56,378 nt of DNA, from positions 1 to 56,378 of the IMG/VR virus record IMGVR_UViG_3300027816_000119, one strand, 5' to 3'. Each line of letters opens with the position of its first letter. Positions within the stretch are counted from its first letter, which is position 1. The position numbers and the translations under genes are program-made. The DNA is from a virus. The notes under the pieces are model-generated. The model saw nothing but the letters and a program-made list of their open reading frames with translations, was not told the DNA's origin and searched no databases. Shown here one piece after another: positions 1 to 56,378 of this stretch.

Positions 1-3000
1 TACCTACATTATTGATTGCCATATCACTCTTACCATCTTTAACTTCTAGATAATCAGGAATACCATTATTATCAGCATCAGCTGCAAAGTTATTTGCTTG
101 AGGTCCAACAAAATCTGGATTAGGCCCAACTACAGTACTACCACCATTATCATAGTATCCACCATATCCATAATCAGGCATGTAACCACCATAAGCCATA
201 TATGTAGGAACATATCCCCCATATGCCATTGGTAATTGATCTAAGTAATCTTCATTACCTTGAGGTACAACTGAAGAAGGCTGATTACCTCCTGTAGATC
301 CTGCTGGTGGACTAGAAAAATTAAAATCTTCTGCTGTAGGTATGTATTTTGGATCTGAAGTTGGATTTTCTACACCAGGTTTTGGAAAAGGCCCTTTAAA
401 ATTATTGTCAGAAATTCTTGGATTACCTCTTCTTTCATTTATAGCACCACTATCTAAAGGCATATCCCAGAGATCATTTTTCATAAAGTCTCTTCTCATC
501 TTTCTTTTACCAAAGAAACCTTTGCTTTCATATTCATTAGCAAGTTCACTTCTAGTACCTCCTTTAGTATCTCCAAACAAAGCAGGACCTTGTTTTTTAA
601 AGTCTTTCTTAGAAAAACCAGATACATCAAAAGCATCATTCAACCTATCTTTATCAGTATAAGTCTCATACATTTTTTCACCATCAATATCAGTACCTGT
701 ATATCTTTGACTATTTCTTTCATTATAAAATTGAGGAGTGTTAATAACCTCACCTTTGTTACCAATACCAACTATTTCTCCTTGATCATTAACATTAGTG
801 GCTAACATTTCATTTCTTCCAATCTTTCCAGTAGCATCTCTAGCTTGATCATCTTGTACATCTTCTTGAGATCCCTCAGTTGTTGATATATCTTGATTAT
901 TTATATTAGTTGTAGGTTGATTTTTATTTTCATCACCTGGTAAAGCATATGGATAACCTTTCCATCCTGGAATTGTATTATCTGTTTTGTTATCAGTATT
1001 AGAAGTAGTATTAGTCTTAGCATTAGGATCATTATTTGCAGCATTTCCAGCAGCATTCATTACTTCCCACTTAGTAATTCTTTTATCTTTATCAAATGGA
1101 TTAAACCACTTACCTTCTTTGTATTTAGTTTTAACAAGAGTCTTGGTAGGATCTTTCATCATTTGAGCAATCATAGCCTGATCAATTTGACCATCCGGAC
1201 TTGTATAATAATCAAAGTCTCTACTAAAACCAAACATGTTACCAATCATAGAACCAAAGTTTTGTTTAGCTGGACCAAAACCAATTACAGGATTTCCGTC
1301 ACTGTTGGTATAATTAAAAGTACCTTTGTTCTTTAAATCCTGTCCAGTAGGCAAACCTTGACTTCTTAAATATTCTTCAAAACCTTTTTTAGCATTAGGG
1401 TCTGATTGAAATAACTTACTAAAGTAATCTTGATTATAAGGATTAGTTGAAGTATTTGAGTTAGTAGTATTATTTGTAGTAGTAGTGTTAGTAGTACTAG
1501 TATTAGTAGTAGATGCATTTGGATTTTTTTCAGCTTCTTGTTCTGCTTTCCATTCTGCCCAACTTTGAGGTGCTGCTGTACTATAAGCTCCAGTATAAGT
1601 TGAATTTGGACTATTCTTAACTTGTTTACCAGCCAACTCACTATGTCTATCAATATAGTCTTGATAATTCATACCGCGTGCATCTCTATAGTTAGGATCA
1701 ATTTGCTCACCACCAGGATTAAATTGTCTAAGAGATCCACCATAAGCATACTCATCACCACCATAAATAAACTTTTGTAAGTTACCATACTGATCTGGTT
1801 GTAAATTATTTATTGAACCACCAAAAGCTTTTTGATAATCTTCAAAATCTAAAGCTGGTGTTGCACCAAAAATATCATATGGATTTTGAGCACCTGCTTT
1901 GCCAGATACATTTAACCAATCAGCATACTTAGGACTATCTCCACTAAAGTCATAATCATATAGATCAACAGTATTAGTAGTACCGTATGCTTTTTGATTT
2001 TCTTTTTGAAACTTAAGCCATTTATCTATGTATTCATCTAAATTTTTCATTCTTGGTAAATCTTGTTTTGGAATTCTTGATTTAATTGCCTCTATAGCTT
2101 CTTTCTTTGTTACTTTTGATAAGTCAAGTTTTGTTTCATTAAATTTTTCAGCATCAGTAAACCAATCAGACTTATTAGCTGCTCCATAAGCAGTAAGTGC
2201 TTCAGGTAAGTCATTAAATATATTTCTATCCCAACTTTGATCATCAGATAAAGTATAACAACTTTGTCCAGGATAACAAAACTCTTCTGTTTGTGATCCT
2301 GTTTGCTTTGATGTTAATGAATAAGGTGAACTATTAACTGTTGTTGAACTTGATGAAGCTGGTGAATTATTCCCTTCAGTATTCATCATGTATGAATTAT
2401 CTTGAGGATACATTAAACTTTCATCTAGATTTTCAGATGAGAACCTATCAGAATTTAAAAAGTCCATATCTTCATTTCTAGGAACTGGAGTATTAAATGG
2501 ACTTATAGGTTTATTTGTAATTGGCGAATATGGTGTAGGTATAACTTCATTTGAGATAGCTCTATCTTCACTTTCTGATGAAAAATTATTATAGTTTAAT
2601 AATTGTTCATCTGTAAGATTTGGTTGAGATGCTCTTGTTGACATTGTTGTACCAGGTGATCTTTTTACCCAGTGGTCATATTCACTTAATCCATCAGCAT
2701 CTTTTGCAATAAACTGATTAATACTGATAGGAGCTGCTTTACCTCTACCAGAAGCAGCTGGTCCTAAAGATGTCCACCAATCAATATAGTCTTGATATTT
2801 TTTTGTTTGATCAGCTGATACAGGATTATTATTAATTTTAACTTCATTATTTTTAGTTGGATCTGCTGCATTATTAACACTCTCAGTAAACCATTTTAAT
2901 TTAGTTATAGGAGCTGATCTAACAGTTCTAGTTGTTGAATAAGATTGATTAAAATTAAAACCTGGAGCATCTGATGTCCACCAATTCCATAACCCTCTAC

Positions 3001-4240
3001 CTTTTGGCATACTATCACTTACCTGTGACATATAATCTTTTAGTAAGTTAGGATTTGCTTTTAGCATCTCAGACATTTTAGACATGTCATAAGTAGCTTT
3101 TGCTTTTCTTACACCACCAAATGGTCCAAATTCATAATCAGTATCTACAAATGGAGGAGCTATAGGTACACCAAACATACCTCTATTAGCTCTTCTTATT
3201 CTTCTACTAGTTCCTCCAAAAGACATTTGTTGACCATTAAAATCAGTATTAAGCCCTGTAGTACTCATGTCTGGCATTTCATGTGAAAGAGCTTCTCCAT
3301 AGTTATGTAAGTTAGTAGCCCAATCATTTGCGCCACCATTCTCAAATTGTTGATTATACATGCTTTCTGCTTCTTGTTTATATCTTTGTTCATCTGCAAA
3401 ATTTTGAGCTGTACCCTTTATTGCAGACACTAAAGATTTATTAGGAGTAAGATTTATTCCTAAAGGATTATCTAATGTTCCATATGGATTTGGTTGTTTC
3501 TTTATAGATGGGTCTTTTTGCATACCCATTTCTGCTTTTCTAAGTTGTTTAACTGTTGAGTTAATAAACTTCTTTTTATTTGGAATACCACCTTTACGCA
3601 TTGTATTTAAATCCATCTGCATACCAGGCCATTGTATGTTATATCTATCATCTTGCATTTCCATACCATATTGTGCTGTTGCTAATTTTAAAGCATCTTC
3701 AGAAACTTGATTAGGATCATCCATGAGTATTTCATCATCTTCATCAAAGTCTTCTTGAAGATCTTGATCAGACTCATCATTCTCATCTTCTTCAGTTTCA
3801 TAACTTTCATCAATATCTCTAACAGCATCTTCTGATAAAGCTTTACTTTTTTTATTACGTTCTTCAGTTAACCTATCTTCTTCTTCTCTTTTTCTTTCTC
3901 TTCTTTCATCTTCAGTTTCAATAAGTTCAGAATCCATCATAGATTGTTTCTTCTTACTTCTTCTTCTTTTTGAAGAATAGTAATCATCTTCTATTTCATC
4001 CATTACTGAATCAACAAGTTTTTTAGAATAGTCATATGTATAACCTGCATTTTGTAATTGCTGTATAACTATTCTATCAGAAAGATTGTTTTTATCAATA
4101 AGATCTGCAATTTGTGATTTTAATTCTCTTTCTGAATCAACTTGCATACCTGGAGCTGCTGTAGGTAGTGATGTAAATTTATCTAATCTACTAATAAATT
4201 TACCTGTTGTACCTCCAGACTTATATATTCTAACTTTCAT
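1..4240 (-). CDS. Giant internal virion (cargo-like) protein, C-terminus beyond left edge
   Basis: One uninterrupted minus-strand frame starts at ATG 4238-4240 and is still open at base 1, so about 1413 codons are visible. I translated it by hand; the frame agrees at both ends. The N-terminus (MKVRIYKSGGTTGKF) resembles the starts of the two neighbouring giant proteins. Residues about 95-180 are highly charged (RRRSKKK followed by long Glu/Asp runs), the middle is Ser/Asn/Thr-rich and low in complexity, and GG motifs recur (MRKGGIP, FENGGAND, YGGSLRQFNPGGEQ, then four copies of a YGGY-type motif near the edge). Near base 30-70 it reads DADNNGIPDYLE, a calcium-binding loop of thrombospondin type 3 style. 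I recognise no enzyme domain. Its place after two effector polyproteins suggests another virion-internal or injected protein; that is inference. Confidence 0.8.
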   Translation of the reverse strand, partial: MKVRIYKSGGTTGKFISRLDKFTSLPTAAPGMQVDSERELKSQIADLIDKNNLSDRIVIQQLQNAGYTYDYSKKLVDSVMDEIEDDYYSSKRRRSKKKQSMMDSELIETEDERRERKREEEDRLTEERNKKSKALSEDAVRDIDESYETEEDENDESDQDLQEDFDEDDEILMDDPNQVSEDALKLATAQYGMEMQDDRYNIQWPGMQMDLNTMRKGGIPNKKKFINSTVKQLRKAEMGMQKDPSIKKQPNPYGTLDNPLGINLTPNKSLVSAIKGTAQNFADEQRYKQEAESMYNQQFENGGANDWATNLHNYGEALSHEMPDMSTTGLNTDFNGQQMSFGGTSRRIRRANRGMFGVPIAPPFVDTDYEFGPFGGVRKAKATYDMSKMSEMLKANPNLLKDYMSQVSDSMPKGRGLWNWWTSDAPGFNFNQSYSTTRTVRSAPITKLKWFTESVNNAADPTKNNEVKINNNPVSADQTKKYQDYIDWWTSLGPAASGRGKAAPISINQFIAKDADGLSEYDHWVKRSPGTTMSTRASQPNLTDEQLLNYNNFSSESEDRAISNEVIPTPYSPITNKPISPFNTPVPRNEDMDFLNSDRFSSENLDESLMYPQDNSYMMNTEGNNSPASSSSTTVNSSPYSLTSKQTGSQTEEFCYPGQSCYTLSDDQSWDRNIFNDLPEALTAYGAANKSDWFTDAEKFNETKLDLSKVTKKEAIEAIKSRIPKQDLPRMKNLDEYIDKWLKFQKENQKAYGTTNTVDLYDYDFSGDSPKYADWLNVSGKAGAQNPYDIFGATPALDFEDYQKAFGGSINNLQPDQYGNLQKFIYGGDEYAYGGSLRQFNPGGEQIDPNYRDARGMNYQDYIDRHSELAGKQVKNSPNSTYTGAYSTAAPQSWAEWKAEQEAEKNPNASTTNTSTTNTTTTNNTTNSNTSTNPYNQDYFSKLFQSDPNAKKGFEEYLRSQGLPTGQDLKNKGTFNYTNSDGNPVIGFGPAKQNFGSMIGNMFGFSRDFDYYTSPDGQIDQAMIAQMMKDPTKTLVKTKYKEGKWFNPFDKDKRITKWEVMNAAGNAANNDPNAKTNTTSNTDNKTDNTIPGWKGYPYALPGDENKNQPTTNINNQDISTTEGSQEDVQDDQARDATGKIGRNEMLATNVNDQGEIVGIGNKGEVINTPQFYNERNSQRYTGTDIDGEKMYETYTDKDRLNDAFDVSGFSKKDFKKQGPALFGDTKGGTRSELANEYESKGFFGKRKMRRDFMKNDLWDMPLDSGAINERRGNPRISDNNFKGPFPKPGVENPTSDPKYIPTAEDFNFSSPPAGSTGGNQPSSVVPQGNEDYLDQLPMAYGGYVPTYMAYGGYMPDYGYGGYYDNGGSTVVGPNPDFVGPQANNFAADADNNGIPDYLEVKDGKSDMAINNVG

Positions 4241-4255
4241 GAGTGGCTATTATAT

Positions 4256-4275
4256 ATTAAATATACTAATTTTTA
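4256..4275 (-). promoter_or_regulatory. Putative GTATATT-class phage promoter
   Basis: The minus strand reads TTAGTATATTTAATATATAA about 20-35 bases before the ATG at 4240. The core GTATATT (AATATAC on the plus strand at 4260-4266) is shared with the other leaders listed here. Function is inferred from recurrence only. Confidence 0.45.
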
Positions 4276-4285
4276 AATTAATCAT

Positions 4286-4302
4286 TAAACTTTATAAGTT
4301 TA
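4286..4302 (-). terminator. Weak AT-only hairpin after the 1877-residue gene
   Basis: TAAACTT and AAGTTTA form seven-base inverted arms around TAT, directly after the stop codon at 4306. It lacks GC pairs and a clean T tract, so it is at best a weak terminator. Confidence 0.25.
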
Positions 4303-4305
4303 GAT

Positions 4306-7300
4306 TTAGTTATTAAATGGGTTTCTAACATCATCTCCTGTTAAAGCATATGGTTTTCTATTTTTATCCAGTTTCCATGATGCGGCATTATGATCATAAG
4401 CTGCATTGTTTATATTACCTATTTTTGACCAACTAGTCTCACCTGCAGGTTTGTACCATATCATATTGTTATATACATAAGTTACATTCTTATTCTTTAA
4501 TTTTTTTGCAATGTTATAAAAATGTTCTTTTGTTTGTGCTACAGTCATTAACAAGTCAATACTATTAGCTGCCCTTAAATATACATCCTTTGTATTTGTT
4601 AGATTTTTAGATTTTAAAATATTATCTATAGGAGTGTTAAATGTCATAGGTACTTCAGCATAATCTATGTTATAAGCTTTTTTATTCTTAGCATGTTCTT
4701 TAAATGATTTTACTTGATCTGGAATATCAGTAGCAATCACTTTAATTTTCTTTTGTTTTATTTTTGGGTTTTGTGTTAACTCCCATACAGATACACCAGC
4801 AAGTTTTGGATCAGAATTTCCTAATGCAGATCCTATATCAATAATAACAGAGTTAGGTTTAGCCATATCAGCAAAGAATTTTTCTGAGTCAACATTTCTT
4901 TGAACATCCGTTCTATTAGCAATGTCTCTACCCCTACTCATAAATTTACTATAGCGTTCATAATCTTTTTGTTGTCTACCTAGCCATTCTTGATCAACTA
5001 ATTGTGAACTAATACTATTGTCAAAAACAGGAGGTTTTTCTTCAACAGTTTCTTTTGAAGATATATCTTTAGTTAATTTACTCATTGCATCCCAAAGAGA
5101 TAGTTCAGGATCTGGTTTTAAATCAAGAGATGTATTTTCAATACCTTGACCTCTTTGACCATATTCTGCAAATTGAGCAGCACTATTATTACCTAATGGT
5201 TGTTGAGAAGGTTGTCTTGTTAATGATGGTGGAGCACCTGCCATATTTGATTGTGTTAATTGAGCTCTTAGAGCTTCCATATCATATGGCTCTATAACTT
5301 GTTTTTGTTGTACTTCAGGTTTTGCAAACTTTTTAAGTTGATCCATTTTATTTGGAAATAACTTATTCATATCAATTGTAGGTGCCGAAGGTGTTTGTTT
5401 CGCACTATATGGAGAATAACTAACATCTGCTTCTTTTAAAAAGTCTACTACACCTAAGTTATTTAGATTATTAACTTTAGTTTTTGCTTCTTGTTCTGAA
5501 ATTTTTGACATCCTATTAATCCAAGAGTCATAAGCAGTAGACACAGCATCTCCTACTTTATCAATATAAGGAGATGCAAACTTAGATAATGCATCAAATT
5601 GTTCCATTATTGTAGTTCCTTTCTTAGGTTTAGGACCTGGTTTTTTAGGAGCACTTACATTCTTTTTATTAGCAAATAATTCTGGATACTTAAATATTAA
5701 TCCTTCTCTAGTACCTACTTTTTGTTTTACTAAGTCATCTAAGCTATTACCTTGTTTTACTAAAGCAAATACCATTTGATCATATGGAGTAACTGTAGGA
5801 GTAGATTTTGTATCTACTATTTTAGGTTCTCCAAATTCACCAGCCTGAAGTCTTTTAACAAGAGCTAAGTTTTGTTCCATAGTTCCATCAGTAAGACCTT
5901 TAGCTTTTGCTTCAGACCAAGGGGTTCCTGTATATTGATACCATATATCAGATGGTGTACCACCATTAGCCATCATAGGAACAGATACTTCTTCAACATT
6001 ATATCCGTTATTTAAATAGTGTTGAATTTTATCTTCTGGAATATCTAATTCTATATAATCATTTGTAGCTCCACCTTGTTTATAAGGATTATGAACATCA
6101 AAAATAAATCTTGGTGACTCACTTCCAAAACCTTTTGTATTAACTCCAGATACTTTGTAACCTAACTTAGATGGTAATAATAATTCTTGTTCATCAACAT
6201 ATTGTGATCCTGTATACATATTAGGCCTAAAAGCACTTTGTCCTTCAGGAACATTTATAATAGCTACTTTAGATGTAGGATCACCACTTCCCCAAACATT
6301 GCCTGTCATATCAGTAGTTGTACTCCAATTATGTTCTGGATATATTACATCTCCTTCAAGTAAATCATCATAATTTAACATAAGTTCCTGATCACCTCTC
6401 ATTGTTTTAACAGGTCTATTAAAACTAGATGTTCTTCTAACTTGAGCCGGTGCTTTAAGTTTATTAGCCCCTATGACTGGTTCAATTTGATTAGATAAAT
6501 ATTCTGCAAACTGTTTATTACCACCATAACCAGGATTCTTATTAAAGTAACCAGAGTATTCTAACTGATAAGTATCACCTAAAAACTTTTGTTGATTAGT
6601 TAAATCATTTTCTAAACCAGTTGATTTAGCAAATTCATCATCAACTAAAAATCCTTCATTAGACTTTAATTTTCCTACATCATCATGTGCACCAAATACT
6701 AATATTTCATCATCCTTTCCTTTACCAAATTGTTTTTCAAACTTTGGTTTATATTCTTTCAATAATGCATTTGCTTCATTTTTAGCTTGCATAAAAGATT
6801 CTTCAGTTGGAAATAATTCTGGATAAGCTTCATTAGCAGCCTTAAAATTTTTATAACCTTTAGCATGTCTTAACTCTTCAATATTTCTATACTTACTAAG
6901 TATACTACCTTGCGGCTTACCTTTGGTCAATGTTTTAAATCCTTTACCTACATCACTAACTAAATCACCAGCTTTAGCAAAAGTTCCTGCAGTTCTTAGT
7001 CCGCTTAAACCAGGTGCTATTAAACCAGCAACACCAATTGCATCCATTGTTTCATCAAAACCCTCCCCATAGTTAGAACCCGTAAGAGGATTAACACCCA
7101 TGTCAAATTTTCCAGTATTAGCATAGTTATATACACCTTGTCCTAAACCAAGAGGTAGTGTAGTTATATCTCCCATACTTTGACCAACACCTTTTAATGT
7201 GCCTAACGGATCTTCATATACTCTATGTGCTGATGCTATACCAGAAAGTTCAGCAGCAGCATCTCTTACTAAATTAAAGTTTTCAGTTTTTCTAGCGTTA

Positions 7301-9939
7301 GCCTCATCTACTGCATCTTGAAATTGTCCTTTGTAACCTTCCTTCATTAGATTAGAATCAAATTTATCCCAACCTTTTTTCTCATATTCCATTCTAAATT
7401 TAGTACTGGCACTTGGATCTTTACTGTTTTGTGCTTTTTCTCTAGCTTTTTCATACTCAGCTCTATCAGCTGCTTCTTGTTTTCTTTTTTTCTCAGCATC
7501 TTTAAGCTCTGTATTAAAATCACCTTTAAGTCTTTTAACTTCTGATTTAAACTTTTTAATACCTTCTCTATTATAAACAGCGGGTTCTATGTCTCCTTGA
7601 ACACCTGCAATATAACCAACACCCTTACCCAACTCTTCAGCTTCTTTAGTAAGTTTACCAATGTCTTTTCTAAAGAAATCTTGTACTTTTCTTTTAAAAC
7701 CTTTTTTACCAGCCTTAACATCAACGTCACCAAAATCTTTGTAAATTAATCCAGTTGTTGGATCAACATTACTACTACCACTATATCTTTGTGCTGGTGC
7801 AATCCATTGACTCTTAGGAGATCCCCCATTATTAAATCTATTTAAATTAGATGGATAAAAATTATCAAGTTGTTCTACAATATATCCACCATTTATATAT
7901 TTATAAATTTCACTTTCTGGTATGTCTAATTCTATATAATCATTTATTACACCACCTCTTCTATGTATATCTAATGGTACATTACGATCATGATCTCTTA
8001 ATAATTGAGGAATAGATACCTTTTGGTTTTTATCCAGCATCCTAATACCTTGATTACTTACTATATTATAATTTGATCTTATTTCGTGTGGTAGTCTATT
8101 AGACATATAGTGTCCTGAAGTATTTAAATCATATATATTAAATTTACCTGTTCGTGGATTAAATAGAATATTATCTGTATTTTGAAAATCTACATATAAA
8201 CCACTATCTTGTAAATCTTTAATATCTTGAACTAGTTGTTCATAACTACCTCTTCCAACACCCTGCGTAGTATATTGTCCTTTATTACTAATGTCTAATG
8301 TATTACCTGCTTCTTCTTTAAGTATGTTATACCTTGTACCTGTATCATCAACTTTATTCATTACAGTAGCATATTGTTCAGGGTTCTCCCAACTGACATT
8401 ACCCGTTGATAACTTTTGATATCTGATTGGAATTGCAATATTACTTCTATCTCTAAGAGATTTACCTTTTTCAATTAATTCATCTAAGTTTTCATCTCCC
8501 GGAATTCTACCTATTTTTACAACTTTATTAGATCCTGGTATGCTAAATACTTTGCCAAAACTTCCTGAACCTAATTCTTCTTCAAAAGGTGAATACTTTT
8601 TAATTCTATAAGCATCTATTTTTGCATCAACTGTATTCAAATCCATTATAAACTTATCTGCTTTTAAGGAGTGCTCTTTTTGTAATTGTTGTCCAAGTTC
8701 ATAATCTCCTTTAGCTTCAGCTTCTTTTATTTTTTTATTAATCTCTATTGTCTCTTTATTTCTGTTTTTGACTATAAGTTCTTTTTCTTTTCTAAATTGC
8801 CTTGGTATTTTTGTTTTATTTGAATATATTTTCTGAAACTCAGTTAACTGATCTAAGTCAGCAACTTCTGGATCCCATACTTCTTGATATCCTTTTTTCC
8901 AATGAGGAACTTCTCCTGGATTATGAAACTTACTATTATTTCCTAGTACCTTATAAGTATGTTTTAAAGGTGTTTTTGTAGTAAGAAATTTACCAGCATC
9001 AATAGCTAAGTCTGTATTTTTAGTAAACTTTGCTAGTTTACCAGCTGCACCAATTCCTGGTATTACACCAAGAGCATCAAATGTTTCACTTGCACCTTCA
9101 CCATAATTTGCACCAGTAAGTGGATTGATACCCATATCAAAATCACCTTTAGTTGCATAGTTATAAATACCTTCTCCTAAACCTACAGGTAAAGTAGCTA
9201 CATCACCAACAGTTTGTGCAACACCTTTAGCTGTACCAAGAGGATCTGTTAATACTCTATAACCAGCACCTCCACCTAAAAATTCTAACGCAGTATTAGT
9301 AACACCCATGTTAGCTTCTTTTCTAGCATTGGCTTCATCTACTGCATCTTGGAATTGACCTTCATATCCTTCTTTCATTGTAGCAGGATCATAGTTAGCC
9401 CAACCTTTTTCATTATACTGTTGAGCAAACTTATCAGTAGACATCTTTCCAGACTCTTTTTTCTTTAAAGCTTTTTCATATTCTTTTCTATTTCTTTCTT
9501 CAGCTTCATAACCTTTTTCAGCATTCTTGACATCTTTTGTAAACTTATCAAGACCTGCTTTAGTAAAGTTAACAGGTTCAAGGGCTTCACCCGGCATACC
9601 AAAATAAGCACCAGCATTCTTTCCTAAATTTCTTGCTACATCAGCTCTAGTCTTACCGCCTCTTAAAATATAGTCAGAAAACTTTTTACCTTTCTTAGCT
9701 GATGCTTGAACTTGAGGAAGATTTTTAGTACCACTACTATCATAACCACCATACATTCCTGTATAAGAATCTGCAGCTTGCACATTACCTGTGCCCCAAT
9801 TATATTGTACGCATTTTCCAGAAGCATCTCTTATCTGTCCTCTAGGACATGGAGCACCACCTGGAGCAAACTTATTTAATACACCACCTGTTCTATATGT
9901 AGGAGCCTGAGGTAAGCCTACTATTCTAAACTTTTTCAT
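4306..9939 (-). CDS. Multidomain virion effector polyprotein with kinase-like, ADP-ribosyltransferase and methyltransferase domains
   Basis: 1877 residues. In order: a GGAPC...C motif (27-48); delivery-like repeat A (81-320) ending in VIPGIGAAGKLAKF; a coiled charged linker; a protein-kinase-like domain (about 445-660, GSGSFGK loop at 458-463, K475, D584, D604); a DYIELDIPE tag (666-691); delivery-like repeat B (743-1005); an ADP-ribosyltransferase domain (about 1070-1287, WSTTTD at 1205-1210, E1250 and E1252 of the ExE motif); a second DYIELDIPE tag (1293-1318); a disordered Pro/Gln-rich stretch; and a class I SAM methyltransferase-like domain (about 1680-1845). It starts 2 bases after the stop of the companion polyprotein, so the two are co-transcribed. 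The position after the nozzle gene is where crAss-like phages encode capsid cargo. Injection into the host and cleavage between modules are inferred. Confidence 0.85.
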   Translation of the reverse strand: MKKFRIVGLPQAPTYRTGGVLNKFAPGGAPCPRGQIRDASGKCVQYNWGTGNVQAADSYTGMYGGYDSSGTKNLPQVQASAKKGKKFSDYILRGGKTRADVARNLGKNAGAYFGMPGEALEPVNFTKAGLDKFTKDVKNAEKGYEAEERNRKEYEKALKKKESGKMSTDKFAQQYNEKGWANYDPATMKEGYEGQFQDAVDEANARKEANMGVTNTALEFLGGGAGYRVLTDPLGTAKGVAQTVGDVATLPVGLGEGIYNYATKGDFDMGINPLTGANYGEGASETFDALGVIPGIGAAGKLAKFTKNTDLAIDAGKFLTTKTPLKHTYKVLGNNSKFHNPGEVPHWKKGYQEVWDPEVADLDQLTEFQKIYSNKTKIPRQFRKEKELIVKNRNKETIEINKKIKEAEAKGDYELGQQLQKEHSLKADKFIMDLNTVDAKIDAYRIKKYSPFEEELGSGSFGKVFSIPGSNKVVKIGRIPGDENLDELIEKGKSLRDRSNIAIPIRYQKLSTGNVSWENPEQYATVMNKVDDTGTRYNILKEEAGNTLDISNKGQYTTQGVGRGSYEQLVQDIKDLQDSGLYVDFQNTDNILFNPRTGKFNIYDLNTSGHYMSNRLPHEIRSNYNIVSNQGIRMLDKNQKVSIPQLLRDHDRNVPLDIHRRGGVINDYIELDIPESEIYKYINGGYIVEQLDNFYPSNLNRFNNGGSPKSQWIAPAQRYSGSSNVDPTTGLIYKDFGDVDVKAGKKGFKRKVQDFFRKDIGKLTKEAEELGKGVGYIAGVQGDIEPAVYNREGIKKFKSEVKRLKGDFNTELKDAEKKRKQEAADRAEYEKAREKAQNSKDPSASTKFRMEYEKKGWDKFDSNLMKEGYKGQFQDAVDEANARKTENFNLVRDAAAELSGIASAHRVYEDPLGTLKGVGQSMGDITTLPLGLGQGVYNYANTGKFDMGVNPLTGSNYGEGFDETMDAIGVAGLIAPGLSGLRTAGTFAKAGDLVSDVGKGFKTLTKGKPQGSILSKYRNIEELRHAKGYKNFKAANEAYPELFPTEESFMQAKNEANALLKEYKPKFEKQFGKGKDDEILVFGAHDDVGKLKSNEGFLVDDEFAKSTGLENDLTNQQKFLGDTYQLEYSGYFNKNPGYGGNKQFAEYLSNQIEPVIGANKLKAPAQVRRTSSFNRPVKTMRGDQELMLNYDDLLEGDVIYPEHNWSTTTDMTGNVWGSGDPTSKVAIINVPEGQSAFRPNMYTGSQYVDEQELLLPSKLGYKVSGVNTKGFGSESPRFIFDVHNPYKQGGATNDYIELDIPEDKIQHYLNNGYNVEEVSVPMMANGGTPSDIWYQYTGTPWSEAKAKGLTDGTMEQNLALVKRLQAGEFGEPKIVDTKSTPTVTPYDQMVFALVKQGNSLDDLVKQKVGTREGLIFKYPELFANKKNVSAPKKPGPKPKKGTTIMEQFDALSKFASPYIDKVGDAVSTAYDSWINRMSKISEQEAKTKVNNLNNLGVVDFLKEADVSYSPYSAKQTPSAPTIDMNKLFPNKMDQLKKFAKPEVQQKQVIEPYDMEALRAQLTQSNMAGAPPSLTRQPSQQPLGNNSAAQFAEYGQRGQGIENTSLDLKPDPELSLWDAMSKLTKDISSKETVEEKPPVFDNSISSQLVDQEWLGRQQKDYERYSKFMSRGRDIANRTDVQRNVDSEKFFADMAKPNSVIIDIGSALGNSDPKLAGVSVWELTQNPKIKQKKIKVIATDIPDQVKSFKEHAKNKKAYNIDYAEVPMTFNTPIDNILKSKNLTNTKDVYLRAANSIDLLMTVAQTKEHFYNIAKKLKNKNVTYVYNNMIWYKPAGETSWSKIGNINNAAYDHNAASWKLDKNRKPYALTGDDVRNPFNN
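4405..4902 (-). other. Class I SAM-dependent methyltransferase-like domain (residues 1680-1845)
   Basis: Motif I reads IIDIGSALGNSD (1699-1710), a DxGxxxG SAM-binding loop; motif II ends in the acidic VIATDIP (1734-1740); a third strand-loop VYLRAANSIDLL (1786-1797) fits motif IV. This is the C-terminal domain of the 1877-residue protein. The substrate is unknown. Confidence 0.55.
5986..6075 (-). repeat. Module-end tag, copy 2 (residues 1289-1318)
   Basis: GGATNDYIELDIPEDKI followed by a HYLNNGY.VEEV ending. It directly follows the ADP-ribosyltransferase domain and precedes a new GG motif. It matches copy 1 almost exactly over NDYIELDIPE. Confidence 0.8.
6079..6732 (-). other. ADP-ribosyltransferase domain, R-S-ExE type (residues 1070-1287)
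   Basis: The three signature elements of arginine-type or actin/Rho-type ARTs are present in order: an Arg near QVRRTSSFNRP (1166-1176) or R1181, the STT strand in NWSTTTD (1204-1210), and VDEQELLLPSKLGYKV (1248-1262), where E1250 and E1252 form the ExE turn and LLLP is the usual following strand. This is a familiar layout in bacterial toxins and in phage-injected Alt-like enzymes. The target is unknown. Confidence 0.75.
6925..7713 (-). repeat. Delivery-like repeat module B (residues 743-1005)
   Basis: Second copy of the module of about 250 residues. Shared blocks include RMEYEKKGWDKF, KEGYKGQFQDAVDEANARK, DPLGTLKGVGQSMGDITTLP, GVYNYANTGKFDMGVNPLTG and a Gly-rich hydrophobic end. It lies directly before the ART domain. 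Confidence 0.85.
7867..7956 (-). repeat. Module-end tag, copy 1 (residues 662-691)
   Basis: GGVINDYIELDIPESEI followed by YKYINGGY.VEQL, directly after the kinase-like domain. The NNGGSPK motif follows, then repeat B. Confidence 0.8.
7960..8607 (-). other. Protein-kinase-like domain (residues 445-660)
   Basis: The Gly-rich loop is ELGSGSFGKVF (455-465), followed by VVKIG with K475 in the ATP-lysine position. The catalytic-loop equivalent is LYVDFQNTDNILF (581-593), with D584 as base and N590 one residue later than in the standard spacing. NIYDLN (601-606) replaces DFG. This resembles polyvalent or toxin-type kinases more than eukaryotic ones. The N-terminal coiled part (360-445) may be regulatory. 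Confidence 0.65.
8980..9699 (-). repeat. Delivery-like repeat module A (residues 81-320)
   Basis: First copy in this protein: AKKGKKFSDYILRGGKTR start, a charged helical part, GYEGQFQDAVDEANARK, DPLGTAKGVAQTVGDVATLP, FDMGINPLTGANYGEG and FDALGVIPGIGAAGKLAKF. The last block resembles pre-toxin segments of polymorphic toxins. It precedes the kinase-like domain. Confidence 0.85.
9796..9861 (-). repeat. GGxPC...C motif, copy 1 (residues 27-48)
   Basis: GGAPCPRGQ, then C43 and a W. The pattern GG(S/A)PC..G......G.C occurs at the start of four segments in the two giant proteins, preceded by KF(I/A). It looks like a small disulfide- or metal-linked knot. Confidence 0.75.
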
Positions 9940-9941
9940 AT

Positions 9942-12900
9942 TTAAATTTCTTCAAATGTATAACCTAAACCTAAACTTTCTAAATATCCTTTAGTATCTT
10001 CATCTACTTCATCACCTAATTGGTAATCAGTCTCACCACCTTCTTCTTTAATTATTAAATTATAACCTGGTGTACCTTCTCTTCCTAAATCTTGATGATA
10101 ATAACTTTCAAAATCTTGTTTAGTAAGACCACCTGGATTTAATCCATAGTACTCATATCTACCATTATCTAAATGAATATATTGAGCATCTTTATTTTTC
10201 TTCAAAAAGTCATTTACTAAATCTACACCTTTTTTACCAGATGTTATATAAGCAAATTCAGCTTTCTTAGTTGATGGTGAATACAATATAAACTTACCTG
10301 TGTTAGGTGTATTCTGATAAATAGGATCTCCGTTTTTATCCAAGAGTCTCATTTCATTACCATTCATTATTGCTTTATCTATATTCTTAGCTCCAAATCT
10401 TCTTGGTACTATTTCAGTATCTGGATCAAATTCATTTGCTTTACCTACTTTAAATTTACCATCTTCTATTCCATAGAAAGATTCAATTTTATTAGATGGA
10501 TACTTTTTATCTGAATATGTATCTGTAGCAGTTAACCAATCTTTAGCCTTTCTAACTGTATTATTAGCATCCTCTATAAACTCACCACCGATTATAATTT
10601 TACCATCTTTTGTTTCATTAACTTTAGCAAAATCCATAGGGGTATTAGTTATATCAATAAGTGTATCTTTAGAACTTAAACCTCCAGGTACACCTGTAAC
10701 TCCAACATTTTTTAAAATTTTATTTTTAATCGGGGGTGGTGAAAAAGCTGTTCCAAAAACAGCAGCGGCTCCAGGATAAGCTGATCCTACTAAACCAGCT
10801 ATTGTGTAATCAGTAGCATTCCAGTTTCTTCCTCCATAAAGTATTGGGTTTACTCTACTTCTATTACCTGTAGTAATAGCTTCATTTAAATGTTCATCCA
10901 TGTAGTTAGGTAAAGTCCAATCACTTCCATATTTATTTATTAAATCCGCATGTTCTTGAGAAAACTTTTGATATTCAGGTGAATTTTTATAAGCTAATAT
11001 TTCTTCTTCTGTTAAAGGTCCTTTTGGATATCTTTGAAATGCTCCTTTAAGATTTATAGAGTAGCCACTTTTTACTGGAGGAGGTGTACCACCTTCAATA
11101 GGAGCTTTTGGTTCTACTTGTAGTAATGATTCTTTATTATAACCTCTTTTACCAAAATCAAAATTACTATTCTTAAGTCTGTCTAATTCTCTTAACTGAG
11201 CTTCAGTAAGCATATCCCCTTGTTTCCTACCTGTTTCAATAAGATCATTATAAAACTTTCTATTAGCAAATGACATTTTTTTAGAATCATAACTATCTAA
11301 CAGTTGCTTATAGTAATTTAAATTTTTCTTAACCATATTACTACCACTACCACTTGGTCCTAGTAACATCATAGGTCCAGGAGGTCTATTAAAAAATTTA
11401 TTTACCATGTTTGATACAGGTGAATTAGGAGAGCCAGGTAATTGCTTAGACCATGTTTTACCTCCATCTAAACTATACTCTATATCTTTACCTTTAACAG
11501 CCGGATACTGACCCATAAAACCTAGATCCTTTTTACCTTTATTAGCAAATCTTAATAATACAGGTTTACCACCAGTTGCTTCTGCTGAGTAACCTGCAAA
11601 ATTTAAAGCATATCCACTATCTCCTGCAGCAGTTGTAAAACCTTTTCCTAATTTATCAGGCATCATACCACCTGTATTTACGGCATCACCTAAACTATTA
11701 TCCAATTCAGATGATAAAATATTTTTTAATCTAGCATCAGATGTACCGTGATATAAGTATTTAGGCACAGGAAGTTTTAAATCATTTTTTATTACTTCTG
11801 CAGCAGCTATAAGATTAGAATTTGAAAAACCAAATCCTTTATTACTATAAGTATTAAGTACCTCATTAACTGTTTTATTAGAACTTTTTGCAACTTCTTT
11901 TAAAAAGTCTGCTGCTTCTTGCTCTGTTTTAAAACTTGAGTTAGCTACAATATCATCTATATGTTTTTGTAGTGTAATGTCAGAAGCTCCTGAAGAATTT
12001 ATTTTACCTGTATTTTGAAAAGTTGATTTAACACCTTTACCTAAATCAGTTACAAGATCTCCTGCTTTAGTAAATTTTGATAATTTACTAATAGCATTTA
12101 TACCAGGTATAGCTCCAAGAACATCAAAGGTTTGATTAATACCACTACCATAGTTTTCACCTGTAAGTACATTTGTACCCATATCAAAATTTCCGGTATT
12201 AGAATAATTTACTGCACCTTCAACTAAACCTTGAGGTAATGTTGCAACATCAGCAACAGTTTTAGCTACACCTTCAGCAGTACCAACAGGATCGGCAACT
12301 ATTCTATATGCTCCGCCACCAAGTAGTTCTAATGCTGTATTAGTAACTCCCATATTGGCTTCTTTTCTTTTGTTAGCTTCATCAACAGCTTCTTGAAATT
12401 GACCTTTGTAAGCTTCATTCATTACATTGGGATCAAATCTATCCCAGCCTTTTTCTTCATACTCCATTCGGAATTTAGTTCCTGCACTTAAATCTTTACT
12501 ACTCTGTGCTTTTTTTCTTGCCTTTTCATATTCTTTTCTTTCTTTCTCTTCATTTTTATAATACTTGTTTTGTTCAGAAACTATATTATTTATATAACTT
12601 TTAAATCTTTTAATTCCTTCTTTAGTTGTATTTGTAGAAATTAACGGTTCATTAGCACCTATACCAAACTCTGAAGAATATTTTTTACCAAAGTCTTTCA
12701 TTTGTTCTAACCTGGTTTTACCACCTCTGAGAATCCAATCAGAAAGTTTCTTTCCTTTTTTAGCTTGAATATTAATACCACTTTTATTTTTAATCCATTC
12801 TTTTGAATTTCTATCATACTCCCATCCTTCTGCTTGTGGACCGATATGGTAATCCCAATCAACATCCACAAGATTCCAATCTAAGGGAACACATTCTCCT

Positions 12901-15473
12901 TTAGAATTTCTATAATATCCTCTACCACATGGAGAACCACCTTCTATAAATTTATCTAATGATCCACCATACTTTCCATACTGAATATCATCTTTATTAG
13001 AATCCTTCTTAGCAATAAGATTAAATAACCTCATTAAGCTTTCATCATCTTTTGCTGTTCTAAATAATAAGTAAATATCTTGATTAAAGTTTTTATTATC
13101 TTTATCAAGCATTCCTTTTTTCTCAGCCTCCTCTCTCATCTGATTCAATCTCTCTGGAGTAATTACCTCATCAGGTTTAAGATTAAATTTCTTTCTAGCC
13201 ACATTAAGATATGATTGAATATTCTGTTCTTCTGGATTTATTATGTAATCATAAAATTGTTGTTTTTCTTTTGGCCAAGTTTTATCAAAAGGAATTATAT
13301 TTTCTTTTACAATTTTGTCATACATAGGATACAACTTGTCTCTCACAGGTTCCATAAGATAATTAGTTAACTCATGTCTTTCTGTATCAGACTTTTGTTC
13401 AGGTGTAAGTTCTGGACTAAAATATATTTTTGGAACTTTTCCACTTGTGTCATACATTCCAACTGCTCGGAAACCTCCTATATTTTCTTGCGTATATTCC
13501 TCTGGCATTGTTTCATATACTGGGAATGATTGCATTTGTTTAAGCATAGGTGATTCAGGATTGTATGCTGGTAATGCTTTTTCTACAACCTTTTTAAAAC
13601 TAGGTTGATCTTCTGGAAAATCTATTTTTCTATTCTTATACCATTCAACCATCCATCTTTGATCTTCTGTCATATTCTCTTCAGACAGAGGAATACAACC
13701 AAGTTTTGGATCATAAGTATAACCATCATCACATGGAGAACCACCTGCTATAAATTTATGTAATGACCCACCAAGTTCTTGCTTATATGGACTCATAAAT
13801 TGACCTGGATCATTTGGTCCTTTTTTTAAATATACATTATTAGCAGGATTTTTATTTACAATACCATCAGGTAACATGTTTTGATTAGAGAGTTCTAATA
13901 AAGCATTTGTCTTATCTCTTGAGCTCATAGGTAATATACCTACACCAGCACCAACAGCATTATTTAGTATATCTTCACCAGACTCTGTAAATTTAACCAA
14001 CCATGGTCTATCATCATTAAATATAGTTTCTAACTCATGACCTACACCCATTGCATTAGCACCTAAAAAACCAGCAGCTTGCGGTATACCTGTGTATTGT
14101 GCCCAGTCTGGAAAATAATCCATAATTGCTTCAGCTGCATATCTACCACCTTGAGGATGTCTAAAATTATCTATAGGATCATCATCTTCTTTTGCAGCAC
14201 CATAAGCAGACATAGCTGCTTTGTCCATAGGATTATCTAAAGCACTATTTATTTTATCCTCAAAGCTATTACCTCTATATAAAATTTCTTGAGTTGAACC
14301 AGGATCATATAGTTCTATTTCTTTTATTTCTCTTAGCAATCCTGCTGCTGTTTCTTGATCAGCAAGTAAAGGTGAATTTTTTAATTTCTCATATTGCTCA
14401 ACTAACTTTTGATAATAAGAACTAAATGTATCAGTTTTTTTGTTAGCTTTTTTAGCTGCAGCTTTAGCTTTTTTAGATGCTTTTATTGTAACTTCTTTAA
14501 GATTTTGTATATATGTAGGATTGTATGATCTTTTAGGAATAGTCTTGTCTAAATATTTTTTAAATTCTTCATCTGAATTATTTTCTAATATTCTTCTTTT
14601 TTCATCCTGTAATAAATACAATGGAGTATAATCAACTAATGCATTTTCACATCTTTTAGTATATGGATTCCATACTTGACCTTTCCCACATGGTTTATTT
14701 GAACCACCTCTATCATAATCAACTAAGCCACCATCTTCATAATATTTTGCATTAGGATCATAAATTCTATTCTTTACTTTCTTAGGTTTAAATAATTTAT
14801 TTTTTACAAACAGTTTATTCTTACCAAAAATACTTTTTGTGTACTTCATAGAATTTAAACTACCACCCTTACGGAACTGCTCTCCTACAGATCCTAATGC
14901 AGCTATTACTTCAGGCTTATCATCAAAATGCTTTTCTACTCCAAGTTGTTTTACTTTACGTACCTTAGCTTCATCTGAACCAGTAGCTATAATATTTTCA
15001 ACTGGAATGCCTGCTTGTCTAGCTCGGGCAATCATATCTGGTGTTACTTTATCTCTGGCAGATACAATAAAAAGATTATAGCCATCTCTAAACATTTTCT
15101 TAGCTTTAGCTAAACCTTCAGGTGTTGCAATAGTTTTATCAAAGTCAAAAGATGCATATTTACCTTTACCAAAATCTTCTGGCTGCTCCATCTCTGAATG
15201 CTCTCTATAATTAGCTGTAAGTTCTGAACCAGCGGGGATATTTTTTAAAGCTCTTAGGTATCTTTTATCTCCTATTACTTCATTACTAGTATTAAAGTTT
15301 TTTTCATCATGATTATAGAACTTACCAAACTGATTTGGTACAAATCTTATTCTATCATTATCTATAGGAATGCCAGAGTGTACGGGTAATATTAGTTCAC
15401 CCTTTTTAATTAGTTCTTGAGTAAATAAACCTTTACCATGTATCTTGGACTTTCCAACTTTTACTTTCTTCAT
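9942..15473 (-). CDS. Multidomain virion effector polyprotein with SET, HAD, zincin-like and ART-like domains
   Basis: 1843 residues. In order: SET methyltransferase domain (1-92); HAD phosphatase domain (104-195); FRKGGSLNS; a GGSNKPC...C motif (256-276); a Lys/Ala-rich linker and a domain with paired DNFRH (435-439) and GHE (478-480) motifs; a GGSPC motif (577-593); a zincin-like domain with RHELTN (699-704); a GGSPC motif (845-861); delivery-like repeat C (904-1150); a HGT-type ADP-ribosyltransferase-like domain (about 1230-1345); a region with an unrecognised C-terminal domain (about 1600-1810); and a divergent module-end tag (1812-1843). The ATG overlaps the TAA of the nozzle gene by one base (ATGxx/TAA at 15473), so it is translated from the same message. 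Length and makeup suit a capsid or tail cargo protein; injection is inferred. Confidence 0.85.
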   Translation of the reverse strand: MKKVKVGKSKIHGKGLFTQELIKKGELILPVHSGIPIDNDRIRFVPNQFGKFYNHDEKNFNTSNEVIGDKRYLRALKNIPAGSELTANYREHSEMEQPEDFGKGKYASFDFDKTIATPEGLAKAKKMFRDGYNLFIVSARDKVTPDMIARARQAGIPVENIIATGSDEAKVRKVKQLGVEKHFDDKPEVIAALGSVGEQFRKGGSLNSMKYTKSIFGKNKLFVKNKLFKPKKVKNRIYDPNAKYYEDGGLVDYDRGGSNKPCGKGQVWNPYTKRCENALVDYTPLYLLQDEKRRILENNSDEEFKKYLDKTIPKRSYNPTYIQNLKEVTIKASKKAKAAAKKANKKTDTFSSYYQKLVEQYEKLKNSPLLADQETAAGLLREIKEIELYDPGSTQEILYRGNSFEDKINSALDNPMDKAAMSAYGAAKEDDDPIDNFRHPQGGRYAAEAIMDYFPDWAQYTGIPQAAGFLGANAMGVGHELETIFNDDRPWLVKFTESGEDILNNAVGAGVGILPMSSRDKTNALLELSNQNMLPDGIVNKNPANNVYLKKGPNDPGQFMSPYKQELGGSLHKFIAGGSPCDDGYTYDPKLGCIPLSEENMTEDQRWMVEWYKNRKIDFPEDQPSFKKVVEKALPAYNPESPMLKQMQSFPVYETMPEEYTQENIGGFRAVGMYDTSGKVPKIYFSPELTPEQKSDTERHELTNYLMEPVRDKLYPMYDKIVKENIIPFDKTWPKEKQQFYDYIINPEEQNIQSYLNVARKKFNLKPDEVITPERLNQMREEAEKKGMLDKDNKNFNQDIYLLFRTAKDDESLMRLFNLIAKKDSNKDDIQYGKYGGSLDKFIEGGSPCGRGYYRNSKGECVPLDWNLVDVDWDYHIGPQAEGWEYDRNSKEWIKNKSGINIQAKKGKKLSDWILRGGKTRLEQMKDFGKKYSSEFGIGANEPLISTNTTKEGIKRFKSYINNIVSEQNKYYKNEEKERKEYEKARKKAQSSKDLSAGTKFRMEYEEKGWDRFDPNVMNEAYKGQFQEAVDEANKRKEANMGVTNTALELLGGGAYRIVADPVGTAEGVAKTVADVATLPQGLVEGAVNYSNTGNFDMGTNVLTGENYGSGINQTFDVLGAIPGINAISKLSKFTKAGDLVTDLGKGVKSTFQNTGKINSSGASDITLQKHIDDIVANSSFKTEQEAADFLKEVAKSSNKTVNEVLNTYSNKGFGFSNSNLIAAAEVIKNDLKLPVPKYLYHGTSDARLKNILSSELDNSLGDAVNTGGMMPDKLGKGFTTAAGDSGYALNFAGYSAEATGGKPVLLRFANKGKKDLGFMGQYPAVKGKDIEYSLDGGKTWSKQLPGSPNSPVSNMVNKFFNRPPGPMMLLGPSGSGSNMVKKNLNYYKQLLDSYDSKKMSFANRKFYNDLIETGRKQGDMLTEAQLRELDRLKNSNFDFGKRGYNKESLLQVEPKAPIEGGTPPPVKSGYSINLKGAFQRYPKGPLTEEEILAYKNSPEYQKFSQEHADLINKYGSDWTLPNYMDEHLNEAITTGNRSRVNPILYGGRNWNATDYTIAGLVGSAYPGAAAVFGTAFSPPPIKNKILKNVGVTGVPGGLSSKDTLIDITNTPMDFAKVNETKDGKIIIGGEFIEDANNTVRKAKDWLTATDTYSDKKYPSNKIESFYGIEDGKFKVGKANEFDPDTEIVPRRFGAKNIDKAIMNGNEMRLLDKNGDPIYQNTPNTGKFILYSPSTKKAEFAYITSGKKGVDLVNDFLKKNKDAQYIHLDNGRYEYYGLNPGGLTKQDFESYYHQDLGREGTPGYNLIIKEEGGETDYQLGDEVDEDTKGYLESLGLGYTFEEI
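9945..10040 (-). repeat. Module-end tag, divergent copy 3 (C-terminus of the 1843-residue protein)
   Basis: GGETDYQLGDEVDE... ending YLESLGLGYTFEEI aligns with the GG..DYIELDIPE...YL.NGY.VEEV tags of the neighbouring protein and forms the very end of this chain. Confidence 0.6.
11439..11786 (-). other. HGT-type ADP-ribosyltransferase-like domain (residues 1230-1345)
   Basis: KYLYHGTSDARLKNIL (1238-1253) is the usual first strand and helix of PARP/diphtheria-type ARTs, with H1242 as NAD-binding His. GKGFTTAAGDSGYALNFAG (1277-1294...) supplies the second-motif Tyr region. I did not find an unambiguous third (Glu) residue, so activity is uncertain. It follows repeat C, as the other toxin-like domains follow A and B. 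Confidence 0.55.
12024..12764 (-). repeat. Delivery-like repeat module C (residues 904-1150)
   Basis: AKKGKKLSDWILRGGKTR start, RMEYEEKGWDRF, KGQFQEAVDEANKRKEANMG, DPVGTAEGVAKTVADVATLP, FDMGTNVLTGENYGSG and FDVLGAIPGINAISKLSKF. It is close to repeat A over its full length. Confidence 0.85.
12876..12941 (-). repeat. GGSPC...C motif, copy 4 (residues 845-866)
   Basis: YGGSLDKFIEGGSPCGRG, then C861 and VPLDW. It marks the start of the segment that carries repeat C. Confidence 0.75.
13314..13556 (-). other. Degenerate zincin-like domain (residues 640-720)
   Basis: PKIYFSPELTPEQ is followed by DTERHELTNYLMEP (696-709). HELTN sits where zincin peptidases have HExxH, but the second zinc His is Asn703-704 context, so the site is probably inactive or has shifted to another role. 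Confidence 0.35.
13686..13745 (-). repeat. GGSPC...C motif, copy 3 (residues 577-596)
   Basis: LGGSLHKFIAGGSPCDDG, then C593 and IPL. Its preceding GGSL.KFI block is shared with copy 4. Confidence 0.75.
14640..14708 (-). repeat. GGxxPC...C motif, copy 2 (residues 256-278)
   Basis: DRGGSNKPCGKGQVW, then C275. It follows the HAD domain and begins the next segment. Confidence 0.7.
14889..15164 (-). other. HAD-superfamily phosphatase domain (residues 104-195)
   Basis: Motif I is ASFDFDKTIA (107-116), giving the DxDxT triad D110, D112, T114. Motif II is FIVSAR (135-140). The acidic motif IV is KHFDDKPEVI (181-190). The compact form resembles phage and PNK-type HAD phosphatases that act on nucleotides or polynucleotide ends; the substrate here is unknown. 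Confidence 0.75.
15198..15473 (-). other. SET-domain protein lysine methyltransferase (residues 1-92)
   Basis: KIHGKGLFTQELIKKGELI (10-28) matches the SET N-terminal strand pair with the SAM-binding GxGL. FYNHDEKN (52-59) fits the NH(S/D) motif and AGSELTANY (81-89) fits the GEELTxDY motif. It is a minimal SET domain of bacterial or viral size at the front of the polyprotein. Confidence 0.75.
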
Positions 15474-18400
15474 TACCTTGGAGAATATTGATTTTTAGTA
15501 TTAAATATTTTCAAGATCATATTAGTATCTCTTGAATTTACTTTAGCTAACTTAATAAAATTTAAGTAATGTCTAAACTTTTTTCTCTGTAATTGATTTT
15601 TATTTATATCAATATTCTGATAGTTGATAGTTTTAATATAACCATTAGGTGCAGTTATCCATAAATTTTCTTGTCTATAAGAACCAGATAAAATTGTTGT
15701 CCCAGGTATTACAGGATTTGTAGGAGGATAGTCTGGTAACTGTTGAGGAGAAGGATAAGGAAATTCTCCACGGTCTTTTACTGAATCCCAGAATTGATTA
15801 AATCTATATTTGTTTTCTTCTTTAGAAAATAAAATATCAAATCCAGCTTTTGGTGTAATTGTAGGATCAATAAAAATTGAATTGTTAACTTTTGGATATT
15901 GTAAGTTTAGTGGTGGATTATTCTTAGCATAAATATTTAATTTCAAATATGGTGATATTTGTTCTGTATTATGAATTACAGCATAATCAAAATTATAATC
16001 TAGTACATGAAATTGATCTACACAGTTTTCTTGGTTTCTTTTATAACATTCTAAAACATATTCTACACTTTTTAAAGTAGTAACAGTTTGACCAGTTACT
16101 ATTGGAAACTCAACTTCAAATGGATACTGCGTCCCATAAAAATTACAATAGTCATTACATTCAATATTATGAGCCCAAAATTCATCAGCTCTTGTACTTA
16201 CAATTGTACTCTTAGTAGGTAAAGTAAGATCTGGATGCCAGTCATGAAATGAAATCCAAAATCTATTTTTAGGGTCATAACTTGCTGTCCATGAAGCATC
16301 TTCAAATATTGCAGGATCTCCTAAAATATAAATTTTATTTCCTTGTAAAGGATCCATAGTATCTAGAAAATAACTTTCAGTAGGTGTACTTATATATTGA
16401 ATTCTATTTGGATTTTGTGGTGTATTAAAACCATCTATCAATTTATAATCTTTTTTACAGAAATATAATACTGAATTTTCATTATCATAAATAGCTTGAC
16501 ATCCAATACCGGCTACAGGATTATCAGCATAATCATATTCTGGAAAATCTTCTAATAACTTAGATGGTAAAAATTCATCAAACCACCATTTCATTCCTGA
16601 TTGTGATATCTCTGTTATACCTTCATTATAAGTAAATATTTTACCTTGATTTTGTGATATATAATAAATACCAGCCGGTGTAGATATAACAGCCAATCTA
16701 CTTTGAGATGAACCATACTGATATGGTTTATCTGTAACAACTAGATTTTGAGCTTCTCTTGCAAATAACCCACCATCTCCTACAGTTACTTTAACACCTG
16801 AACCATCAAGTTGTAATTGATCAACTCCTTGAAATACTTGAGGGCCATCATTTTTAAATGTAATAAGAGCTCCGGTTCTAGCAAAGTTTTTAACTGAACT
16901 AATTTGACTAATAAAATCTTTACGGTTATTAGGTAGAAAAATAAACCATGCATCTTCTACAGAGCCTTGAACAAAAGGTAAAGAATAAGTAATAACATTA
17001 GGAAAATATGTATAACATAAACTTGCTACCTTAGGATCATAGTATCTATTTTGTAATGCACCAAATGTTAAAAATTTACTTGGTAATCTTGATGCACTTA
17101 AAGATAAATCATAAATATAAAAATTACCTCTTGTAATAATTATAGGATCCATTTTAAATAACTGTTGTAAATCAGTGTATCTATATGGATGATAACATTT
17201 TTCAAAATCAAATGTACCTACTTCTCTAAAGTCAAGAAGTATATCTGTTTCTACATAAAAGTCTCTTACTCCAGACACAGAAGTATAAAAGTATGAATTT
17301 CTAGGAATCCAAAATCCAGGATAAGGTGTAGCATCATCAGTAGAATGATCATAATTTATACTTTCTAGATTATAAAAATCTGTAGGAAATAGCCCAGTAC
17401 CCGGAGCAGCTGCTGTTGTTATTCCTAAAAAGTCAGATAAGTTTTCTACAGATATATTAGAAAAATCATAGTGTGTACTATTCATCCAGTATCTTGCTTG
17501 AGGAAGCATTTGATTTACAAAATAGTTATATTCAAAATCATCTGCTACTCCATACAACCAGTTATAAAACATCAACATTATATTCTTTTCTGTAAATCTA
17601 CATATGTATGTATCACCTCCAAAAAAGATATCTGTTTGAGCAATTAGTTTGTAGTAATAAGTTTGAGGAGTTGGTATAGGATCATTTAGTGTTGCTACAC
17701 TAGGTTGTATAAAATTACCTAAAAGTGCTGGACTATAGTCTTTTATCAAAGTACCAAAAGCATCTCTCTTTTGTTCACAAGGAGTAATTACTTGTTGCTT
17801 TATAGAATCTAACTGGCCGTATTGATTTTTTAAAGTTACTTTTATAGCACCATAGTGACTAGCTATTTTTGTTTGAAACCCAATTGTCTTTTTATCTTCC
17901 TCATCAATTTTAGGACCTAATCCTCCTACGTCTGCATGATACAGTGTAATTGAAGATTGATCCTGAGCATTACTAATTTGTTGAGCTAATGTAGTACCTG
18001 AAGTTAAAAAGCTTGGTCCTGTTGTAGCACCAGTATTTGCTTGAGCTGTTCTTAATACAACCAACTTGGGTCTAAAAATATTTTGTATTGTATATTTTTT
18101 AATTGTGCTTGTAGTAGTATCAATATAATCTGGAATTTCTTGATTGGTATCATTAATAACATATAGTGAATCTTCTACTTTAAATCTATATAGTTCACCT
18201 GGTTTTCTAGGATCAAATCTATCATAGTAACCATGACCAATTTGTTGTAATGCATATTGCTTTAATGGAGCAATAGCATATAAAAATTCATTAGCTGTTT
18301 TTAATCCTTGTGCAAAGAAAAAAGCAAAATTTTGTAGACCACCTAAAAATGCTAACCAAGGTGGTAACATCTGAGATTGAGAAAGTTCATTTGTATAAGT

Positions 18401-20875
18401 TATACCATTGTATGTTGCACCTGCAGTTTTATATGCAGCATTATGCGCTCTAAATATATTATCTAATGTATCTATACCTGATATACCATTACCAATAAAA
18501 CCTAAACCATTATAATAAGCAAGTAATGCTGCATTAAATGTATTATTAGCTCCTGTAGTTGCTAAAGGTGTTAGTGGTTGTAAATTTTGAGATAAAGGTG
18601 AAGAGGTTCCTGACACAAATGGAAGTTGTCTAATTTGTGTATAACTACCTTGAGGATAGTTAATTTGTTTTTTACCACCATTAGCTAATATACTGTAACC
18701 AAGAGCATACATCAACATTGCCCAAAAAGATGCATCACTAAGTAATTTATTTTTAGGATGTCCTGCTGGTTCAATAAATTGTTGTTGAGCCAATCCTGAA
18801 ACATGACCATATATTTTTAATTCACTTATTGCTAAGTAAGGATTTCTAAAACTTGTTTCTGGTGAATGAAATGATATAATCTCTTTTGGAATATCTTGAT
18901 TTTGATAAACTAAGTTTGTATCTACTTTCTTTATATAGGGATCATTATATTTAAAATTACGTCCTCCACTTGGACTATTCCCATAAGGATAAATAGAATT
19001 AAATGGAAAGTTTGCATACAAACCAGTTCTTGTGTTTGCAGCAACTCCTTGAATAACATAATCTCTAAAGTTATTAATCATTCCTTTAGCAATTATAGTT
19101 CTATTACCTTCTCTTGAGCCTACAAGAATTTCATAACCTACAATATTTGTAATTATGTTACCTTCATTATCAACAGGAGTTTGGATATTTTTAAATCTTA
19201 CTCCCATCAATCTTATTTTCATAGCATCTGTTAAAGGATCTCTTTTAAAATGATATGTTCTATCTGATAAATTATTGTCAGGAAACTTATGATGTCTTAT
19301 AGGTAGGCCACATAAATCATAATCAATACTTGGTGTCTGATATTTATTTGTCCATGGATGATAACTTGCATTCCAAATATCAGGTCTGTTATCAGGATAC
19401 TTTTCAGTTTCTGCTTGCCAATAACCCATATCACCATAAGCAATTACTTTTCCACCATCAGGTAATAGTTGTGTAGCTGCACTTAATTGTGAAGCTGTAT
19501 TTATTGTTTCAAATAAAAAAGTATCTCCTGGTAAAGTATTATCATCTGAATATGCTACTAAATCTGGACCTTTAGGGGGTCTTCCTGGAATATGATATGA
19601 AGCTGATTTATCTCCTGTATCATATACCCATCTGATAAAAAATGCATAAACTTCATCTCTTAAATAACTTGTTTTACTACCTCCTTTAAAATAATAATCT
19701 GAAGGATATTCAACAGAGACCCACTCAGCTCTAATTAAGTTAGCAAGAGGTTGATAATTAAAATCAAATTTAGAAGTCGGACCTATTCTAAGTAAATAAT
19801 TATTTAACTGAACTATTTGATCAGATTTTTCAAATACTGGTGTTTGTCTTACAATATCAAAATCATCTACATCAACTGCACTTACTTTTATTTGATCAAT
19901 ATATATTGATGTTGTTCTTGTAGAATATAATCCAATTTGTTTAGCTATAATACCTTCATTTACAAAAGCTATTACAATTAGAACAAACTCATCAAAGTTT
20001 TCAGAATCTGCTGTTAGGTTTAATTGTAAAGAACCCTGACCATTATCAGGAGTATACACTGCTTGAACATTACTTGGAGCAAAATAGTCTGTTACTTTTT
20101 GTCCTTTTATAGTATATGCAATAGCTGCATAATAAGAACCATTACTTAATGAACCAGAACTATCTCCTCTAAATAATTCTAAACAAGGAGTTTCCATTAG
20201 TCTTGCAAGTCTAATATTATCACAGTCTAAAAAAGGTGTATCAAAACAAAACTCACAAGCTCCTGTAGTACAATCTTGTATCCAAGTTACTCCTGGCCAT
20301 TGAGTACTTTGAGAAGGATCTGCTGTAAAAAAATATTTATTAGGATTTGCTGCTCCTCCCCATGTATAACCTTTTATAGGCCATGTTTCAGGATCTCCTA
20401 CATTTAAGAATCTATCTGGATTTTTTCCATCTGCCCAGTATACTTGCCAAGTACAATCTTCTTTTTCTCTTGAAGCTCCTGAAATTAAATTAAATCTACT
20501 AAAGTTTAAACATGCATCTACAACAATTGGAAAGTATTGACAAGAACTTTCTATAAATAAACCTATCTCAGAATTTGATGATCTCTTAGTTTTTTTTGTT
20601 TGATGAGCTGCAGTAAATACAATCCAATAATCAGAATATAAATTTATAAGACCTATTATGTATTTATAACCAACCATTGTTTGACCGGCTTTAGTACATA
20701 AGGTATTTGATCTTTCATTAGATAATGTACCTAAGTCACCTTCTGCCGTATTGTTTACAACATTACGGGCATGTGTCCACATACCTTCTTGTACAAATGA
20801 AGGATCAGAATCTTTATTAAGACCCTTGACAAAGGTGTTTGTTTGATTTTGTGCTTGATCTTGACTTTTTGCCAT
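15473..20875 (-). CDS. Giant tail nozzle (tubular) protein, P22 gp10 / T7 gp12-like
   Basis: 1800 residues. The N-terminus FVKGLNKDSDPSFVQEG then W.HARN is the typical opening of podovirus nozzle or tail tubular B proteins. The rest is rich in Tyr, Asn and aromatic beta-strand sequence, with many insertions, which suits an enlarged beta-propeller nozzle such as those of crAss-like phages. It starts one base after the stop of the 340-residue ring protein gene and leads directly into the effector polyproteins, so tail tip and cargo are one operon. No enzyme motif is visible. The family call rests on the N-terminus, length and position. Confidence 0.65.
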   Translation of the reverse strand: MAKSQDQAQNQTNTFVKGLNKDSDPSFVQEGMWTHARNVVNNTAEGDLGTLSNERSNTLCTKAGQTMVGYKYIIGLINLYSDYWIVFTAAHQTKKTKRSSNSEIGLFIESSCQYFPIVVDACLNFSRFNLISGASREKEDCTWQVYWADGKNPDRFLNVGDPETWPIKGYTWGGAANPNKYFFTADPSQSTQWPGVTWIQDCTTGACEFCFDTPFLDCDNIRLARLMETPCLELFRGDSSGSLSNGSYYAAIAYTIKGQKVTDYFAPSNVQAVYTPDNGQGSLQLNLTADSENFDEFVLIVIAFVNEGIIAKQIGLYSTRTTSIYIDQIKVSAVDVDDFDIVRQTPVFEKSDQIVQLNNYLLRIGPTSKFDFNYQPLANLIRAEWVSVEYPSDYYFKGGSKTSYLRDEVYAFFIRWVYDTGDKSASYHIPGRPPKGPDLVAYSDDNTLPGDTFLFETINTASQLSAATQLLPDGGKVIAYGDMGYWQAETEKYPDNRPDIWNASYHPWTNKYQTPSIDYDLCGLPIRHHKFPDNNLSDRTYHFKRDPLTDAMKIRLMGVRFKNIQTPVDNEGNIITNIVGYEILVGSREGNRTIIAKGMINNFRDYVIQGVAANTRTGLYANFPFNSIYPYGNSPSGGRNFKYNDPYIKKVDTNLVYQNQDIPKEIISFHSPETSFRNPYLAISELKIYGHVSGLAQQQFIEPAGHPKNKLLSDASFWAMLMYALGYSILANGGKKQINYPQGSYTQIRQLPFVSGTSSPLSQNLQPLTPLATTGANNTFNAALLAYYNGLGFIGNGISGIDTLDNIFRAHNAAYKTAGATYNGITYTNELSQSQMLPPWLAFLGGLQNFAFFFAQGLKTANEFLYAIAPLKQYALQQIGHGYYDRFDPRKPGELYRFKVEDSLYVINDTNQEIPDYIDTTTSTIKKYTIQNIFRPKLVVLRTAQANTGATTGPSFLTSGTTLAQQISNAQDQSSITLYHADVGGLGPKIDEEDKKTIGFQTKIASHYGAIKVTLKNQYGQLDSIKQQVITPCEQKRDAFGTLIKDYSPALLGNFIQPSVATLNDPIPTPQTYYYKLIAQTDIFFGGDTYICRFTEKNIMLMFYNWLYGVADDFEYNYFVNQMLPQARYWMNSTHYDFSNISVENLSDFLGITTAAAPGTGLFPTDFYNLESINYDHSTDDATPYPGFWIPRNSYFYTSVSGVRDFYVETDILLDFREVGTFDFEKCYHPYRYTDLQQLFKMDPIIITRGNFYIYDLSLSASRLPSKFLTFGALQNRYYDPKVASLCYTYFPNVITYSLPFVQGSVEDAWFIFLPNNRKDFISQISSVKNFARTGALITFKNDGPQVFQGVDQLQLDGSGVKVTVGDGGLFAREAQNLVVTDKPYQYGSSQSRLAVISTPAGIYYISQNQGKIFTYNEGITEISQSGMKWWFDEFLPSKLLEDFPEYDYADNPVAGIGCQAIYDNENSVLYFCKKDYKLIDGFNTPQNPNRIQYISTPTESYFLDTMDPLQGNKIYILGDPAIFEDASWTASYDPKNRFWISFHDWHPDLTLPTKSTIVSTRADEFWAHNIECNDYCNFYGTQYPFEVEFPIVTGQTVTTLKSVEYVLECYKRNQENCVDQFHVLDYNFDYAVIHNTEQISPYLKLNIYAKNNPPLNLQYPKVNNSIFIDPTITPKAGFDILFSKEENKYRFNQFWDSVKDRGEFPYPSPQQLPDYPPTNPVIPGTTILSGSYRQENLWITAPNGYIKTINYQNIDINKNQLQRKKFRHYLNFIKLAKVNSRDTNMILKIFNTKNQYSPR

Positions 20876-20876
20876 G

Positions 20877-21899
20877 TTACATTATTCTTGATCTCCAAAA
20901 AGGTTGATTATAAAAAGGACTTGATGGTGAATATGATTTAAACATATCATAGTATTTACTATACTGAGCTTTTCTATTTGTCCACCAAAGTTTTTCTAAT
21001 TCTTTAAAGTTAGGAGTATTAACCAAACTCATTGCATTGTTTCTTGCTGATCTTAATCTTTGTTCTATGATCTGAATTCTTGCACCTACATCTTCACCAT
21101 TCATAAGTAAGTTTTCAAGAATTCTTTGTTTAAAGGCATACTCATAGTATTCATTTAAAAGATCATGATCTGGAACAAGTAAGTTTCCATCATCATCCTC
21201 AAGAGTACCTTGATAGTTTAAATAAACAGTACCTGTATTAAATGTAGTATAGAGATATCCATACTTTATCCAACCTTGGTTAGCTGTATTAAAATATAAG
21301 TTTGGACAGTTACAATCAATCTCTTGACTTGCTTTCATCCTAAGAGGTACCAGAGACTTATATATTCTAGTTTGAGAAGGATTAATATACTGAACTAACT
21401 CATATGCTTCTCCTTTACAGTTTAAGAAAACTCTTGGTTGTACTACTCTAGGAGGGATACATGTATCACCATATGGTTGTTCTGGATTATGTGTAACACA
21501 TATACCTTCTTTACCATTAAAACAACAAGGCTGATCTATAGGAGCCTCACAGCAATTAAGTGTTGTCTTTGCCGGAAATTCTCTATAAGGAACTTCTGCA
21601 ATATGAGTACCACTTGCATGACCATCATACCCTACAACAGTTTTATAATCTCCACAAATAAATGCAAAATTAAATGTATTAAAATCATCTGGTAGTTTAA
21701 CCTTACCATGATTAACTTCTAATAAAACTTCTTTAGTTTGATTTAACCTTAGACCTAATTCATAATTAAGTTTCTTAGCAAGTTTGATTAACTGCTGAGG
21801 CTCAATCATATTTTCTAAAGCAAAAGTATTAAGATCAATACTTACATCTTCCAGCAACTGGTCAAATGTTCTATATCTAAGTGTATAATTAAAATCCAT
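20877..21899 (-). CDS. Tail/neck ring-type structural protein
   Basis: 340 residues. The N-terminal region (FDQLLEDVSIDLNTFALENMI... LIKLAKKLNYELGLRLNQ) is helical, then a beta-rich core with a Cys-rich insertion (CCEAPIDQPCCFNGKEGIC, about 115-133), and a long C-terminal helical region with many Tyr. It overlaps the 220-residue gene upstream by one base (ATG/TAA). The set of 220-, 340- and 1800-residue genes in this order fits the ring and nozzle proteins of crAss-like tails. I cannot name its exact ring. Confidence 0.55.
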   Translation of the reverse strand: MDFNYTLRYRTFDQLLEDVSIDLNTFALENMIEPQQLIKLAKKLNYELGLRLNQTKEVLLEVNHGKVKLPDDFNTFNFAFICGDYKTVVGYDGHASGTHIAEVPYREFPAKTTLNCCEAPIDQPCCFNGKEGICVTHNPEQPYGDTCIPPRVVQPRVFLNCKGEAYELVQYINPSQTRIYKSLVPLRMKASQEIDCNCPNLYFNTANQGWIKYGYLYTTFNTGTVYLNYQGTLEDDDGNLLVPDHDLLNEYYEYAFKQRILENLLMNGEDVGARIQIIEQRLRSARNNAMSLVNTPNFKELEKLWWTNRKAQYSKYYDMFKSYSPSSPFYNQPFWRSRIM

Positions 21900-22561
21900 T
21901 ATCTAAGTACATTTTGACTATCATCACCTGAATCAGGCGGCATTTGAGTAGTCATGGTTAATTCTTTTAATACAAAGTTTTCTGCTTCAGTAAATAAATA
22001 TTCTGGAATATTTAAAAGTTGTTGTTGCATTGTCATACATTCTTCTGTATTACAATCATCAACATCATTTTCAAATATAGCTTCTATTCTTACAGCATCC
22101 CAATCAATATTAGGAGCATATAGATAACCATTAAGATACCAGAAGTATGGTCTCTTATTATATTTAAAAGTTGTAGATTTACTTATAGAAATCCAAGTAC
22201 CTGGATCTGTTCTAAACATTTCTATACCCCCATCTATAGAAGATACAGTACGGATAATAGGACCAAACATACCGTCAAGTATTGTTGGAAGTTTATCTTT
22301 AGATCTTTTAAAATAGCAGTAAGAGTACACTCCTACACATCCTGCTTCAACTTTATCAACATCAATAAGTTCAACATAAGGTAGTACCTTAAATATTGAA
22401 CTCATCTTCATTAATCTAAATTGATTATCTTCTCTTTTAATAAGTGTCTTTGCATACTTACTTAATAGAAAATATATTTGTCTATCAGTTAAGAACGGAT
22501 CTTCCTTAACTGCTTTTAGAGTATTTCTAACTCTTGATATTGCTTCAGCTATTGTGGTCAT
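21899..22561 (-). CDS. Tail/neck ring-type structural protein
   Basis: 220 residues. N-terminal helices (TIAEAISRVRNTLKAVKEDPFLTDRQIYFLLSKYAKTLI in shorter blocks) are followed by a beta-rich middle and a C-terminal helix with an Asp/Ser-rich tail. This helix-beta-helix plan resembles gp4/adaptor-type head-tail proteins. Its ATG overlaps the stop of the upstream gene (4 bases), so the two are probably translationally coupled. The role comes from context. Confidence 0.5.
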   Translation of the reverse strand: MTTIAEAISRVRNTLKAVKEDPFLTDRQIYFLLSKYAKTLIKREDNQFRLMKMSSIFKVLPYVELIDVDKVEAGCVGVYSYCYFKRSKDKLPTILDGMFGPIIRTVSSIDGGIEMFRTDPGTWISISKSTTFKYNKRPYFWYLNGYLYAPNIDWDAVRIEAIFENDVDDCNTEECMTMQQQLLNIPEYLFTEAENFVLKELTMTTQMPPDSGDDSQNVLR

Positions 22562-23139
22562 AAATCAAATTCATTATATTTTTCTAAAGCATGCTCAGTA
22601 TCCTTAAGCTTCTTATCTTTATATAAAGTTTTGCTGTATGCAAGTCTTATCTTTGTTTTTGGATCCACTACAACGTACATGTTCCAATTTTCAGGATAAG
22701 TCTTGGCAACATTTCTTTTAAACTCTCTACAAGCTACAAAAGACCAAAACTCTCTATTTTTCATTTTATGTTTAAGAGCATAGTTTGTAAAAAATATCTT
22801 AGCCAGTTTTCCATCTGAGGCCCAATTTTTATTTTCTACACTTACTCCATATGTTCGGGATTTTGCAAAGTCTACATTTCTTTTCTTACTAGCTTGACAA
22901 GTCCCTATAAATAACCAACCAATCTGTTCAGGTAACTGAACTCCATCTCTAGAATCTACTACCAATTGAGCTACCGTTTTATTAAAAGTCTTAATAATGT
23001 TTCTAAGAACTTCATCCTCTACATGTCTATACTTAGGATGTTTCTTTTTAAAATTATTTATAAACTCTTTATTTAAAACATTATAAACCTCGGGTCTAAA
23101 CCTAGGAGCTTTTACATCAGGTAGTTTAAATTCCTTCAT
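22558..23139 (-). CDS. Conserved basic protein of the tail operon, possibly IHF/HU-related
   Basis: 193 residues, Lys-rich. The segment NIIKTFNKTVAQLVVDSRDGVQLPEQIGWLFIG (blocks near 50-80) has the helix, then GV.LP..IG.L.IG turn seen in HU/IHF-like phage proteins, but the match is weak. The rest has many aromatic residues. It is the first gene after a strong terminator and has a GTATATT motif immediately before its ATG, so it heads the ring-nozzle-cargo operon. Confidence 0.45.
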   Translation of the reverse strand: MKEFKLPDVKAPRFRPEVYNVLNKEFINNFKKKHPKYRHVEDEVLRNIIKTFNKTVAQLVVDSRDGVQLPEQIGWLFIGTCQASKKRNVDFAKSRTYGVSVENKNWASDGKLAKIFFTNYALKHKMKNREFWSFVACREFKRNVAKTYPENWNMYVVVDPKTKIRLAYSKTLYKDKKLKDTEHALEKYNEFDL

Positions 23140-23140
23140 A

Positions 23141-23156
23141 TTAATATACTAAAAAT
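23141..23156 (-). promoter_or_regulatory. Putative GTATATT-class promoter, near-leaderless
   Basis: The minus strand reads TTTTTAGTATATTAATATG, with the last ATG being the start codon at 23139. If this core is a -10-like box the message would be almost leaderless. It would drive the tail and cargo operon 1-23139. Confidence 0.5.
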
Positions 23157-23179
23157 ATTTGACATTAACAAATGTAACT

Positions 23180-23208
23180 AAAAAACAAAACCCCCACAAG
23201 TGTGAGGG
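23180..23208 (-). terminator. Intrinsic terminator after the collagen-like fibre gene
   Basis: The minus strand reads CCCTCACACTTGTGGGGG, an eight-pair stem with one GT pair, followed by TTTTGTTTTTT. It closes the fibre unit just before the next promoter. Confidence 0.85.
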
Positions 23209-23254
23209 TAATGCCTTGTTGTCACAGAAACCAACAACCTGTAACTTCTTTTTT

Positions 23255-24502
23255 TTAAACTATAGCAATTCTTCTTACTGCACGTACTCTGTTAGAGGTG
23301 GACTTACTGATAGTGCCAGCACCTCCACCATTGAAGTAGTAGATATAGGAGTTAGCACTACCTGCCTCTGTACTACTCCAATAGGCTAACAAGTCCATAG
23401 GAACAAATCCAGGTGTTACACCTTGATTTAAGTTTATTAAAAATCTATTTTGCCATATCATAGATAGTTCATCTATAGATGGTAGATACCAGTCACTTTG
23501 ACCGCCATTAGTACTTGTATCACATATACTAGCTGCAAATCCACCAGATCCAGGAGTTGAAACAATTGCTGCTGTATTAGTAAATCCATCCCATGTACTT
23601 TCAGCATTTGTAACATCTGTTCCATTTAATCCCCATTGAGCAGTTGATAAATCTGCTAAATCCATTATAATATAATTTTGTACTGGGGTAGTTATGTTAA
23701 TAGAAGGTGTACCAAATGTACTAATACTAGCCCATCTATGTACAACTATTCCTCCAAAAGTAGGTACATACTGTCCTATCTCAAAAGCAAAAGTACCTCT
23801 TATTGATAAAGTATCAGGAGTACTATTAGAAATACTAGTACTGATTCCATTAGCTCCAGTAATTGCTAAATTGTCATTAGGAATTGATGCTTGAGCATTT
23901 CCAAGATTACCAGAAATTTGACCATAACCAGGTGAAGCAGAACCAGGTGTTCCAGGAATTCCTTGAATACCTTGAGGGCCTTGGGGTCCAGTTGCTCCTT
24001 GAGCAGCTAATAAAGCCCAGTTAGTAGTATCAGTAGCTGGATCAGAAACTGATGGACCTACAGAATTAATACAAAAATAAGATGCTCCACCATATCCTAC
24101 AGCATCATCTACAACATATGTGCTAGTAGGAGACCATGTACCTTGCCAGTTTAATCCTGCTGGACCTACTGGACCAGGTATTCCTTGAGGACCTTGAGGA
24201 CCTTGAGAACCTGTTGCACCAGTTTGACCTTGAATTCCTTGAGGTCCTGCAATACCTTGTGGTCCTGCTGGTCCTGCTGGTCCTGCTGGTCCTTGAGTAC
24301 CTTGACCACCATTAGTACAAAAATAATCTACTAGTTTAGTAATGACAGTATCTAAGTAGTCATATCTTTTTATAACAATGTCATTTGTACATGTAAGATC
24401 TCTTCCTGTATATACAATACACTCTGCTGAAAATACCTCAGCGCATGCCGGTGGGCATGGAGGTACAACAGTAAAACTATTTGAGCAACTATTATCTGCC
24501 AT
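23255..24502 (-). CDS. Collagen-like tail fibre with CBM-like and DUF1566-like tip
   Basis: 415 residues. N-terminus: a Cys-rich anchor shared with the next two genes (PPCPPAC, then [11 protein letters not shown] and RYDYLD..ITKL). Residues 66-117 and 169-188 are Gly-X-Y repeats ([16 protein letters not shown] type), a collagen-like triple-helix shaft. Between them is [17 protein letters not shown] (119-135) with YFCI, like a carbohydrate-binding or fibre insertion module. The C-terminal domain has [24 protein letters not shown] and VRAVRRI, the pattern of DUF1566/Lcl-type C-type-lectin-fold tips. It is a likely trimeric receptor-binding fibre. No diversity-generating reverse transcriptase is in this window. 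Confidence 0.8.
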
Positions 24503-24516
24503 GATTATTATTTTAA

Positions 24517-24945
24517 TTATCCTATAATAACAATTCTAGTATTACCAGAACCAGCTATTCTTGTTACAACAAGTGTATTTAACGCATATGCAGTAACAGT
24601 ATAGTTATCTGGATTAATAAGTGAGTTAGTTGTAATATCAATCAATTGAATTTGTACGGCTACATTACCTAAATTATGTGTAACAGTAACTGGAGTACCT
24701 GTTGCAAGTACTTCTTCTACTACATATTTTTTAGGTGTTGCACAAACAAATGCAGTTAGTTTTGCAACAATTGCATCTAAGTAATCATATCTACTAATTA
24801 TTGTTTGATCATTACATAAAATATCAGTACCTGTATAAACTACACATTGTGCATTATAAGTCTCAGGACATGTTGGTGGACATGGAGGAGCTACTACATA
24901 AGTATCAGTACATCCGCAAGGTTTTCCACAGTTATTAGTTGCCAT
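24517..24945 (-). CDS. Short fibre or anchor protein, paralogue of the collagen-like fibre N-terminus
   Basis: 142 residues. Residues 20-68 ([40 protein letters not shown]) copy the anchor of the collagen-like fibre. The rest is a small beta domain ([18 protein letters not shown], then NTRIVIIG), as in many minimal fibre heads. It lies between the two longer fibre genes and may compete for the same attachment site or be a short alternative fibre. Confidence 0.65.
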
Positions 24946-24978
24946 CTTTTTTATTTTAAATTAAACATATATACATTT

Positions 24979-26664
24979 TTATTTACAGACATAAGTTTTT
25001 ATATCTGTAGTACAAGGATCTACATAAGCAATTAAACCATCAATTCTAAATGCAAAACCACCAATTTGATTTTCATCACCTGCATCACAATCAAAAGGAT
25101 AATCAAAAGTTCCTATGTTATAATCTACTTTTAAATTATTTAAAGTTTCATATTGAGTATCTGGAGCTAGGGGTGCAGGTAATGGAATTGTTGTAGTTGT
25201 TGTTGTACCGGAAGTTATTGAGCTATGTACTGTTGAAAAAGGACTAATAAAATTTGGTACTTTTTCAGTTCTTCTTACATTACTAACAATATATCTTAAA
25301 TGTGATGATCCAATTTGTGCTATATCATTTCTTGTATTTGTAAGTTCTAAATCTTTAAGTACTGAAATATATAATTTTTTATCAAATGTAATTCCAACAC
25401 CAAATAAAGAAGATAATGCTGTTCCGTATGTAGCATCAACATCAATTTGTCTTGTTGCAATTATATAACCCATACCGTATGTATTATCTAAATTAGTCCC
25501 TGTATTTGAAGGACTAATATAAGGATCAAGAACAGATGATGGAATAACAGATGTACCATTATTAAATTGTATACTACCATTAGTATTAACAGAAACACCT
25601 CCTCCACCTGTAAATACTTGACATCCTGCAACAGAATTATAAGAAGTACTTGTATAACTTACAACATTTCCAGGAGAAACAGGATTATCTAAAGGAACTA
25701 CAACAACTCCTCTAAAATGAATTTGATTTCCCATTCTTCTACACTCAGGTCTATCTACACCTGGTGCATAATGATTAAAACCATTTAGTGGTTGCCAACC
25801 AGTATCTTGAATATTTGCAGTAAGTACTCCAGATGTAAAATTTAAATCAACACTATTTGTATCTGAAACAGTTAGTCCTATGTCAGAAATAAGATCATAA
25901 ACTCTACATAACACAATCCAAATATTAGTAACACTATCAGCAAGTGTTGTTGGAGATGCATCCCAGTTTGGATTACTTGTTATATCTGTTCCAAAAGAAC
26001 ATGGTATTTGTATTGCATCTGATATTTCTGATGGTGTACCTAATACTTCTGTTAAAGGACATATCAAACTATTTACTAAAGTTTGTAAGGCATTATCTAC
26101 AGGATATGGTGTGCCGGCATTTAATGAACCAATTGGACAGAGAAAAGTAACTGGTGGAATAGAAAATGTAGGAGGTGGAGTATCTTCTAAAATCTGTACT
26201 CTTATAGTTAGATTATCAATCTCTGTTTGTAATTCACCTATTTGATCTATTAAATTACATACTCTACTTCCAATCATTTGGACATAATCTGCCAATTGCA
26301 TTGTAGTTTGTCCTTCAACAATAAAACAAGAAGCTACTTGTACAGGACAATCAGGACATGCAGTTTCTGTTCTTGTACCATCTGTTGGAAGATCATATAA
26401 ATCACAAATTTTATCAATAAGTAATTGAATAAGAGCTTGAAAATCTTTGGGTCCACAAGCAGTTATTCCAAGACATGCAAGATCATAGTTTGTTACATTA
26501 GTTTGATCTAGTAGAGTACATAACTCTTCAGCCAATTTTGCTACTACATCAGATATAGTATCTCCAGTACATAGATCTATACATTCTAATGTAGGTCCTT
26601 GCCACACCACACAGTTTGATGATATTGGTGAACATGGTCTGTTATCTAAATTTAAAGGCTTCAT
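24979..26664 (-). CDS. Tail fibre or appendage protein with Cys-rich anchor
   Basis: 561 residues. The start SSNCVVWQGPTLECIDLCTG (15-34) is a variant of the anchor in the two downstream fibre genes, followed by a VAKLAEELC helix. A second helical block ending in ADYVQMIGSRVCNLIDQIG and a coiled-coil (LQTEIDNLTIRVQILED) lead into a beta-rich C-terminal half typical of fibres. Its own GTATATT motif lies 17-23 bases before the ATG. Trimeric assembly is inferred from the coiled coil. Confidence 0.65.
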   Translation of the reverse strand: MKPLNLDNRPCSPISSNCVVWQGPTLECIDLCTGDTISDVVAKLAEELCTLLDQTNVTNYDLACLGITACGPKDFQALIQLLIDKICDLYDLPTDGTRTETACPDCPVQVASCFIVEGQTTMQLADYVQMIGSRVCNLIDQIGELQTEIDNLTIRVQILEDTPPPTFSIPPVTFLCPIGSLNAGTPYPVDNALQTLVNSLICPLTEVLGTPSEISDAIQIPCSFGTDITSNPNWDASPTTLADSVTNIWIVLCRVYDLISDIGLTVSDTNSVDLNFTSGVLTANIQDTGWQPLNGFNHYAPGVDRPECRRMGNQIHFRGVVVVPLDNPVSPGNVVSYTSTSYNSVAGCQVFTGGGGVSVNTNGSIQFNNGTSVIPSSVLDPYISPSNTGTNLDNTYGMGYIIATRQIDVDATYGTALSSLFGVGITFDKKLYISVLKDLELTNTRNDIAQIGSSHLRYIVSNVRRTEKVPNFISPFSTVHSSITSGTTTTTTIPLPAPLAPDTQYETLNNLKVDYNIGTFDYPFDCDAGDENQIGGFAFRIDGLIAYVDPCTTDIKTYVCK

Positions 26665-26680
26665 ATCTTTATCTTATTAT

Positions 26681-26694
26681 AATATACAAATTAA
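26681..26694 (-). promoter_or_regulatory. Putative GTATATT-class promoter
   Basis: The minus strand reads TAATTTGTATATTATAATAAG between the two genes, 17-23 bases before the ATG at 26664. Core at 26681-26687. Confidence 0.5.
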
Positions 26695-28838
26695 TTTTTA
26701 CAATTGCAAGTAGAACCTGTATTTACTGAATCACAACTGCAGGAACACTCAGAACAATTATAGTTTGGATCTTTCAAAGCTTGAAGATCTATTAGTTCTT
26801 TTTTAATTAACCATTTGTCATCTTCATCAGGACAACAGTTTGTTATACCATATCTTTTTTCCAAAGCTATTTTATAAAGTATATCAGCAAATTTACATGT
26901 TATCTCATCATATTTTGCTGGAGTACAGATAGGTGTATTATATCCTGGTCTTACAGTTCTATTATTTTTAAATATTGGTGGAGGACATACTCCATTTTGA
27001 CAATTACCAAAGTATTCTGGATACAATAGTTCATTTGGTGGTAATGGTTGTGGTGTGTCAAGTATCCATTTTTTTAAACAGATTTTTTCAGATGTTTCTC
27101 CTGGTAGTAATTTTATTTCTTCTGTTCCATCTTCACAATCAATATAATATATTGTTTGTTCAGTTGAAGTAATATTTGTTATTTTAGAACATACACAGGG
27201 TAAATCAATACCACATTCCTTACAACTAGCATAACTACTTACAACAACTACACTTGATAATTCAGTAAATGTTCTTGTTTCAAATACTTCCCAACAAGTA
27301 TCACAGTTTTCTATTTTAATTACTTGTCCTAAATATTCAGATAGATTTGTTTTAGTAACAATATCACCAACTTCACCAGCACAATCTACAAGTCTATAAT
27401 ATGTAGATAAACACTCATTACATGTTTTAAATACATTATCAATAACAACTAAGGTTATAGATGGTGGTAGTACATCTATTTGTGTTACCGTCCAGCATCC
27501 ACAATCAGTTTCAATTACTTGCCCTACATACTGAGACAAGTCTTGAGTAGTGTATTGTACTTCATAAATCTTTTCACAATTCTGAAGTTTATAAGCTATT
27601 ACTGGTAAACAGTCTTCACATTTATCAAATGATTCTAACACAGTGATATCTACAGGACATTCACAAGGACCAGGACATCTTTCTGTTTGAACATTTATCC
27701 ATGGAATTTCTGGCTGAATTACCCAACCAGTTAGTGTACCATCACTAATTGCTTCTGGACATTCTCTATCTAATTTGCTTTCCGCATATGATGTTCCTGG
27801 AATTGGACCTGAACTATCTTTTGATATAATCCAGTTTGATGCAGGATTAACTGATAAATTCCAAATAAAATAATTATCGGTGCCTATTGTAAATGTCCAA
27901 CGGTTCCATCCATTGTATGGTGTAATTAAAGATGCAGTATATTCATTTACTCCTGATCTATCTTCTATAGTTACAGTAATACATTCACAATCAGCTGATG
28001 TACTTGTATCAACTTCCCAACATCCTTCATAACCAGCTAACCTAACTATTTTTCCTATATATTGAAATAAACTTTGTAATGTTGAATAGATTACTTCTTT
28101 TGTTTCACAATTAGTAAGTTCATAACATATTTCAGGACATTCACCATCAACACATAAACCAACCTCAGCTACCTGAGTTGTATTTACATTACCAGTAACT
28201 ATTGGATCTATAAGTGAACAAAATTTTGTATTACCTAAAGTATTTTGAATATTACCTTCACAGTCAATATACTTAATTGTTGTAGCTCCTATTACTTGAA
28301 AACATCTACAGTCACATGGTGGAGGCGCAACATCTTCAACAGCAAATTCATTATTAATGTCAGGACATGGTCCATCATTAATATAAACATACCATGTTCC
28401 AGATATTACACCAGCTTCATTATATATTGTAATGGGTTGCCCAGAAGTAGCATATACTTCTAAATCATTAGTACTATTAAAAGATTGACCTTCACAATTA
28501 TAAAGAGTATAACATTGAGGATTACATTCTGGACAAAAATTTGGAAAAATATAATCTGAACACTTAGCTTCTTTTTCCTGAACTTTATTAAAAAAAGTTG
28601 GAGGATAAGAACTAATATTTGGTAATAAAGACCAATCATTAAGATCTGTAAGAGATATTTGTACCGTATAACAAGTATTCTTAAAGCCAACTGCTGATAA
28701 ACCTGGTAAATATGCAGGATTAGGATAAACTAAAGGGCCGTAATTACCACTAGTATATTTAAATTCTAATATATCATTTTCATCACAACAACTTGTGAAT
28801 GTTATTTTTCTAAATTGAAGTGATGGTACGCTAGCCAT
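26691..28838 (-). CDS. Cys-rich repeat surface protein
   Basis: 715 residues with about 50 Cys. A repeat of 60-80 residues recurs about five times: a C(Y/F).L.NC start, a dLS.Y(V/I)GQV(I/V) helix-turn, and a (C..)CW.V end, for example YYRLVDCAGEVG, NLSEYLGQVIKIENC, CWEVFETRTF. The last part carries CxxC pairs (CSECSCSCD, CNC). It ends in a conserved CPDEDD...LIDL segment. This looks like an extracellular, disulfide- or metal-stabilised bead-on-string fibre. It lies between the head-tail genes and the fibre genes, so a tail appendage or whisker is most likely. Confidence 0.6.
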   Translation of the reverse strand: MASVPSLQFRKITFTSCCDENDILEFKYTSGNYGPLVYPNPAYLPGLSAVGFKNTCYTVQISLTDLNDWSLLPNISSYPPTFFNKVQEKEAKCSDYIFPNFCPECNPQCYTLYNCEGQSFNSTNDLEVYATSGQPITIYNEAGVISGTWYVYINDGPCPDINNEFAVEDVAPPPCDCRCFQVIGATTIKYIDCEGNIQNTLGNTKFCSLIDPIVTGNVNTTQVAEVGLCVDGECPEICYELTNCETKEVIYSTLQSLFQYIGKIVRLAGYEGCWEVDTSTSADCECITVTIEDRSGVNEYTASLITPYNGWNRWTFTIGTDNYFIWNLSVNPASNWIISKDSSGPIPGTSYAESKLDRECPEAISDGTLTGWVIQPEIPWINVQTERCPGPCECPVDITVLESFDKCEDCLPVIAYKLQNCEKIYEVQYTTQDLSQYVGQVIETDCGCWTVTQIDVLPPSITLVVIDNVFKTCNECLSTYYRLVDCAGEVGDIVTKTNLSEYLGQVIKIENCDTCWEVFETRTFTELSSVVVVSSYASCKECGIDLPCVCSKITNITSTEQTIYYIDCEDGTEEIKLLPGETSEKICLKKWILDTPQPLPPNELLYPEYFGNCQNGVCPPPIFKNNRTVRPGYNTPICTPAKYDEITCKFADILYKIALEKRYGITNCCPDEDDKWLIKKELIDLQALKDPNYNCSECSCSCDSVNTGSTCNCKN

Positions 28839-28842
28839 TAGA

Positions 28843-29052
28843 TTATACCTTAATAAATTTATCTAAATTTTTATATCTATCTTTTCCCCAAACAACTGGT
28901 TCTGATTGAACTACATTTTGTTTTGGTTTATTAGTTTTTAATTTTTCTTCATATGCAATTACACATGATGAACATACAGATGTTCCGTCAGATGCTGTTC
29001 TTCTTTGACAGGAACAACCTATTTTAATTCCACAGTTTGGACATGCACTCAT
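28843..29052 (-). CDS. Small zinc-ribbon protein
   Basis: 69 residues. CPNCGIKIGCSC (4-15) and CSSC (22-25) make a four- to six-Cys zinc ribbon, followed by a charged helix. It is preceded by the AAAACCAACAA leader seen at three other genes. Such small ribbons occur among phage structural and regulatory proteins; its role is unknown. Confidence 0.6.
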   Translation of the reverse strand: MSACPNCGIKIGCSCQRRTASDGTSVCSSCVIAYEEKLKTNKPKQNVVQSEPVVWGKDRYKNLDKFIKV

Positions 29053-29071
29053 TTTTGTTGGTTTTTATGGG

Positions 29072-29614
29072 TTAACAATTTCTACATTCAAATTTATTTA
29101 AAAGTTTGACAGCATAGTTAAATAATGTCATACCTTCTTGGTTTTCATGACAAGTTTCTACTTTAGCTTGCGCAGCTTCTAAATACATTTTAATTAAATG
29201 AAGATCTCTCAGCTTCTGTTTAATCTTAGCTGGGGGATCACAATCTGAGATACTCAATGTACAAAGTATTTTTTCATATCTATTCAATGCACATGTCATT
29301 CTAAGATGATTGTATTGTACATATACTTTGCATTCAGGATCTACTGAATATTTTATATTATATATTCCGTCTGGCAAATTAACATAACTTGATCCACAAT
29401 CTTCTGTTTGTAAACCTAAGTCACATGCAGTAAGAGTAGGACTTGAATCTGGTATAAATGCCAATTCAGCAGTATATGTAAAACCAGGAATAACTACTTC
29501 CAACCTAGGTCTAAATATACTCACTAATGGAGAATATACACTTGTATCAAATATTTTTAATACACAAGGATTTGATACAGTAGGGATCTCTAAACTTAAG
29601 ACATGATTTGCCAT
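29072..29614 (-). CDS. Conserved virion-associated protein, beta domain plus helical tail
   Basis: 180 residues. The first 110 residues are beta-rich with Cys pairs (LTACDLGLQTEDCG), ending in YNIKYSVDPECKVYVQYNHLRMTC. The last 60 are helical (IKQKLRDLHLIKMYLEAAQAKVETCH) with a terminal FECRNC. I do not recognise the family. It begins just after the strong terminator of the 466-residue gene and precedes the Cys-rich repeat protein, so it may anchor that fibre. Confidence 0.5.
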   Translation of the reverse strand: MANHVLSLEIPTVSNPCVLKIFDTSVYSPLVSIFRPRLEVVIPGFTYTAELAFIPDSSPTLTACDLGLQTEDCGSSYVNLPDGIYNIKYSVDPECKVYVQYNHLRMTCALNRYEKILCTLSISDCDPPAKIKQKLRDLHLIKMYLEAAQAKVETCHENQEGMTLFNYAVKLLNKFECRNC

Positions 29615-29625
29615 AACTATATAAT

Positions 29626-29664
29626 AAAAAAAGGAGAGGAGAGATTTACTCTCACTCTCCTTTT
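29626..29664 (-). terminator. Strong intrinsic terminator
   Basis: On the minus strand GGAGAG-T-GAGAG, loop TAAAT, CTCTC-CTCTCC, then TTTTTTT. It is a stem of 11 pairs with one bulge, directly after the 466-residue gene. Confidence 0.9.
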
Positions 29665-29682
29665 ATGAGTTTTTACAATTAA

Positions 29683-31083
29683 TTAGAATAATGTAATTAT
29701 TGGATCTGGGTTATTAGGTAGTGGAACCGCAGGAGTTGAAGCACCACAAGCAGCACCTAAGAATGGACCAGGTTCAACAACACATCTAGACTCACATGCT
29801 ATTAACCAGTTATTCAATACATTGAATATTTGTGTTGTTATTGCACTTGGAACACCTGTAGCTCCAGCTACAGCAGGTGTAATAATTTCAACTAAATACT
29901 GATCATTGTCAAATGTAGCAGTTGGATTATAGAATCTTGGAACTGAATGTTGAATAAAGATTCTATCATAGAAGTTATTTCTAACTAAACCAGCACCATC
30001 CAATAAGTCATTTCCTTGAGTAATCTCTCGGATCCTTAAATCAGAGTGGAAGAAGTTTTGTCTGTAAGCTTCAGAAAGAATAACATCTCTTACTACAGTT
30101 TCACCAATTCCATTTGCTTGTCTACCATAACATTGTACACCAACACATAATCCATTAAACTCACATGGAGAACCTGTTAAATCTACTTCAGAAGCATAGA
30201 TTCTTACTGGCTCTAATGTATAGTTGTCAGTTAATTGGAATGTACAGTTTTCAAATCTGTTTTCTGTATAAGCTCCGATAAGAACCATACCAGCACACAT
30301 ACCATTTACATAGGCTTGTTCAGTCCAATCTCTGTATCTTAATACAGTTACACCAGCAATTACAGGTAATACTGCAATATCATCTGGATAGTAATATGTC
30401 CAAGCACCAGCACCAATTCTAAATGTAATAACTGGGAATGCAAATTGATTTAACAATTTGTTTCTTCTCAATTGTTGACCCCATTGAATAAATACTCTAC
30501 GTGGATCTACTGGAGTAGGTACAACAGCATCATCAGCACAACAACCTGTATAAGCCTCAAGAGTTTGGTACCCATTGTGGTTTAAAGTTTGCATAACTGG
30601 ATAACCTTTAACATCTACACGTAAGTAGTAAGTTTCTCCACATAAAAATTGTTTACAACAATCTCCAGCAGTTTCTCCAGGGTTTCCTGTTACTGGTGGA
30701 ACAGCTACTGTCCAAGGAGTAGTACCAACATGTGTAATATAATTTTGAGCAGCATTTGCAGGAACTACATAAAGTTTACTTGCATATTTTGCTTTGATAG
30801 TTTTAGTCTTATTAGACTCTAAATAACCTCCGTGAGCAGGTCCTATTCTATCATTTGCCATTAATGAACCTGAAGCAAGAATTAACTCACAGCAAGACTC
30901 ATCTAATGGAGCTGGTAAATTTGGATTAGGCTCTTGAATTTGCCAGTTATTTGGGTTAATGAATGCCAATTGCCCAGCACCCAAACTAACACCATTTACA
31001 CCTAATACAGTTCCTGTATCAAGTGGAGAAATACCATTAGTAGCAACTAATGTTTTTCTAAATGCATGATTAAAATAACTCAT
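29683..31083 (-). CDS. Abundant virion protein, beta-rich (466 residues)
   Basis: 466 residues, mostly beta and Cys-containing (CCELIL, CCKQFLCG, CCADD). It begins MSYFNHAFRKTLVATNG and contains motifs such as RDWTEQAYVNGMCAGMVLIGAYTEN in parts. Two tandem GTATATT boxes upstream and a strong terminator immediately downstream make it a one-gene high-output unit, like the capsid gene. I do not recognise the family. A second major capsid-shell, decoration or tail-barrel protein is plausible by this expression pattern. It is too short and wrong in sequence to be the nozzle. Confidence 0.5.
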   Translation of the reverse strand: MSYFNHAFRKTLVATNGISPLDTGTVLGVNGVSLGAGQLAFINPNNWQIQEPNPNLPAPLDESCCELILASGSLMANDRIGPAHGGYLESNKTKTIKAKYASKLYVVPANAAQNYITHVGTTPWTVAVPPVTGNPGETAGDCCKQFLCGETYYLRVDVKGYPVMQTLNHNGYQTLEAYTGCCADDAVVPTPVDPRRVFIQWGQQLRRNKLLNQFAFPVITFRIGAGAWTYYYPDDIAVLPVIAGVTVLRYRDWTEQAYVNGMCAGMVLIGAYTENRFENCTFQLTDNYTLEPVRIYASEVDLTGSPCEFNGLCVGVQCYGRQANGIGETVVRDVILSEAYRQNFFHSDLRIREITQGNDLLDGAGLVRNNFYDRIFIQHSVPRFYNPTATFDNDQYLVEIITPAVAGATGVPSAITTQIFNVLNNWLIACESRCVVEPGPFLGAACGASTPAVPLPNNPDPIITLF

Positions 31084-31106
31084 TGTTTTTTGTTTTTGTT
31101 AATAAA

Positions 31107-31130
31107 TAAATATACTATAATATACTAAAA
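31107..31130 (-). promoter_or_regulatory. Tandem GTATATT-class promoters
   Basis: Two cores (31109-31115 and 31119-31125) lie ten bases apart: TTTTAGTATATTATAGTATATTTATT on the minus strand in two overlapping blocks. Ten bases is one helical turn, so both would face the same side of the DNA. They serve the 466-residue gene. Confidence 0.55.
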
Positions 31131-31148
31131 GTTTTTTAAACTTCCAAA

Positions 31149-31667
31149 TTATTTTAAAAAAAGTAACTTGTACTTAGTTGAATTAATTGAATCCTTAACT
31201 AAATCTAAGTTATTTACTATTTCTGAATAAGGCAACATACCTTGTAGTTTATTAATTGAATTATACAGATCTCTTAAATATCCTACACCATCTGCTACAG
31301 TATCTAATGTTCTAATTGGCATATCAGTATACTTTATAAGTTTTTCTGCTACACCTTGATAACCTTCTACAAGAGTATCAGCATGGCCATGTAATCCTTC
31401 ATAAAAACCACCTAATGCATTATGAGCTGCATAAGATCCATCACCAGTAATTTTTAAATGTAATTTATGAAAACTAATAGCAGCATTCATCATTTCTGTT
31501 GCACAGGCAGCTACCATATTATCTAATGAACTACCTCCTACACCTGTATCAGGAGTTGGTTGTGGTTTAGCAGGTTCTTCTTTAGGTTGAGTAACAACTG
31601 GCTGAGGTCTGCTAATTGTTCTAGCAGGTTCAGGATTTCTTTTTAAAAGTCTTGCTTTTTGTTCCAT
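31149..31667 (-). CDS. Ferritin/Dps-like protein (DUF5856-like)
   Basis: 172 residues. A Pro-rich disordered N-terminus (about 1-45) precedes a four-helix part. FHKLHLKITGDG (66-76), AAHNALGGFYEGLHGHADTL (80-99) and VEGYQGVAEKL give His67, His70, His82, Glu90, His93, His95 and Glu101, which is the spacing expected of a Dps or ferritin metal site. This matches a family common in Bacteroidota phages. Its place between ring protein and abundant virion protein suggests a virion component rather than a free Dps. Metal binding is inferred. Confidence 0.65.
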   Translation of the reverse strand: MEQKARLLKRNPEPARTISRPQPVVTQPKEEPAKPQPTPDTGVGGSSLDNMVAACATEMMNAAISFHKLHLKITGDGSYAAHNALGGFYEGLHGHADTLVEGYQGVAEKLIKYTDMPIRTLDTVADGVGYLRDLYNSINKLQGMLPYSEIVNNLDLVKDSINSTKYKLLFLK

Positions 31668-31669
31668 GG

Positions 31670-32368
31670 TTAATTGTTTCTTTCAGCACCTTGTGTACCT
31701 CTAGAGAATTGATTTGTTGATTCAATATCTCCAGCTAAAATACTAGCGGCCTCATCTATTATTAATTCTATTATATCATCTTTAAACTCACATTCTACAT
31801 TAGCCGTAGAAGCTACATTAGTATATGGATCTACACAGTTTAAAACTTGAATTTTTATAGGCTGTCTATAGTAAATAAGATCAGCTGTTTGTATAGTAAA
31901 TTCTTTATTTGTATAGATATTAACATTACCACCTTTTAGAGTAGCAAATGTTTCTCCCCACTCAAAGTTTGGTTGTTTTGATTTATCTCTAAGAAGTTCC
32001 CGGAGATTCCCTTCTTCTGCAAGATATACCATCATAGGTCTTTTCTTGCAGCAGTCTTTATTTGCAAAAACATCTACTCTTTTCCATTGCAAGTAATCTT
32101 CAGGTAATAATCCAGAATAATAGTAATCTTTATCAGATATAGTTATAGGAAATGTTTCTAGTAAAATTTGCAAGTCATCTTTTCTTCTAGTAGATTGCTC
32201 ATCACCTTCTTTAACCACATTAATTCCATGTAGCTGTCTTCTTACCCATTCTACTTGAGCTTTATTAAAAGCCTCAACTACTTGCCAGCATTCTATATTG
32301 TCATAGTCTTGACTGTCAAGCTTATTGAGTCTTTGTTTAATCTTTATGGTAAGTGTACTATTAAGCAT
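31670..32368 (-). CDS. Head-tail ring/adaptor protein
   Basis: 232 residues. N-terminal helices (LTIKIKQRLNKLDSQDYDNI... VVEAFNKAQVEWVRRQLHG), a beta-rich centre with Y.G.LPEDYLQWKRVDV, and a C-terminal helix (IIELIIDEAASILAGDIES) match the gp4/Tstab-like adaptor plan of crAss-like phages. The final motif TNQFSRG resembles other adaptor C-termini. It starts 3 bases after the upstream basic gene. Confidence 0.55.
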   Translation of the reverse strand: MLNSTLTIKIKQRLNKLDSQDYDNIECWQVVEAFNKAQVEWVRRQLHGINVVKEGDEQSTRRKDDLQILLETFPITISDKDYYYSGLLPEDYLQWKRVDVFANKDCCKKRPMMVYLAEEGNLRELLRDKSKQPNFEWGETFATLKGGNVNIYTNKEFTIQTADLIYYRQPIKIQVLNCVDPYTNVASTANVECEFKDDIIELIIDEAASILAGDIESTNQFSRGTQGAERNN

Positions 32369-32371
32369 GAT

Positions 32372-32662
32372 TTATTTTTTTCTTCTTACAGATCCACCTT
32401 TTTTCTTAATAGGTGCATATGGTGCAACTGTTCCAGTAGTCCATTGCTTACCAGCTGCAACATTAGAATAACCTTTTGTTTTACTTTGGTTATCAAGATC
32501 ATAAGCTTCTTGAGCTTTTTGTTCTTTAGGACCAAAGTCTCCAGTTGCACTATAAGGATCAGCTTCATTTCCAGGTCCTCCCATAAATTTCTTAACCAAT
32601 TTTGTTCTAGCTTCATTAGCTTCTCTAAAGAAAGTTAATGGATGTTTATTTGTCTTTTTCAT
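32372..32662 (-). CDS. Small basic virion protein with terminal KKKGG
   Basis: 96 residues if it starts at MKKTNKHPLTFF, the choice I prefer because this ATG lies one base after the stop of the upstream gene; a start 13 codons earlier is possible. The centre GPGNEADPYSATGDFGPKEQKA is conserved-looking; the end is PIKKKGGSVRRKK. It is one of a block of basic, Lys/Gly-rich proteins, probably inside the capsid. Confidence 0.65.
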   Translation of the reverse strand: MKKTNKHPLTFFREANEARTKLVKKFMGGPGNEADPYSATGDFGPKEQKAQEAYDLDNQSKTKGYSNVAAGKQWTTGTVAPYAPIKKKGGSVRRKK

Positions 32663-32663
32663 G

Positions 32664-33068
32664 TTATCTGTTTTTAGCCATTTTTTTAAAAGTTCTAGCA
32701 AGAGCCTTTCTCTTAGGTGTACATGTAGGTTTAGACATAGGAGTGCAGTAACCTTTATGTTTAGGATTAACTGCTTTTTGTATCCATTTTTTATCTACGG
32801 TTCCACCTTTTTTCTTCATAGTTAACTCATTACTTGGTTGTACTGGTGTCAACAATTCTTCAAGTTTATCAGGACTCATCTGTGGTCTTGATAATGGATT
32901 CTTTTTTGGGACCCCTTTAAGTACACCTCTAATAGTTCTAGTTTCTTTAGATTTTTCTGAGCCATCATCATAACCCGTATATTTTCTTTTGTAATTACGG
33001 TCAGGAGAAATAAATACTTGCTTGTATATTTTTTTCTTTTTAGGTTTATCAGAATCTTTTAAACTCAT
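32664..33068 (-). CDS. Small basic virion protein
   Basis: 134 residues, very Lys-rich. It contains MKKKGGTVDKKWIQKAV followed by NPKHKGYCTPMSKPTCTPKR, a Cys-containing basic C-terminus ending in LARTFKKMAKNR. The latter block is reminiscent of small DNA-binding capsid proteins of phages and large DNA viruses. Same operon as its neighbours, gaps of 1-2 bases. Confidence 0.65.
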   Translation of the reverse strand: MSLKDSDKPKKKKIYKQVFISPDRNYKRKYTGYDDGSEKSKETRTIRGVLKGVPKKNPLSRPQMSPDKLEELLTPVQPSNELTMKKKGGTVDKKWIQKAVNPKHKGYCTPMSKPTCTPKRKALARTFKKMAKNR

Positions 33069-33070
33069 AA

Positions 33071-33430
33071 CTATTTTTTCTTTCTTTTATTTTTTAATGC
33101 ACCTGCTATAATATCAGCACGAGTAATTTTATTTTTAGGTGGAGCTAATGCAGCTAGTTTAGCATTTTTTACAGAACCACCTTTCTTATAGGCACCTCCA
33201 TTTTTTGCTGTAAGTATTCTACTATTATTATAACCAGATTTTGGAGCTGTAGGAGAATCTATACCTTTACTAGCATCACCAGTATCTCCACCTGTAAAAT
33301 ATTTTTTAACACCACCTTTTCTCATAGTTGTTGGTCTAGTACTAGCATTATAGATAGGAGAAACAATTGTTCCGTTAGGTTGTCCTCCATTTTTCATTTT
33401 GGGGCCACCACATTTCATACATTTTTTCAT
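33071..33430 (-). CDS. Small basic protein with many GG motifs
   Basis: 119 residues. GG motifs occur every 15-30 residues: CMKCGGPKMKNGG, MRKGGVKKYFTGGD, KNGGAYKKGGSVKN. The end is ADIIAGALKNKRKKK. The K(K/N)GG(S/A/V) style is shared with the giant effector polyproteins. A shared processing or packaging signal is inferred. No domain recognised. Confidence 0.65.
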   Translation of the reverse strand: MKKCMKCGGPKMKNGGQPNGTIVSPIYNASTRPTTMRKGGVKKYFTGGDTGDASKGIDSPTAPKSGYNNSRILTAKNGGAYKKGGSVKNAKLAALAPPKNKITRADIIAGALKNKRKKK

Positions 33431-33442
33431 GACTATATTAAT

Positions 33443-33724
33443 TTAACAGTTCCACTTTCTTAAAGACTTATTGATCCTTGAGTTAGGATCATTAGCTGTC
33501 TTAGAGCTTGTTAGTTTTTTCTTCATTCCTGACATTCTAGCACAGAAAGACTTTCTTCTTTTAGCAGATTTACTATCTGGATCAAGTTTAGAAGGTTTGG
33601 TAGTTACAGCTGTCTTAAGTTTACTACCAGGGTTTTCTCTTCTATAAGATGCAACACCTTTAGCATTAAGACCTCCTTCAGGATTCTTACCTTCTTTTCT
33701 TTGCCATGCTGGAGACTTTGCCAT
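33443..33724 (-). CDS. Small basic protein, DUF6321-like
   Basis: 93 residues from MAKSPAWQRKEGKNPEGG. I prefer this start over one eight codons upstream because the family begins with W.RKEGKNPEGGLN. Further conserved blocks are KSAKRRKSFCARMSGMK and DPNSRINKSLRKWNC. These match a family of phage and metagenomic proteins with unknown function; the basic charge suggests DNA binding or capsid lining. It overlaps the upstream gene by 38 bases in another frame. Confidence 0.65.
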   Translation of the reverse strand: MAKSPAWQRKEGKNPEGGLNAKGVASYRRENPGSKLKTAVTTKPSKLDPDSKSAKRRKSFCARMSGMKKKLTSSKTANDPNSRINKSLRKWNC

Positions 33725-34007
33725 TTTTCTTATCTTTTTTGTGTGCACTATTTTTCATAATCTTACCATCAGGCATCATATGATAACCTCTAGGTATCAT
33801 AGGATTTTCTTTATGCCATTTTTTAGTAGCTGCAATTCCTTGCTTAATGGTTTTTGCTCCTGCCTTTTGTGTTAAGTTAATTGTATCCCACTTACCTTTA
33901 TCTTTTGTAGGATGATTAACCATTATATCACCAGGTTTACCTTCACCAATTTTATTAGTTTTTTTGTAAATCTTGTGTTTTTCACCACCAGCAGTAAGTC
34001 TTGCCAT
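33687..34007 (-). CDS. Small basic virion-type protein
   Basis: 106 residues, about a quarter Lys. N-terminal ARLTAGGEKHKIYKK, then GKPGDIMVNHPTKDKGKWDTINLTQKAG in parts and RGYHMMPDGKIMKNSAHKK. The PRGYHMMPDG block occurs in comparable small phage proteins. It is part of the basic cluster 32372-34901. Confidence 0.6.
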   Translation of the reverse strand: MARLTAGGEKHKIYKKTNKIGEGKPGDIMVNHPTKDKGKWDTINLTQKAGAKTIKQGIAATKKWHKENPMIPRGYHMMPDGKIMKNSAHKKDKKNGKVSSMAKKRR

Positions 34008-34009
34008 GA

Positions 34010-34234
34010 CTATTTACTAAAATTTTTAAGAACTTTCATTTGCTCTTCAGCAAGTTTTGAAATATCTCTCATCATATTTTTATCCTTACGGATATCCTCT
34101 GCTCTTTTTAGACAACTTAATGCAGATTCAACTTCCCATTTTCTCATTTCTGCTTTAGGAGTTGCAGAGATAGTCATACCTACAGAAGCTTTCTTTGCAG
34201 GTGCTTTTTTAGTTGTTGTTTTTTTAATTGCCAT
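34010..34234 (-). CDS. Small basic protein with Lys/Ala-rich tail and helical core
   Basis: 74 residues. The start AIKKTTTKKAPAKKASVG is histone-tail-like; the rest is a helical pair (EMRKWEVESALSCLKRAEDI and ISKLAEEQMKVLKNF). It probably binds DNA or packs against other capsid-internal proteins. Confidence 0.6.
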   Translation of the reverse strand: MAIKKTTTKKAPAKKASVGMTISATPKAEMRKWEVESALSCLKRAEDIRKDKNMMRDISKLAEEQMKVLKNFSK

Positions 34235-34236
34235 AA

Positions 34237-34575
34237 CTATACTTTTTTAACCCTTCTTCCCATACCTACTCTAGACTTCTCAGCTTTCTTAGCAGCTAGT
34301 TTAGAAGGACTTAGTTCATATTTGGTTTTAGGAGTATCCTTTGATACTCTTTTTGTAGGCCGGCAGTACTCATTAGAACCACCGGCACCACAAGGTTTTC
34401 CTGATTTAGTATCTTGCCATTTCTCTGCTTGCCATCTTTTAAGCTCTGCTCCTTTCTCAGTCTTTCTAACAGTGCCTTTACCTTTACGGCATTTGGCAAT
34501 AGCTTGAGAAGCCCTTGCTGAAGGAAACACAGCATATCTTGCTTTTACACTATGATAACAAGAATCCTTTGGCAT
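34237..34575 (-). CDS. DUF5872-like small basic protein
   Basis: 112 residues. YHSVKARYAVFPSARASQAI, AKCRKGKG, LKRWQAEKWQD, GKPCGAGGSNEYCRPTKRVS and TP near the end follow the DUF5872 pattern known from phages and large DNA viruses of eukaryotes. Conserved Cys residues (KCRK, PCG, YCRP) may bind metal. It sits in the capsid-proximal basic cluster. Confidence 0.75.
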   Translation of the reverse strand: MPKDSCYHSVKARYAVFPSARASQAIAKCRKGKGTVRKTEKGAELKRWQAEKWQDTKSGKPCGAGGSNEYCRPTKRVSKDTPKTKYELSPSKLAAKKAEKSRVGMGRRVKKV

Positions 34576-34577
34576 GA

Positions 34578-34901
34578 TTAACAGCTTTTTTTAGAGCCAC
34601 CTTTTCTCATCATTCCAGGTTTCATTGCCATACCATACATAGCTTTAGGCTTAGCTTTTGAAGCTCTTGTTTGCTTACCTTTGGTTGCAGTAACATTAAC
34701 TTCAGGTAAATTTCTAACATATGGTTCTTCAGTATCAGTAATGCCACCAGCATAATATTTACCTTTTACAGCCATTCCTAATTTTGCTTTTGGTAGTGCA
34801 GTTTTAGGAGCTTTAGAAGTACCACCAACTTTTCCACCTGGAGTTTTGTCAGCTCCTGTAAGTTTTTTAGACTTTGTTTTAGTTACGCATGCCTTTTTCA
34901 T
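34578..34901 (-). CDS. Small basic virion protein ending in RKGGSKKSC
   Basis: 107 residues. Lys/Gly/Pro-rich with YYAGGITDTEEPYVRNLPEVNVTA in two parts and a terminal MRKGGSKKSC. The phrase LPEVNVTA(TKGK) is close to LKEVTIKAS and LPQVQASAKKGK in the giant effector proteins, which strengthens the link between the basic cluster and the cargo. Confidence 0.65.
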   Translation of the reverse strand: MKKACVTKTKSKKLTGADKTPGGKVGGTSKAPKTALPKAKLGMAVKGKYYAGGITDTEEPYVRNLPEVNVTATKGKQTRASKAKPKAMYGMAMKPGMMRKGGSKKSC

Positions 34902-34912
34902 TTTATTTTAAT

Positions 34913-35935
34913 TTAAGTGTTCCAATACTTTTCACAAGACTGATTAAGATCTTTTAAAATGTCTTCATGTAATGGGTTTTTTAAATGCTCAATTACATCA
35001 GAAACATTTCTACCAAGTAAACTATTTGTCTTAGCATGGTATATATATCCATCTGCCTTATGTATAATATACTTAAAAAAACTGGAATCACGAACAATTG
35101 ATTTAATTTTTAGTGTTTCCATGTCTAAATTAACTGCATCAATAAATGTTTTTGCTGCTCTTTCTTTGTTATTTTCAGCACCTTCTCCAGAAATATATTT
35201 ATCCATATTTTCATAGATAACATCTAATGGAGTTGATTTTCTATACTGAGAACTTACAGCATCCACAACTTTAGCAATGTAGAATAATTTAGTACTATTT
35301 TTATCATATAATTTTTGTAACTCTGAGTAAGCTTTGTTACGGAGTTTTTTGTACTCTGTTCTTACCATTACAGTTTCTTCCTCTTTATCTAGATAGAATT
35401 TAGGTGGTACTGCTTTTGATCTTGCATCATCATAACTTTTTGCAATCATTGCAAATCCTCCTGCTTCAATTGCATGAAGTTTAATTCTATCAAAAGGTTT
35501 ATTTGGATCAAGATATACTGGTTCATTACCACATGACATTTCTATCTTATTCCAAAATTCTTTATTATCAGGTTTAAGAAGTTTTACTTGATTCCAGAAA
35601 TCTTTATCTGTAGGATCAATAACATTTGCAGCCAATTCTCTTTCTAATTCAGCTACTGAACTTCTTATCTCTTTAATTCTTGCTTCTTTAACTTCAGGGT
35701 CTAATAGTTTAATTTCAGGAGCAAATTCATTTAATCCTGTAACATATCTTATTACACCATTATTTTCTAAACAAGCAAGTTGCTCATTATGAGTTACTCC
35801 GTCAAATAAACTCATTCCATAATCCTCTAACCCCATGTTAGTGGCTTGTTTGTCAAAGTAAGGTCTAACAGCAATATTTGTTTTTTTAATGCTGCCTACT
35901 CCTACTTCAACCATTGTAAAATCTGTTGTTTCCAT
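34913..35935 (-). CDS. Capsid-proximal protein of unknown function
   Basis: 340 residues, mostly helical after residue 80, with long Lys/Glu helices (ARIKEIRSSVAELERELAANV and VRTEYKKLRNKAYSELQKLY). It lies directly after the capsid gene, downstream of a terminator, and has its own A-rich leader with two AACCAACA copies. The length and placement suit an auxiliary capsid or head-vertex protein, or an internal assembly factor. I do not recognise the family. Confidence 0.5.
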   Translation of the reverse strand: METTDFTMVEVGVGSIKKTNIAVRPYFDKQATNMGLEDYGMSLFDGVTHNEQLACLENNGVIRYVTGLNEFAPEIKLLDPEVKEARIKEIRSSVAELERELAANVIDPTDKDFWNQVKLLKPDNKEFWNKIEMSCGNEPVYLDPNKPFDRIKLHAIEAGGFAMIAKSYDDARSKAVPPKFYLDKEEETVMVRTEYKKLRNKAYSELQKLYDKNSTKLFYIAKVVDAVSSQYRKSTPLDVIYENMDKYISGEGAENNKERAAKTFIDAVNLDMETLKIKSIVRDSSFFKYIIHKADGYIYHAKTNSLLGRNVSDVIEHLKNPLHEDILKDLNQSCEKYWNT

Positions 35936-35938
35936 TTT

Positions 35939-35958
35939 TGTTGGTTTTTTTGTTGGTT
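35939..35958 (-). promoter_or_regulatory. Duplicated AACCAACA translation leader
   Basis: The minus strand reads AACCAACAAAAAAACCAACA immediately before AAAATG at 35935. The same AACCAACA block precedes the starts at 29052, 38933 and 54760. No Shine-Dalgarno GGAGG is present, as usual for Bacteroidota. Confidence 0.6.
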
Positions 35959-35967
35959 ATTAAAATT

Positions 35968-35998
35968 TAAAAAAAAGGGAGGAGTTACCCCCTCCCCA
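35968..35998 (-). terminator. Strong intrinsic terminator after the capsid gene
   Basis: GGGAGG, loop of about 8 bases, CCTCCC, then TTTTTTTTAAATT on the minus strand, 17 bases after the capsid stop codon. Confidence 0.9.
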
Positions 35999-36014
35999 TA
36001 TATATAGAGTCAGA

Positions 36015-37631
36015 TTAGAATGATCCGCCAGTTACTGGGTTTCTCATAACAATCTTCAATACCTTAGTTGGATCTTTTACCCAAATTGCAGGCATAGTTT
36101 GAGACATCATTACTCGGTATCCATTGAACTGTCCAGAAGACTGGAATCCTTGGGTACGACCCATGTAGTCCATAGTACCATTTTGATACCACCACTTCAA
36201 TTGATTATCCCAAGACAATTTCAATAAGTAGATATTGTCATTAGTGTTATCAGTGATATCAAAGATAATGAATGAGTAAGAAGATAATGGGAAACCATCA
36301 ATGATTGGGTTCTCAATATCATTTGTATGAATGTTGTCAAATGCAGGGTTCAATACAAACTTAACATTTGCCAAGAATGGAATTACATATGAAGTATAAG
36401 CAAATCCAAAGTTCAAGTCCATACCTTTACCAGTGATTGCACCAATATCAGCAGCCTGAATCAATAGACCAGAAGCAACTGCTTCTCTTTTGATAGCTTC
36501 ATTTACCATTCTCATTCCACCCATACCTGTTTGTACAACTAGTGAACGCTTAGGATCTGGACCTTGGAACTCAACTTTACCATTGAAGAAGTTATAGATT
36601 TCTCCACGGAATAAATCAAGAGTAAAGTTATTTTTGTTGTATACTCTTTTGAATGAGTTATCCAACTGTCTCCAAAGACCTACTGATAATCTAATATCAT
36701 CTGGACCATCTTGACGTACTCTACCTCCTTGTCCCCACATTAAGTAAGTCTCAATGTCAGTTGCAATTTTAGAAAGGTGAGCTGCTTCCATTTGAGTTAA
36801 GAAAGTTCTAGAAAGATCTCCATTATCAAATGCTTTTTTCACTTTGTCTTTACCCATAACTTTGATCATATCTTCTAATGAAGAGATAGAAGGATCATTG
36901 TTAGCACTAAAGTTTCTCCAGATCTCAGTTACAGGAACTGTACCATCTGCATTCATTCCACCTTTAATCATCAAGTCAGCACGAGATGAGATAGAATAAT
37001 GTACATGAGCTTCAGCACCACCAACAAAGTTATAGAACTCACGGAATGAAGTTCTTGTAGTGATGTCAGAGAATCTTTCACCATATTCACCTCTAGCAGA
37101 ACCTTTTCTGAATAGTTTAGTACCATTCTCTAAGAATCTGTTATCAAGGAATCTGAAGTTGTCATTGTTTACCAACTGAACTGTATAAACAAATCCATCT
37201 CCTAAAGGTAAGATATCTTCATCAGTAATGTACATCTCAACACCATTGTATTTGTCATAAGTGATGATATCACCATGTCCAAATTCTCTTCTGTTGATTT
37301 TAATACGGAAAGTATTACCATCTGTACCTTTAAAGGTATTGTTTGGTTCAATGTCTTCAATAATGTATGGAAGGTCTGTAGATACAGGAGTCTGCCATCT
37401 GTACTCTCCACGAGCATTATCAACATTGATTACATTTTTACCTCCAAATGATGACATTTGATAAAGAGGCATTTCAACTTTTTGAGCCATAGCCCAAAGG
37501 TCTACTGGACCTAAATCCATAGGTTCAGCATCTTTTAACATATTCACTAAGTGATAAGAGTCTACATGCGATGAAGCTTGGTAGGCTGTGTCTCTTAGGA
37601 ATATCCCATTGTTTAAAACTGGAGTTGCCAT
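36015..37631 (-). CDS. Major capsid protein (HK97-fold type expected)
   Basis: 538 residues. Position after scaffold and portal, an isolated strong terminator and an A-rich leader mark it as the major capsid gene. The sequence has mixed alpha/beta content with segments such as DLWAMAQKVEMPLYQMSSFGGKNV near the N-terminus, a long middle helix (EMAHLSKIATDIETYLMWG-like region around 280-300) and beta C-terminus ending MRNPVTGGSF. The size fits crAss-like capsid proteins. No cleaved delta domain is evident, which fits a separate scaffold gene. Confidence 0.75.
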   Translation of the reverse strand: MATPVLNNGIFLRDTAYQASSHVDSYHLVNMLKDAEPMDLGPVDLWAMAQKVEMPLYQMSSFGGKNVINVDNARGEYRWQTPVSTDLPYIIEDIEPNNTFKGTDGNTFRIKINRREFGHGDIITYDKYNGVEMYITDEDILPLGDGFVYTVQLVNNDNFRFLDNRFLENGTKLFRKGSARGEYGERFSDITTRTSFREFYNFVGGAEAHVHYSISSRADLMIKGGMNADGTVPVTEIWRNFSANNDPSISSLEDMIKVMGKDKVKKAFDNGDLSRTFLTQMEAAHLSKIATDIETYLMWGQGGRVRQDGPDDIRLSVGLWRQLDNSFKRVYNKNNFTLDLFRGEIYNFFNGKVEFQGPDPKRSLVVQTGMGGMRMVNEAIKREAVASGLLIQAADIGAITGKGMDLNFGFAYTSYVIPFLANVKFVLNPAFDNIHTNDIENPIIDGFPLSSYSFIIFDITDNTNDNIYLLKLSWDNQLKWWYQNGTMDYMGRTQGFQSSGQFNGYRVMMSQTMPAIWVKDPTKVLKIVMRNPVTGGSF

Positions 37632-37661
37632 TTTTTATTTGTTTTTGTTTGTTACTATTTA

Positions 37662-38933
37662 TTAAAATCTCTTGAACATATTATTTCTAGAGACGGTTCT
37701 TTGTACTGGTCTAGAAGCAACAGCAGATCTTCTTTCTGCTTCTTCATCTTGATTTGTATTAGATGAAGCAATTTTTCTAGACTGTTCAGTTTTTAATTGC
37801 CTTACTACTTTTTCTGTAGCTTGTTTTCCACCTTGGTCTCTTACTTTGTTTTTGTATCCATTTGGATCAGCAAGTAACCATAAAGCTTCTGCAATTAAAT
37901 CATGTCTTGGTTCTACAAACTGATACTTTTCTAATAAGTGTCCAAGTAAGTTTGTAGGTTTACCTGAAATTGACGGGTAGTTAGGTTGAACTAATCCAGA
38001 GTAAAGTAAACCCTGTGTCTTTCTGTCTAACTTAATACCACCTAATTCTCCTACAGATAATGTATTATACACATTGTCAGTATACAGTCTTGCTTGCTGT
38101 GTCTGTTGTTGTTTCTTATACTCTTGCTCTTGTAGTTGTCTTGCAATAATTTCTTCTTGCATTCTATCCAACTTAGGTTTAAACTGATTAGCTTTTTGAG
38201 CTAATCTATCTAAATCTTGCCAATCTTGAATTTCTGCTTCTATTTCTTCAGCTGTTCCAAAATTAGTTGCCCAAAGATATTGTCTTGCAATCTCAGCTTG
38301 ATCTCTTTCATCATCTGGGTCAAGTTCTCTTATTTCTTCTACTTGAGCTAAAGTTCTAAATAGACCTTTAAGATCTTGTCCACCATCAGCTACATATTTA
38401 GCAGCATATTGAAGTTCTTCTGGTAAAGCTTGAAAAAATTCTCTTGGAGTATTCTCTCTAATTCTAGCTTCTCTATCTTGAAAGTTTGCTTCAAATAATT
38501 CTCTAAAGTCTTTTGTTGTATATTCTTCTAGAGGCTTATCATCATCAAATGGCATCAAGGTACCTTCTTCAATCATTTTTTGTGCTAATTCAGCAAGACC
38601 TGATTTATCAATCTTTGGTCTTCCTTTATTACCAGCATCTTCTTCTTGAGTGATGAGTTCATTAAGTTCAGCAATAGTTTCTTCAACTTCTACTTTCTTC
38701 TCTTCATCTTCTTTCCTTTCTTCAGGAGTTTTAGTTTCAGGTTTGTCAAAGAACGTCATATCAGTTTTCTCTGCTGTGAAGACTGATTTTTTTTCAGGTT
38801 CTGATTTATCATTAGGAAGCATTACACTTTCTGCTCCTGGCATTCCAAATAATTCATCAATATTTACATCTACTTGTTCTACCGTTGTAGAATCCTGCAC
38901 CTGATCTTCAGGTTTGTTGTTGGTTGTTTCCAT
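37662..38933 (-). CDS. Scaffolding-type protein
   Basis: 423 residues, acidic and mostly helical. The first 100 residues are disordered and Glu/Asp/Lys-rich; the centre has LFEANFQDREARIRENT-like helices; 230-280 is a Gln-rich coiled coil (ARQLQEQEYKKQQQTQQARL); the C-terminus is basic (RPVQRTVSRNNMFKRF), which commonly binds the capsid. Placement between portal and capsid is the standard scaffold position. It has a GTATATT motif and an AACCAACA leader. Confidence 0.65.
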   Translation of the reverse strand: METTNNKPEDQVQDSTTVEQVDVNIDELFGMPGAESVMLPNDKSEPEKKSVFTAEKTDMTFFDKPETKTPEERKEDEEKKVEVEETIAELNELITQEEDAGNKGRPKIDKSGLAELAQKMIEEGTLMPFDDDKPLEEYTTKDFRELFEANFQDREARIRENTPREFFQALPEELQYAAKYVADGGQDLKGLFRTLAQVEEIRELDPDDERDQAEIARQYLWATNFGTAEEIEAEIQDWQDLDRLAQKANQFKPKLDRMQEEIIARQLQEQEYKKQQQTQQARLYTDNVYNTLSVGELGGIKLDRKTQGLLYSGLVQPNYPSISGKPTNLLGHLLEKYQFVEPRHDLIAEALWLLADPNGYKNKVRDQGGKQATEKVVRQLKTEQSRKIASSNTNQDEEAERRSAVASRPVQRTVSRNNMFKRF

Positions 38934-38935
38934 AT

Positions 38936-38943
38936 TGTTGGTT
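38936..38943 (-). promoter_or_regulatory. AACCAACA translation leader
   Basis: The minus strand reads AAAACCAACAATATG at the start of the scaffold gene; nearly identical to the leader at 54760. Confidence 0.5.
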
Positions 38944-38953
38944 TTATGTTATA

Positions 38954-38972
38954 TATCAATATACAAAATAAA
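38954..38972 (-). promoter_or_regulatory. Putative GTATATT-class promoter
   Basis: The minus strand reads TATTTTGTATATTGATATATAA, core 38958-38964, 25-31 bases before the scaffold ATG. It would drive scaffold and capsid. Confidence 0.5.
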
Positions 38973-39020
38973 CTTGGAAAATTTAAAAGCTTACAATACT
39001 TTTTTAGCACTATATAGCTA

Positions 39021-41765
39021 CTAGTCTTTTTTTCCTTTATCTACATCATATTTGTTTTTATTTTCTTGAGCAATTTGAAGTTGTTTATTTGCTATTTCTC
39101 TTTGTACTTGAAGCTTTTCTCTTTCAATGTCATTCTTTCTAGCTTGTTGAACATTTCTATTTGTTTCTTTTTCTCTTTGTAAATTTGTTTGTTCTTTGTA
39201 TTGCTCTGTATCTCTTATATCTTTCATAGCATCTCTAAAGTCTGACATTTGATTTTTGTCAAGATCTACAGTAGAACCATAGCCTGCAGCTCTAATTTCA
39301 GCTACAGTAATATCTTTCTGAATCATCTTATCATCTCTAGCAGCAGCTGCTTGAATCTCCATTTGTTTTTGTTTTTCAGCTGATGCAAGTTGTTCTTGTT
39401 GCATTTGTTGTTGCTGTTGCATTTCTTGTTGTTTCATCTCTTGCTGTTTTTGTTCTGATGATTTCAGAGCATTATTAAGTTCAGCAATTGACTCAGATTG
39501 AATAACTTTTCCTAGATCATATATACTAGCACCTGTAGTATTATTCTGCATAGCCATTTGTTTAAGTTGTTCTAGAACAGCTCTATGGTTAGCACTTGTA
39601 GTTGCAAATATATTTAAGTCTCTCATTAAAAGATCTGTACCTTCAATTTCAAAGTTTACTTTTTCATCTGCAGTAGTTATATATGATAATCTTACAGAAG
39701 GATTTGATGAATGATAATACTGAGCTAAGTCAGTTCTCATTTGATGAACTCTAGGCATTAGATAATCACAGTGTTGCATAAAGAACATTTCTGTTTGAGC
39801 ATATGATGCAGCAACAGCTTGTTCTACTCCAGTAGCAGTTTGTTGAGATAATTGCTGACCCATTCTTTGAGGATTAACACCTATAACTTCATAAGCTTGT
39901 TGCTTAAAGTGATTAGCTAATTGTATCCTAGTCATTAATCTTTCTGTCTGAGATAGATCAAGTTTTTGAAAATGAGAGAAGTTTAATGCATTCTCAGTGT
40001 TTGTAATAGAAGTATCCAATGGTAACATCTGGAAATTCTTCATTGCTACATATGCTTTTGCTAAGTTTCCTTTACCCCAATCTTCTCCTAATGAATGTCT
40101 TGGTAATGAATTTTGATCAAGCATGATGATAGTACCAAGCTCATCTACTAGTATATCTGCTATCTGATTATTGACAATGTTATATCCAATCTGGTATGGC
40201 TTCATTAAGTCAATAAGTGCTGTAGACTTTGTATTTCTATCTGAGAATACAGAACCTTCTACCGGAAGTTTGCAACCATATAAACTAGAATCACCTTTAA
40301 ATTGAAACTTAATAGGACATATTTTATTTTGGTTTATTCCTAAATATATTGGAGAAAATCCTCCAGGATTATTCATTCCCCAATATGAAGGAATATTAGG
40401 ACCTATCTTAACACCACCCCAAACTTCATTAATCCAAATCCAATCTATATGTTCTCCAAATACCAGATTATCTTTAGTTTTATTTTTAAATAATCTATTA
40501 TCATAAATTGGTTTCTCAGTAACCTTATAATCTTCAGTTACTATATCTGTAATAACTTCACCATTTTCTTCAATCTTAGTAAGATGGCCAAGTTTCTTTT
40601 GAGATTTCCAGTATATTGTACTTACTCTTAGTAAGAATACTGTACCTTGATCATAGTAATCTTCACCTTCCATAAGGATTTGATTAATAATATCAATGCT
40701 ATCCATAACAGTACCATTCATTGCAGTAGTGTACTGTCTATAAGCTAAAGATGGTGAATTAACATTCCATTCATGAGTTTTTGTAGCATCATAGAAAGAT
40801 CCATCATTTTGTATTCCTCCTGTTGTATAACCTGCAGATCTAATTGGATATACTGCTTCTAAAGCATCCATTTGCTCTTCAGTCATTAACCAACCATACT
40901 TATCAATAACATCTGATATACTTAACATATCAGTTTTACCTACCCAGTTTGCTTGTGATATATATCTTGCATCAGGTGATTTATGATAGAAAGTAATTAC
41001 TGGATTCCATAGTTCTACTTCATAATCATCTTCCATCATGCGGAAATGCCAGAATTCTCTATCTGTAATAAGCATGTCACGGAAACCTCTTTCTTCTAAC
41101 TCATCCATTTTAAATCTCTCAACATCAACTTTATGTTGATGCATAGCCCACTGTTCTATCATAGATCTATAATCTTTCTTAAAAAAAGATTCAATCTCAG
41201 AAAGAGTTTTTAGTTTATCAGGATTAGTTTGTTCTTGAGCCTCTGGTGAATTTGGATCTAATCCTTGTTCAATTAATGCACTGAGTATTTTAAATCTAGC
41301 ATTATCTAAAAGAGTGTCTTCTACCATTTTTCTTTTTTCTTCTAAAAGCTCATTGTATGATATATCATCAACAGCTCTATAAACAAGTTTGGTAGATCTC
41401 TTTGCAAATTCAGCTACTAAAACATTAATGACATTTGGAATAATAGGATAGAATTTTAATTCTAATGCTGACTGATCTTCTTTAGTTAATATTTCAACTA
41501 TATCTCTGTACTCATTATCTTCTTCAACAATATAGTCTGACTTATCTATAATACCTTTTGCAAGCTTATAGTTTTTCATAAGTCTTCTAGCATTTCTTCG
41601 GATTTGTTTAAGACCTTGCCATTCAACCCAGTCTAAATTCCAAGCAGCCCATTGGTCATCTTTTTCTTTTTTAGGAATAAACTGTAATGGTTGAGTTACA
41701 GTACCCATACGGTTAGTATCTGCCTTAGCTCCGTTTTTTAATTGAAGTGCATTATATATTTGCAT
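39021..41765 (-). CDS. Portal protein
   Basis: 914 residues, long for a portal but usual for crAss-like phages. The core has the portal-like alternation of helices and strands; the C-terminal 200 residues form a Gln/Lys-rich coiled coil (QQEMKQQEMQQQQQMQQEQ), which would form the crown or barrel reaching into the capsid. It follows terL with a gap of 5 bases and precedes the scaffold. The call is from position, length and coiled-coil tail; no single motif is diagnostic. Confidence 0.7.
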   Translation of the reverse strand: MQIYNALQLKNGAKADTNRMGTVTQPLQFIPKKEKDDQWAAWNLDWVEWQGLKQIRRNARRLMKNYKLAKGIIDKSDYIVEEDNEYRDIVEILTKEDQSALELKFYPIIPNVINVLVAEFAKRSTKLVYRAVDDISYNELLEEKRKMVEDTLLDNARFKILSALIEQGLDPNSPEAQEQTNPDKLKTLSEIESFFKKDYRSMIEQWAMHQHKVDVERFKMDELEERGFRDMLITDREFWHFRMMEDDYEVELWNPVITFYHKSPDARYISQANWVGKTDMLSISDVIDKYGWLMTEEQMDALEAVYPIRSAGYTTGGIQNDGSFYDATKTHEWNVNSPSLAYRQYTTAMNGTVMDSIDIINQILMEGEDYYDQGTVFLLRVSTIYWKSQKKLGHLTKIEENGEVITDIVTEDYKVTEKPIYDNRLFKNKTKDNLVFGEHIDWIWINEVWGGVKIGPNIPSYWGMNNPGGFSPIYLGINQNKICPIKFQFKGDSSLYGCKLPVEGSVFSDRNTKSTALIDLMKPYQIGYNIVNNQIADILVDELGTIIMLDQNSLPRHSLGEDWGKGNLAKAYVAMKNFQMLPLDTSITNTENALNFSHFQKLDLSQTERLMTRIQLANHFKQQAYEVIGVNPQRMGQQLSQQTATGVEQAVAASYAQTEMFFMQHCDYLMPRVHQMRTDLAQYYHSSNPSVRLSYITTADEKVNFEIEGTDLLMRDLNIFATTSANHRAVLEQLKQMAMQNNTTGASIYDLGKVIQSESIAELNNALKSSEQKQQEMKQQEMQQQQQMQQEQLASAEKQKQMEIQAAAARDDKMIQKDITVAEIRAAGYGSTVDLDKNQMSDFRDAMKDIRDTEQYKEQTNLQREKETNRNVQQARKNDIEREKLQVQREIANKQLQIAQENKNKYDVDKGKKD

Positions 41766-41770
41766 ATTAA

Positions 41771-43978
41771 TTATTTAAAGTTTTTAAAGGGTGATCTTTT
41801 CATTGTCTGCCCATTACCAAGTTGCCCCCTTCCAACATGACGAAAGGGACTCCTATTTAATTTAAACAAATTTTCTGACTTTTGCAAGTTTTTAGCTGCA
41901 TCATCCATGATTGTTCTTTTAGAATAACCTCTATTAGACTGTTGTATTTTCATAAAAGCTACAAGAGCAGCAAAAGAAACTAGTCTATCCACATTGACTC
42001 CATCTGCATATTCTCTCATTTCTTTAATCAACATTGGATCTGGTATGCGTTCAATACCATAAGTTGTTCTGACAACAGTTCCATCTGGTTTAAGTTCCTG
42101 ATCTAATTCTTCTTTAGTATATTCTATAGCATAACTAAGAAGATGTGCTTTGAAAAGAGTACCTGTATTTTTCCAACCATATTCCTGAAATACATTATTA
42201 TTTGCACCAAGATCTTTTAAAAACATAATTTGGTTTTTAGGTACCAAATATCTTTGTTTTCTTCTTGATATCATATGCTGGATAAAATAAGAAATGTTGT
42301 TTTCTACAAGTGCCCATGCATTATACCATTCAATGATTAGTTCTAATTGCTTATGAGTTTGATTAATATCATCATATCTACCACACCATGCTGCTACAAT
42401 TTTACCTTGTTCTATATAAGTTTCTGTTTCTTCACCAGTTACCTTAGTAACTTCTACTGGTGCTTTCATTACATATATAGAACAGAGTGATTCTGAAGTA
42501 GTTGTTTTACCTTCACCTACAGGGTCAATAGAAGCATAGTATTGTCCAAATATAGGTTTATCTACCGGTCTTTCCCATACAACAATACATCCAGTTTTAT
42601 CTTCTGTTTTTTTATTTATAGGAAATTCCATTATTGGCCTCTTGTTGCTTTTAGTAACAACGGGATTTCCATCTGCATCTGTAGATATATCTAGATATTC
42701 ATAACCATATTCTTTTTCTTCTATTCTTCTTTCCTGTGCAGCAAGAAGATGTGGAGGGAATACAGATACTGTTCTGTAAGCAAATGCTTCTTTAATATTT
42801 CTAGGATGCTGAGATATACGGAGCTGATAATCTTCAGGAGATAACTCATCCTTCCATTGTTTAAATTGTTTCTCTAGAGCTTCTACAGCATCTTCTACAA
42901 GTGAGTTACCATACACATCAATATGTGGGGGCATTGACCATTGTTCAGGAATAAATAATCCTGTCATGCCTACAGTACCTTTATCATCAATAAGATCTGT
43001 TTCTACTGCATAAATATCTTTTGATGTAGGATTAAGTATCATATCCTTCAAAGGATTACATTGTGATAAGTCTCCTACAGATCCTGCCGCAATGAACATA
43101 CCTGTAGTAATAAGTCCAGATCTCATGGCCGGGCGCATGTACTCATATGTCTGATCCATCTTAGGAGCAATCCCAGCCTCTTCATGAAAGAAGTACTTAA
43201 CTGGACCCCCTACACCATTTGTTGGATCTTTCTCAAATGACATACCTTGTATAGTACCTTTGAGACCAACTTCTGTTTTTCTATCACCTTTTCTTACCTC
43301 AATCTTCTGTTGCCACATCATTACTTTATCCGGAGACATAGGACGGTACCATGCTGTATGTTCATTTAAGAATGCAGCATATTCCTGTAAGAACTTCCAA
43401 GATCCTTTCTCATTGATATAGTCCTTAAGACTTGCACCCATCTTAAGAGTAACCCCAGCCTCAAACCATTGCTGATTTATAAACTTACCCATATGGTAAT
43501 AGGATGAAGCTATCTGTCTTTTCTTAAGAATGGCGGCATGTTTATAATTAAGTTCTGCTAATAATTCATAAAGAGCTAAGTGATATTGAGCATCCCTGAT
43601 TTTAGCAAAACCAAATTTTTGTTCTTCTTTATCAAAGATTGGAAGAAAGTTTAACCACATGTAATACTCTCTACAAACAAACCAAGTTAAATCTCCATCT
43701 TTTACTATTATACCTTTACGGCATTTTGTCTTTTGATCATCCCAATAACTTATGTAGTCTCTAGATTTGAATGGAGAAGTACAATATACTCCATCTTTTT
43801 TAAATCTTTCTGACTCTGAAATAAATATGTCATTGGTAATTTGATTGAACTTATACTTTCCAGGTTCTTTAAAAATATCATTGAGGATAAAGTTTTTGAA
43901 GTCCTCTCTGGATTCAAAACTTGTAGTTGTCCACTTTCCGTTTTCATAGGTTGGTATGTCTTGATAAATTTCACTCAT
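41771..43978 (-). CDS. terL: Terminase large subunit (packaging ATPase and nuclease)
   Basis: 735 residues. The ATPase half has an adenine-binding/Walker A region LKKRQIASSYYHMGKF (151-166) and a Walker B VKYFFHEEAG (260-269), with E266-E267 as catalytic acids. The RNase H-like nuclease half has YASIDPVGEG (481-490, D485), WALVENN (555-561, E559) and a final D664 in NVDRLVSF. Walker A is odd: the usual RQ.GK(S/T) is RQIASSY, without the P-loop lysine. The stop of the upstream 172-residue gene and this ATG share one base. Confidence 0.9.
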   Translation of the reverse strand: MSEIYQDIPTYENGKWTTTSFESREDFKNFILNDIFKEPGKYKFNQITNDIFISESERFKKDGVYCTSPFKSRDYISYWDDQKTKCRKGIIVKDGDLTWFVCREYYMWLNFLPIFDKEEQKFGFAKIRDAQYHLALYELLAELNYKHAAILKKRQIASSYYHMGKFINQQWFEAGVTLKMGASLKDYINEKGSWKFLQEYAAFLNEHTAWYRPMSPDKVMMWQQKIEVRKGDRKTEVGLKGTIQGMSFEKDPTNGVGGPVKYFFHEEAGIAPKMDQTYEYMRPAMRSGLITTGMFIAAGSVGDLSQCNPLKDMILNPTSKDIYAVETDLIDDKGTVGMTGLFIPEQWSMPPHIDVYGNSLVEDAVEALEKQFKQWKDELSPEDYQLRISQHPRNIKEAFAYRTVSVFPPHLLAAQERRIEEKEYGYEYLDISTDADGNPVVTKSNKRPIMEFPINKKTEDKTGCIVVWERPVDKPIFGQYYASIDPVGEGKTTTSESLCSIYVMKAPVEVTKVTGEETETYIEQGKIVAAWCGRYDDINQTHKQLELIIEWYNAWALVENNISYFIQHMISRRKQRYLVPKNQIMFLKDLGANNNVFQEYGWKNTGTLFKAHLLSYAIEYTKEELDQELKPDGTVVRTTYGIERIPDPMLIKEMREYADGVNVDRLVSFAALVAFMKIQQSNRGYSKRTIMDDAAKNLQKSENLFKLNRSPFRHVGRGQLGNGQTMKRSPFKNFK

Positions 43979-44496
43979 TACATGTCATATGCTAGTCCTT
44001 GGCCACCTCTTACTTTACTTGACTGTTCTTCTTGAAGATCTTTATAGGCTCCTTTAAAAGACTGCCTAATTGCCTCATAGTTTTTGGCCGCAGCTATTAA
44101 GGAATTAATATTACCATCTCTACCAGCAGTAATGGTTGTAGTTTCCATATATCTGGCTAATCTATCTAACATAGATGCAATACCCTTATAAGCTCTGGAT
44201 GTAGGTGTTTCATACATTCTCTCACAGAACCTTAATGCAGTAAATATTGTATCATCTTCAGTAGAAAATTCTGCTTCAATTTGATCCAAGATTAGCTGTT
44301 CTTTATCTATATCTGGTGTAAAGAAAAATGGATTAAGATCTGGATTAGGGCAAGACATATAGAATAAATACAAGTATATTTTAAGATAATCATCAGGATA
44401 TTCATCCATTACATCCTTAAGAGCTTTTAATGTATAACAATGTTCTGTAGGAATTACTACTCCATTCTGAACATCAAATAGTTTAGTAAACATCAT
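43978..44496 (-). CDS. Conserved protein before terL, possible small terminase
   Basis: 172 residues, helical. N-terminal helices with YLKIYLYLFYMSCPNPDLNPFFF, an acidic middle, and a C-terminal RLARYMETTTITAGRDGNINSL then IRQSFKGAYKDLQEEQ. Position directly before terL and small size suggest a terminase small subunit or packaging factor, but no DNA-binding motif is visible. Overlaps its upstream neighbour by 4 bases (ATGA). Confidence 0.5.
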   Translation of the reverse strand: MMFTKLFDVQNGVVIPTEHCYTLKALKDVMDEYPDDYLKIYLYLFYMSCPNPDLNPFFFTPDIDKEQLILDQIEAEFSTEDDTIFTALRFCERMYETPTSRAYKGIASMLDRLARYMETTTITAGRDGNINSLIAAAKNYEAIRQSFKGAYKDLQEEQSSKVRGGQGLAYDM

Positions 44497-45323
44497 TTCT
44501 TTTTAATTTTATGTCTATTATCAGCAAGATAATGTATAACTGCAATTACTTCATCTACAAGATACGGTACACTGATTGGATTTACTTGTTTTACAATAGG
44601 ATCTCCATTCTCATCTAACTTACTAATTGGATATCCCCAGTTATCTTCACGGTCAACTTCAAATGTAATATGATGTATAAATATCTTTCCTGGTTTTAAT
44701 CTTGGGTTATGCTTTAGTATAATATACATATAAATACTCAATTGTAAAGCATAATGATAGAAATGACAGTCATCTAAAGTATCTATAGGAGGCAGCATTT
44801 TTTCTGATTTGCCTTCCCAATCTACATATGACTCCATTTTTATTTCTTTATTAGTCTTGTAGTCAATAATATTTACTTTACCATTGACTACTTCAACTAA
44901 GTCTGACTGGCCACAAATACCTACTGAACGTAGATAGACCATATGTTCTGGATACACGCCTGGTTCTAGTTTTTGAGAAGGTGCTGTTTTAACACCTTCT
45001 TTAAGTTCAGTAGGTTTAAATATAGGGATTGTAATACCTTCTCTTTCTATAGAAGATAGAGAACAGATATCATCTTCTCTTTGGTTATGATACCATGTAC
45101 CTAAAGTAGTAGATCTATCTGCTTCATTATTCCATATTTGTTGAATAATAACAGGATCAATACCAAACCATTTAGACCTCTTGCTTTTACTTACTTTCTC
45201 TGCTACTTTTTTAGCATCAAAAGGTTTTTTAAAATGGGAAACAAGTGTTGTTACACTTATCCAATCAATGTTACTGTCATCAAGACTTTTGTAACTATGA
45301 TCATTTGCATTAAATACTATCAT
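44493..45323 (-). CDS. PD-(D/E)XK nuclease, RecB/Cas4-type
   Basis: 276 residues. The nuclease core is visible: GTWYHNQRE (75-83), GICGQSDLVEVVNGKV (135-150, D141), NIIDYKTNK (151-159, D154 and K156), then YALQLSIYMYIILK (191-204) with Q194 of the RecB motif. This family accompanies terL in crAss-like phages. It may process replication or recombination intermediates or DNA ends before packaging. ATGA overlaps on both sides show tight coupling. Confidence 0.85.
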   Translation of the reverse strand: MIVFNANDHSYKSLDDSNIDWISVTTLVSHFKKPFDAKKVAEKVSKSKRSKWFGIDPVIIQQIWNNEADRSTTLGTWYHNQREDDICSLSSIEREGITIPIFKPTELKEGVKTAPSQKLEPGVYPEHMVYLRSVGICGQSDLVEVVNGKVNIIDYKTNKEIKMESYVDWEGKSEKMLPPIDTLDDCHFYHYALQLSIYMYIILKHNPRLKPGKIFIHHITFEVDREDNWGYPISKLDENGDPIVKQVNPISVPYLVDEVIAVIHYLADNRHKIKKK

Positions 45324-45583
45324 TTTTTTAATTGTTCTATAGCAAGTATTGCTATGTTAAAATTATCTATGTCTTCTGATCTCAACATAGTGATCAGATT
45401 TTCTGCAGTTTCAGAATCTATTTTCTTTTTTTCTTCCATCCATTCCACAAAGCCAACAGAATTTTCTATAGCCATTGCATGTGCAAGATAGTCTGCTCCT
45501 GCTTGTCCAGTATACAAACTAATCTGTCTTCCTTGAGAAGCAATACCATCTGTTAGAAAAGATTCTAATTCTGTCCAATTCAT
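45320..45583 (-). CDS. Small helical protein of the packaging operon
   Basis: 87 residues: NWTELESFLTDGIASQGRQI, then Ala-rich helix and EWMEEKKKIDSETAENLITML. I recognise no family. It overlaps both neighbours by four bases, so it is certainly translated in this operon. Confidence 0.55.
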   Translation of the reverse strand: MNWTELESFLTDGIASQGRQISLYTGQAGADYLAHAMAIENSVGFVEWMEEKKKIDSETAENLITMLRSEDIDNFNIAILAIEQLKK

Positions 45584-45873
45584 AACTTTTCTAATTGATC
45601 TTCTTCATCTTCAGTAGCAATAGCATCCCATTTACCTAGCGGACATTCTGATGATAAGGATCTTGTTTTAAAGTTAAGAGAGCAACCACACTCATTACAG
45701 CAAGGAGCAGTACCTTTAACAGCACACTTTCTACCTTTGTGTTCACACTCATCACAGATAGAGTATCTTAATCTTGCTATTTCTTCTACAGTTTCATCTC
45801 TGATAACTGAATTAGTTATACCTTCAATTATCTGTTTTCGGTTGTCCCAGATTAGTTTTAGTGTATTTTTCAT
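45580..45873 (-). CDS. Zinc-finger protein of the packaging operon
   Basis: 97 residues. Cys residues are spaced CDEC...C...CC.ECGC...C (about 40-75), a multi-Cys zinc ribbon or finger, followed by an acidic tail. The N-terminus overlaps the end of the IHF-like gene by 50 bases in another frame, so the start is supported only by the good helix that follows (LKLIWDNRKQIIEGITNSV). It may bind DNA or the terminase. Confidence 0.6.
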   Translation of the reverse strand: MKNTLKLIWDNRKQIIEGITNSVIRDETVEEIARLRYSICDECEHKGRKCAVKGTAPCCNECGCSLNFKTRSLSSECPLGKWDAIATEDEEDQLEKL

Positions 45874-46228
45874 TTTTTTCTTTTTTAAAAGTATCTTTTT
45901 TATTTTCCTGAATAGTTATTTTTTGTTCAATATCTATAAGAGCTTCAAGTTTACTTTCAATCATCTTCTTATTATAGTATGCACTAAAAGTAGAAGTATC
46001 ATGATTTTCTAATGCTTTTTGATATTTAGGAATTGATTTTCTTACAGCTCCAGGTCTTGCTACAAAATGCCCCAGACCTTCTACATTAAGTCTGGGGTGT
46101 GTTAATCCACTTAGATTTTGTCTTATTTCTTTATAAAAATCTTCTAAAAGATCTTCTACTAAACTTGCATCTACTCCTAATTCTTCAGCTAGTTGTTTGT
46201 ATAATTTAGTTGCTTTCTTCGGTGTCAT
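45824..46228 (-). CDS. IHF/HU-like DNA-binding protein
   Basis: 134 residues. VEDLLEDFYKEIRQNLSGLTHPRLNVEGLGHFVARPGAVRKSI in pieces (residues about 23-64) follows the IHF/HU order: two helices, then the beta strand with GLG.F. IHF-like subunits next to terL are known in crAss-like phages. The C-terminal half is a Lys/Glu-rich coiled extension. It overlaps the winged-helix gene upstream by 23 bases and contains a strong inverted repeat at 46070-46097. Confidence 0.75.
   Translation of the reverse strand: MTPKKATKLYKQLAEELGVDASLVEDLLEDFYKEIRQNLSGLTHPRLNVEGLGHFVARPGAVRKSIPKYQKALENHDTSTFSAYYNKKMIESKLEALIDIEQKITIQENKKDTFKKEKNEKYTKTNLGQPKTDN
46070..46097. repeat. Inverted repeat inside the IHF-like gene
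   Basis: CCCCAGAC and GTCTGGGG form perfect eight-base arms 12 bases apart. Because it codes for the conserved PRLNVEGLG part, coincidence is possible, but such a GC-rich palindrome is rare in this AT-rich DNA. Confidence 0.5.
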
Positions 46229-46586
46229 TTCCTAAGAATTTATAGTCTAACAAAATTGTACCAACTGTTTGAACTTTTAATTTAGGATTTATTTTAATGA
46301 GTTTTTTATTAGATGGATCTTTAATTACTAATCCATTTTTCTCAGCTTTATTAATTGAGTTTCTTACTGTCTGTGGAGATTTAAATATCCAATCCTCCTC
46401 AGCAGATGCATCTAAACAAAAATTAGTAAGCTCAATAGGCTCATTAAAACTAAGCAATGTAAGACAGTTAAAATCAGCTTCACTCATAACTATCCTATTG
46501 ATATAACAGTGAGTTAAGATCTGAAACTTAACAACATCCCATTTTGACATTTTAACCCTTTTCTGTACTTGGTTTACAAGTGCCAT
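46206..46586 (-). CDS. Winged-helix-type regulator
   Basis: 126 residues. A helical N-terminus (MSKWDVVKFQILTHCYI) leads to a winged helix in the second half: SPQTVRNSINKAEKNGLVIKD as helix-turn-helix plus wing start, then KKLIKINPKLKV. It is the second gene of the packaging operon and, with the IHF-like protein and zinc finger, makes a DNA-binding trio at its head. A transcription switch or DNA-architecture role is likely. Confidence 0.6.
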   Translation of the reverse strand: MALVNQVQKRVKMSKWDVVKFQILTHCYINRIVMSEADFNCLTLLSFNEPIELTNFCLDASAEEDWIFKSPQTVRNSINKAEKNGLVIKDPSNKKLIKINPKLKVQTVGTILLDYKFLGNDTEESN

Positions 46587-46589
46587 GGT

Positions 46590-46883
46590 CTATTGTTTTT
46601 TAAGCTTTCTTTCTTTTGGTGTAGATACTTCGTGTTGAATAAGATCTTCTCTCTCAGTTTCTTCTTCAATTTCTTGTGACATTTCAGGATTCATCATCAT
46701 TGCCATTTGAATTTGAATTTGAGTTCTTTTAAATCTTACTTCATCTAGCTCCATTAGTTTTTTTTCATACTCAAACTGAGCATTAATGTAAGGCATAGAA
46801 TCTGTGTAAAATTTAAGTAATTCTTCCTTTCTTTCAGCTAGTTGTTCAGCAGACAACTGCTCTTCATTGTGTTGGTTTTCCAT
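46590..46883 (-). CDS. First gene of the packaging operon, helical Glu-rich protein
   Basis: 97 residues, nearly all helical and acidic: EEQLSAEQLAERKEELLKFY, then LMELDEVRFKRTQIQIQMAMMMN and a basic end PKERKLKKQ. No family recognised. It follows the operon promoter; small proteins of this kind precede terminase in crAss-like genomes. Confidence 0.55.
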   Translation of the reverse strand: MENQHNEEQLSAEQLAERKEELLKFYTDSMPYINAQFEYEKKLMELDEVRFKRTQIQIQMAMMMNPEMSQEIEEETEREDLIQHEVSTPKERKLKKQ

Positions 46884-46905
46884 AATATATTAATTAAAGT
46901 TTAGA

Positions 46906-46914
46906 CAAATATAC
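46906..46914 (-). promoter_or_regulatory. Promoter of the packaging operon
   Basis: The minus strand reads TTATTGTATATTTGTCTAAAC. It combines the GTATATT core with the host-type TAnnTTTG -7 box (TATATTTG), so it could be read by host and phage polymerase. It lies 23-31 bases before the ATG at 46883. Confidence 0.6.
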
Positions 46915-46943
46915 AATAAAAGTTTAAACAAGATATATTTAAA

Positions 46944-46976
46944 CAAAAAAATCCAGGTATAGAAAGTACCTGGATT
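46944..46976 (-). terminator. Intrinsic terminator of the fibre-lysis operon
   Basis: AATCCAGGTA, loop CTTTCTA, TACCTGGATT, then TTTTTT on the minus strand; a ten-pair perfect stem. Confidence 0.9.
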
Positions 46977-46994
46977 ATAGTAGTTAGGATGTGT

Positions 46995-47153
46995 TTATCT
47001 ATTTTTAATTGTAAAATTTAAAATAGTAAGTAGGTAAAATTCTCTTGATAAATCTAGTTCTAGTGAAAATAAGTCTAAACTAGATACTCTCAATCTTATC
47101 ATCAACTTATCCCACTGCTTTTTTGAGGTATTCCAGTTATTCCTAAATTTCAT
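46995..47153 (-). CDS. 52-residue basic protein coupled to the endolysin
   Basis: A small frame not usually called: MKFRNNWNTSKKQWDKLMIR, then LRVSSLDLF, and a tail ending LNFTIKNR. Its ATG overlaps the TGA of the amidase (ATGA), the same coupling used elsewhere in this genome. The terminator follows its stop by about 20 bases, so it is the last gene of the lysis operon. It has amphipathic and hydrophobic stretches; a lysis accessory role is inferred only from position. Confidence 0.6.
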   Translation of the reverse strand: MKFRNNWNTSKKQWDKLMIRLRVSSLDLFSLELDLSREFYLLTILNFTIKNR

Positions 47154-47836
47154 TTTACAAGAGATTTAAGCATTGCTATCATTTTTGGTTGTGGAGATAT
47201 ATCACTTTTATCTCTTCTATATGAGTTATGAGTATATACTCCTGGTACTGCAGACAATGCATTTTTAGAAACTTCCCACATATCTTTATCATTATATGTA
47301 AGAGGAATGCCATGTATCTTATTCCAGTAAACAAGTAATTGTCTTACTGATTCAATCTGTGCATCTGTATACGCATGATAATGTGTATAACCTTTGTAAG
47401 GTTTGTCTAATGTACATACTTGATCTGCAGGAACTTCTCTATTAACATAGTTATAGAACTTGTTACCTTTTTTTGTTAAAGGTCCCCAGTTGCAAATTTC
47501 AATACCAATTGCAAGTGGATCTAATAATCTATAAGGTAATGCATTAGCTCTAAACACATCTGGTTTAATACCTAAATGATATGCCCATTTCTTAGATGAG
47601 AATGCTTGAGCAATTTGTCCATCAAAAGTATCTTGTGATAATCCTTTACCAGATATAACTACACATGTGGCAATTCTTCCTCTATCATCAGCATCCCACA
47701 TTTTAATTGTTGCTGGTGCAGATGAATTACCTGCAGTATGATGCAGTACTATTTGTAGTTTTTTGGTCTCCTCATTTACATACTGTCCTTCAGAAAGAGG
47801 TACCTGTTTAATCTTTGATAAATCTAAGATACTCAT
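47150..47836 (-). CDS. N-acetylmuramoyl-L-alanine amidase endolysin
   Basis: 228 residues. Amidase_2 features: IVLHHTAGN (29-37) with His33, ARATC-like substrate loop (RIATCVVISGKG), GIEICNWG (111-118), and YTHNSYRRDKSDISP (201-215) with His203 as zinc ligand and Lys210/Asp212 near the active site. It cuts the amide bond between MurNAc and the stem peptide, releasing phage at the end of infection. No signal peptide, so it depends on a holin; membrane proteins follow upstream in the operon. ATGA overlap with the previous gene. Confidence 0.9.
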   Translation of the reverse strand: MSILDLSKIKQVPLSEGQYVNEETKKLQIVLHHTAGNSSAPATIKMWDADDRGRIATCVVISGKGLSQDTFDGQIAQAFSSKKWAYHLGIKPDVFRANALPYRLLDPLAIGIEICNWGPLTKKGNKFYNYVNREVPADQVCTLDKPYKGYTHYHAYTDAQIESVRQLLVYWNKIHGIPLTYNDKDMWEVSKNALSAVPGVYTHNSYRRDKSDISPQPKMIAMLKSLVK

Positions 47837-48138
47837 TTTTTCTTATTAAATTTTTTAGCATAAAATTTTGCAAGCCATGTTCCAACTCTTTTAAGTGCTG
47901 AAGTTTCTGCATCAACAGTAATTTCAGTTCCTTTATCTGTCTTTACAACATTAACATCTAGTTTTTTACTGTCAAGTACAAACTCTTTTTTCTCTTCATC
48001 TTTGTTGAGTTCAACATCTACTTTAGGTGTGTCAACTGATACGTTAACTTTCTTACCTTCTTTTTTTGCTTTGACTTTTACTTTTTTAGTCTTTACTTCT
48101 ACTTCAAAGTCTTCTACTTTTTTAGCTTTCTTTGCCAT
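47833..48138 (-). CDS. Lys-rich protein of the lysis block
   Basis: 101 residues. Alternating Lys/Val strands (FEVEVKTKKVKVKAKKEGKK, VNVSVDTPKVDVELNK) and a basic helical end (ALKRVGTWLAKFYAKKFNKKK). No family recognised. The C-terminal amphipathic helix could sit on the membrane. It is coupled to the amidase by ATGA. Confidence 0.6.
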   Translation of the reverse strand: MAKKAKKVEDFEVEVKTKKVKVKAKKEGKKVNVSVDTPKVDVELNKDEEKKEFVLDSKKLDVNVVKTDKGTEITVDAETSALKRVGTWLAKFYAKKFNKKK

Positions 48139-48141
48139 TGG

Positions 48142-48378
48142 TTATATATTAGGGGTTTCTACTTTTTTAACTTCAGCATCATCTACTGTAAGTTGTGCTA
48201 ATGTAGCAGCTACTGTGCCAGCTGTTACTACATATGTTGCTGCTGTAACTACTGCAGCTGGTAATGCAATTGGAGCAGCAATAATAACTCCTGCTACAGC
48301 TCCTGCTGCAATTGCAATCTTTTGCACCTTTTTCCAAAACTTTGGAGTTTGAGCATTCCATCTTTTCTTTAGTGACAT
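48142..48378 (-). CDS. Holin-like membrane protein
   Basis: 78 residues. A basic N-terminus (MSLKKRWNAQTPKFWKKVQK) and two hydrophobic Ala/Val segments (about 21-41 and 43-65, split at PIALPAAV) with an acidic tail fit a class II holin with both ends in the cytoplasm. It is upstream of the amidase in the same operon. Confidence 0.6.
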   Translation of the reverse strand: MSLKKRWNAQTPKFWKKVQKIAIAAGAVAGVIIAAPIALPAAVVTAATYVVTAGTVAATLAQLTVDDAEVKKVETPNI

Positions 48379-48381
48379 AAT

Positions 48382-48717
48382 TTAATTATTAGTATTTCTT
48401 CTTCTAGTTGTTCCATTCATTTGAATCCTTACTAACTCTCCTACAGTATCAGATAAATCACCTATTTTAGTAGCCATTACTCTGATTTCATGTTGAGTGT
48501 TTTCTTCAATATGTTGGAGTTTCAATCTATTCTCTTGTTCTAACAACTCAAACTTACCTTTTAACTTTCCTTGATCCTCAATTCTTTTTTGATTCTCCAA
48601 AGTTAATATTTCTATTTGTTTATTGATTGTACTATAAGCACTTCTTAAAAAGAATCCTATAATTGTTAGAATTGTTCCTGTTACAAAAAGTATTACTGTA
48701 AGCATCCAAGTCTCCAT
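48382..48717 (-). CDS. Single-pass membrane protein with coiled coil (holin or spanin candidate)
   Basis: 111 residues. TM segment at about 4-24 (WMLTVILFVTGTILTIIGFF), then a long coiled coil (KQIEILTLENQKRIEDQGKLKG... and EIRVMATKIGDLSDTVGEL) and a basic end. The layout resembles spanin-like or accessory holin proteins of phages. With the 78-residue protein it would form the lysis set. Confidence 0.55.
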   Translation of the reverse strand: METWMLTVILFVTGTILTIIGFFLRSAYSTINKQIEILTLENQKRIEDQGKLKGKFELLEQENRLKLQHIEENTQHEIRVMATKIGDLSDTVGELVRIQMNGTTRRRNTNN

Positions 48718-48721
48718 TTTC

Positions 48722-48913
48722 TTATTTTTTAGCTGATCTAATTCCTGTAAATTCTTCTATAATTTCTGGCTCATCTAACTGAGTTACAGTACCACCGTTT
48801 TCAAGAAACTGTACATATGCAATATATGTAGGATCATTTTCTTGCATTACCACAACAGTTGTGTCATTAAGAACAATTTGTCCATTGTGATCTATTGTAT
48901 AAATATCTTCCAT
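48722..48913 (-). CDS. Small acidic protein before the lysis genes
   Basis: 63 residues: DIYTIDHNGQIVLNDTTVVV, then FLENGGTVTQLDEPEIIEEF. No family. It shares its start with the fibre gene end (one-base overlap), so it is translated in this operon; possibly a fibre chaperone or cap. Confidence 0.5.
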   Translation of the reverse strand: MEDIYTIDHNGQIVLNDTTVVVMQENDPTYIAYVQFLENGGTVTQLDEPEIIEEFTGIRSAKK

Positions 48914-51591
48914 TATGCTGTTATTATATTACGTTTAGTCATTGTACAACCATAGTCTTTATAAGAAACTGCACCAGTTGAGGTTGTTGAGTTACCCATC
49001 CATGCTACAGGAAAATAATTTACTCCTGTATTATAGTCAGATGTGATTGTTGTTGAAAATATAGTTGTTGCACCAGTACTGTTTGTTATTTGAGTTAACT
49101 CAATTGTTACTGATGCAACACCAAAAGTTTTAAATATTCTCAAAGTGTATGTAAATGAATTACTAATTCCAGTAAATCCTGTATCTAAACTTGATGCTGT
49201 ACCAGTTGCATCATTCCACATTAAAAATAAATTATTACTAGTTGATGTTTTACACACACCAATACTATTAATTTGAGAAATAGGATCTATATTAGTAGGT
49301 GTAGCAGCACTATATAAAGATGATATTCCAATAAATAGTCTTTGAGCTGGATTTGCTGTATTTATTCTAAACCTTCTATATGTTTCAAATTGAAAATTTA
49401 CTCCTAAAATACTTCCTCCAAATGTATTTCCAAATAGTGCAGCTACAGAACTAACAGCAGTAGGTGTAGTAAATAATACACCCATTGGATTTTCTGTAAG
49501 AGAAGATGTTGTACCAACAGATGTTAAACTACCACCAGCTCTTAGAGTATCAAACAATGCTGAGTTATCAGATGGTAAAAAATAAGAATATTGATTTACC
49601 ATAAACTGATCAAAGAAAGACTTAGTAGTAACAGGAAAAGTCCATTCTACAGTTCCTGCACCGTTAGTAATTAATGTTTGACCTACTAAACCATCACCTA
49701 ATGGAAATTCAAAACTATTATTAAATATAACATTTCCATTTCTGTTAATACCAAATCTTTGAGTTCCTGTAAAAGTATCTTCAATTTTAAAAATTCTAGT
49801 AAGAAGAGAACCAGACATTCCATTGGTATCAACATTAATTGTATATCCGTTTATACCACCACCAGGTACTAAATTTACTCCAAATAATCTTAATGCATCA
49901 AAAAGAAGATCAAAGTTCCCTCCTGTTAAAGTTCTATTTGCTGTTAATGCACCATCTGAATTATAAATATTAGCTGCTGTAGCTGAATCAATTTTAACAT
50001 CAATCCTATTGTTTGCTATATCTTGTGTAACAACTGCTGTTGTATTTGTACCATCAATAAAGTTAAGTTTTGCTGTTGGACCAACAACTACTCCACTATC
50101 TAATATATCTATAGTAGCTACTGATGTTTGTCCTCCATATCCTGATTGGAACTTGATATCATCAAATGCAAATACATCGCGACCTACACCAAATGTATTA
50201 AGTGTAGCACCAGTAAACCAAAACTCAACTCTTGTTATATTTAACTGAGCTGGATTTCCAAATACTGATACTGGTATTACTACTAATTGCCAAGATCCAG
50301 CAGATGATGGATTAAATCCATAAGATGAAGCATATGTTAAACCAATATAACTGGTTCCATTAAATAATCTAACAATTATATTTCTTGAAGGTAATGCTAC
50401 AGGTAAATTAACTCTAAATGATAAAAATGGAAAAGCTGCTCTTGATATTGAACCGCTTGGTTTTGTTAAATAGATATACTTACTTGCATATGTTGGTGCT
50501 TTTACTGAAGCACATGTTAGACCTAAAAATGGAACTGGTGACGTACTTGAATAATCTACTTGAAGTGGGTAAGTTCCACCACCAGCCACAAAAAGTTGAG
50601 TCCAGTCAGGAGTTGCTCCTTCTCTATAAACAAACTCATTTGTTATTGAAGGTGTAGTAGCTCCAGCTGCAACAAGTACATATTGTACTAATACCTGTGT
50701 ACCTGGTATACTTGGTACAATTGGATTAGCAGAAGGTGCTCCTGTAATTACAGAAACAGTTCCAGTAGCATCAACAACAATAGCATCAAATCTTGGATTA
50801 CTAGGATCTCCTGCAGCTAATGTAACATTTTGTGGAGCAGAAGAATAATAATCTCCATCAATAGTATATGTAAGAGCTGATACATTAAATATCATTCCTG
50901 TATCTGACCAAGATGCACCACCACTTAAAAGTTGTGTACCACCACTTGAAACTCCAGGTATTGGTTTAGATTCCCATAATCCAGTAACTGAATTAAAAGT
51001 AAGCACATCAGCATTTTGAGGAGGAGTTGAAATTAAATCAACATCGTGAATCTCTTTAAGTTCAAAACCATTTTGTACTTTGACAAAAATTTCTCCTACT
51101 GTTGGATTAGATTCTACAACAATACCAAGAAATACAAGATGATTTGGTGCATATGGTTTATTAGCAAGACCATAGATCAAATTACCATCATCTCCTAACC
51201 ATACAGGATCACCTGCTCCAGCAGCACTTGTATCTAATGGAGCTGAACCAGTACCTTTTAAAATACCATTTGCAATAACTTGTCCGAATGCATTATCTGC
51301 ACCTGAAGCAACAAGAAGACCTAATGTCTTAGATGATGTTGCTTCTGTTGAATAATCTGCTTTACTAACAAGTATATTAGTACCATTTGCTCCACTGACA
51401 TAAACTGCTTGACCTTTATTAATACCACCAATTTGACTGATTTTTACATTAAAAATTAATCTTTCTGCATCACCAGTACCAGCTAAAATATCAGCCATTG
51501 TGGCAAAGACATTTGCACTTGAAGGGTTATTAGCACCAACTGCTGCTTGGTATTCATCATTTGGTAAGTCTCTATTTATAAATGTGCTCAT
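48913..51591 (-). CDS. Large fibre or surface protein
   Basis: 892 residues of beta-rich, Ser/Thr/Gly/Asn-rich sequence without Cys clusters. N-terminal half has repeated short strands (AERLIFNVKISQIGGINKG, VYVSGANGTNILVSKADYS) as in head- or tail-fibre domains, followed by a module with YRRFRINTANPAQRLFIG and SLTENPMGVLFTTP, typical of adhesive tips. Context: it heads the fibre-lysis operon with the 508-residue protein. A host-receptor-binding role is likely but not proven. Confidence 0.6.
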   Translation of the reverse strand: MSTFINRDLPNDEYQAAVGANNPSSANVFATMADILAGTGDAERLIFNVKISQIGGINKGQAVYVSGANGTNILVSKADYSTEATSSKTLGLLVASGADNAFGQVIANGILKGTGSAPLDTSAAGAGDPVWLGDDGNLIYGLANKPYAPNHLVFLGIVVESNPTVGEIFVKVQNGFELKEIHDVDLISTPPQNADVLTFNSVTGLWESKPIPGVSSGGTQLLSGGASWSDTGMIFNVSALTYTIDGDYYSSAPQNVTLAAGDPSNPRFDAIVVDATGTVSVITGAPSANPIVPSIPGTQVLVQYVLVAAGATTPSITNEFVYREGATPDWTQLFVAGGGTYPLQVDYSSTSPVPFLGLTCASVKAPTYASKYIYLTKPSGSISRAAFPFLSFRVNLPVALPSRNIIVRLFNGTSYIGLTYASSYGFNPSSAGSWQLVVIPVSVFGNPAQLNITRVEFWFTGATLNTFGVGRDVFAFDDIKFQSGYGGQTSVATIDILDSGVVVGPTAKLNFIDGTNTTAVVTQDIANNRIDVKIDSATAANIYNSDGALTANRTLTGGNFDLLFDALRLFGVNLVPGGGINGYTINVDTNGMSGSLLTRIFKIEDTFTGTQRFGINRNGNVIFNNSFEFPLGDGLVGQTLITNGAGTVEWTFPVTTKSFFDQFMVNQYSYFLPSDNSALFDTLRAGGSLTSVGTTSSLTENPMGVLFTTPTAVSSVAALFGNTFGGSILGVNFQFETYRRFRINTANPAQRLFIGISSLYSAATPTNIDPISQINSIGVCKTSTSNNLFLMWNDATGTASSLDTGFTGISNSFTYTLRIFKTFGVASVTIELTQITNSTGATTIFSTTITSDYNTGVNYFPVAWMGNSTTSTGAVSYKDYGCTMTKRNIITA

Positions 51592-51594
51592 TTC

Positions 51595-53121
51595 TTAAGA
51601 GTTATATGTTACTATTAATGAACCTGAAGGATCTACAGTAACTGTATCATAATAAAAAGTATTTGCTGGATATTGATTATTAATACCACCAGCATCCATA
51701 CTAATAGATGTTCCAGCAGGAATGTTTACATATGTACCTACACCTCCACCACTAAACGATACTAATACATCTACAGAACCATTATTAAAAAATGTTACTG
51801 AGTATATTGCTATTGCAATGGGTGTAGCAGCATCTCCACTTGATATTTGAATGTTTGGAGTAATTGTAGTTATTGGTTGTACAGCAGTCTTAATATCTGC
51901 TAAATTATTGGCTTGATCAGTACATAAAGCTACACTAACTGATGTAGTACATGCTTGACTACCTATTGGACCTACAATAGTAGCATTTGTAGTAACATGT
52001 CCATTACTATCTACTTCAACTGCATTCCAGTTAACACCATCTTCTGTTCCAAATATTCCTACACCATCAGTATTAGCTGCTAATGTTCCTTGTACAGCAG
52101 TTTTTATGTCTGTAAGAATATTTTCTTGTGTTTGACATAAAGCTGTAGATATTGCATCTGCACAATTTGCTTGTACTCCTCTAGGTCCTTGAAGATAAAC
52201 ATCTAATGCATTAGCTGTACCTAAACCTGTAAGTGTTACAAATGTTGGTACTCCACTTAATGAATCTATTGCATATAAATTAGAATTGATACTACCATAA
52301 GAATCAATTGCTAATGCATTACCTGCACCATCACATATTGCAACATTATCTGTAGTACAATCTAAACGAGTTGTTAGATTAACATCTAATGCATGAGTTC
52401 CGGGTGATGTTTCAGTTGTAGTTAAAGCTTCATTTACTCCTGAAGTAATATCAAATGCAAACAAAGCTGTATCTAATGCACTTGGTACTGTTACTATTGC
52501 ATTTACAGGAAGTGGATTAGTATCACTTACTTGTGTAGGAGTTCCTGCATTATCAAAACATAATGATACTACATCAGTACACGTCAATGGTCTAATGTTT
52601 ACTGCACCACCAGATGTAACAGATATTGGTTGATTAGCTGCACCATCAAAACCATAAACAAGAATACTATCATTTGCTTGATTAATAAGTACTTCTAATG
52701 GAATTGGATTTACAACATTAACATTAAGAGCACTATTACCTAATATAGTGGTAAATGATGTACCACATACTGTAATTTCATCAGTACATGTTAAAGGTCT
52801 AATGTTAGATGCATCAACATATTCTAAAGTACAACCTGGTGCAGGTACTGGTGCTGGAACCGGTGTGTTACTTCCAGGTACATAATATCTAATTGTTCCC
52901 CAAGTATTTGTAACAGTATCCCATATTCTAACCTCAAGTAAAACTCTTTCAGTTGGAGGTGGTCCAGGACATTTTTCAACCACATAAGCAGTTTCAATGT
53001 CTTCACCGTTGTTATTTAAGGCATTGATGATACCATCAAGTCCTAGTAGGACTTTATATTGCCATGGCCAGTTATTACCTTGTAGGCCACTATTTCTTAA
53101 ATCACCTATACTATTTGACAT
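51595..53121 (-). CDS. Repeat-rich virion surface protein
   Basis: 508 residues. A conserved N-terminus (SIGDLRNSGLQGNNWPWQYK, then LLGLDGIINALNNN) is followed by repeats around NIRPLTCTD-V.(L/V)C (at least four degenerate copies: TCTDEITVCG, TCTDVVSLCF, DCTTDNVAIC, CADAISTALC) and DIKTAVQ blocks (two copies). Paired Cys in each copy suggest disulfides. It is the first gene after a hairpin-containing leader, with a strong fibre context. Confidence 0.6.
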   Translation of the reverse strand: MSNSIGDLRNSGLQGNNWPWQYKVLLGLDGIINALNNNGEDIETAYVVEKCPGPPPTERVLLEVRIWDTVTNTWGTIRYYVPGSNTPVPAPVPAPGCTLEYVDASNIRPLTCTDEITVCGTSFTTILGNSALNVNVVNPIPLEVLINQANDSILVYGFDGAANQPISVTSGGAVNIRPLTCTDVVSLCFDNAGTPTQVSDTNPLPVNAIVTVPSALDTALFAFDITSGVNEALTTTETSPGTHALDVNLTTRLDCTTDNVAICDGAGNALAIDSYGSINSNLYAIDSLSGVPTFVTLTGLGTANALDVYLQGPRGVQANCADAISTALCQTQENILTDIKTAVQGTLAANTDGVGIFGTEDGVNWNAVEVDSNGHVTTNATIVGPIGSQACTTSVSVALCTDQANNLADIKTAVQPITTITPNIQISSGDAATPIAIAIYSVTFFNNGSVDVLVSFSGGGVGTYVNIPAGTSISMDAGGINNQYPANTFYYDTVTVDPSGSLIVTYNS

Positions 53122-53141
53122 AGTTTTAATTTTTAAAAGTA

Positions 53142-53158
53142 CAGCCCTCTAGGGGCTG
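53142..53158. other. Hairpin in the leader of the surface protein gene
   Basis: CAGCCC, CTCTA-centre, GGGCTG as perfect arms, between the upstream gene and the ATG at 53121, with only a short T-rich stretch after it. It may attenuate read-through or protect the message. Confidence 0.6.
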
Positions 53159-53171
53159 CACAAATTAATAC

Positions 53172-53525
53172 TTATACAGAAGGATCAGCTTTAAATTGAG
53201 CGTTTTTTTCTGCTTCAAGTTTTTTTAGATATTCAGCTTCTTCTCTTTTAAGTTCTTCTGAATCTACAACATATGGAGGAATCATTTCAATAACAAATTC
53301 TCTTATGTCAGTATTAGGATCATCTATAATTATGAATGTTCCAGCAGGAACTCTATTTGAAATAGCTTCATCTAATGATTCATAAATACCAACACTAATT
53401 AATTTTTGTAATAGGTTAGTTAATTCTCTAGCTTTAACATTTCCGTCATTTAAAGCTAATCTAGACGTTCTATAAACTGCACCAGATACATTGGTTATTG
53501 TTAAGCCACTTGTTAAATCTGCCAT
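53172..53525 (-). CDS. Small conserved virion-context protein
   Basis: 117 residues. DLTSGLTITNVSGAVYRTSR, a helical RELTNLLQKLISVGIYESL, and a charged Glu/Lys C-terminal helix. Located before the repeat-rich surface protein and after the 83-residue gene; no family recognised. Confidence 0.5.
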   Translation of the reverse strand: MADLTSGLTITNVSGAVYRTSRLALNDGNVKARELTNLLQKLISVGIYESLDEAISNRVPAGTFIIIDDPNTDIREFVIEMIPPYVVDSEELKREEAEYLKKLEAEKNAQFKADPSV

Positions 53526-53541
53526 GATTTCTAGGTTTTAA

Positions 53542-53793
53542 TTATTGAACAATCTTTACAAATAAGTCACCACCCGAGTTAGTAACATACCAATCTCCTT
53601 GTTTCAATCCTGCAGCAATTGCAGCAGCATTATTGGCATATACTCTCTGTGTTGCAAGTTTGTAACCCCAATCAAAGAAAAACTTATTTACCGACCTGTT
53701 TAGGTACTGGTACATCTGAGTAAGTTTAGATTTATACTCAGGCATCGTAGATCTAGCATTATCTACATTTTCAAATTCTGGTAAAGCTCCCAT
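53542..53793 (-). CDS. Small conserved protein, head of the fibre-lysis operon
   Basis: 83 residues. YKSKLTQMYQYLNRSVNKFFFDW leads to a small beta part AGLKQGDWYVTNSGGDLFVKI with a Gly turn, like a virion or fibre-tip mini-domain. A GTATATT motif lies 25-31 bases before its ATG and a terminator precedes it, so it opens a new unit. Confidence 0.5.
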   Translation of the reverse strand: MGALPEFENVDNARSTMPEYKSKLTQMYQYLNRSVNKFFFDWGYKLATQRVYANNAAAIAAGLKQGDWYVTNSGGDLFVKIVQ

Positions 53794-53814
53794 GATATAA
53801 AATTTTAATTACAC

Positions 53815-53832
53815 TATAATATACAAAAAATA
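53815..53832 (-). promoter_or_regulatory. Putative GTATATT-class promoter
   Basis: The minus strand reads TTTTTTGTATATTATAGTG, core 53818-53824, directly after a terminator and before the 83-residue gene. Confidence 0.55.
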
Positions 53833-53839
53833 TTTGAAT

Positions 53840-53870
53840 AAAAAAAATCCTCAGATAAATTTCTGAGGAT
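53840..53870 (-). terminator. Intrinsic terminator
   Basis: ATCCTCAGA, loop AATTTA, TCTGAGGAT, then TTTTTTTT on the minus strand. It ends the small-gene unit to its right. Confidence 0.9.
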
Positions 53871-53897
53871 CTTTTTGTTTGATTGGAGAGTTGTATG

Positions 53898-54095
53898 TTA
53901 AAACATTATCCCTAGGAGGAATGATATCAATAGCATAAACACAAGGGTTATGTTAGCATATTTTTTTCCTTCCGGATCTTCTTCCCAGACATTGTGCATT
54001 TTATTATATAAAGGTCTACTCATAGCATTATTAACTAGGAATAAGAATCCTAATACTAATATACCAACTATAAACAATAATCCTTTAAGTATCAT
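53898..54095 (-). CDS. Small two-segment membrane protein
   Basis: 65 residues with TM segments at about 3-22 (LKGLLFIVGILVLGFLFLVN) and 46-63 (ITLVFMLLISFLLGI), and a short charged loop between. ATGA overlap with the DUF3310-like gene. Role unknown; superinfection exclusion or lysis help are possible. Confidence 0.6.
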   Translation of the reverse strand: MILKGLLFIVGILVLGFLFLVNNAMSRPLYNKMHNVWEEDPEGKKYANITLVFMLLISFLLGIMF

Positions 54096-54463
54096 AATGA
54101 GTTAATTCTTTTTTGTAAATATACTAAAGCTTTTTTTAAATCTTCCTTTTGGGTTAATTTATTTTTCTTACCAGCTCTAGCTACATACTTAATTACATTA
54201 CCTAGATAGAAATCTTTATCAAGTCCCCAAGCTTCTAATACTTGGAATACTTCATATGTATTATCCTTACCACCATAATAGTCAGGCCTTGGCCCTTCAT
54301 CTAAGTTTACAACTCTTTTCTGCCAGTCTATTTCTGTTGCTAAAGGAGAAGCTGGTCTATTAATATAAGTATCTTTTCCATAAACTCCATCCACCATATC
54401 TTTATATGGAGAGTATGTATCACCTGGACTTGGTTTATATGTGTTATAATTTCTTTCAGCCAT
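54092..54463 (-). CDS. DUF3310-like (SaV-type) protein
   Basis: 123 residues. The C-terminal half has the family pattern: PDYYGGKDNTYEVFQVLEAWGL, LGNVIKYVARAGKKN and EDLKKALVYLQKRI. Such proteins are common in phages as a small nucleotide-kinase-linked or unknown domain. The N-terminal 45 residues are extended and Tyr/Asp-rich. Confidence 0.75.
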   Translation of the reverse strand: MAERNYNTYKPSPGDTYSPYKDMVDGVYGKDTYINRPASPLATEIDWQKRVVNLDEGPRPDYYGGKDNTYEVFQVLEAWGLDKDFYLGNVIKYVARAGKKNKLTQKEDLKKALVYLQKRINSL

Positions 54464-54466
54464 GAC

Positions 54467-54760
54467 TTACCATACTATAATTACATCACCTTCATTAAGA
54501 ACTAACTTGATCTCACCATCAATGTCAATTCTTTCTACTGTCTCCATATTAAGTGCAGAGGTTCTTACATATACTTCATCACCTACAGACACATCTTCTA
54601 CTTTATCTCCTATGGCATAAACACTAAGTCTACTCCATAGCTTAGCAGCTTCTTGCATTATTGCTTGTTCATCTTTAGCAGATAATTCTAGACCTGACTT
54701 TTTTCTTTCAGGTACACTTAGTAGAATAGTTCTACCTCTTAATTGTTTAAATGGTTTCAT
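54467..54760 (-). CDS. GroES-like co-chaperonin
   Basis: 97 residues. The beta-barrel signature VYAIGDKVEDVSVGDEVYV (50-68) and LVLNEGDVIIVW (86-97) match the (V/I)..IG..V.....V(G/K)GD.V strand and the final NE.D(I/V)... strand of GroES/Cpn10. The mobile-loop region (ERKKSGLELSAKDEQAI, 18-34) fits the position of the GroEL-binding loop. Such gp31-like proteins let a host chaperonin fold large capsid proteins. It has the AACCAACA leader. A search would confirm. Confidence 0.6.
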   Translation of the reverse strand: MKPFKQLRGRTILLSVPERKKSGLELSAKDEQAIMQEAAKLWSRLSVYAIGDKVEDVSVGDEVYVRTSALNMETVERIDIDGEIKLVLNEGDVIIVW

Positions 54761-54762
54761 AT

Positions 54763-54770
54763 TGTTGGTT
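54763..54770 (-). promoter_or_regulatory. AACCAACA translation leader
   Basis: The minus strand reads AAAACCAACAATATG directly before the GroES-like gene, matching the leader at 38933. Confidence 0.5.
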
Positions 54771-54778
54771 TTAAAAAT

Positions 54779-55081
54779 TTACGCATCATACTTTTGAGAA
54801 CTTTCTTTCCCCTTAGTTCTAAGATCCTGAATAGGTAGTTCTGGTCTATTCAACAAGTCCAACTTAATCCTTTCAATCAATCCAATAACTGCAAAGTTAT
54901 CATAAGCTTTTTCACTCACATGAACTTCTATCCCATTCTCCGTTTCCATAAGGGACAAAATAACTGTTTCTTCTGACATATTTAATTTTTTAATTAGTTC
55001 ATCATAAATTATCCTAGCCTCTAAGTTAGACTCTGCTTTTTCTGCAACAAGTAGCCATAACTTTTTTTGTTGGTAGGTCAT
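54779..55081 (-). CDS. Small helical protein (start revised)
   Basis: 100 residues from MTYQQKKLWLLVAEKAESN. I choose this ATG at 55079-55081 because the longer frame starting at 55171 would run back through the terminator at 55136-55164 and through the promoter at 55107-55114. Middle: LEARIIYDELIKKLNMSEETVILSL, end: LPIQDLRTKGKESSQKYDA. No family recognised. Confidence 0.7.
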   Translation of the reverse strand: MTYQQKKLWLLVAEKAESNLEARIIYDELIKKLNMSEETVILSLMETENGIEVHVSEKAYDNFAVIGLIERIKLDLLNRPELPIQDLRTKGKESSQKYDA

Positions 55082-55106
55082 CTCATATAATAAACTTAGT
55101 GAGCAA

Positions 55107-55114
55107 CAAATATA
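55107..55114 (-). promoter_or_regulatory. Host-type -7 box (TATATTTG)
   Basis: TTTTTATATTTGTTGC on the minus strand, 26-33 bases before the revised ATG at 55081. It matches the Bacteroidota TAnnTTTG consensus; the -33 element is unclear. Confidence 0.55.
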
Positions 55115-55135
55115 AAAACTTTTTTTGTTTAAACT

Positions 55136-55164
55136 AAAAACCCCGGAAAAAAATTCCAGGGTTT
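55136..55164 (-). terminator. Intrinsic terminator
   Basis: AAACCCTGGAA, loop TTTTT, TTCCGGGGTTT, then TTTAG on the minus strand; eleven pairs with one GT. Confidence 0.9.
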
Positions 55165-55208
55165 CTAGCAATCAATCAAGTAAGTTAATTTTTAATTGTA
55201 AAAATGAA
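55136..55208 (-). ncRNA. Candidate short RNA between promoter box and terminator
   Basis: A TATATTTG box at 55214-55221 and the terminator at 55136-55164 bracket about 70 bases with no frame of note. A transcript from about 55206 to 55136 would be a hairpin-ended small RNA. Alternatively the box drives only read-through leader RNA. Existence is inferred. Confidence 0.35.
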
Positions 55209-55213
55209 CACTA

Positions 55214-55221
55214 CAAATATA
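55214..55221 (-). promoter_or_regulatory. Host-type -7 box (TATATTTG)
   Basis: ATAGTTTTATATTTGTAGTG on the minus strand at the end of the HExxH gene; identical over TTTTATATTTGT to the box at 55673. Confidence 0.45.
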
Positions 55222-55224
55222 AAA

Positions 55225-55668
55225 CTATTTTTTAAAAAATCCTTTTTTTGGTTCTTCTTTTTTATTAAATCCTAATTTCTCTATAATCTTATTAGCTTCA
55301 TCTTCAGCAAAGCCAATCACCTCTTCTTCCTTATCAGTAATCTTCCAGTTGTTAAGTAGAATACTCATGTGCATAGTCTCATGCATAACTGCAGTACATT
55401 TCTCAGTCAAGCTATACTTTTTAAATGCACCTAGATTTATAAATAGGAAAGGTTTTAATGGAGCCTTTGCAGTCAACTTCTTATCTGCCGGGTCATAGTT
55501 AGTCCACCCATAAATATAAACCCCATTACCTACAGTCTTATCAACCTCTTCTGCCTTGGCATCCTTTAGATTCAACCCGTGCATCTCATCCACATCATAG
55601 TAATCAAAGATCTCTGTAGCATTATCACCTACTAAGAGAACATACTTATCCATGTCAAACTTTTTCAT
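55225..55668 (-). CDS. Zincin-type metalloprotease-like protein (HETMH)
   Basis: 147 residues. CTAVMHETMHMSIL (91-104) gives the HExxH zinc motif with H96, E97 and H100, placed in a helix after a hydrophobic beta strand (FLFINLGAF). A third ligand could be E116 or the EDEA region near 122. C-terminal KKEEPKKGFFKK is basic. It is the rightmost minus-strand gene, alone between two terminators. Target unknown; one possibility, inferred, is processing of virion proteins at GG sites. Confidence 0.7.
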   Translation of the reverse strand: MKKFDMDKYVLLVGDNATEIFDYYDVDEMHGLNLKDAKAEEVDKTVGNGVYIYGWTNYDPADKKLTAKAPLKPFLFINLGAFKKYSLTEKCTAVMHETMHMSILLNNWKITDKEEEVIGFAEDEANKIIEKLGFNKKEEPKKGFFKK

Positions 55669-55672
55669 GGAA

Positions 55673-55680
55673 CAAATATA
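55673..55680 (-). promoter_or_regulatory. Host-type -7 box (TATATTTG), near-leaderless
   Basis: AATTTTATATTTGTTCCATG on the minus strand; the box ends 5 bases before the ATG at 55668, so the message would be leaderless or nearly so. Confidence 0.55.
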
Positions 55681-55696
55681 AAATTTTTTGGCTAAA

Positions 55697-55732
55697 CTAA
55701 AAAGCCCAAGAATTTTTTCTGGGGCTTTTTAG
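55697..55732. terminator. Strong terminator hairpin upstream of the HExxH gene
   Basis: CTAAAAAGCCC(C)AGAA and TTCTTGGGCTTTTTAG form a stem of about 15 pairs with flanking T/A tracts, able to act in both directions. On the minus strand it would block transcripts coming from the divergence region. Confidence 0.85.
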
Positions 55733-55866
55733 CATAATTTAAAAAAACATTCTTATGAACAAAGAAGAATCCTAACAAAGGTATACAAAATTTTTTTTCT
55801 ACCAAATTTTTTTTGAACTATATTAGAGGTTGTGATGGGGTATGTACTACAGCCACCCCGGCCCGC

Positions 55867-55901
55867 AGCTGCAAAGGGGGTACCCCCTGGTCTTTGCAGC
55901 T
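55867..55901. repeat. Nested palindrome: AGCTGCAAAG ... CTTTGCAGCT around GGGGGTACCCCC
   Basis: Perfect 10-base arms 55867-55876 and 55892-55901 enclose GGGGGTACCCCC (55876-55887), itself a perfect palindrome. A third CTTTGCA at 55907-55913 follows. Confidence 0.9.
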
Positions 55902-55927
55902 CTTGCCTTTGCACACATCCACCACAC

Positions 55928-55959
55928 AAAAACTTTTTTTCAGCCAAAAAAAAGTTTTT
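55928..55959. repeat. A/T inverted repeat (AAAAACTTTTTTT / AAAAAAAAGTTTTT)
   Basis: Thirteen-base arms around CAGCC. It could act as a terminator in either direction or as an easily melted element. Confidence 0.7.
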
Positions 55960-56017
55960 CTTACATGCTGTAGCTACCAACCCTAGAATTCCATTGAATC
56001 ATTAAAAATAATTAACA

Positions 56018-56296
56018 ATGGAAACTATTGCAATTTTCGTACAAGAGTACTCAAATCCCAAACAGTCTGACTATGTACGCTGTAAAGTAATAAAGTCTAA
56101 ATCTCCGATTGAGACTTTCTCACTTCACAAAGCATACATAAGCAGCTTTACTGTAAAACTCAAATATGACACAGGGTACATAATTGACTATTACAGTAAA
56201 CCGTCAAAGTGCGGCAAGTTCACCGACCACAAAGTGGCCGCTGTACTTGACACATTGACTAAGCAGGAAGTCAGAGACATGCTCCTAGGATACTAG
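56018..56296 (+). CDS. First rightward gene, small protein of unknown function
   Basis: 92 residues: ETIAIFVQEYSNPKQSDYVR, then CKVIKSKSPIETFSLHKAYI, a central KLKYDTGYIIDYYSKPSKCG and a helical end TLTKQEVRDMLLGY. No family recognised. It begins after an A-rich leader (ATTAAAAATAATTAACA) and ends 8 bases before a terminator, so it is a single-gene unit, probably early. Its GC content and codon use differ somewhat from the structural genes. Confidence 0.65.
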   Translation: METIAIFVQEYSNPKQSDYVRCKVIKSKSPIETFSLHKAYISSFTVKLKYDTGYIIDYYSKPSKCGKFTDHKVAAVLDTLTKQEVRDMLLGY

Positions 56297-56304
56297 CGTA
56301 TCCA

Positions 56305-56325
56305 AGGGGCATTGCCTCTTTTTTT
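56305..56325 (+). terminator. Intrinsic terminator of the rightward gene
   Basis: AGGGGC, loop ATT, GCCTCT, then TTTTTTT on the plus strand; six pairs with one GT. Confidence 0.8.
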
Positions 56326-56378
56326 CCTGCAACTAAGTTACTAATTAACAAAAGGAACTATTGATAACAAGGGACTAT

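Follow-up and report, generated by a model that had tools for sequence, protein, structure and literature searches.

What is the role of the DNA from which the genes of a crAss-like phage run away in opposite directions? The initial annotation of such a point described nested palindromes there, and listed replication origin, packaging signal and regulator array as options. We have analyzed the whole stretch available (the window), a linear IMG/VR record of 56 kb that ends ~360 bp to the right of the studied feature, so that the early block had to be read from relatives. The genes that identify the phage and those that flank the feature are the following:

Leftward gene of the window: crassvirus major capsid protein (PF23898, E 4.6e-29)
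Leftward gene of the window: crassvirus muzzle protein (PF25731, E 4.2e-27)
Leftward gene of the window: crAss-type terminase (phrog_6681, E 1.4e-55)
55225-55668, minus strand: first leftward ORF, 147 aa, with the motif HETMH (HExxH), no Pfam or PHROG match
56018-56296, plus strand: first ORF on the rightward (early) side, 92 aa, of no known family

The window belongs to a crAss-like phage, with the major capsid and muzzle proteins placing it in Crassvirales, and the two flanking ORFs bear out the divergence of transcription. By their terminases, the closest annotated relatives are crAss-like phages of Bacteroides and Flavobacterium (20-27% identity). The DNA of the feature gave no direct similarity to annotated phages by blastn. 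Among the other leftward genes we found a 1843-aa protein with a weak SET-domain match (9942-15473, minus strand; PF00856, E 3e-6) and, close to the divergence point, a DUF3310 / phage nucleotide kinase-related protein (54092-54463, minus strand).

A conserved single-copy element at the late/early divergence

We retrieved 80 relatives of the leftward gene (55225-55668) and inspected their upstream DNA. With a profile derived from 11 seeds we located one element in about 70 of the 80 loci, normally once per locus and in constant orientation, so the conservation in relatives suggested as a check by the initial annotation turned out to be strong. In the window, the element and its parts are:

55817-55892, plus strand: single-copy core of ~75 bp, TATATAAGAG nn TGTGRTG ... 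CCCC ... GGnGGTACCCCC (nhmmer E ~1e-14)
55819-55837, plus strand: left block TATATTAGAGGTTGTGATG (alignment columns 7-25)
55855-55858, plus strand: first C-run, invariant in nearly all relatives (alignment columns 43-46)
55876-55887: GGGGGTACCCCC, made of the second C-run, conserved, and a GGnGG half that is usual, not universal (alignment columns 63-75)

After removal of duplicates, 90 distinct versions could be aligned across 84 columns with zero gaps, and gave the plus-strand consensus TATATAAGAGnnTGTGRTGGG.CCT..AT.A....CCCCCGGCCC-N10-GGGGGTACCCCC. Both C-runs were almost invariant. In some relatives C-rich sequence took the place of the GGnGG half, and some had CCTCCCACCCCCC or GCCCCTACCCCCC instead of GGGGGTACCCCC. 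Most members have one left block only; in four relatives (L009, L030, L051 and L064) a tandem copy of the left half appears, 25-37 bp apart. Such gaplessness over 75 bp, with variable bases between the blocks, is what would be expected of a protein-binding array.

The element is not tied to the neighboring gene. A DNA-pattern scan that does not rely on the leftward gene found 79 true elements among 91 viral stretches, and in about half of these 79 the leftward gene was absent from the retrieved stretch. Those of them that we examined were again flanked by leftward and rightward ORFs, with L156, itself a weak match, as the one clear exception, apart from a few small ORFs that may not be real. 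Pattern matches in bacterial genomes were due to chance, none being scored by the profile. In each of seven long relatives (107-136 kb) the core scored once per genome, and the remaining matches, weak and located in or beside coding sequence, were rejected as extra copies. These data show a conserved single-copy DNA control element, fixed in orientation, at the late/early divergence of crAss-like genomes.

Palindromes and folding

All the words and arms named in the initial annotation were located in the window sequence, and TTTGCA words recur in the segment. The inverted repeats are as follows:

55867-55876, plus strand: left 10-base arm AGCTGCAAAG, perfect, not conserved beyond near relatives
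55892-55901, plus strand: right 10-base arm CTTTGCAGCT, perfect, not conserved beyond near relatives
55847-55853 and 55967-55973: outer arms CTACAGC and GCTGTAG
55928-55940 and 55947-55959: A/T-rich inverted repeat to the right of the core, with 13 bp arms that are 100% complementary

The nested palindromes are therefore present and perfect in the window, but they are not what relatives keep, which is the gapless sequence element instead. The 10-base arms are absent from the core consensus, and when the pairing of the dyad was scored in 89 versions, all five pairs were found in 8, four of five in 51, and two or fewer in 16. The perfect palindrome of the window is the extreme case of a loose, imperfect dyad, and the perfect palindromes are mostly peculiar to its close lineage. 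A/T-rich tracts are seen by eye, unscored, at about the same place in many relatives.

A structured RNA or riboregulator, in which the palindromes would act as RNA, is suggested by the window itself. Folded as single-stranded RNA, the segment 55820-56017 reached -57.2 kcal/mol versus -41.9 +/- 4.06 for dinucleotide shuffles (z = -3.77; 0 of 200 shuffles equally good), more than chance for this single sequence. Against this, RNAalifold returned an empty structure, with no covarying helices, for 55 versions on the plus and minus strands and for 90 versions on the plus strand, the median z of individual versions was only -0.93, and Rfam gave no credible match for the segment. We have discarded a structured RNA on these three results, and consider it exceedingly improbable. 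The lack of a shared RNA structure together with the variable 10-base arms indicates that the element probably acts as DNA.

The GC-rich hairpin of the window recalls the hairpin promoters of coliphage N4. However, a conserved hairpin with a small loop of the N4 type was not found among the relatives, the dyad being imperfect in most of them and absent in several.

Transcription signals, genome layout and GC skew

Around the core we have found signals that differ on the two sides:

55776-55806, minus strand: leftward host-type (Bacteroidetes) promoter TTTG-N19-TACCTTTG, whose -33 box adjoins the core
55696-55735: terminator-like hairpin within the leftward gene's leader, with similar ones in many relatives
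55978-55984, plus strand: CAACCCT, an early gene-start motif located 33 nt upstream of the rightward ATG

The leftward promoter, of the Bacteroidetes type (TTTG-N19-TAnnTTTG), is located directly to the left of the core. In its strict form (TTG-N17-21-TAnnTTTG within 150 bp) it was found in 20 of 53 relatives versus 0.7 expected from shuffles, with the -33 box 0-30 bp from the core in most of the promoter-bearing relatives. This proximity would fit an operator or enhancer of the adjacent late promoter. Nevertheless, the core faces the early gene, abutting it in some relatives, and the strict leftward promoter is present in a fraction of them and not in all, which makes such a role highly improbable. 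Between the leftward gene and the element, five relatives (L005, L008, L009, L026 and L030) carry a repeated structured segment starting with CCCAGACAGTACTTCTTGATCAGAGAAACTTATCTGGG that is possibly a small RNA gene.

On the rightward side, no host-type promoter was detected in the first kilobase of the genomes of relatives. What appears there are short repeated motifs, separate from the core, that look like early gene-start signals. Of 77 relatives, 34 (5.1 expected) carry YARCCCW after the core and ahead of the first rightward ATG, mostly at 24-34 nt from the latter. Other lineages use other words. In two relatives, G002 and G008 (L084-L095), CAACTTYTATT appears eight times on the early strand within the first 10 kb to the right of the element and is absent from the rest of both genomes, so that it is a candidate for an early promoter or a gene-start motif.

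With circularity assumed (a 127-bp overlap of the ends demonstrates it in G006 only), the seven long relatives share one layout when rotated to the element: 29-40 kb form the rightward block, and the remainder is leftward. The rightward block of G006 codes for a family-B DNA polymerase, a DnaB-like helicase and a uracil-DNA glycosylase. Another of its products is a 307-aa protein (L102:5855-6778), a possible regulator that combines an RNA polymerase alpha C-terminal domain (PF03118, E 5e-17) with a helix-turn-helix resembling sigma region 4. In Crassvirales, transcription is considered to depend on the injected virion RNA polymerase for the early/middle block and on the host enzyme for the late one (PMC10136315); middle genes are assigned to the host polymerase in PMC8375218. 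This scheme matches the presence of a host-type promoter leftward and of none close by rightward. The virion RNA polymerase was not identified among the window genes, and the DFDGD motif was seen only in one relative (G002).

The reading that we prefer, tentatively, is that the element may launch the rightward early block, as a putative compound promoter/activator site of the RNA polymerase encoded by the phage. The injected enzyme would read the element and launch the early block, and the adjacent host-type promoter would serve the late one. Conservation, copy number, orientation and neighboring signals have been observed directly, whereas the start of the early programme at this point is what we infer. 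In favor of it, the element nearly always lies between opposed gene blocks, immediately upstream of the early one and in fixed orientation, even where the neighboring genes differ. In three relatives (L136, L182 and L213) the first early ATG follows the second C-run after just 17-27 nt, and another promoter would not fit there. Against a promoter, the core is long for one of phage origin, and the tandem copies of the left half are reminiscent of initiator sites. Recurrence of the whole core upstream of several early genes, usual among early promoters and not essential, was not found: a long block that contains many small genes, and hairpins of terminator type, might be expected to have several copies, and there is only one. 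Besides, many members have a separate short motif between the element and the first ATG, so the element is not necessarily the core promoter. The AT-rich motif of the virion RNA polymerase of Thermus phage P23-45 and the N4 hairpin promoters are likewise placed at the start of early genes in phages with an injected polymerase; they occur in several copies, whereas the crAss element is single-copy and longer, and its hairpin is not conserved.

A close rival, nearly as likely, is a replication origin, in which a phage initiator would bind the GC block and the left repeats, with melting of the A/T-rich dyad on their right. The single copy, the long gapless core, the tandem left halves and the adjacent A/T-rich inverted repeat would all suit this possibility. 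The last two features are also the likeness to iteron-type origins, from which the element differs in that most members have a single left block and that no initiator gene was identified beside it. The orientation strictly fixed to the early side also speaks against an origin.

The GC skew, proposed in the initial annotation as a check for an origin, gave a divided answer. In each of the seven long relatives, the cumulative skew had its minimum at a distance of 14-211 bp from the element. However, the maximum fell at the convergent gene switch, about one third of the way round, and the skew at four-fold synonymous sites had no consistent sign reversal between blocks across the element, a result on which we have rejected GC skew as proof of an origin. 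These two observations indicate that the skew is explained by gene direction, and a change of sign independent of it, which would support an origin without being essential to it, was not seen at the element. Intergenic skew follows the blocks, in a set that still includes many small ORFs. The skew thus neither demonstrates nor excludes an origin here.

Origins have been predicted at the same position, the start of two opposed blocks, by Ori-Finder in crAss-like phage Lera (PMC12386605) and in p-crAssphage from a skew inversion interpreted as two replichores (PMC10136315). As at the element, these boundaries have replication genes on one side and virion genes on the other. They are software or skew predictions with no sequence element described in the papers that we consulted, whereas here the position is marked by a defined conserved element. 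To return to the early-promoter reading, transcription from the element could also prime replication and, speculatively, make it an origin as well. Such a transcription-primed origin would satisfy both readings. Of the options listed in the initial annotation, the origin and the regulator array are both plausible, and packaging has one suggestive coincidence in its favor, described below.

C-run pairs and genome ends in other crAss-like lineages

The core profile gave no match in FPSV-S29, phi14:2 and cr130_1, so any order-wide claim depends entirely on the pair of C-runs. This pattern was first suggested by eye from the switch points of FPSV-S29 and phi14:2, and we examined it in ten more lineages (counting DAC15/DAC17 once); in cr272_1 and ProJPt-Bp1 the boundary was outside the retrieved stretch. 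The reduced form, a pair of C-runs at the switch point with a spacing of ~27-30 bp on the early strand, was found in seven other sampled lineages, was weaker in two more and absent in three. The pair was clear, among the ten, in DAC17, cr55_1, cr60_1, cr10_1 and crAss002. The start-to-start distances are:

cr55_1: 27 bp
cr60_1: 28 bp
DAC17: 28 bp
DAC15: 29 bp
cr10_1: 24/30 bp
crAss002: 27 bp
phi14:2: 30 bp
FPSV-S29: 28 bp

In crAss001 the spacing was wider (34 bp), and in cr125_1 it was 27 with a second run of merely three C. No pair was present at the switch points of csAssE-Sib, jaberico and cr130_1. Shuffle probabilities for single regions ranged from 0.001 to 0.076. As the pattern had been picked after seeing two regions, this evidence for a probable common descent of the C-run pair is good, not conclusive. 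That the paired C-runs could form a cis element common to the whole of Crassvirales, from which the injected RNA polymerase would start early transcription and whose transcript would prime replication, we regard as rather doubtful. In FPSV-S29 (L339) the motif CAAAACCC[CT]CACT[CT]ATT appears five times, only on the early strand (positions 91596, 91479, 91220, 90703 and 87565), a candidate early promoter of Flavobacterium crAss-like phages. The first C-run of this phage is itself one of the five copies, which, like the occurrence of the C-run pair in the other lineages, speaks for the preferred reading of a launch site of early genes.

DAC15 and DAC17 provide the coincidence that concerns packaging, in which the element would be a recognition or cleavage site of the terminase. 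In both, the exact direct repeat annotated at the termini stops ~13 bp short of the first C-run, so that the linear end is just upstream of the C-runs and the terminal copy by the early genes retains both. This is compatible with a packaging cut at this point, or with a linear end just outside the early promoter. In the 80 loci retrieved with the leftward gene, contig ends were also much commoner within 2 kb of that gene on its early side than on its other side, an excess that might reflect a hypervariable region or genome ends. A packaging site is nonetheless improbable. The two phages are closely related and count as one case, contig ends are scattered round the genome in the long relatives of the window's family, and the excess is spread over 2 kb, where a variable region explains it equally well. 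Besides, a packaging site has no need for a fixed placement beside the first early gene.

No such element was described in the full-text literature that we searched, a coverage outside which most subscription papers fall. A recent review calls the replication mode of crAss-like phages unknown (PMC10136315). The GC skew often cited in favor of an origin at the switch point follows gene direction in the window's family. These phages are very abundant in the human gut, and the element may bear on how they start early transcription and genome copying. A short, conserved and recognizable element at the switch point is usable as a marker for genome orientation, and offers a well-delimited DNA segment for work with the cultured phages phi14:2, crAss001, crAss002 and DAC15.
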